Part shown: positions 1 through 23,635 of the stretch, piece by piece
Numbering within the stretch: position 1 is the first letter of the stretch
Layout of the letters: each line of letters begins with the position of its first letter
IMG/VR virus record: IMGVR_UViG_3300000117_000257
Span: 1 to 23,635 of that record
Direction: 5' to 3' (one strand)
Source: a virus
DNA: 23,635 nucleotides
The notes under the pieces: generated by a model
The model's input: the letters and a program-made list of their open reading frames with translations, nothing else
What the model was told of the DNA's origin: nothing
Database searches by the model: none
Position numbers and translations under genes: made by a program

Positions 1-164
1 ACATAATCTGCGCTGGCTTTTTGTCTTTGCGGAGACATTGCTTGCACTATGCTGATACGCGGAGTCTTGAGGTCTTCCGCACCTACATCTCCGAAACCTT
101 TTTCTTCGATGTTTTCAAATAGGGACGTTAAGGATGTCCCCTCTCCATTTTTCTTCGTTGCCAT
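1..164 (-). CDS. Conserved phage protein, N-terminal fragment (cut by window edge)
   Basis: Reading leftward from an ATG at 164, the frame stays open to the window edge and gives 54 residues beginning MATKKNGEGTSLTSLF and containing GAEDLKTPRISIVQAMSPQ. A good ribosome binding site (AAGGAG, 7 bases upstream) supports the start. The layout, a short polar leader and then a Gly-Ala-x-Asp-Leu...Pro...Ser-Pro-Gln segment, resembles the N-terminus of a conserved phage protein family often found beside replication genes and sometimes labelled single-strand DNA-binding. I recognise the style rather than a proven function. It lies 22 bases downstream of the next minus-strand gene and is probably co-transcribed with it. 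Confidence 0.7.
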   Translation of the reverse strand, partial: MATKKNGEGTSLTSLFENIEEKGFGDVGAEDLKTPRISIVQAMSPQRQKASADY

Positions 165-186
165 TTTTTTCTCCTTCTTTCTTCGT

Positions 187-759
187 TCAACGATTAATTT
201 TAGTTCGCTTGCCTTGGTACACAGAAAACTTCTTCTGTATCTCTTGGTCAAACTCACCGTTACCTGATTCTATTTGTTCTTTAACAAATGCTTTCAGGGT
301 GCTTGGATGCACTGCTTCCTTTTCCTCAGGTATAAACCCTTGTTTAGAAAGCGATACCACCAATTCTTTTGCGAGATTATCTTCACCTTGACCAAACGAA
401 AGTGTCATAGTGTTTTTGATAATATCTCCGTGTCCGTTATCTCGTAACCAGTTGTGCGCTTCTTCTAGATTCGCTACAGATATTCTGGCACTGTAAAATG
501 GTTCAGCTGATATACGTGAGCCGTCATTTAGTTTAAGGTCCGACACACCTAGTTGTGTAAGCCTGTCAGGTATTAATTGTTCTGAAAGCTCTCTTTGCTG
601 TTCTTTCAAACGCTTTAGTCTTTCTTCTGTGTTGCCAACCTCTGCTTCTACTCTTAATAGTTTTTGACATAATTCGCTAAGGTCTTTAATAGAGTCTTCT
701 GATATTTCCTCTACTGCTTTTGTGGTGCTCTCTTCAAAGAGATCTTTGATACTGGCCAT
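187..759 (-). CDS. Conserved phage protein with N-terminal coiled coil, function unknown
   Basis: 190 residues. Residues about 20-62 are a charged heptad-like helix (coiled coil), followed by a compact domain with the stretches NWLRDNGHGDIIKN and VHPSTLKAFVKEQIESG. I recognise this as a phage family in which the WLRxNGHGDxIKN and HPSTLKAFVxEQ blocks are strongly conserved, found in podovirus-like genomes next to replication or recombination genes. Its biochemical role is unknown to me. The start is fixed by GAAGGAG 6 bases upstream. It is the first gene of a leftward unit driven by a promoter predicted at 805-832. A Gam-like nuclease inhibitor role is conceivable because of the coiled coil, but nothing in the sequence proves it. 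Confidence 0.8.
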   Translation of the reverse strand: MASIKDLFEESTTKAVEEISEDSIKDLSELCQKLLRVEAEVGNTEERLKRLKEQQRELSEQLIPDRLTQLGVSDLKLNDGSRISAEPFYSARISVANLEEAHNWLRDNGHGDIIKNTMTLSFGQGEDNLAKELVVSLSKQGFIPEEKEAVHPSTLKAFVKEQIESGNGEFDQEIQKKFSVYQGKRTKINR

Positions 760-794
760 TTTTACTCCTTCTTTATTTCGTTATCAACTTATAG

Positions 795-823
795 TTGCCA
801 GAGCATGATAGCATCTATATAAT
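795..823 (+). promoter_or_regulatory. Sigma70-type promoter for the helicase gene
   Basis: TTGCCA at 795-800, a spacer of exactly 17 bases, and a perfect TATAAT at 818-823. Transcription would start near 830 and run into the helicase gene at 882 with a leader of about 50 bases that includes the AAAGGA ribosome binding site. It is interleaved with an opposing promoter. Confidence 0.65.
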
Positions 824-832
824 ATATTGCAA
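805..832 (-). promoter_or_regulatory. Sigma70-type promoter for the leftward genes
   Basis: On the minus strand, TTGCAA (832-827), a 16-base spacer and TATCAT (810-805) match the -35 and -10 consensus. The predicted start near 798 gives a 39-base leader to the gene starting at 759. It overlaps the plus-strand promoter at 795-823, so the two cannot be occupied at the same time. Confidence 0.5.
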
Positions 833-881
833 CACTTTAAGACGTGTTCGAATATATAACGAAGAATAAAGGACGGAACTT

Positions 882-2333
882 ATGGAAATAACAAACTACG
901 AATTCAAAAGCGAACCCTATCAACATCAATTAGAAACTCTCCAAGAGAGTTACCATCGTAACCTATTTGCATTGTTTTTGGAAATGGGACTAGGTAAATC
1001 AAAAATTCTCTTAGACAACGCAGGCATTTTATTTGAAGAAGGTAAAATATCTGGGCTACTTATTGTGTCGCCAAAAGGTAACTTACGAAATTGGGACATC
1101 AATGAGGTCAACAAACATTTACCTGATCGCATAGATCGCAATGTATTAGTGTGGCAACCAAATCACACACAAAAATGGTTACATGATTTTAAGACGATGG
1201 TTAACGAACCTAGTGACGGTACATTAAATATCTTTTTAGTTAACGTAGAAGCTTTTGCTACAGTCAAGGCATGTAAATTTGTAGAGGAGTTTATGGTTAC
1301 GCATGATGTTATGATGGCTGTAGATGAATCAACTACTATTAAAAATCCAAAAGCTAAACGCACAAAGCATTTAATTAAATTAGCTCCACTAGCAGATTAC
1401 AGAAGAATACTTACAGGGTTTCCTATAACAAAAGCACCACTTGATCTGTACTCACAATGTTATTTCTTATCGCCAAATTTGTTAGGGTTTAGTAGTTTTT
1501 ATGCTTTCCAAGCTAGATACGCTATTACAGAACGTAAACAAATGGGCCGTCATGCTTTTCAACAAATAGTAGGTTTTCAAAAATTAGAAGAGCTACAACA
1601 ATCGATCAAGGACTTTTCCATACGTAAAATAAAAGATGAATGCCTGGACTTACCTGAAAAAGTTTATGTAAGAAGACATATCGAACTTACTCCTGAACAA
1701 CAATCTGTTTATAGAACTATGAAAAGAGAAGCATTAATGGTGTTAGGAGAAGAATTATTTTCTACTATGAATGTATTAACCCAGCTTATGCGATTACAAC
1801 AAGTCGTTGCAGGTAGTCTTCGTAGTCCCGAAACAGGCGAAACAATTATATTAAAGAACAACAGGGTACAAGCGGTATTAGATCTGCTAGAAGAAACGTC
1901 AGGTAAGGTTGTAATCTTTGCAGTATTCCAAACAGACATACAAGAACTAGAACGAGCCATTACTGAAAAGTTTGGTCAAGGTTCTGTAGCGTCTTACTAC
2001 GGCAAGACACCGCAGGACGAACGACAAAATATTATAGAAAAGTTCCAGGATCCTGACAGTGAGCTTAGATATTTTGTATCTAACCCACAGACAGGGGGCA
2101 GAGGTATTACATTAACAGAAGCCAGCACTATGATATTTTATTCTAACTCCTACGACCTAGAACTTAGAGTACAAGCAGAGGACCGCATACACAGGATTGG
2201 TCAGGAACGCAGTTGTACTTACGTAGACTTAGTATCACAAGGTACAGTTGACGAACAGATACTTAAAAATCTATTGAGCAAGGTTAAAATTAGCAACGAG
2301 GTTCTTGGAGAAGTTCGCAGTTGGTTTCAATAA
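882..2333 (+). CDS. SNF2/superfamily 2 helicase-like ATPase
   Basis: 483 residues with a full set of SF2/SNF2 motifs. The Q-motif-like region is YQHQLETL (13-20) and Walker A is EMGLGKSK (34-41). Motif II is VDEST (147-151), with DEST in place of DEAH. Motif III is LTGFPIT (177-183), where SNF2 proteins usually have LTGTP. Motif V is GGRGITLTEAS (405-415) and motif VI is QAEDRIHRIGQ (431-441), with arginine fingers R435 and R438. The C-terminal RIHRIGQ signature points to the SNF2 branch rather than DEAD/DEAH RNA helicases. Phage members are short, lack chromatin domains and are thought to remodel or translocate on DNA during replication or recombination. The start is supported by AAAGGA upstream and by the promoter at 795-823. 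Confidence 0.92.
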   Translation: MEITNYEFKSEPYQHQLETLQESYHRNLFALFLEMGLGKSKILLDNAGILFEEGKISGLLIVSPKGNLRNWDINEVNKHLPDRIDRNVLVWQPNHTQKWLHDFKTMVNEPSDGTLNIFLVNVEAFATVKACKFVEEFMVTHDVMMAVDESTTIKNPKAKRTKHLIKLAPLADYRRILTGFPITKAPLDLYSQCYFLSPNLLGFSSFYAFQARYAITERKQMGRHAFQQIVGFQKLEELQQSIKDFSIRKIKDECLDLPEKVYVRRHIELTPEQQSVYRTMKREALMVLGEELFSTMNVLTQLMRLQQVVAGSLRSPETGETIILKNNRVQAVLDLLEETSGKVVIFAVFQTDIQELERAITEKFGQGSVASYYGKTPQDERQNIIEKFQDPDSELRYFVSNPQTGGRGITLTEASTMIFYSNSYDLELRVQAEDRIHRIGQERSCTYVDLVSQGTVDEQILKNLLSKVKISNEVLGEVRSWFQ

Positions 2334-2337
2334 AGGC

Positions 2338-2343
2338 TATAAT
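2338..2343 (+). promoter_or_regulatory. -10 box placed for a near-leaderless transcript of the export cassette
   Basis: A perfect TATAAT lies 8 bases before the ATG at 2352, a gene with no Shine-Dalgarno sequence. A weak -35 candidate, TTCGCA at 2314-2319, sits 18 bases upstream, inside the end of the helicase gene. Transcription would start within a few bases of the start codon. This may be the main promoter for the six-gene cassette. Confidence 0.45.
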
Positions 2344-2351
2344 TTATTCTT

Positions 2352-2702
2352 ATGGAACAAGCAGTAACTTTTATAAACGAAGTAGGCTTTCCAATAGCAG
2401 CAGCCTTAGGATTAGGTTTCTTTATATGGAAGCTTATTAATAGAATTATCGATGGCATGGAAACTAAACTTGATGTCCTGGATGATAAGGTTGCAGATCA
2501 GATAGACCAGATGGAACAAAGGCTCGGCACAAAGTTGGATTCTCAACATGGTATCTTAGTAGCTCTTATAGATCGCGTAAGAAGTTTAGACAACGAGATC
2601 ATACGTCAAGACACTCTTATTAAAACTATACTTGGTGTACCCCAATTGATAGATAGTAATAAGATTGCTAAAGCGGATAGAGATGATCAAAGGAAAGACT
2701 AA
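2352..2702 (+). CDS. Small single-span membrane protein with coiled coil (holin-like candidate)
   Basis: 116 residues. A short N-terminal segment is followed by one hydrophobic helix (about 11-31, FPIAAALGLGFFIWKLI). A long heptad-patterned helix follows (about 35-95, with repeated Leu/Ile/Val spacing such as LDVLDDKVADQIDQM) and then a charged tail ending in DRDDQRKD. This one-span plus coiled-coil layout resembles small phage holin-like proteins of the BhlA/UviB type, but I see no diagnostic motif. It is the first gene of the export cassette. Its stop overlaps the next start as TAATG, so translation is coupled to the CsgF-like gene. A role as membrane anchor or adaptor for the secretion apparatus is equally possible. 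Confidence 0.75.
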   Translation: MEQAVTFINEVGFPIAAALGLGFFIWKLINRIIDGMETKLDVLDDKVADQIDQMEQRLGTKLDSQHGILVALIDRVRSLDNEIIRQDTLIKTILGVPQLIDSNKIAKADRDDQRKD

Positions 2703-3166
2703 TGACTGACTGGGATAAATACTTAGCAATAACAGGTATTGTAATAATCTTATTGGTTGTTGCTACAAGTTCTTCAGCAGATGAAATGACTCACAAATTT
2801 AAAAGCCCTAGTTTTTCAGGGCAAAATACATCTAGTCATTATTTAACTATAGAAAACCAAGAGTTCAACAGAATAGAAGCTATAAGAGAAGAGATTAGAG
2901 CTTATCAAGAAGACTTAGAAAGAGAGGCAGAGAATACAACATTAGCTAGATTTATACGTAACCTTGAAAGTAGAATATATGCACAGCTCAGTAGACAATT
3001 GGTGGATAATTTATTTGGTGAAGCTTCATCTGATTTTGGTATTTTAGAATTAGAAGGAAATACCATAGAATATAGGGTTGAAGACGATAAGGTAACACTA
3101 ATAATTACAGATGAAGAAGGCAATACAACAGAAATTACTGTACCTCTCGGTTCTTTTTCTTTCTAG
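2702..3166 (+). CDS. csgF: CsgF-like curli secretion accessory protein
   Basis: 154 residues. Residues 8-26 form a hydrophobic signal peptide with cleavage likely after SSSA (26). The mature protein begins DEMTHKFKSPSFSGQ, matching by eye the start of E. coli CsgF (MTFQFRNPNFGG), the part that inserts into the CsgG pore and forms a second constriction. A charged helical middle (55-105) leads to FGxxSSDFGILELEGNTIEY and a beta-rich end with ITDEEGNTTEITVPL, like the CsgF C-terminus (VTDRKTGQTSTIQV). The N-terminus, the order of elements and the adjacency to csgG all agree. In curli biogenesis CsgF is exported, binds CsgG on the outer face and couples subunit secretion to nucleation. The gene is coupled to the upstream one by TAATG and overlaps csgG by 56 bases. 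Confidence 0.88.
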   Translation: MTDWDKYLAITGIVIILLVVATSSSADEMTHKFKSPSFSGQNTSSHYLTIENQEFNRIEAIREEIRAYQEDLEREAENTTLARFIRNLESRIYAQLSRQLVDNLFGEASSDFGILELEGNTIEYRVEDDKVTLIITDEEGNTTEITVPLGSFSF

Positions 3167-3923
3167 TTGCGCTTTAATAGTAGATCCATTAGATAATGGT
3201 GTACCTCCAATGCGGGATATTGAACCCGCACAAGTAAGTTCTTTAATTGTTCAAGAGCTAAAGGACATAGGACTACCTGTCAGAAAGCCTATAGTAGCTG
3301 TGTATGGAAACAGTTTTACTGACCAGACAGGCCAACGTAGATCTAATAGTCAGTACGCTAGTTTCAGTACAGCCATTACTTCTTCTCCTGATGCCTATCT
3401 CATAAGAGCACTTAAACACTCTAAGTTTTTTGATGTGGTAGAACGCAAAGGTTTGGATAACTTAACAAAAGAAAGACAGATCATCAGGAGCACACGAGAA
3501 AACTTCGACGAAAACCAAAAATTAAAGCCTCTTTTGTTTGCTGGGTTAATTATGGAAGGTGGCGTAATAGGCTACGAAACAAATATAAAGTCAGGAGGAG
3601 CTGGAGCCAGGTATCTTGGTATAGGTGCATCAAAACAATATAGGCAAGATAGTATCACTGTGTCACTACGAACAGTTTCAGTCAGCACAGGTAAAGTTTT
3701 GCTAGAAGTATTAGTAACCAAGAGTGTATTGAGTGCTTCTATATCACAAGACGTATTTAAGTTCTACAGTAATAATACTGAATTAGTTGAAATTGAGAGC
3801 GGGATAGTAGAAAATGAATCAGTAAATATAGCATTACAGGCTGCTGTGGAAACAGCGGTCTTAGAAACAATACTCGAAGGTTTAGAACTAGGGTATTGGG
3901 AGCAAAGAAGTGAGAACGAATAG
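3111..3923 (+). CDS. csgG: CsgG-like outer-membrane curli secretion pore lipoprotein
   Basis: 270 residues, about the size of E. coli CsgG. The start at 3111 gives a textbook lipoprotein signal (MKK, hydrophobic core, lipobox LSSC with Cys20), so the protein should be lipidated and sent to the outer membrane. Family landmarks: VAVYGNSFTDQTGQ (62-75), FSTAITSSPDAYLIRAL (85-101), ERKGLDNLTKERQIIR (111-126), GVIGYETNIKSGGAGARYLG (151-170) and SITVSLRTVSVSTGKVL (181-197). CsgG forms a nonameric, ungated-looking pore for unfolded subunits. At the constriction only the Phe (F85) seems kept. Aligned by eye, the E. coli Tyr51 and Asn55 positions are Ser80 and Ser84. No Shine-Dalgarno sequence is obvious, so expression probably depends on coupling to csgF. 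Phage CsgG-like genes are, to my recollection, known from some marine viruses. Confidence 0.93.
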   Translation: MKKAIQQKLLYLSVLFLSSCALIVDPLDNGVPPMRDIEPAQVSSLIVQELKDIGLPVRKPIVAVYGNSFTDQTGQRRSNSQYASFSTAITSSPDAYLIRALKHSKFFDVVERKGLDNLTKERQIIRSTRENFDENQKLKPLLFAGLIMEGGVIGYETNIKSGGAGARYLGIGASKQYRQDSITVSLRTVSVSTGKVLLEVLVTKSVLSASISQDVFKFYSNNTELVEIESGIVENESVNIALQAAVETAVLETILEGLELGYWEQRSENE

Positions 3924-4626
3924 ACTACTTATATTGTTGCTTTTAATAGCAACACCTTTTTATGCAGCTGACAACGAGATATTTATAGATCAGTCAGGTG
4001 CTACATCTAATTTAGATATTGAACAAGTTGGTGGTAGTGGCAACATTATCGGTGGTGCTGATGCTTCAGCTGGTTCTATGACCGCACTGGATATTGATGG
4101 TGCAACTATGACCTTAGATATTCTACAAAAAGGTTCAACAAATAAATTCTTAGGAGACATTTGGGCAGATACCTACACAGGTTATTTCTCGTTTATAGGT
4201 GACAGCAATACATTTAATATGTCTACAGATGAGACCAACGCTACAGGTGCAGATGGTTCTAATGTAAACGTACAAGTGACAGGTAATACAAACACAATGA
4301 CTCTCAATCATGCTATGACCGCACTAGCAGCAAGCTTAGATTTAGATTGGACTGTGCAAGGTGGTGGTAACAACATCACTGCAGCTATAGATGTTGATGG
4401 TGCTACTAACTTTATGGATATTGACGGTGATGATAATGTTGTTACCTATGATGGAGATGGCTATGCTGGAGGTTATTTCTACCTAGATCATACTGGCAGC
4501 ACAAGAACATTTAACATAGATCAGGAATCTACATCAGATAATGATTGGCTCAAGATTACATCTGTTGGCTCTAACGGCACTGTCTGTGTCACTCAGTCAG
4601 ACGCAACTACTTCATTCGTCTGCTGA
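3910..4626 (+). CDS. Curlin-like (CsgA/CsgB-type) exported repeat protein
   Basis: 238 residues with a GTG start, GGGAG 8 bases upstream, and a 14-base overlap with csgG. A signal peptide covers 1-20 (cleavage near FYAA). The mature chain is Asn/Asp/Gly/Thr-rich with no Lys- or Arg-rich patches and shows degenerate curlin spacing: IDQSGATSNLDIEQVGGSGN at the start, then units such as LDILQKGSTNKF, IGDSNTFNM, VTGNTNTMTL, VQGGGNNITAAI, IDGDDNVVTY and TGSTRTFNIDQ. Alternating hydrophobic/polar residues with Asn at turns predict a stacked beta-solenoid or amyloid-type fold. The C-terminus carries two cysteines (VCVTQSDATTSFVC), unusual for curlins, possibly a disulfide. Its place directly after csgG makes it the likely cargo of the pore. 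It is longer and less regular than E. coli CsgA (about 150 residues). Confidence 0.8.
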   Translation: MRTNRLLILLLLIATPFYAADNEIFIDQSGATSNLDIEQVGGSGNIIGGADASAGSMTALDIDGATMTLDILQKGSTNKFLGDIWADTYTGYFSFIGDSNTFNMSTDETNATGADGSNVNVQVTGNTNTMTLNHAMTALAASLDLDWTVQGGGNNITAAIDVDGATNFMDIDGDDNVVTYDGDGYAGGYFYLDHTGSTRTFNIDQESTSDNDWLKITSVGSNGTVCVTQSDATTSFVC

Positions 4627-5656
4627 GATAGGTTCTATTTCAGAGGTTAGAGGCAACGCACAAGTCCTAAGAGACAAAGCTTACGGAGCTGAGTTGCAAT
4701 TCAACATACAACAAATGGATGATGTCCGCACAGAAGCAGGCAGAGTCGCTATAACTTTTGAAGATTCTTCTACAGTCAAACTAACGGAACACTCTAAGTT
4801 AGTCATAGACGAATACATCTACGATCCCGACCCGTCAAAATCTAAAATGGCCCTGAAGTTTGCTAGTGGCACAGCGCGATTTATTACAGGTAAATTTAAC
4901 AACAAGAACAACATATCAATACGCACACCGACAGCTAATATAGCGATTCGTGGGACGGACTTTACGTGTACTGTGGACGAGCTAGGTAGATCTCTTGTCA
5001 TACTATTGCCTGACGAGAATGGTATATCCAGTGGCGAGATCATAGTATCTACGGGTATGGGTAGTGTGACACTGAACAAACCCTACCAGGCAACCACGGT
5101 ATCTGTGTTTGAAAACAATCCTACCAAACCAGTTACCTTAGATATATCGCTAGAGCTAATCGACAACATGCTCATTGTAAATCCGCCAGAACAGACAGAC
5201 GAATCGTTAGAGCAATCACAGACACAAGCCTCTGCTGACTACCTAGACTTTAACGACTTGGACATAGATTTTCTTGCTGAAGACTTTCTTGATGCGGAAG
5301 CAGAGCTAGAGTTTACTGAGTTAGATATTAATTACTTAGATGTAAACTTTTTAGAAGACTTGCTCAACGTACTAGATGCACTGGCTATATCTAAAGAAGA
5401 GGACGCACTTAAACAGGGTGGCGTAGGCATACGTATAGTTGGAACAGAAATAGGTCAGGACAAAGACACACAGATAACCACTATAGTATCTGGGCAAAGC
5501 ATAAATTTAACGAGGACAGTTAGCCAAAGTGCAAAACTAACTCTAGATGGATCAAACAGCTATACCATTATCTTAATACAGGATGGTGTATCTAATACGG
5601 TTAAGATCAATGGGGGATCTTCGACAACAATTAAAATTAAACAAGGATCAGGATGA
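4541..5656 (+). CDS. Exported FecR-domain protein with acidic linker and curlin-like C-terminus
   Basis: 371 residues, overlapping the curlin-like gene by 86 bases in another frame. That overlap encodes its signal peptide (1-28, cleavage near HSSA). Residues 29-200 are a FecR domain: IGSISEVRGNAQVLR, DDVRTEAGRVAITFEDSS, then the signature TPTANIAIRGTDF (129-141). FecR domains are periplasmic beta-rich sensors, first known from iron-dicitrate signalling. Residues 215-290 are strongly acidic with repeated DxxFL/DxNYLD patterns. The last 35 residues (337-371: SYTIILIQDGV, SNTVKINGG, STTIKIKQGSG) have the Gln-x-Gly-x4-Asn curlin repeat spacing. It lies just before a CHASE2 cyclase, and FecR and CHASE2-cyclase genes are often paired in bacteria. 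The start lacks a strong ribosome binding site; a TTG at 4565 is an alternative. Confidence 0.88.
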   Translation: MIGSRLHLLALTALSVSLSQTQLLHSSAEIGSISEVRGNAQVLRDKAYGAELQFNIQQMDDVRTEAGRVAITFEDSSTVKLTEHSKLVIDEYIYDPDPSKSKMALKFASGTARFITGKFNNKNNISIRTPTANIAIRGTDFTCTVDELGRSLVILLPDENGISSGEIIVSTGMGSVTLNKPYQATTVSVFENNPTKPVTLDISLELIDNMLIVNPPEQTDESLEQSQTQASADYLDFNDLDIDFLAEDFLDAEAELEFTELDINYLDVNFLEDLLNVLDALAISKEEDALKQGGVGIRIVGTEIGQDKDTQITTIVSGQSINLTRTVSQSAKLTLDGSNSYTIILIQDGVSNTVKINGGSSTTIKIKQGSG

Positions 5657-7398
5657 AAAAATTACAACTACTTGGTTTGATAGCTTTGCTTGGTCTGCCT
5701 TTGGTACTACAGCTTACTCCTCTAGAGATACTAAAGCTCAAGGTATTTGATTCATGGATCAAGGACCAAGAACCTTCTGGTTACTTTACGGTGCTAAATA
5801 TTACAGAACAAGATGTAAGGGACGAAGGAGGATGGCCTTTCCCTAGAGATCAACTGGCAGAAATACACATGCAGTTGTTAGAGCGTGGAGCTATGGGTGT
5901 AGGGTATGTTATAGCATTTAGTGAACCAGATCGTTTTGGTGGTGATGAAGCATTTGCAAACGTATTAGGTATGCATCCAAGTATCTTGGCTATGTTTGAA
6001 ACAGACAATCAACAATACCCACCAACTACGGGGACGGTAATACTTGGTGACGATGTAGGTGGAGTAATGTTGCAAGGTGCTACTCAGAATGTAGAAATCT
6101 TACGTGACAGTGCCTACCAGGGGATATCTTCTGCACCTATAGATGTGGATGGTTTGACCAGAAGACTGCCTTTATTAATGCGTACTCCTGATGGCTGGGT
6201 TCCTGCATTTGGTACACAAATATTAAAAGTATTAGCTGGTGCTGATACCTACGTTATAAATACAAATGATAATGGTATACAGGAAATCAGGGTAAAAGGG
6301 CTTCCAGCAGTCAAAACAGACAGTTTAGGGCGTAAGTGGATAAGTTTCGTGAATACCCCTACGACTACATTACAAGAAATGGATGTGGCAGATAAGTTTG
6401 TAATTGTAGGAGTAACAGCTAACGGAGTCATGCCGCAACTGTCCACACCAGCAGGGTTGTTGGAACCACATAAGATACAAGCAGCTTTGGCAGAAAGCAT
6501 ACTAATCCAAGACAGCCCATACATACCTGACTATTCATTAGCTGTGGAGTTGGTAACTCTAATAGTAGGTGTATTTGTAGTGTGGCTACTGCTTAATTTA
6601 TTGGGGATAACGTTGGGGATAACTTTTACAACGTTGTTTATGGGGCTTACTTTATTCGGTGGCTACAGCGTGGTCCAGCAAGGTGTATTAATTGATGTAA
6701 CCTGGACATTCATAGCTGAGTTTATAACAGCAACGATTACTTTCTATTTAAGATTTAGAGAGCAGTACAAACTACGACAACAGATTAAAAAACAATTCGA
6801 ACATTACTTAGATCCGAGGCAGGTAAAGGCTTTGCAGAACGATCCCAGTCTACTCAAGTTGGGCGGAGAACGACGGGACTGTACGTTTTTGTTTACAGAT
6901 GTACGTGGGTTTACTGCTATGAGTGAACGAATGGATCCTGAGTTAGTGACCAAGATTATGAATGAAGCATTAACGATACAATCAGATACAGTTAAGAAAT
7001 ATGGTGGCATGGTGGATAAGTATATTGGGGATGCAATGATGGCAATATTTAATGCGCCCATAGACCTGGTTAATCATGAAGAAGCTGCTGTGTTATGCGC
7101 ACAAGAAATACAAAAACAATTTAAAGAATCTTCTATTGGAGTTGAGATAGGCGTAGGGGTTAATACTGGTGAGGCAATTATTGGGAACATGGGAAGTGCA
7201 ACACGGTTTGACTACACAGCGATTGGAGATGCGGTAAACCTTGCAGCCAGACTTGAGTCTAGTACAAAGGAAGTAGGAGAAGACATAGTAATAGGAGAGT
7301 CCACAGCAAAAGCATGTTCTTTTCCTCTAGCGGTACTGCCTTCGATTACTGTTAAAGGTAAACAGGACAGGATAAACATATTCACCTTGATGCCCTAA
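5653..7398 (+). CDS. CHASE2-domain class III nucleotide cyclase (probable adenylate cyclase)
   Basis: 581 residues, overlapping the FecR gene by ATGA with AAGGA upstream. One membrane helix (about 5-22) leads into a periplasmic CHASE2 sensor (about 25-290, with WIKDQEPSGYFTVLNITEQD and GGWPFPRDQLAEI). Three helices follow (about 295-316, 318-338, 347-366), then a cytoplasmic cyclase domain (about 405-581). Catalytic residues all seem present: metal ligands D416 (LFTDVRGF) and D460 (KYIGDAMM), base-recognition K456 and T522, and transition-state N529 and R533 (GDAVNLAARLE). Lys/Thr at the base-recognition pair is the usual adenylate cyclase pattern. It should sense a periplasmic or membrane cue and make cAMP in the host cytoplasm. 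A signalling enzyme of this size is very unusual cargo for a phage genome this dense. Confidence 0.93.
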   Translation: MKKLQLLGLIALLGLPLVLQLTPLEILKLKVFDSWIKDQEPSGYFTVLNITEQDVRDEGGWPFPRDQLAEIHMQLLERGAMGVGYVIAFSEPDRFGGDEAFANVLGMHPSILAMFETDNQQYPPTTGTVILGDDVGGVMLQGATQNVEILRDSAYQGISSAPIDVDGLTRRLPLLMRTPDGWVPAFGTQILKVLAGADTYVINTNDNGIQEIRVKGLPAVKTDSLGRKWISFVNTPTTTLQEMDVADKFVIVGVTANGVMPQLSTPAGLLEPHKIQAALAESILIQDSPYIPDYSLAVELVTLIVGVFVVWLLLNLLGITLGITFTTLFMGLTLFGGYSVVQQGVLIDVTWTFIAEFITATITFYLRFREQYKLRQQIKKQFEHYLDPRQVKALQNDPSLLKLGGERRDCTFLFTDVRGFTAMSERMDPELVTKIMNEALTIQSDTVKKYGGMVDKYIGDAMMAIFNAPIDLVNHEEAAVLCAQEIQKQFKESSIGVEIGVGVNTGEAIIGNMGSATRFDYTAIGDAVNLAARLESSTKEVGEDIVIGESTAKACSFPLAVLPSITVKGKQDRINIFTLMP

Positions 7399-7401
7399 TC
7401 A

Positions 7402-7407
7402 TATAAA
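7402..7407 (+). promoter_or_regulatory. -10-like box 8 bases before a gene without Shine-Dalgarno
   Basis: TATAAA ends 8 bases before the ATG at 7416, which has no Shine-Dalgarno sequence. The -35 match is poor (TATTCA at 7379-7384, 17-base spacer). The call relies on the same spacing being seen before four other genes in this window. Confidence 0.35.
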
Positions 7408-7415
7408 CTAAACTT

Positions 7416-8282
7416 ATGAATATAGACGAAGTACGATTATTAATTAAACAACTTGGTAAAGAACTTTACGCAGATACCCCTGAACGACAAACAAGGGGTC
7501 CATTTAGTGTGGATACGTATGAAGGACCTATGACCAAAGAACAAAAGTTAGCTGACGTAGAAGCTTACCAAGCGGAAATGGTGGAGAAAGAAGCCTATCG
7601 CGACGCTTTAATGGAGTTAGAGGATGCTTTAGTAGATGCTTCACCTAGCGTAGGCGAGAAATTAATTGCTAATTTTTTAAATCTTTTTCCAATGGGCAAA
7701 CGTAGTAGCACGGGAATAGGCAGCTTGGTAGGTAAAGAAATCGGAGGAATGACAGAGGCTGAAGCTGGAAGAATTAAAGACATAGAACAAGAAATGTACA
7801 AACTTAATTCTATTTTTCAGAAAGAAGGGCGAGGACTAAAAGAAATAGAATCTTTGAAAGCAGAGAAAGAAGGGATTATGTCCATGCTTGGTAAAACTCC
7901 TCTTACAAAGAAAACTTTGCTTACAGTCGAGAATAGCACTGTAAACGTTTTAGATGAAAACTTCGCTAAAAGAAATCCAGGAGTTGTAAATTCGATTCGT
8001 GGTGCAGAAGGGCAATTTTACCCTACAAAAAATGTAGACGCGTTAAAAAAACTTTCTCCTACAGATTCAAAAAATGTTTTAGATATATTTAGAGCTGAAA
8101 AAAGAAGTTTAAAAATGATGCCAGAAGTGCAAATGTATGGAAGCAAAGAAAAAGCTGAAGTTTTTCGAGACATTGATAAACAATATGAAGAAATATTTAA
8201 TATATTGAATTCAAACATAAAAGGCTACAAAGATGGTGGCGTAATTATGAACTATGGTGATTATGGAAGGAGCTACATTTAA
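7416..8282 (+). CDS. Phage protein of unknown function, helical, charged
   Basis: 288 residues, not recognised. The sequence is mainly helical and charged, with a Lys/Glu-rich middle (about 120-165, GRIKDIEQEMYKLNSIFQKE) likely to form a coiled coil, and no signal peptide or membrane helix. The C-terminus GYKDGGVIMNYGDYGRSYI carries the Tyr-Lys-Asp-Gly-Gly type ending I associate with minor virion or late proteins in marine phages, but that is weak evidence. There is no Shine-Dalgarno sequence; a -10-like box lies 8 bases before the start. Its stop overlaps the nuclease start as TAATG. A virion-associated or ejected protein is one possibility. Confidence 0.75.
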   Translation: MNIDEVRLLIKQLGKELYADTPERQTRGPFSVDTYEGPMTKEQKLADVEAYQAEMVEKEAYRDALMELEDALVDASPSVGEKLIANFLNLFPMGKRSSTGIGSLVGKEIGGMTEAEAGRIKDIEQEMYKLNSIFQKEGRGLKEIESLKAEKEGIMSMLGKTPLTKKTLLTVENSTVNVLDENFAKRNPGVVNSIRGAEGQFYPTKNVDALKKLSPTDSKNVLDIFRAEKRSLKMMPEVQMYGSKEKAEVFRDIDKQYEEIFNILNSNIKGYKDGGVIMNYGDYGRSYI

Positions 8283-8701
8283 TGTATGAATACAATTGCA
8301 CAGTGGAAAGGGTGGTCGATGGAGATACTATCGACGTTGTGTTGGATCTTGGTTTCGATATTTTGTATAAGTCTCGTGTTCGTCTATATGGTATTGATAC
8401 TCCCGAATCACGTACTCGTGACAAAGATGAAAAGGCTAGAGGAAAAATGGCTGGGGCTTTCTTAGAAGAAGCTATCGAGGACGGAGAGAAAGTAATCATA
8501 CAAACAAAGCTCAAGGACTCCAGAGGTAAGTTTGGTAGAATCTTAGGTGATGTCGTTGTAGATGGCATAAACATCAATCAGCTCATGGTTAAGTGCCACC
8601 TGGCGGTAGCCTACCACGGCCAGTCAAAAAACGACGTAGAAGCCGAACACATGCATAACAGAGACGTTCTTATTGAGAAAGGAATGTTCGAACCCGTATA
8701 A
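8282..8701 (+). CDS. Staphylococcal-nuclease-like (thermonuclease) protein
   Basis: 139 residues spanning a full SNase OB-fold domain. Motifs: VVDGDTIDV (11-19), RVRLYGIDTPESR (32-44) and GKFGRILGDVVV (82-93). By eye the catalytic set of S. aureus nuclease is kept: the first calcium-binding Asp in DGD (D15), R34, D39, T40, E42 and R86. It should be a calcium-dependent sugar-nonspecific nuclease acting on DNA or RNA. It has no signal peptide, so it acts in the host cytoplasm, for example in host DNA breakdown or DNA trimming, or it is carried in the particle. Translation is coupled to the upstream gene by TAATG, with GAAGGAG just before. Confidence 0.92.
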   Translation: MYEYNCTVERVVDGDTIDVVLDLGFDILYKSRVRLYGIDTPESRTRDKDEKARGKMAGAFLEEAIEDGEKVIIQTKLKDSRGKFGRILGDVVVDGININQLMVKCHLAVAYHGQSKNDVEAEHMHNRDVLIEKGMFEPV

Positions 8702-8811
8702 ATCCCTATACATATCCCATAGCCTGAAGTAGAATAGATTTGCGCTACAATATTTTTAACCTAGCTGGATAGGGAGTAGCGTAGGTTTATTAATTACCTG
8801 AATTCCAGAGA
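8702..8811 (+). other. Short non-coding stretch with a possible hairpin
   Basis: Non-coding by inspection. TACAAT at 8746-8751 could be a -10 box, but the matching -35 (CTGAAG, 16-base spacer) is weak. AACCTAGC (about 8759-8766) can pair imperfectly with GCGTAGGTT (about 8779-8787), giving a hairpin with no strong T-run. This may be a 5' leader structure for the small genes that follow. Confidence 0.3.
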
Positions 8812-8946
8812 GTGCCAGCAGACGGTGCGCTCCATAAAGATAACATCTGCAGGGAGAGCTGTTCGAGCCAAACCAGGAAGCCTTACGTCAAATATAAAGG
8901 CAACCTCTCCAGCCCAGTGATCTCCCACAACCTGAGGAAACTATGA
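8812..8946 (+). CDS. Possible small basic protein
   Basis: 44 residues from a GTG start. The frame contains NICRESCSSQTRKPYV and KYKGNLSSPVISHNLRKL, basic with two cysteines four residues apart. The last codon and stop overlap the next gene as ATGA, the same coupling seen throughout this genome, and this is the main argument that it is real. It is slightly richer in G+C than its neighbours, and the ribosome binding site (CAGAGA) is poor. An unstopped frame upstream adds only a few codons with no better start. It may instead be an untranslated leader that happens to be open. Confidence 0.42.
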   Translation: MPADGALHKDNICRESCSSQTRKPYVKYKGNLSSPVISHNLRKL

Positions 8947-9212
8947 AGATAAAGAAAGGAACAATAACAGCTGACGTTTACGAACAATGCAGCCCTGAAA
9001 TGAAAAAATGGTTTGACGAAGCGGGACCTGAAGAACACGTTATGTTGCTCGAAGGACTGGTAGAACACAATCTTGTACCGCGAGAGATGTTTGAATTGAT
9101 GAAGGAAGTTATACTCAAGCACGACGGACAAATGACTCAAGAACATTACACTGAGTTTCTTGCTATGTGGTACAGCCCTTCTTTTCAAGGTAAAAACTTT
9201 AAATTGCACTAA
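8943..9212 (+). CDS. Small acidic phage protein, function unknown
   Basis: 89 residues, not recognised. It is helical, acidic in the middle and aromatic near the end (HYTEFLAMWYSPSFQ). There is no signal peptide or membrane helix. GAGG lies 7 bases before the ATG. The regular helix pattern (EMKKWFDEAG, EEHVMLLEGLVEH, REMFELMKEVILKH) suggests a three- to four-helix bundle. It sits between the nuclease and the Gly-rich protein, in the part of the genome read toward the terminator at 10234. Confidence 0.75.
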   Translation: MKIKKGTITADVYEQCSPEMKKWFDEAGPEEHVMLLEGLVEHNLVPREMFELMKEVILKHDGQMTQEHYTEFLAMWYSPSFQGKNFKLH

Positions 9213-9232
9213 CCCCCTTATTTCTTTATTAT
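9204..9232 (+). promoter_or_regulatory. Strong promoter for a near-leaderless transcript
   Basis: TTGCAC at 9204-9209, a spacer of exactly 17 bases and TATTAT at 9227-9232. Only 9 bases separate the -10 box from the ATG at 9242, so RNA would start within a few bases of the start codon. This is the best-formed example of the leaderless arrangement in the window, since both hexamers are recognisable. Confidence 0.6.
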
Positions 9233-9241
9233 TAACCTATT

Positions 9242-10114
9242 ATGATAGGCGATAGCGGCGGAATGGGCGGAGGCGGAGACGACTCCATAGACATAAAATT
9301 ACCTTCTTCTTTTTCAGGATACGGCTACGGTGGTGGTGGCATCAACGTTGCTGACTTCGGAGGGGACTACACTAGAGGACTTATAAATGCTGGGTTTGCG
9401 CCTGGCAATTTTGGTTTACCAGGAACTTCTGCTGATTATCAATCAGGTGGTAAGTTTAGTCCAGAAGGCATCGCTTCTTTGACTCCAGGCGGGTTTGAAA
9501 CTACAGGGGAAACAGGAACTTTAGATGGTGTTGACGCTGTGTTTGCTACAGCTAAGGCTGTAGATCCTATCGCATCCATGTTAAAAAACTACGGGAGTGA
9601 CATTAGCTTTACTCCTGACCCACAAACACCTGACATGTCTTCTTTCGTCGCACCTGGCGATCAACCGCAAGGCTCTTTCCTCGGTAACGTAGGTAAGAGT
9701 GTTACCAGTTTTCTAGGTAGATTGGCAAAAATACATCCAGCGACACGTAATGCAACTTTCGCCTTAGGTTTTATTAAAGGCCTGCAAGATGCTAAAGATC
9801 CAAAGTCTTTTGTAACGAACGTAGTAAAGCAACTCGGCGCGAGCAAAATCGGCTCCAACCTTGGCTTATCTGGAATACAGAAACAAGGTGTAGGCAGTCT
9901 TATTAATATGGCCAGAGGCAAACAAGACCTTGGTCAAACTATTAAAGGGCTAGGTACTTCTGCTGCTTTCAGGAAGGCTGCACCGTCAATCTTTAAATCG
10001 GCGTACGACAAAGGCGGAATGAACGGTGTTTACGCAGCAGCTGCAGCTCTGTCGATGGCACAAAAAGCTGCTATGAGAAAAGCTATGCAACCAGGACCTG
10101 GCGGTGGCGGGTAA
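9242..10114 (+). CDS. Gly-rich phage protein with Ala-rich helical C-terminus, possible virion/ejection protein
   Basis: 290 residues. The N-terminal 40 residues are very Gly/Ser-rich and look disordered. The middle (60-140) is low complexity. The C-terminal half (150-285) is basic and amphipathic, with KSVTSFLGRLAKIHPATRN, LGASKIGSNLGLSGIQKQG and MNGVYAAAAALSMAQKAAM, ending PGPGGGG. I do not recognise a named family. Composition and size recall internal virion or membrane-interacting phage proteins, so a structural or ejected role is an inference. The start lacks a Shine-Dalgarno sequence but lies 9 bases after a well-formed promoter, which favours this ATG over the internal one at codon 8. 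Confidence 0.78.
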   Translation: MIGDSGGMGGGGDDSIDIKLPSSFSGYGYGGGGINVADFGGDYTRGLINAGFAPGNFGLPGTSADYQSGGKFSPEGIASLTPGGFETTGETGTLDGVDAVFATAKAVDPIASMLKNYGSDISFTPDPQTPDMSSFVAPGDQPQGSFLGNVGKSVTSFLGRLAKIHPATRNATFALGFIKGLQDAKDPKSFVTNVVKQLGASKIGSNLGLSGIQKQGVGSLINMARGKQDLGQTIKGLGTSAAFRKAAPSIFKSAYDKGGMNGVYAAAAALSMAQKAAMRKAMQPGPGGGG

Positions 10115-10235
10115 AGGATCTAAGCCAAGGCCTCTCTCGGTATCTGCTGATAAGTTCAGCGATAACTGGGATAAGATCTTTGATCGGCCTAAAAAATCAT
10201 TAAGCGGTAGCCTGTCGGGTAAGAAAGATATATAA
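10104..10235 (+). CDS. Small conserved phage protein (GKGSKPRP type)
   Basis: 43 residues from GTG at 10104, overlapping the previous gene by 11 bases. The sequence contains AGKGSKPRPLSVSADKFSDN and WDKIFDRPKK. I recognise the pattern Gly-Lys-Gly-Ser-Lys-Pro-Arg-Pro followed by a short linker and Asn-x-Trp-Asp-x-Ile-Phe as a small basic protein recurring in many phages, of unknown function. AGGA lies about 8 bases upstream. The stop codon overlaps the first base of the terminator stem, so it is the last gene of this transcription unit. Confidence 0.75.
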   Translation: MAGKGSKPRPLSVSADKFSDNWDKIFDRPKKSLSGSLSGKKDI

Positions 10236-10271
10236 AGGGAAGATAACGTTAACTTAATCTTCCCTTTTTTT
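10234..10271 (+). terminator. Strong intrinsic terminator
   Basis: AAAGGGAAGAT (10234-10244) pairs perfectly with ATCTTCCCTTT (10257-10267) around a 12-base loop, followed by a run of seven T that begins in the stem. This is a classic rho-independent terminator closing the rightward unit that ends at 10235. Confidence 0.92.
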
Positions 10272-10342
10272 GTGGACGAAGGACAAGGGACTACGGACGA
10301 TAGACTACGTAAGGGGGACTCGGAACGACGGCCCAAGGACTT

Positions 10343-10372
10343 TCTAACCTGAAGCCTACTTTAAAGGTTAGA
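10343..10372. repeat. Inverted repeat, 8-base arms
   Basis: TCTAACCT (10343-10350) and AGGTTAGA (10365-10372) are perfect complements around a 14-base loop. Confidence 0.75.
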
Positions 10373-10448
10373 TCTAAGTTATTGATTCTGTTGATAATAA
10401 AAATCTTCTAACTTTGGTAAGGTTAGATCGTAAGCTATTGATTTTATT
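10364..10448. repeat. Pair of about 30-base direct repeats
   Basis: 10364-10392 and 10419-10448 share AAGGTTAGATC, TAAG and TATTGATT in the same order with one inserted base and a few substitutions. Each copy begins with the ARGTTAG motif of this region. Confidence 0.7.
10407..10427. repeat. Inverted repeat, 9-base arms
   Basis: TCTAACTTT (10407-10415) and AAGGTTAGA (10419-10427), one mismatch (a G-U pair in RNA), loop GGT. As DNA it is a 21-base near-palindrome typical of a dimeric repressor site. Confidence 0.7.
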
Positions 10449-10589
10449 AGCAATATTTCTATTCCTATATAAGAAAACCTAACCTCACCTGTAATATTTC
10501 AAAAAGATTTCATGAATACGCTAAAAAGCTAGAAAATATATTTTTCAGGTTAGAAGTGGTAGAAATATAAGTCCTATAAGGGTTTCCGT

Positions 10590-10608
10590 CTAACTTTGCA
10601 TAAGTTAG
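10590..10608. repeat. Inverted repeat, 7-base arms
   Basis: CTAACTT (10590-10596) and AAGTTAG (10602-10608) are perfect complements around TGCAT. A further ARGTTAG half-site follows at 10612. Confidence 0.7.
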
Positions 10609-10655
10609 GTCAGGTTAGAAAGTGCTGAGAATGTTGAAAAAATGCGGGTTTAGAG

Positions 10656-10673
10656 CTAACTTGGTAGAAGTTA
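10656..10673. repeat. Inverted repeat, 6-base arms
   Basis: TAACTT (10657-10662) and AAGTTA (10668-10673) around GGTAG. It lies about 30 bases before the terminase promoter. Confidence 0.6.
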
Positions 10674-10703
10674 TGTATTATCTGTCCCATATATAATTAA
10701 AAC

Positions 10704-10731
10704 TTGTTACTTTTTATTACCTTGGTATATA
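10704..10731 (+). promoter_or_regulatory. Promoter for terminase small subunit, near-leaderless
   Basis: TTGTTA (10704-10709), a 16-base spacer and TATATA (10726-10731), then 8 bases to the ATG at 10740, which has no Shine-Dalgarno sequence. The TTG at 10704, which could be misread as a start codon, is better explained as this -35 box. Confidence 0.5.
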
Positions 10732-10739
10732 CTTCGCAG

Positions 10740-11240
10740 ATGCCAAAAGGAACATCAGGAAACATATCAGGTAAGAATGATAAACATCTAACACCTAAGC
10801 AATTGCTTTTTGCTAAGGAGTACGTGTACAACGATGGATCTAAAACACAAACAGAATGTGCGCTTGCGGCGGGCTACGCTGATACTTCTGCAGCTGTCAG
10901 GGCTTCGGAGCTTTTAAACCCACAGAAGTACCCGCTTGTGGTTCGTTATATACAGGGCCTCCAGGCAGAGCTGGATAAAAAGTTTGAGGTAACATTCAGT
11001 AGACACGTCAGGCAGTTAGCCAAGATCAGAGACCAAGCCATTGATAAAGGTAATCTTACTGCGGCAGTATCGGCAGAGGTGCAAAGAGGTAGAGCGGCTG
11101 GCTTGTATGTGGAACGTAAGGAAGTCAGGACAGGCACGTTAGATTCGTTAAGTGAAGTAGAGATTAAACAAAGAATACAGAAACTACTGGGAGACTATAA
11201 ACCTCTACTTGAAGTAGAAGATGCAGTTATTGTTGAGTAG
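10740..11240 (+). CDS. terS: Terminase small subunit
   Basis: 166 residues from ATG 10740. A basic N-terminus is followed by LTPKQLLFAKEYVYNDGS and TECALAAGYADTSAAVRASELL (about 24-62), the helix-turn-helix of the Terminase_2 type, in which the LTxKQxxFxxEY and AAIxAGYS-like blocks recur. A long helix (about 65-130) for oligomerisation follows, then an acidic end. The small subunit recognises the packaging site and loads the large subunit and the prohead. It lies 6.6 kb from the large subunit gene, separated by the minus-strand small genes, whereas the two are usually adjacent. It is transcribed from its own promoter next to the repeat-rich region, which may hold its binding sites. It converges with the small gene at 11227. 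Confidence 0.88.
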   Translation: MPKGTSGNISGKNDKHLTPKQLLFAKEYVYNDGSKTQTECALAAGYADTSAAVRASELLNPQKYPLVVRYIQGLQAELDKKFEVTFSRHVRQLAKIRDQAIDKGNLTAAVSAEVQRGRAAGLYVERKEVRTGTLDSLSEVEIKQRIQKLLGDYKPLLEVEDAVIVE

Positions 11241-11373
11241 CTTGCTTCTTCTTGCGTTTGTAAGCTTGCAGTTTTATTACCCATCTTTTAGGTGTAGTCC
11301 GTTTACTTACTAGCCCGTTAGCTTCTTCTGGGCAATTTTCTTTCCAATTTTTATCTAGTTCTTTTAAATTCAT
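11227..11373 (-). CDS. Small basic phage protein, unknown
   Basis: 48 residues starting MNLKELDKNWKENCPEEAN and ending with a very basic tail (KRKKKQATQQ). The start overlaps the stop of the upstream gene as TAATG. It is the last gene of the long leftward run, and its end overlaps the terminase small subunit gene by 14 bases tail to tail. I do not see a terminator between the two. The Lys-Arg-rich C-terminal half suggests nucleic acid binding, which is inference only. Confidence 0.68.
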   Translation of the reverse strand: MNLKELDKNWKENCPEEANGLVSKRTTPKRWVIKLQAYKRKKKQATQQ

Positions 11374-11696
11374 TAGTCATAACTCCCTAACATATCTACA
11401 AAGTCCCTTAGTGTATCTTCCTCAGGTTCCATATCTTTATCATCATAATCTTCCCAAGATATAGTATCGATTGCTTGCTTGTGTGTCTCTACTAATGTAT
11501 CCGCTACGTCCTGAAGTTTGTTGACCAGTCGTGGATGTGTGTCAAGCGGACAATCAATACATAATTTATATTGTCCGTTCTTGTTCTTGCTGTCTATCTT
11601 TAGAAATACAGCTAAGTCTCCTAGCTGTCCACGTCTGAATATCTGTACTACAGCTTTCGCTTGTGACTTATCCAAGTATGCTATGCGTCTGTTCAT
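11373..11696 (-). CDS. Phage protein of unknown function
   Basis: 107 residues. The N-terminal half is basic and beta-like (MNRRIAYLDKSQAKAVVQIF, then LAVFLKID), with two Cys in KLCIDCPLD. The C-terminal 35 residues are strongly acidic (SWEDYDDKDMEPEEDTL). Not recognised. The start ATGA overlaps the end of the upstream gene by 4 bases. Confidence 0.75.
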   Translation of the reverse strand: MNRRIAYLDKSQAKAVVQIFRRGQLGDLAVFLKIDSKNKNGQYKLCIDCPLDTHPRLVNKLQDVADTLVETHKQAIDTISWEDYDDKDMEPEEDTLRDFVDMLGSYD

Positions 11697-11947
11697 AATT
11701 GTTTTATCCTTTTTGGGTTTTCTATGGGTGGGTTTAAGTCTAGATAAAGCTCGCTTGTTAGTTCTTTCCTTTGTTCGGGCGTTACCTGGCTGGTGATCCG
11801 TATGTCGCGTTTCTTTATGTTACCTGTCTTCCAATAAATACTTTCGGGTGGATCCATTTTGAGAGTCCAATCTATTGTCCCGTGGTTATCAGAATCAAAT
11901 TGCATGGTAGGGTGGCAATCAAACCTGTCTTTGTATAGTTCAGTCAT
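11693..11947 (-). CDS. Small phage protein, unknown
   Basis: 84 residues, mixed charge, with a central block WTLKMDPPESIYWKTGNIKK that suggests a small beta-rich fold. Not recognised. Its start lies 8 bases inside the end of the 48-residue gene upstream, and its stop overlaps the next gene as ATGA. Confidence 0.72.
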   Translation of the reverse strand: MTELYKDRFDCHPTMQFDSDNHGTIDWTLKMDPPESIYWKTGNIKKRDIRITSQVTPEQRKELTSELYLDLNPPIENPKRIKQL

Positions 11948-12086
11948 TAAATTGCATGTATGGTTGCGCTCGTGTCTTTGCGACCTCTATATTGTCCGTG
12001 CCTAATCGTATAGTCGGACGAGTAGAGTCTGAGCAAACCAATACATATTCCCCGCTTAGTTTGTCTAAAATGTACTCTTTAGTCAT
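11940..12086 (-). CDS. Small phage protein, unknown
   Basis: 48 residues beginning MTKEYILDKLSGEYVLVCSD and ending QPYMQFND. It overlaps both neighbours by 8 bases, which tiles the gap between them exactly and is the main support. No domain recognised; the pattern suggests a beta hairpin followed by a helix. Confidence 0.68.
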   Translation of the reverse strand: MTKEYILDKLSGEYVLVCSDSTRPTIRLGTDNIEVAKTRAQPYMQFND

Positions 12087-12285
12087 TCACATCCTCTGTA
12101 AGATTGTTAATGATTTCACTAATTGCTAATTTATGCAATTTCTTGTTGTTGCGTATTGCGTTCTCGTTTGTATCTATATAAACCAATGGAAGGCCTTTAG
12201 AATCTAAAAGCACGTTATATCTAACCCACTTCTCACAACAATTTAGGTACTGCGTCCCTATCCCTGTAATCTTTTGTAGATTCAT
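12079..12285 (-). CDS. Small phage protein, unknown
   Basis: 68 residues starting MNLQKITGIGTQYLNCCEKW. A longer frame is open to 12351, but the start at 12285 is chosen because GGAGAAAAGCTAATG there is the standard junction sequence of this operon and the upstream gene stops in it (TAATG). The body is basic with ENAIRNNKKLHKLAISEI helical. Not recognised. Confidence 0.75.
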   Translation of the reverse strand: MNLQKITGIGTQYLNCCEKWVRYNVLLDSKGLPLVYIDTNENAIRNNKKLHKLAISEIINNLTEDVND

Positions 12286-12482
12286 TAGCTTTTCTCCTCT
12301 TGTATGGCTTGGATATCGTCGGGGTAAATAGATAAGCCTTCTAATATGCAATCGTCATAAAGAGTATCTTTCCAATCTGCTAATTCCTCTGCTTTATTTA
12401 AGGCTTCGTTAAGTTCATTAGCTATTACCTTTTGAGTAGATATTTCCATATCTCTATTTGTTTTAATTACTAACCATTCCAT
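12285..12482 (-). CDS. Small acidic phage protein, unknown
   Basis: 65 residues. The N-terminus MEWLVIKTNRDMEISTQKVI resembles a beta strand plus helix. The helix then runs ANELNEALNKAEELADWKD, and the tail ends in EEKS, encoded by the shared junction sequence. Many phages carry short proteins of this layout whose function is unknown. Its start is again in a GGAGAAAAGCTAATG junction. Confidence 0.75.
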   Translation of the reverse strand: MEWLVIKTNRDMEISTQKVIANELNEALNKAEELADWKDTLYDDCILEGLSIYPDDIQAIQEEKS

Positions 12483-12760
12483 TAGCTTTTCTCCTTATTT
12501 GTAAATAAACGAATCCATTTCTCACTATCTGTTTCCCTCCAATCGTTTATAAGGTATATCGGGTATATAGAACAAAATGTTTCAGTTCTTGGTTTTTCCA
12601 TATCATCATCCCAACATTCAATATCAAAATACTGTCCGTTTATAATTATTTCGTTCCAAGATTGCTCGCCTTGACTATCATCTTGTAAAAACTCTCTATA
12701 TATTTCTTTTGCTTGCACTCTTCCTTGTTCAAGGTGTTCTTTTGTTATCCAATTAGCCAT
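12482..12760 (-). CDS. Small acidic phage protein, unknown
   Basis: 92 residues, rich in Trp and acidic residues (WNEIIINGQYFDIECWDDDMEK, then YLINDWRETDSEKWIRL). Not recognised. GGAGACAAGG lies before the start. The tail NKEKS is encoded by the junction sequence that starts the next gene. Confidence 0.75.
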   Translation of the reverse strand: MANWITKEHLEQGRVQAKEIYREFLQDDSQGEQSWNEIIINGQYFDIECWDDDMEKPRTETFCSIYPIYLINDWRETDSEKWIRLFTNKEKS

Positions 12761-12956
12761 TGTTCCTTGTCTCCTTAATTAATCTGTTTAAGTACCACTC
12801 TGCTTTGAGTAAGTCCTCAAGGCCGTTCTTATGTTTGTGTCGGGTAATATACTTAATGATATTACCCTCCAAGAATCCTAGCTCGTGAGACTGTATGTAG
12901 TCCGTGGTCTCTATACCTTTCTTGTAGTAAGAAGGATTTATTTTATCTTCATCCAT
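12753..12956 (-). CDS. DUF3310-family phage protein (related to T7 gp1.7)
   Basis: 67 residues from ATG 12956. The pattern INPSYYKKGIETTDYIQSH, then EGNIIKYITRHKHKNGLEDL and LKAEWYLNRLIKE, matches the DUF3310 family (NPxHYxxGxIExID...GNAxKYIxRxxxKxGxxDLxKAxWYLxR). T7 gp1.7, a member, is a nucleotide kinase. Whether this short form has activity cannot be told. An in-frame ATG at 12974 lies inside the previous gene with no ribosome binding site, whereas GAGAG precedes 12956, so the shorter form is preferred. Confidence 0.85.
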   Translation of the reverse strand: MDEDKINPSYYKKGIETTDYIQSHELGFLEGNIIKYITRHKHKNGLEDLLKAEWYLNRLIKETRNNG

Positions 12957-12960
12957 GGTT

Positions 12961-13176
12961 TTACTCTCTTTCATCTATTTCTGTTCCGTCGGGAAAGTAA
13001 AAGACTCCATATCCTTCTACAGAATCGCATTCTTCGTCTGTAATTTCGCCTTCAACATAATCATAATCTTTGATTTTTTCTATAGCCTCTTCATTAGTTT
13101 TAGCATCAACTTCTACTTTGTAACCAAACCAAGTAGATTCTTTCCTGTAAAAGGTAACTATCATTTTATCGCTCAT
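12961..13176 (-). CDS. Small acidic phage protein, unknown
   Basis: 71 residues. The N-terminus (KMIVTFYRKESTWFGYKVEVDAKTNEEAIEKI as an idea: strand-strand-helix) is the short beta-hairpin plus helix layout common to many phage accessory proteins, followed by a very acidic end (DEECDSVEGYG, TEIDERE). It starts in an AGGAGTCCGACAATG junction. Not recognised. Confidence 0.75.
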   Translation of the reverse strand: MSDKMIVTFYRKESTWFGYKVEVDAKTNEEAIEKIKDYDYVEGEITDEECDSVEGYGVFYFPDGTEIDERE

Positions 13177-13306
13177 TGTCGGACTCCTCTAATTGCCATT
13201 CTCCACACCAACCACAACTATAATCAAATCCTTGTTTGTACCATTTGATAGGAAGTGCTTGATAGGTTAGTTCACCTGTTTTGTTGCATTTGATACATTT
13301 ATTCAT
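13166..13306 (-). CDS. Small zinc-ribbon protein
   Basis: 46 residues from ATG 13306 (AGGAGTACGACAATG junction). Two Cys-x2-Cys pairs, CIKC (4-7) and CGWC near the end, are spaced as in a zinc ribbon. The tail LEESDNER is encoded by the next junction. The frame is open further upstream, but those codons lie in the neighbouring gene. Probably a small zinc-binding regulator or adaptor; the target is unknown. Confidence 0.78.
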   Translation of the reverse strand: MNKCIKCNKTGELTYQALPIKWYKQGFDYSCGWCGEWQLEESDNER

Positions 13307-13316
13307 TGTCGTACTC

Positions 13317-13457
13317 CTATCTCCAACATTTATAACCAAGGCAATCTTTTTTAGTCTCGCCACAATGCTCACAATACTTTTCGTCTCTTGCTTGTATCTC
13401 TTTGCGTAACCGCTTGATGATATGTTTTTGTATATTTATTATGTTGTCTTTACTCAT
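13317..13457 (-). CDS. Small cysteine-rich (probable zinc-binding) protein
   Basis: 46 residues: a basic helical N-terminus (MSKDNIINIQKHIIKRLRKE) followed by YCEHCGETKKDCLGYKCWR, with four Cys arranged as C-x2-C-x6-C-x4-C, likely a zinc site. It starts in a perfect AGGAGTCCGACAATG junction and ends just before the next start. Basic helix plus zinc knuckle suggests nucleic acid contact (inference). Confidence 0.75.
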   Translation of the reverse strand: MSKDNIINIQKHIIKRLRKEIQARDEKYCEHCGETKKDCLGYKCWR

Positions 13458-13773
13458 TGTCGGACTCCTTTTTATTATGGTAATCGTCTAATAACTGTCT
13501 CCAATTATATTCAAATGTTTCAGGGCAATATTTTGGTTCAGGATCTTCCCAATTAGAAATTGCAGAATGCAATCTATCTGTAAAATGAGCTCCAGCGTCA
13601 AAGTCATATTCATATTTATCAATAAATTCTTCTTTTGTAAGTGTACACAAGTCTTCTTCTTGTGTTTGACCTTGTATCTCTGCATCACACATAGCTATAA
13701 ACTGTTCTTTAAGTTCTTCTAACTCTTCTATATCGTGGTTAGCAAAACTATATACTTCAAATTCTCTACTCAT
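13450..13773 (-). CDS. Acidic phage protein, unknown
   Basis: 107 residues from ATG 13773 in the AGGAGTCCGACAATG junction; the frame is open six codons further but without a ribosome binding site. Strongly acidic and helical (IEELEELKEQFIAMCDAEIQ; FDAGAHFTDRLHSAISNWED). The tail KKESDNE is encoded by the following junction. Not recognised. Confidence 0.76.
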   Translation of the reverse strand: MSREFEVYSFANHDIEELEELKEQFIAMCDAEIQGQTQEEDLCTLTKEEFIDKYEYDFDAGAHFTDRLHSAISNWEDPEPKYCPETFEYNWRQLLDDYHNKKESDNE

Positions 13774-13891
13774 TGTCGGACTCCTCATCATCTAACCCAA
13801 CAAAGATAAGTTTTTCATCCATCCATTTTTTATTTATGCCATCTTTGGCTAATCTATCTTTAAATAATTTTTCTAGTTCTTTAGTTTTCAT
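13766..13891 (-). CDS. Very small phage protein, unknown
   Basis: 41 residues, MKTKELEKLFKDRLAKDG then a Trp-containing helix and the acidic tail GLDDEESDNE. It overlaps its neighbours by 4 and 8 bases, filling the gap exactly. The tail is produced by the shared junction sequence. Confidence 0.66.
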   Translation of the reverse strand: MKTKELEKLFKDRLAKDGINKKWMDEKLIFVGLDDEESDNE

Positions 13892-14037
13892 TTGCCTTGT
13901 CCTCTATATTGCTTGTGTGTTTGTTTTTTTCTTTTCGGCATTGATGAGGTGCTGAGATTTCCTCTGCCTATTGATGTCCCTTTACCTTTAATCCCTGTTG
14001 AGGATTTATGATCTATTAGCGTGCTCGCTTTTCTCAT
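13888..14037 (-). CDS. Small very basic phage protein (YRGQG type)
   Basis: 49 residues, highly basic, with SSTGIKGKGTSIGRGNLSTS and an ending of KQYRGQGK. I recognise the Ser/Gly/Lys-rich body with a Lys/Arg-Tyr-Arg-Gly-Gln-Gly terminus as a small protein recurring in marine phages; function unknown. Its charge, opposite to that of its acidic neighbours, suggests it may bind nucleic acid or one of them. It overlaps the next gene by ATGA. Confidence 0.7.
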   Translation of the reverse strand: MRKASTLIDHKSSTGIKGKGTSIGRGNLSTSSMPKRKKQTHKQYRGQGK

Positions 14038-14040
14038 TAG

Positions 14041-14214
14041 CTATTCTCCGTATGATGTTATTTGTTGCTCTTTTGTCAGCTTATCTTCATAAAAGTAAAC
14101 TACTGCTACACAACCTTTAGTTGCACATTCTTCGATTCTGTAGTCTATCTCGTCAAATTCATTAAAACTTCCAAGAAGACAAGCTACATCACCTGTATTT
14201 ATTTTATTAGCCAT
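14041..14214 (-). CDS. Small acidic phage protein, unknown
   Basis: 57 residues starting MANKINTGDVACLLGSFNEF and continuing IDYRIEECATKGCVAVVYFY, with three Cys and a probable beta-alpha-beta layout. It starts in a GGAGAAAAGATAATG junction and ends in the next GGAGAATAGCTAATG junction. Not recognised. Confidence 0.7.
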   Translation of the reverse strand: MANKINTGDVACLLGSFNEFDEIDYRIEECATKGCVAVVYFYEDKLTKEQQITSYGE

Positions 14215-14393
14215 TATCTTTTCTCCTCATAACTTTCTTGCCAATCTCTGCAAGGTTTTTGACTTAAATAGTAAAATGCACTTGTATCATATATGCGATA
14301 TTCTTTAAGATTATTTATAGCTTCTTTACGAGACTCAAATTCATCTACTGTTTCTAAATTTCCGTAAGGGTCTTTTCTTTGTATGTATTTCAC
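14214..14393 (-). CDS. Small phage protein, unknown (GTG start)
   Basis: 59 residues. A longer frame reaches an ATG at 14423, but the GTG at 14393 sits in GGAGAAAAGCTAGTG, the operon's standard junction with GTG in place of ATG, and overlaps the upstream stop by one base, so it is preferred. The body is KYIQRKDPYGNLETVDEFES with a following helix and Tyr-rich stretch (SAFYYLSQ). Not recognised. Confidence 0.7.
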   Translation of the reverse strand: MKYIQRKDPYGNLETVDEFESRKEAINNLKEYRIYDTSAFYYLSQKPCRDWQESYEEKR

Positions 14394-14626
14394 TAGCTTT
14401 TCTCCCACGTTGTATCTTTCCAATCAAAATCCTCTTCAAGGTTTTTTGCTAGTGTAGTTATTTGTTCCCATATTTGCTCACCACTATAAAACTCAAATGG
14501 TTCATAGGCATGATCGGTTAAGAATTTATACAGTTTATCCTCATTCCATTCTTCGGCTTCTACGGGTAGATGCTCAGTTAGGAAAGTAGCACTAGCGTAA
14601 ATAATAAAATCAAAATCAACTTTCAT
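14393..14626 (-). CDS. Small acidic phage protein, unknown
   Basis: 77 residues, acidic, beta-strand start (MKVDFDFIIYASATFLTE) then helices rich in Glu/Trp/Phe (EEWNEDKLYKFLTDHAYEPF). The start is in a perfect AGGAGTCCGACAATG junction. The tail TTWEKS is encoded by the following junction. Not recognised. Confidence 0.76.
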   Translation of the reverse strand: MKVDFDFIIYASATFLTEHLPVEAEEWNEDKLYKFLTDHAYEPFEFYSGEQIWEQITTLAKNLEEDFDWKDTTWEKS

Positions 14627-14897
14627 TGTCGGACTCCTTATTTTTTAGTCTATCCATTGCATTATCAAAAGCTTCTAGCAAATCAATTCTAATTTCGGTA
14701 AAGGCATATTCTAATTTATCATCAAACTCTACCAATCCATTTTCAATATCATCATCAGTCGGTACTCTTGAAAATCCAAATTGCTCAAACAAATCTTCAA
14801 GTACATCTGTTATCTCAGCAAATCCTTCAGAAGATACTGTTAATTTATCACTAACATAACCTGATTCATCTTCGTATTTATCAAAAAATTCATTCAT
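14616..14897 (-). CDS. Small acidic phage protein, unknown
   Basis: 93 residues, strongly acidic. The core FAEITDVLEDLFEQFGFSRV is helical, and the tail NKESDNES comes from the junction sequence. The start lies in a variant junction (GGAGACCGACAATG). It could be a DNA-mimic type protein given the charge, but that is speculation. Confidence 0.75.
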   Translation of the reverse strand: MNEFFDKYEDESGYVSDKLTVSSEGFAEITDVLEDLFEQFGFSRVPTDDDIENGLVEFDDKLEYAFTEIRIDLLEAFDNAMDRLKNKESDNES

Positions 14898-15063
14898 TGT
14901 CGGTCTCCGTAATATCTTTAATATGCGATTCGTCTATTTCAAATAAGACTCCGCAAAAACTGTTGTATTCCTTAACAAGCTCTCTAACAAATTCTTGTTT
15001 GTCATTGGCTTGTCGGACTGGATGAACTGTTCCAAGTTCAATAGTACATTCAAATGTTTTCAT
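14890..15063 (-). CDS. Small phage protein, unknown
   Basis: 57 residues: MKTFECTIELGTVHPVRQAN, then a helix (KQEFVRELVKEYNSF) and a beta end with CGVLFEIDESHIKDI and tail ETDNE. Overlaps the next gene by 8 bases and the upstream stop by one base (TAATG). Its layout (strand, helix, strand) resembles the protein at 12961. Not recognised. Confidence 0.7.
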   Translation of the reverse strand: MKTFECTIELGTVHPVRQANDKQEFVRELVKEYNSFCGVLFEIDESHIKDITETDNE

Positions 15064-15578
15064 TAGTTTTGCTCCTTGTTAAAAAATAAACTTAGTATGT
15101 CTTCCACTTGTTCAGATATATCCATAAATTTATTTTGAGCATCTTCGGTATAAACTTCACCTCCGTTTTCGTCTTCTGTCCATACAGGGTCTAAAGCGGA
15201 AAAATGAAGAATAAAAGAAGATAAGCTTGAATATAGTTCTACCCAAGTTTCAGAAGGTATGGTTATTTTGTTCGGATAAGTCGTTTCCTCCCATATAACA
15301 TCTTCAAGGGTAAAATCTACTATCGCTTCATCAAGAAAACCTAATTCAACACATTTTCCAATTATTGATTTTTCGTCTTTTATTTCATCCATTTCAAAGG
15401 TGTAGCCAAATGTTTGATCAAAATCTAACATGCCTTTAAATTTGCCTTCATTAGATTCAAAATCCCAATCGTTCCATAAGTCGGCAAAGTCATCATTACC
15501 TAACCATAAGTATTTATAGAAGTCTCCATTCTTTAGTTCAGCATGAATTAATTTGGTAGTTTGTATTTTGTTAGCCAT
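15063..15578 (-). CDS. Acidic phage protein, unknown
   Basis: 171 residues, the largest product of the leftward run, acidic and rich in Trp/Phe (DFYKYLWLGNDDFADLWNDW; ETWVELYSSLSSFILHFSAL). No signal peptide or membrane helix. Not recognised. It starts a single base into the upstream stop (TAATG). Confidence 0.78.
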   Translation of the reverse strand: MANKIQTTKLIHAELKNGDFYKYLWLGNDDFADLWNDWDFESNEGKFKGMLDFDQTFGYTFEMDEIKDEKSIIGKCVELGFLDEAIVDFTLEDVIWEETTYPNKITIPSETWVELYSSLSSFILHFSALDPVWTEDENGGEVYTEDAQNKFMDISEQVEDILSLFFNKEQN

Positions 15579-15916
15579 TACGCCACCTCTTCTAGTTGGT
15601 TGACGTAATCGGAAACAATCTCTTCGCCTATGATATAGACGTACATATTAACGACTCGTTCAGGACTGCTAAAATCGGTAGTAACTTCGCCAAAATGCAT
15701 CTCTTCGTATTCTCTGATATGTTCTATTACGTCAAAAACCATATCATCTAGCCATAGCTTCGCTCTGTATGTTCCTATAATGTAGTAATCACTATTAAAA
15801 GCGTTATGGTGTAGATCATCTATCCATGTAGTTGGATAGTTTTCTTCAAAGAATGTTTTGTTTTCGTTAATATAGTTATCAAAGTAATCTTTGATCTCTT
15901 CTCTTTTATATTCCAT
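15578..15916 (-). CDS. Conserved phage protein, unknown
   Basis: 112 residues and the first gene of the long leftward operon. The blocks WIDDLHHNAFNSDYYIIGTY, KLWLDDMVFDVI and EVTTDFSSPERVVNMYVYII form a pattern I recognise from a widespread family of small acidic phage proteins of unknown function. AAGGAG lies 8 bases before the ATG, and a promoter is predicted at 15951-15979. Confidence 0.82.
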   Translation of the reverse strand: MEYKREEIKDYFDNYINENKTFFEENYPTTWIDDLHHNAFNSDYYIIGTYRAKLWLDDMVFDVIEHIREYEEMHFGEVTTDFSSPERVVNMYVYIIGEEIVSDYVNQLEEVA

Positions 15917-15950
15917 TTTTTTCTCCTTTAGTTAATGAAAGTCTTACATC

Positions 15951-15979
15951 AATATATACTATATATCCCATATATGCAA
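15951..15979 (-). promoter_or_regulatory. Promoter for the long leftward operon
   Basis: Minus strand: TTGCAT (15979-15974), a 17-base spacer and TATATT (15956-15951). A start near 15944 gives a leader of about 28 bases containing AAGGAG before the ATG at 15916. It is divergent from, and close to, the promoter of the VRR-NUC gene. Confidence 0.6.
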
Positions 15980-15999
15980 CATAAATTTATTACTTTATA

Positions 16000-16005
16000 T
16001 ATAAT
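16000..16005 (+). promoter_or_regulatory. -10 box for a near-leaderless transcript of the VRR-NUC gene
   Basis: A perfect TATAAT ends 9 bases before the GTG at 16015, with no Shine-Dalgarno sequence. The -35 region is not convincing (CAACAT at 15977-15982, 17-base spacer). Confidence 0.45.
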
Positions 16006-16014
16006 CTTTTTACT

Positions 16015-16428
16015 GTGGCTCAACCTGAAAAATTATTTTGGCAACAAGTAAGAAAAAACCTTACTGCGTTTTCTTGGATTAGGCTAGAGTCTAGGGTTAA
16101 TCATGGTATACCTGATGTTTTAGGCACTACAGAAGAGGGTATTTATTTTACTGTTGAACTTAAAGTAAGCAAAAGTAATAAAGTTAATCTCTCTCCGCAT
16201 CAAATCGCCTACCATGAAGAGCGAAAGAAAGCCCCCGCTTTTATCTTGGTCAAGTCCCTCTTGAAGGGTAGTACTAGAAAATATGGCGTTCATTTGTACG
16301 CGCCCGAACAAGCGCGCGAATTATCTGTCCTTGGTCTGTCGTTGCCTCCCCTTTGCCTTTCGTCCCCCGTTGATTGGTCGAAGGTTCAAGAACAGTTGTT
16401 GTTTGCTATTCGTCAAAGAATTAAATAG
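16015..16428 (+). CDS. VRR-NUC / PD-(D/E)XK-type nuclease
   Basis: 137 residues from a GTG start. Motifs of the VRR-NUC fold: an N-terminal helix with acidic and aromatic residues (EKLFWQQVRKNL), SRVNHGIPDVLG (26-37) with the active-site D34, VELKVSK (47-53) giving E48 and K50, and LSPHQIAYH (59-67) with Q63. This is the order Glu-PD-ELK-Q expected for small phage nucleases that resolve or nick branched DNA, as in Holliday-junction-type or helicase-associated endonucleases. It stands alone on the plus strand between two leftward units. It has no Shine-Dalgarno sequence and probably a leaderless start. Four direct repeats overlap its stop codon and extend downstream. Confidence 0.88.
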   Translation: MAQPEKLFWQQVRKNLTAFSWIRLESRVNHGIPDVLGTTEEGIYFTVELKVSKSNKVNLSPHQIAYHEERKKAPAFILVKSLLKGSTRKYGVHLYAPEQARELSVLGLSLPPLCLSSPVDWSKVQEQLLFAIRQRIK

Positions 16429-16540
16429 CTTGTTTCTATTGTTCAAATTTTTTTGTTTATTAGCTTGCTTCTATTGTTCAAAATTATTAGCTTGCTTCTA
16501 TTGTTCAAAAATGGCTCGTTGCTCGTTTCTATTGTTCAAA
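16426..16540. repeat. Four tandem 21-22 base direct repeats
   Basis: Units TAGCTTGYTTCTATTGTTCAAA at 16426-16447, 16461-16482 and 16488-16509, with a slightly diverged fourth (CTCGTTTCTATTGTTCAAA core) at 16520-16540. The 14-base core TTCTATTGTTCAAA is identical in all four. Spacing is irregular (27-35 bases). The first unit overlaps the stop of the nuclease gene. Possible roles are iterons or binding sites for a phage protein, or decayed gene-junction sequence. Confidence 0.85.
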
Positions 16541-16570
16541 AATAATCTGTCCCTGGTATGGGCCAGGCAA

Positions 16571-16601
16571 TAAAAAAGGCATGAGCCGTTAAACCCATGC
16601 C
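16571..16601 (-). terminator. Intrinsic terminator of the 17503-16624 unit
   Basis: On the minus strand GGCATG (16601-16596) pairs with CATGCC (16583-16578) and is followed by six T (16577-16572). It lies just after the last gene of the three-gene leftward unit. A second small hairpin (CACTTT...AAAGTG) lies between the gene end and this terminator. Confidence 0.82.
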
Positions 16602-16623
16602 TCCACTTTAGGAGAAAGTGTTC

Positions 16624-16917
16624 TTATTCCTCTTGTACTTTCTGTAGCCATTCATAGGCTATAGAAGAGAGGTGTTCATATATGGATGCCACTACAATAT
16701 CATAGACCGAAGCGTTCTCTGGTAATAAACCTGGATCAGATACTGTGGCTAAGTCATGATCAGAAGCCAGGCATTCTATCTGATCGGAATAATAGATAGG
16801 TATGGCCGAATATATATATTCATCAAGCATATCTTCTGGATAACTATGCTCAAGGATCTCCGTTTTGTTGTTGTTTAAATCGTGTTTAAGGTTCTGTATT
16901 ACTTCACTAAATGTCAT
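16624..16917 (-). CDS. Small acidic phage protein, unknown
   Basis: 97 residues from ATG 16917 (MTFSEVIQNLKHDLNNN). A longer frame reaches 17016, but its extra part overlaps the neighbouring gene, and the GGAGAAAACAAATG ribosome binding site marks 16917. The pattern EMLDEYIYSAIPIYYSDQ-like and VVASIYEHLSSIAYEWL is helical and acidic, and resembles the style of the conserved protein at 15578. Function unknown. Confidence 0.78.
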   Translation of the reverse strand: MTFSEVIQNLKHDLNNNKTEILEHSYPEDMLDEYIYSAIPIYYSDQIECLASDHDLATVSDPGLLPENASVYDIVVASIYEHLSSIAYEWLQKVQEE

Positions 16918-17246
16918 TTGTTTTCTCCTATTGTTAAACATCAAATAAACTATTTGATGAAATGTTAAATATACGTGGGTATTCAAAAAGATTTGTTCTA
17001 AAAATATAAGCATCAAATATCTCTAGTCTTTCTAAGTCCTCTACTAAAAACTCAAGATTGCTTTTAAACATTTCTTTGGCATCCTTTAAAGAATAACCCA
17101 TATAACGCATCTTATGACCCGCTACATCTTCGCCAGTCTTTTTATTCTCTACATAACCGAATAAAGTAAATGAGCCGTCACAATGCTTCTCTACTCCTCC
17201 AGTTGTGTAATAATTTAATTTTGTCATTTGTTTTCTCCTATTGTTA
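16912..17246 (-). repeat. Perfect 25-base direct repeat around two start codons
   Basis: 16912-16936 and 17222-17246 are identical. On the minus strand each reads TAACAATAGGAG, then AAAACAAATGACA, that is, ribosome binding site, spacer and start codon. The AACAATAG core also appears (reversed) in the tandem repeats at 16426-16540. Confidence 0.88.
16934..17227 (-). CDS. Phage protein, unknown
   Basis: 97 residues. The N-terminal part MTKLNYYTTGGVEKHCDGSF with FGYVENKKTGEDVAGHKM looks like a small beta sheet; then come a helix (SLKDAKEMFKSNLEFLVEDL) and an aromatic tail. Not recognised. It starts in the same 25-base junction sequence (17222-17246) that precedes the next gene (16912-16936). 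Confidence 0.75.
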   Translation of the reverse strand: MTKLNYYTTGGVEKHCDGSFTLFGYVENKKTGEDVAGHKMRYMGYSLKDAKEMFKSNLEFLVEDLERLEIFDAYIFRTNLFEYPRIFNISSNSLFDV

Positions 17247-17252
17247 TGACTA

Positions 17253-17272
17253 AGACGGCCCGAAGGCCGTTT
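17253..17272 (-). other. Stable hairpin with TTCG loop between two genes
   Basis: On the minus strand ACGGCC-TTCG-GGCCGT forms a six-pair GC-rich stem capped by a C(UUCG)G tetraloop, extendable by two weak pairs. No T-run follows, so it is more likely an RNA processing, stability or attenuation element than a full terminator. It separates the membrane-protein gene from the two downstream genes. Confidence 0.6.
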
Positions 17273-17293
17273 CGGATATTGAACCCTCTTCAG

Positions 17294-17503
17294 TTAGTCT
17301 TTGTAGTCCAGGTATACTTCGGTAATTGAATTCCATAGACCTATCATACAAACACCTAAACCAACACCGCTAATGAAGATTAAATAGACATTTAACCAGG
17401 TAGCGTATTGGGTGTATACGGCATCATACATTGACATATAACCGAGGCCACCGAAGGCCACCAGGCCCATTGACGTTGTTACTAATACTATTGCGTTAAT
17501 CAT
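17294..17503 (-). CDS. Small two-helix membrane protein (holin candidate)
   Basis: 69 residues with two hydrophobic segments (about 3-23, IVLVTTSMGLVAFGGLGYM, and about 38-58, VYLIFISGVGLGVCMIGLW) and a short acidic tail. Size and two spans fit a class II holin, but many small phage membrane proteins look alike, so this is only a candidate. AAGGAG lies 9 bases before the ATG. It is the first gene of a leftward unit with its own promoter, whose spacer is a perfect palindrome, so it may be under specific control. Confidence 0.75.
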   Translation of the reverse strand: MINAIVLVTTSMGLVAFGGLGYMSMYDAVYTQYATWLNVYLIFISGVGLGVCMIGLWNSITEVYLDYKD

Positions 17504-17532
17504 TTACTTTCTCCTTTGTTATTAACAAGTTA

Positions 17533-17561
17533 ATTGTATAAGATATATCTTATAATGTAAA
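17533..17561 (-). promoter_or_regulatory. Promoter with an 18-base palindrome in its spacer
   Basis: Minus strand: TTTACA (17561-17556), a 17-base spacer and TACAAT (17538-17533). The perfect palindrome TATAAGATATATCTTATA (17537-17554) covers the spacer and the edge of the -10 box, which is where a dimeric repressor would block RNA polymerase. Confidence 0.6.
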
Positions 17562-17833
17562 CAACTATATTAATCTTTTTTATATTCTTTTAGTCCCTGG
17601 TCCATGGCCCATTCGCGCCTGGCCGATTAAGATCGAGCCGTGTTTTTATATCTATCTAATCATGTACCCCTAACCCCCCCCTGGCGCACACACGCTGACC
17701 TTCTACTAAAGTGAAGAAAACAGACATGGAGAGAATATCCAGAAACTTTGACAAATGGGCTTACCCCCTTCATCATAGGAATCATCGAAAACGATTTGGC
17801 CACAAAAAATTTTAAAATTTCAAAATATTTGGC
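17562..17833. other. Non-coding region upstream of terminase large subunit
   Basis: 272 bases with no gene visible. It has an AT-rich left end, a short GC-rich segment around 17593-17640 with GGTCCATGGCC-like near-palindromes, a C-run near 17675, and an A/T-rich 30 bases before the terminase start. A plus-strand promoter candidate lies at 17748-17776. Confidence 0.5.
17748..17776 (+). promoter_or_regulatory. Promoter candidate for terminase large subunit
   Basis: A perfect TTGACA at 17748-17753, a 17-base spacer and CATCAT (17771-17776, four of six matches). It would give a leader of about 50 bases ending in an A/T-rich stretch with no Shine-Dalgarno sequence before the ATG at 17834. Confidence 0.4.
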
Positions 17834-19324
17834 ATGGAAAATCCTGACATAAACCTAGAGCGGTTAGCCGAGCAGTATCCTGAAGCTACCAGAGAACTGT
17901 TGGAACTGACTGAAGCACTAAATTCCAAACAGCTACAGCGTGAAGGACAAGAAAGCTTTTTGACCTATATCAATCACATGTGGCCAGACTTTGTAGAAGG
18001 CAGACATCATCAGATATTTGCAGAAAAACTAGAACAAGTAGCACAAGGCAAATGTAAACGTCTGATAGTGAACATGCCACCAAGACACACTAAGTCTGAA
18101 TTTGCTTCTACTTTCTTTCCATCGTGGGTCTTGGGCCGTAATCCTAAGTTGAAGGTCATGCAGATTACACACACCGCAGAACTAGCCTTTCGTTTTGGTA
18201 GAAAGGTCAGGGACATAATAGATTCCGATTTGTATCAAGATGTTTTTCCTGGCGTTAGTCTAAAAGCGGATAGTAAATCAGCAGGAAGGTGGGAAACCAA
18301 TGGCGGAGGCGAAGCTTTCTATTCTGGTATCGGCGGTGCGGTAACAGGACGTGGTGCAGATCTATTAGTATTAGATGATATTCACTCAGAGCAAGACGCA
18401 CTTTCACCAACGGCCTTGGACAATGCTTGGGAATACTACAGTTCTGGTCCCCGACAAAGGCTACAGCCAGGCGGAGCTATTGTTATTGTAATGACACGAT
18501 GGTCGATCAAGGACTTAACAGGCAGATTACTAAGCAAACAAGGTGAAGATCATGCAGATCAGTGGGAAGTCGTAGAATTTCCTGCAATCTTTCCTGATAG
18601 TCAAAAACCTTTATGGCCTGAATATTGGAAGATAGAAGAATTAGAAGGGGTCAAAGCTTCTATTCCTGTGAGCAAATGGGAAGCACAGTGGATGCAAAAC
18701 CCAACATCAGAAGAAGGAGCGATACTAAAACGTGAATGGTGGCAAAAATGGGAACACGATGAAGTGCCAGAAATGCAATACGTAATCCAGTCGTACGACA
18801 CAGCTTACACCAAGAAAGAAACGTCTGACTTCTCTGCTATTACAACGTGGTGCGTTTTCTATCCTGATCCTAACTCTATGCGGCCAGCTTTGCTGTTGCT
18901 AGATGTTAAGAAAGGTCGATGGGATTTCCCTACGTTGAAGAGAGAAGCTTTTAAACAATTTGAATATTGGGATCCAGACACAGTAATCGTAGAGGCCAAG
19001 GCCAGTGGTCTACCGCTCACGGACGAATTACGTCAGTCAGGTATCCCTGTGGTCAACTACTCACCTGGCAAAGGACAAGATAAAATCGCAAGGGTAAATG
19101 CCGTTGCGCCAATGCTGGAATCAGGTATGGTATACGTACCAGATACACGTTGGGCGGACGAATTAGTAGAAGAATGTGCGGCGTTTCCTTTTGGAGACCA
19201 CGACGACTTGGTAGACTCAACTACACAAGCATTAATGCGTTATCGACAGGGCGGATTTATTGGTTTAGAATCGGACGAGGATCTGCAGGATAATCAACCG
19301 AGACGGATTAGAGAATATTATTAG
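17834..19324 (+). CDS. terL: Terminase large subunit
   Basis: 496 residues with both terminase domains. ATPase: adenine-side region HHQIFAEKLE, Walker A MPPRHTKSEFAS (81-92), Walker B LLVLDDIHSEQD (177-188; D181, D182) and coupling motif TRW (221-223). Nuclease (RNase H-like): SYDTAYT with D322, VEAKASG with E387, and FGDHDDLVDS with D455/D457/D458/D461. PPRHTKS with a His before Thr-Lys-Ser is the variant P-loop common in this terminase group. The protein packages DNA into the prohead and cuts it. No Shine-Dalgarno sequence precedes the start, and the next gene follows after 9 bases. The small subunit is distant at 10740. Confidence 0.96.
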   Translation: MENPDINLERLAEQYPEATRELLELTEALNSKQLQREGQESFLTYINHMWPDFVEGRHHQIFAEKLEQVAQGKCKRLIVNMPPRHTKSEFASTFFPSWVLGRNPKLKVMQITHTAELAFRFGRKVRDIIDSDLYQDVFPGVSLKADSKSAGRWETNGGGEAFYSGIGGAVTGRGADLLVLDDIHSEQDALSPTALDNAWEYYSSGPRQRLQPGGAIVIVMTRWSIKDLTGRLLSKQGEDHADQWEVVEFPAIFPDSQKPLWPEYWKIEELEGVKASIPVSKWEAQWMQNPTSEEGAILKREWWQKWEHDEVPEMQYVIQSYDTAYTKKETSDFSAITTWCVFYPDPNSMRPALLLLDVKKGRWDFPTLKREAFKQFEYWDPDTVIVEAKASGLPLTDELRQSGIPVVNYSPGKGQDKIARVNAVAPMLESGMVYVPDTRWADELVEECAAFPFGDHDDLVDSTTQALMRYRQGGFIGLESDEDLQDNQPRRIREYY

Positions 19325-19333
19325 GAGACTATA

Positions 19334-19495
19334 ATGGCTGACAAAGGCGAAAAGATAAAGGACCAAGGATTTGTTCCTTATGCAAAACAATCCAACATGA
19401 CAACTTCTAAAAAGCCTTCACCTGGAGCAGGTAAAGGTAAAAGTCGTGGCGGTGGTGATTCACTGAGAGGCACTAAATTTACTGGCGTTTACTAA
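19334..19495 (+). CDS. Tiny protein between terminase and portal, unknown
   Basis: 53 residues, basic and Gly-rich: MADKGEKIKDQGFVPYAKQS, then PSPGAGKGKSRGGGDSLRG and TKFTGVY. AGGAG lies 7 bases before the ATG. It fits exactly between the terminase stop and the next start. Small basic Gly-rich proteins at this place recur in marine phages; the role is unknown. Confidence 0.78.
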   Translation: MADKGEKIKDQGFVPYAKQSNMTTSKKPSPGAGKGKSRGGGDSLRGTKFTGVY

Positions 19496-19642
19496 ATGAA
19501 AGTTAAAGCACCTAAAGGCTATCACTGGATGAAGCAAAAAAATGGTAGCTTTAAACTGATGAAGCACACAGGCAAGTTTACTCCTCATAAAGGAGCGACT
19601 ATGAATGCAAACTTTGCAATTCAAAAAGCACACAAAAAGTAA
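19496..19642 (+). CDS. Tiny basic protein upstream of portal, unknown
   Basis: 48 residues, very basic: MKVKAPKGYHWMKQKNGSFK, LMKHTGKFTPHKGAT and an end of IQKAHKK. It starts directly after one stop codon and ends directly before the portal ATG, so the three genes are contiguous without a base between. The pattern KAPKGYHWMK...LMKHTGKFxPHKGA is one I have the impression of seeing in related phages. No function is known. Confidence 0.78.
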   Translation: MKVKAPKGYHWMKQKNGSFKLMKHTGKFTPHKGATMNANFAIQKAHKK

Positions 19643-22066
19643 ATGGCAGAAAACAGTAAACCAACCAACATAGAAAGGTTGTCAGATCTTATTGATCTGG
19701 AAGTACAAGACGGTACAGAGGTTCAGATTGAAGAACCTATGCAAATGGGTGATGGAGATATCTCTGTTGAGCTATCAGAAGAAGGCGCACAGATTGATTT
19801 CTTCCCTGATGCAGAACAAGCGATAGACACCACACCATTTGATGCAAATTTAGCGGAGTACATTGACGAAGGCGAGCTAGGACGAATTGCTTTTCAGTTA
19901 GTCACTGATTATGAAGAAGATAAAGCAAGTCGCCACGATTGGGAAGATGCTTATGTAAAAGGACTAGATCTACTTGGCTTCAAATATGAAGATAGAGATA
20001 GACCTTTCCCAGGAGCATCAGGCGTAACGCATCCTATGCTCGCTGAATCCGTGACCCAATTCCAAGCGCAGGCTTTTAAGGAGCTATTACCTAGTAAAGG
20101 ACCCGTAAAAACAAGGGTTATGGGCAATGAAACCCCTGAAACTGAAGATCAGGCAAGAAGGGTAGAAGAGTTCATGAACTACCAAATAACTACGGTTATG
20201 GAGGAATATACCCCTGAAATGGACCAATTATTGTTCTATTTGCCGTTAGCGGGTACTGCATTCAAGAAAGTTTATTACGATGTAAACAAACAAAGAGCGG
20301 TTAGTACGTTCGTCCCTGTAGAAGATTTAGTTGTTCCGTACACAGCCAGTGACCTAGAGACTTGTGAGAGAGTAACGCACGTAGTCAAGATGAGCTACAA
20401 CGAAATCAGAACACAACAGCTCGCAGGATTTTACAGAGACATACCACTACAACCTGCTGAGACTAATATAGGCAGCAGTGACACCATAGACAAAGAAGAT
20501 GAACTAGAAGGATTGAGCGCTACCACCAACGACATGATGTATGAGTTGTTGGAATGTCACGTATCCATGGACATACCAGGCTTTGAAGATGAAGACGGAT
20601 ACCACTTACCTTTTATCATTACAATAGACAGAGCATCTAATGCTGTTTTATCGATCAGAAGGAACTACAACCCTAACGATCCACTCAGAACAAAGATACA
20701 GTATTTTGTACACTACAAGTTTCTCCCTGGCCTTGGGTTCTATGGGTTCGGTTTAATACACATGATTGGCGGTTTGTCTCGAACCGCGACTGGAGCCCTA
20801 CGACAATTGATCGATGCAGGTACGCTGGCGAATCTACCTGCTGGGTTCAAGGCCAGGGGACTTAGAATCAGGGACGACGAGACTCCACTAGAACCAGGAG
20901 AGTTCAGAGACGTAGACGCACCTGGCGGATCACTAAGAGATTCACTGATACCATTACCTTATAAAGAACCGTCGGCGACATTACTACAGCTGTTAGGATT
21001 CTGTGTAGAAGCAGGACAAAGATTTGCATCGATTACTAATCTACAGATGGGAGAAGGTAATCAAGAGATGCCAGTAGGCACGACTATGGCTTTGCTAGAG
21101 CAAGGTACAAGAGTCATGTCCGCAGTACACAAAAGATTACACTACGCACAGAAAACAGAGTTTAAGATTCTAAGCAGATTATACGCAGAGTATTTACCTC
21201 CTGTTTATCCATACCAAGTTATCGGTGGCGATCAACAAATTAAACAAACTGACTTTGACAATAGGGTTGATGTTATACCTGTCAGTGATCCTAACTTCTT
21301 CTCAATGAGTCAACGTATTACATTGGCACAACAAGAACTACAGTTGGTACAAAGCAACCCTGAGATACACAACATCAAGGAAGCCTACAGAAGAATGTAT
21401 CAAGCATTAGGAACTGAGAATATCGAAGCATTGTTTGCTCCAGATCCACCACCACCCGTTCCAATGGATCCAGCAAGTGAGAACAGTGCCTCATTAATGG
21501 GTGCACCTCTCATGGCATTCCCTGATCAAGCGCATCAGATACATATAGAGGTGCATCTTACTTTCTTAGAGTCAGGTGCTGGTATGACTAACCCAGCGAC
21601 AATACCGCTTATGGTATCGCACATATTCCAACACATATCACTAGAAGCACAGAACCAAGCCGATGCACAAATGCCAGAACAACAACCGCCTATGCAACAA
21701 CAGATACCAGGCATGCAACAAGGCGGAATGATGATGCCACCTCCACCACCTAACCCTGCAAAAGAAGCTTTGAAGGCTCAGTTAGAATTAGAATTGATGC
21801 AGCAAGTTATGCCTAGAATAGAAGAGATACTATCTCCTGGTGATGATGGCGTTGTAACCTTGAAACAACAAGAGCTTGCAATACGTGCAAAAGAAAATGA
21901 AGATGATAAGATGATCGCAGAGGAAAGGATCAAACTAGACAAAGCTAAGCTTAGACAGAAAGATCAATCCGAAGAAGAAAAGTTAAAATCTCAAGAAGAC
22001 ATAGCAGCAATGAAAGTTGGTGCAGAAAGAGAAAGGACAAGAAAAGATGGCAATAGGTCTTCCTAA
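19643..22066 (+). CDS. Portal protein (P22-like, large form)
   Basis: 807 residues. An acidic N-terminal arm (1-75) is followed by the portal core: AFQLVTDYEEDKASRHDWED, then FKYEDRDRPFPGASGVTHPM, KELLPSKGPVKTRVMG, LFYLPLAGTAFKKVYYD and FVPVEDLVVPYTASDLETC. The stem region includes FYGFGLIHMIGGLSRTATGA and GTLANLPAGFKARGL (about 370-410), and the wing includes MPVGTTMALLEQGTRVMSAV. The C-terminus (about 665-807) has a Gln/Met/Pro-rich linker and a long charged coiled coil. The dodecameric portal is the DNA gate and docks the terminase. Location two small genes after the large terminase subunit is as expected. It overlaps the next gene by 20 bases. Confidence 0.92.
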   Translation: MAENSKPTNIERLSDLIDLEVQDGTEVQIEEPMQMGDGDISVELSEEGAQIDFFPDAEQAIDTTPFDANLAEYIDEGELGRIAFQLVTDYEEDKASRHDWEDAYVKGLDLLGFKYEDRDRPFPGASGVTHPMLAESVTQFQAQAFKELLPSKGPVKTRVMGNETPETEDQARRVEEFMNYQITTVMEEYTPEMDQLLFYLPLAGTAFKKVYYDVNKQRAVSTFVPVEDLVVPYTASDLETCERVTHVVKMSYNEIRTQQLAGFYRDIPLQPAETNIGSSDTIDKEDELEGLSATTNDMMYELLECHVSMDIPGFEDEDGYHLPFIITIDRASNAVLSIRRNYNPNDPLRTKIQYFVHYKFLPGLGFYGFGLIHMIGGLSRTATGALRQLIDAGTLANLPAGFKARGLRIRDDETPLEPGEFRDVDAPGGSLRDSLIPLPYKEPSATLLQLLGFCVEAGQRFASITNLQMGEGNQEMPVGTTMALLEQGTRVMSAVHKRLHYAQKTEFKILSRLYAEYLPPVYPYQVIGGDQQIKQTDFDNRVDVIPVSDPNFFSMSQRITLAQQELQLVQSNPEIHNIKEAYRRMYQALGTENIEALFAPDPPPPVPMDPASENSASLMGAPLMAFPDQAHQIHIEVHLTFLESGAGMTNPATIPLMVSHIFQHISLEAQNQADAQMPEQQPPMQQQIPGMQQGGMMMPPPPPNPAKEALKAQLELELMQQVMPRIEEILSPGDDGVVTLKQQELAIRAKENEDDKMIAEERIKLDKAKLRQKDQSEEEKLKSQEDIAAMKVGAERERTRKDGNRSS

Positions 22067-23432
22067 TTTAAGGAACTTAGTTTTTGACAGAGAGTCAATG
22101 GGCGACCTTGGTTCTTTGGGCATCGACCTTTCAAACCTTCCTACAATAGATCCTGGAACTATTAAGAAAATGCCTGCAACTACAACTGCAGCCACAACTG
22201 GAGGCGTACCTGGCAGTGCATGGTGGCAAGACGCAGGATACCCAGACGCAGCTACAGCTATACAATCAGGTAATTTTAGATATGACATGAACACAGGTTG
22301 GCAGCTAAAACCAGGAGCAGAAACCCCTGCTATGAAATCAGCCGCAGCAGCAACGGCTGGCCCTGAATCAGCTTTCGTAGCTCCTCCTGAAGTAGTACAA
22401 AGTGCTATCGAAAATTTACCTGTAACAATAGAAGCAATGACTTCTCCTGATCTAGGACCCTTAGGAACAAGTGGCGTTTCCACAATAGAAAGTGAGCCAA
22501 CGACTATGGTCTCTGACGAGTCAACCATGTCACCCACTAGTTATTCGTCAGAGACTCCTTCTTTTGAAGCTATGAAAGAAGCAGTCAAAGCAGCGCTGGC
22601 TGCTACAAAACAACCTGTAGAAAAAGATTTGGTAAGGGATGATCCTGTAACAGCTGTAGATAAAGCCGTAGAAACTGCTAGTGGTGGCCAAGGTATTGCT
22701 ACAGGATACAGTGGCGATGGTTATGCAGACACAGCCGAAGAAGAACAATCAGATAACGATGTAGTTAAAGAACTTATTGATTCTATCTCTGTAAATAACA
22801 CAAGTGAGTCTGATATAGATGCTGCTATAGCCGCTGCCGTAGCCGCAGCACAAGGCGAAGGCATGACCGAGATAGCTGCTAAGGACGCTGTAGAGAAGGA
22901 AATAGCAAGTTCAGATGCTGCAACCGAAGCTGTCAACGCTGCCGTGGGCAATGGTCAACCGACCACGGACGATACTATATTGGATATAGACGACATGCCA
23001 ATAGGAGCTATGGTAGTAACTCCATATTACAATCCCGCAACAGGCGAAACTTTTGACCAAACAAATACAGCACAACCTGTTCCAGATGGTTTTATACCTG
23101 TTCCAGAAGGCGGCATCCCTACTACAACAGAGACTCAACAACCTGATTTTATGACCCAGCTACAAGAACTTATTGCACAAATGCAAGGTGAACAAACTGC
23201 TGCTGCCGAACAAGCCGCTGCTGCCGAAGCAGAAAGACAAAAACAAGCCGCTGAAATGACACAGAATTATATGGTTGGGCAACCAGCCGTAGGCTATAAC
23301 CCGTATCAAAGCGGACAATATCAAAACAACCCGTATGGCTCTGCTGGAGTACCAGACATGGGAGGTATAACATCTATACCAGTCCCTGCAGCCTATACCC
23401 CTAATCCTTACTTAACAGGAGGAATGACATAG
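22047..23432 (+). CDS. Ala/Thr/Pro-rich disordered structural-region protein
   Basis: 461 residues from ATG 22047, within the last codons of the portal gene, with AAAGGAC about 10 bases upstream; a TTG 30 bases earlier is less likely. The sequence is low-complexity: Thr/Ala/Pro/Glu-rich N-terminal half, an Ala-rich helix with AIAAAVAAAQGEGMTEIAAK (about 255-275), a Gln/Ala coiled coil with QLQELIAQMQGEQTAAAEQA (about 375-395), and a Gly/Asn/Pro/Tyr-rich end (YNPYQSGQYQNNPYGSAG). Position after the portal suggests a scaffold-like or head-associated protein, but no family is recognised. Confidence 0.78.
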   Translation: MAIGLPNLRNLVFDRESMGDLGSLGIDLSNLPTIDPGTIKKMPATTTAATTGGVPGSAWWQDAGYPDAATAIQSGNFRYDMNTGWQLKPGAETPAMKSAAAATAGPESAFVAPPEVVQSAIENLPVTIEAMTSPDLGPLGTSGVSTIESEPTTMVSDESTMSPTSYSSETPSFEAMKEAVKAALAATKQPVEKDLVRDDPVTAVDKAVETASGGQGIATGYSGDGYADTAEEEQSDNDVVKELIDSISVNNTSESDIDAAIAAAVAAAQGEGMTEIAAKDAVEKEIASSDAATEAVNAAVGNGQPTTDDTILDIDDMPIGAMVVTPYYNPATGETFDQTNTAQPVPDGFIPVPEGGIPTTTETQQPDFMTQLQELIAQMQGEQTAAAEQAAAAEAERQKQAAEMTQNYMVGQPAVGYNPYQSGQYQNNPYGSAGVPDMGGITSIPVPAAYTPNPYLTGGMT

Positions 23433-23617
23433 ATTTACTACAATTCGCGACAGCTGTACTGCGCGCCATAGATGAAAAAGAACAGCAACTTCAAGAAATA
23501 CTCTCCAACGGCGAAGTCCGAGATTGGGAGCATTACAAGAATCTGACTGGTCAAGTCGAGGCGTTGAATTACACACGAGAAGAGATTCGACAACTAATGA
23601 AAAACCAGGAGATATAA
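23429..23617 (+). CDS. Small conserved phage protein with apparent non-standard start
   Basis: 62 residues reading IDLLQFATAVLRAIDEKEQQ, then EVRDWEHYKNLTGQVEALNY and TREEIRQLMKNQE. I recognise this helical pattern as a small protein of portal-proximal gene clusters in marine phages, where it usually begins Met-Asp-Ile-Asp-Leu-Leu-Gln. Here the frame has no ATG, GTG or TTG near its beginning; an in-frame stop lies at 23402-23404. The best start is ATA at 23429, 6 bases after a perfect AGGAGG. A rare ATA start, a one-base error, or -1 frameshifting from the previous gene (which ends at 23432) would each explain it. The coding call is firm; the start is not. Confidence 0.68.
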   Translation: MDLLQFATAVLRAIDEKEQQLQEILSNGEVRDWEHYKNLTGQVEALNYTREEIRQLMKNQEI

Positions 23618-23635
23618 ATGCCAAATCCAAGCAAC
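23618..23635 (+). CDS. Start of next gene (cut by window edge)
   Basis: ATG at 23618 directly follows the previous stop codon and has AGGAG 7 bases upstream. Six codons (MPNPSN) are visible before the window ends. By position it is a further head or tail gene. Confidence 0.55.

Follow-up and report, generated by a model that had tools for sequence, protein, structure and literature searches.

Integron arrays hold exchangeable single-ORF cassettes between recurring sites; the attC inverted repeats fold, and the integrase is a tyrosine recombinase. Most phage mosaic joins carry no recognisable shared sequence, so illegitimate recombination is usually invoked (PMC3029335). In lambdoid phages, short conserved sequences at module joins have been proposed as homologous recombination sites creating mosaicism (Susskind and Botstein 1978; Clark et al. 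2001, as cited in PMC3029335). In Island3 and Brujita, cluster I mycobacteriophages, neighbouring genes have a C-terminal stretch in common; recombination between these copies accounts for a gene being present or absent (PMC3029335). PeSLs, promoter(early)-stem-loop elements of T4-type phages, mediate small-gene shuffling in a variable region (Arbiol et al. 2010; Comeau et al. 2014, as cited in PMC4503421). Cluster K mycobacteriophages carry SAS, many short asymmetric AGGAG-containing repeats just upstream of non-structural gene starts, some holding the upstream stop (Pope et al. 2011, PMC3203893). The SAS consensus is 13 bp, GGGATAGGAGCCC; about half continue into a 17-bp imperfect inverted repeat (ESAS) (PMC3203893).

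The window is the whole stretch of viral DNA analysed here, 23,635 nucleotides (IMG/VR record IMGVR_UViG_3300000117_000257). Its minus strand carries 12 joints of 15 nt each at 12283-15075. Like SAS, they are recurring asymmetric AGGAG-containing repeats just upstream of non-structural gene starts. Unlike SAS, their A, B and C consensus sequences differ from GGGATAGGAGCCC, the three types lie in blocks and breakpoints are found at the joints; unlike ESAS, they have no inverted-repeat extension, and nothing is conserved upstream of -13. They share with PeSLs an association with small-gene shuffling in a variable region, but PeSLs, as summarised in PMC4503421, are promoter-terminator composites, whereas the joints are translation elements inside gene overlaps, with no hairpin. 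No terminator-like sites were found at the joints; promoter-like sites there are no commoner than in shuffles, and no RNA structure beyond that of shuffles was found at six joints. As with lambdoid boundary sequences, a short sequence is conserved at module joins and homology changes there. Unlike these, the joints are RBS-plus-start elements, partly coding, with up to 12 copies and three types per array; the modules are single small ORFs in uncultured, mostly marine phages, and the use of the joints as homology is suggested by the like-joint preference in contig comparisons. Island3/Brujita is one case, in which the shared tail has 18 residues, whereas the joints form a general multi-copy system. 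Exchangeable single-ORF cassettes separated by recurring sites are common to integron arrays and to this locus, but no attC-like inverted repeats were found here, nor an integrase in nine related, possibly fragmentary records, and the joint itself gives RBS and start. The kind of element is already known from lambdoid boundary sequences, PeSLs and SASs; the multi-copy, coding-overlap form is new. In the literature on RBS-type exchange joints, nothing nearer than these three was found.

Joints and genes of the array

Features of the array are as follows.

15061-15075, minus: joint, type C, exact (GGAGCAAAACTAATG); start and RBS of gene 14890-15063, stop of gene 15063-15578 (tail KEQN)
14895-14909, minus: joint, type B, two mismatches (CGGAGACCGACAATG); start of gene 14616-14897, preceding gene's tail ETDNE
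14624-14638, minus: joint, type B, exact; start of gene 14393-14626, preceding gene's tail ESDNES
14391-14405, minus: joint, type A, one mismatch, GTG start; start of gene 14214-14393, preceding tail EKS
14212-14226, minus: joint, type A, one mismatch; start of gene 14041-14214, preceding gene's tail EKR
14035-14049, minus: joint, type A, one mismatch; start of gene 13888-14037
13771-13785, minus: joint, type B, exact; start of gene 13450-13773, preceding gene's tail ESDNE
13455-13469, minus: joint, type B, exact; start of gene 13317-13457, preceding gene's tail ESDNE
13304-13318, minus: joint, type B, one mismatch, outside the ESDNE frame; start of gene 13166-13306
13174-13188, minus: joint, type B, exact; start of gene 12961-13176, preceding gene's tail ESDNER
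12480-12494, minus: joint, type A, exact; start of gene 12285-12482, preceding gene's tail EKS
12283-12297, minus: joint, type A, exact; start of gene 12079-12285, preceding gene's tail EKS
14212-14405, minus: 194-bp cassette, gene 14214-14393 with both A joints
12961-15063, minus: small-ORF array (41-107 aa), upstream of DUF3310
12757-12956, minus: DUF3310 gene, anchor between B and A blocks
12758-12772, minus: single-copy joint in the DUF3310 tail (AGACAAGGAACAATG); in relatives, different next genes start at the identical place
12079-12760, minus: genes of the A-block side, 12482-12760, 12285-12482 and 12079-12285

The window scan gave five joints of type A (GGAGAAAAGCTAATG; two exact), six of type B (AGGAGTCCGACAATG; four exact) and one exact joint of type C. 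The initial annotation had described two junction types, six copies of each, at 12283-14909. Types A and B are real and the joints are present there, but six of each are reached only with up to two mismatches; the sixth A copy (15061), two mismatches from type A, is an exact copy of a third type, C, the three types are zoned in blocks, and the array reaches 15075. With up to three mismatches, type A occurs 9 times in the window against a shuffle mean of 1.03 (largest 3), and type B occurs 6 times against 0.36 (largest 2). The numbers of joints in the window far exceed chance. A lone antisense copy of type A, with one mismatch, lies at 9601; two three-mismatch matches lie elsewhere in the window.

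Joints span -12 to +2 relative to the start codon. Every joint is the Shine-Dalgarno core and start codon of one minus-strand ORF, and in most the upstream gene's stop lies within the joint or just beyond; on both points the annotation, which had most joints supplying the previous gene's last codons or stop, was right. Type A has a one-base stop/start overlap (..CTAATG), giving EKS or EKR tails at 14391, 14212, 12480 and 12283. Type B has an overlap of 8 or 11 nt, giving ESDNE, ESDNES or ESDNER tails, and ETDNE at 14895. Exceptions are 14035, where the upstream gene ends ..SYGE with its stop 6 nt ahead of the start, and 13304, where it ends ..KCWR with its stop 13 nt ahead. The 3' end of the DUF3310 gene is the RBS for whichever gene follows. 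DUF3310 alone was above the Pfam cut-off among the small genes scanned; PHROGs gave weak matches only on the genes scanned, nearly all to families of unknown function.

The shared tails EKS, EQN and ESDNE are by-products of the joints. One protein body carries three tails in different contigs (DTTW-EKS, DTTW-ESDNE and DTTW-EYKNG). Among the matches listed, a single DNA spelling is used in 122 of 132 EKS tails and 105 of 114 ESDN tails, despite synonyms. Sixteen B joints hold the DNA sequence out of frame. Conservation follows nucleotides, wobble bases included, and not the peptide. The annotation had also suggested a functional C-terminal tag; on that reading the DNA would be kept because of the peptide. 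Tails common to many unrelated small proteins favour such a tag, but it is hardly credible and was rejected on DNA spelling, frame and the switching of tails with the neighbouring gene.

Spread and breakpoints in related contigs

Searched for in other genomes, as the annotation had proposed, the 15-mers recur in at least dozens of IMG/VR contigs of uncultured, mostly marine phages. Typical order is C block, B block, A block around DUF3310. Type C has at least 29 copies in at least 16 contigs. Types run in blocks, with like neighbours in 187 of 271 cases against 118 when permuted (maximum 138). Two or more joints occur in only 5 of 41 DUF3310-anchored contigs, the window counted; many of the 41 are distant. 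No recurring joints were found in the first 50 kb of each of the named relatives 023Pt_psg01, DSL-LC04, HTVC027P and HTVC023P. DNA matches of the array region to named phage records were two short stretches, 64-99 bases, in the DUF3310 gene. The cassette 14212-14405 is present edge to edge, at 94% identity, in contig L133, whose terminase is unrelated, and at 85-91% in L095, L159, L182, L215, L374 and L198. It is conceivable, though doubtful, that phages whose packaging genes are unrelated use the A, B and C joints as a common cassette standard. Small accessory genes would then form a communal pool open to any phage with the same joints; joint type would set the array zone and perhaps the expression class, possibly aided by a joint-recognising phage factor.

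Gene order and content of the array vary among related contigs, and the breaks coincide with joints, as the annotation had expected of relatives. The relatives thus show neither of the patterns that it had named as refuting, conserved gene order with unrelated junctions or altered content with breaks elsewhere. With the same upstream and a different downstream gene (312 pairs), identity is about 0.9 to +2, then 0.3-0.4 by +4/+5. With the same downstream and a different upstream gene (336 pairs), identity stays near 0.3-0.5 as far as -13 and is 0.87-1.0 from -12 onward. Ends of BLAST tracts, independent of gene calls, lie within 5 nt of a joint edge in 43% and 41% of cases; random positions give 4.4% and 4.5%. 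Of the tracts extending as far as an A, B or C joint, 89% stop at it; the figure is 42-47% for other gene starts and 59 of 1,621 for mid-gene sites. With one count per gene pair, the figures are 150 of 166 at A/B/C joints and 24 of 37 at other starts (p = 0.0003, indicative, as are all p-values here, because contigs were mostly picked for having a joint and are partly related). Other gene starts are likewise rich in breakpoints (42-65%), so selection for intact genes accounts for part of the signal. One mid-gene breakpoint lies near 15280.

Tandem duplication of a gene with its joint, followed by divergence, or an assembly error is a highly improbable origin of the repeats. Some neighbours are of one family, as in L192, where two members adjoin, but the array genes of the window belong to different families and their flanks have no similarity beyond the 15-mer; tandem duplication was rejected on these grounds. 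Identical joins occur in separate contigs (L095 and L159, L137 and L196), and 15-mers would be below the usual assembly k-mers; both count against such an origin.

Gain and loss at like and unlike joints

Gain or loss events with conserved flanks have like joints at both ends in 35 of 59 cases (13.6 expected). In events with A, B or C at both ends, the joints are alike in 26 of 26 (18.5 expected; indicative p = 5e-5). Unlike ends occur in 20 of the 59 close-flank events, so like joints are not required. The joint remains with the upstream gene in these, so that the unit becomes an ORF together with its 3' tail, and this tail serves as RBS for the gene that follows. The like-joint preference makes boundary selection measurable against homology at the boundary.

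That whole genes move precisely at a short recurring site would suit a dedicated site-specific or homing system (an integron-like integrase or similar) working on the joints. Such a system is very improbable, as no PF00589 tyrosine recombinase was found in nine related records (possibly fragments), the joints are asymmetric and fold no better than shuffles, and events with unlike ends are common.

The joints could instead be primarily translation or regulatory elements, like start-associated sequences and possibly bound by a phage or host factor. Selection would keep them identical, illegitimate recombination would turn genes over, and boundary joins alone would survive. This is unlikely, but has points in its favour: the element is placed exactly on RBS and start, and bases outside the Shine-Dalgarno core and wobble bases are conserved. 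In orthologous joints (only 16 pairs), conservation is higher in the motif than in its flanks, at 0.975 against 0.91 and 0.90 for A/C, and 0.986 against 0.84 and 0.96 for B. Identity within and between contigs is equal (0.928 and 0.918 for A, 0.936 and 0.938 for B), so recent homogenisation is not apparent and there is no trace of recent concerted evolution; contig-specific homogenisation was rejected on these values. Not predicted by regulation are the excess of like joints over array composition (the 26 of 26 above) and the more frequent breakpoints at A, B and C than at other Shine-Dalgarno-bearing starts of the same arrays. Genes in relatives, moreover, still function with other joints.

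Proposed route of gene exchange

The array is probably a gene-cassette zone in which translation-start joints double as short recombination homologies. As RNA, a joint provides the Shine-Dalgarno core and start for the downstream gene while overlapping the end of the upstream gene; given this overlap, translation probably runs from gene to gene in a coupled chain. At the DNA level, the joint is a short identity common to unrelated genes, within one genome and between phages. Recombination would pair like joints, B with B and A with either A or C, and exonuclease-plus-annealing during co-infection is its most likely pathway. One or several whole ORFs would be inserted, deleted or swapped, and a functional joint would be rebuilt every time. 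At unlike joints the change would still be at the start codon, and the 3' tail of the incoming ORF would become the RBS of the next gene. Such trading of whole genes looks like a plug-and-play system without a dedicated enzyme, and may benefit the phage. Of the annotation's reading of the joints as points of exchange by homologous recombination, the exchange points are borne out by the breakpoints and the like-joint preference; homologous recombination is the putative agent.

In these uncultured, mostly marine phages the exchange points can be seen, recur, fall into types and lend themselves to statistical tests. They offer a concrete route for trading small genes of unknown function with expression left intact, and a simple gene finder: metagenomes can be scanned for joints and the ORFs between them read. 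A length of 15 nt is short for homologous recombination and counts against recombination at the joints. Also against it, no RecT, ERF or YqaJ protein was found in the related records, which are possibly fragments. In its favour is a PDDEXK nuclease, present in six of nine related records.

The small-gene array and its joints

The window is an entire IMG/VR virus record (23,635 bp, GC 39%). The large terminase shares 63.5% identity with that of phage 023Pt_psg01 (seawater), 61% with that of phage DSL-LC04 and 56–60% with those of pelagiphages HTVC027P and HTVC023P; judged from pelagiphage relatedness, a marine bacterium such as SAR11 is a plausible host. A minus-strand chain of small ORFs is bounded by the small and large terminase genes; those in the array itself measure 41–107 aa. 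Twelve array ORFs start at a recurring 15-mer, the joint, which carries a Shine-Dalgarno core and the start codon: five are type A (≤1 mismatch), six type B (≤2) and one type C. The initial annotation had counted A and B six times each; this holds for B at up to two mismatches, and the A copy counted at 15061 is an exact type C. At three mismatches, A is matched 9 times against a shuffle mean of 1.03, and B 6 times against 0.36.

10704–11237, small terminase gene
12757–12956, DUF3310 gene, between the B and A blocks
15061, type C joint, exact copy

In 160 A, 132 B and 36 C joints of related contigs, the conserved stretch extends from −12 to +2 relative to the start codon, with abrupt edges. 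The sole trend beyond is a preference for A at −13 (types A, C) and at +3 (type B). The upstream stop overlaps the start by one base in 139/163 A and 32/41 C joints; at type B the stop mostly starts 5, 8 or 11 bases after the start codon's first base (67, 61 and 10 of 176). Because the upstream stop falls in or just past the joint, the upstream proteins end in EKS, EQN or ESDNE. These tails, proposed earlier as a possible functional tag, are by-products of the nucleotide element. One protein body has three endings: DTTW-EKS in the window, DTTW-ESDNE in contig L191 and DTTW-EYKNG in contig L083. A single DNA spelling accounts for 122/132 EKS and 105/114 ESDN tails, and 16 B joints lie outside the ESDN reading frame, all three counts being somewhat inflated since contigs were fetched through exact B, later exact A copies.

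Homology breaks at joints

Gene content between anchors differs in nearly every contig. The joints had been proposed as swap points, and comparison of gene content among related phages supports this, four measurements placing the changes there. In alignments anchored at the start codon, pairs that share the upstream but not the downstream gene keep about 90% identity to +2 and drop to 0.3–0.4 by +4/+5; pairs that share the downstream but not the upstream gene show about 0.3–0.5 up to −13, then 0.87–1.0 at −12. Both profile sets were restricted to A/B/C joints, so high identity within the motif is expected, and the finding lies in the sharp outer edges. BLAST homology tracts, determined without gene order, end ≤5 nt from a joint edge in 43% of 930 and 41% of 1,053 cases (random positions, 4.4% and 4.5%). 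Of tracts reaching an A/B/C joint, 89% stop there, versus 42–47% of those reaching other tight gene starts within these arrays; mid-gene, 59 stop versus 1,562 passing through. With distinct gene pairs counted once, most tracts stop at 150/166 A/B/C joints versus 24/37 other SD-bearing joints (p = 0.0003; this and later p-values are only indicative, because the sample consists largely of contigs selected for bearing joints, and related contigs are non-independent). Gene calls were made by a simple script favouring joint-bearing starts. All contigs are metagenome assemblies; an assembly artefact is unlikely, since assembly k-mers usually exceed these repeats in length and separate contigs show the same joins.

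Window cassettes (an ORF with its flanking joints) at 14212–14405, 13173–13318, 14624–14908 and 12281–12495 recur in other contigs with edges 0–2 nt from joints. One is common to contigs with unrelated terminases: the 194-bp cassette 14212–14405 is 94% identical in L133. The L133 terminase matches PHROG families of a different set, and BLASTP shows no significant similarity between it and that of the window. The cassette is also found at 85–91% in L182, L095, L159, L215, L374 and L198, with different neighbours. L133 (terminase matching PHROG 2 and others) also carries the same A joints and has cassettes in common with relatives of the window. In gene 15063–15578 (−), homology to other contigs breaks mid-gene near 15272–15288, a pattern suggestive of intragenic recombination in a gene made up of two parts.

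Gain and loss of cassettes

Gain or loss was scored in 59 events with flanks ≥75% identical on both sides. Like joints stand at both ends in 35/59 versus 13.6 expected; where both ends are A/B/C joints, 26/26 are alike versus 18.5 expected (p = 5e-5; A and C scored as alike). Selection on boundaries alone does not predict this preference. The joint may also be under selection as a translation element, which is compatible with a role in recombination. In 20/59 events the short form's joint equals the left but not the right joint of the long form. At such unlike ends the joint remains that of the upstream gene, and the tail carried by the new ORF becomes the next ribosome binding site. At the DUF3310 tail, the genes that follow differ between contigs but begin at one common position; where relatives lack a cassette at this spot, the DUF3310 gene is followed by the homologue of 12079–12285, a gene that in the window has an A joint instead. 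Over all joints, sequence follows the upstream more than the downstream gene (identity 0.595 versus 0.471; per family p = 0.02).

The mechanism proposed for the observed joints, breakpoints, like-joint preference and tail switching is annealing-type recombination at 12–15 nt of identity, which would occur during co-infection; array genes would be translationally coupled. A PDDEXK nuclease is present in 6/9 related records; searches for RecT, ERF, YqaJ and integrase found none in records that may be incomplete.

Spread, order and related systems

An exact type B scan gave at least 119 stretches. The resulting set, which takes in terminase relatives, has 170 non-redundant contigs. In it type A, not a search query, was seen 89 times in 42 contigs and type C 29 times in 16; 61 contigs have two or more joints. 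Neighbouring joints are alike in 187/271 cases versus 118 permuted (largest permuted, 138). Their order is non-random: C runs, then B, then A, the DUF3310 gene separating the B and A blocks. Joint arrays do not occur everywhere: when contigs, many of them distant, were retrieved by DUF3310 alone, only 5 of the 41 non-redundant ones (window included) had ≥2 joints. Several close relatives have other joints at the same places; in the first 50 kb of each of the four named relatives no recurring joints were found. Upstream of the DUF3310 gene in contigs L209–L229, further joints are seen in more than one contig, usually as a single copy in each (for example GGAGGTGGCGTAATG, GGGAGGAGGACGAATG and GAGGACAAGGCAAATG). 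Some stay with the upstream gene where the downstream gene differs.

SAS elements share position and repetition with the joints, but neither sequence nor the SAS inverted-repeat extension. PeSLs share the shuffling role but are promoter–terminator elements. Lambdoid boundary sequences are closest in principle; the A/B/C system is rated a variant of this type, the variant itself being new.

Elsewhere in the window, a one-mismatch A copy at 9601–9615 (−) is antisense to a plus-strand gene, is followed by no listed ORF of 40 aa and is probably due to chance. A terminator-like hairpin (13 pairs and a T-run) at 16575–16604 (−) lies upstream of the array, between genes 16624–16917 and 15578–15916. 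A curli/type VIII secretion block at 2702–7395 (+) comprises CsgF, CsgG, an unmatched ORF in the position of the curli fibre gene, FecR and a CHASE2 adenylate cyclase; a comparable block is reported from HTVC023P-type pelagiphages (PMC9599517).
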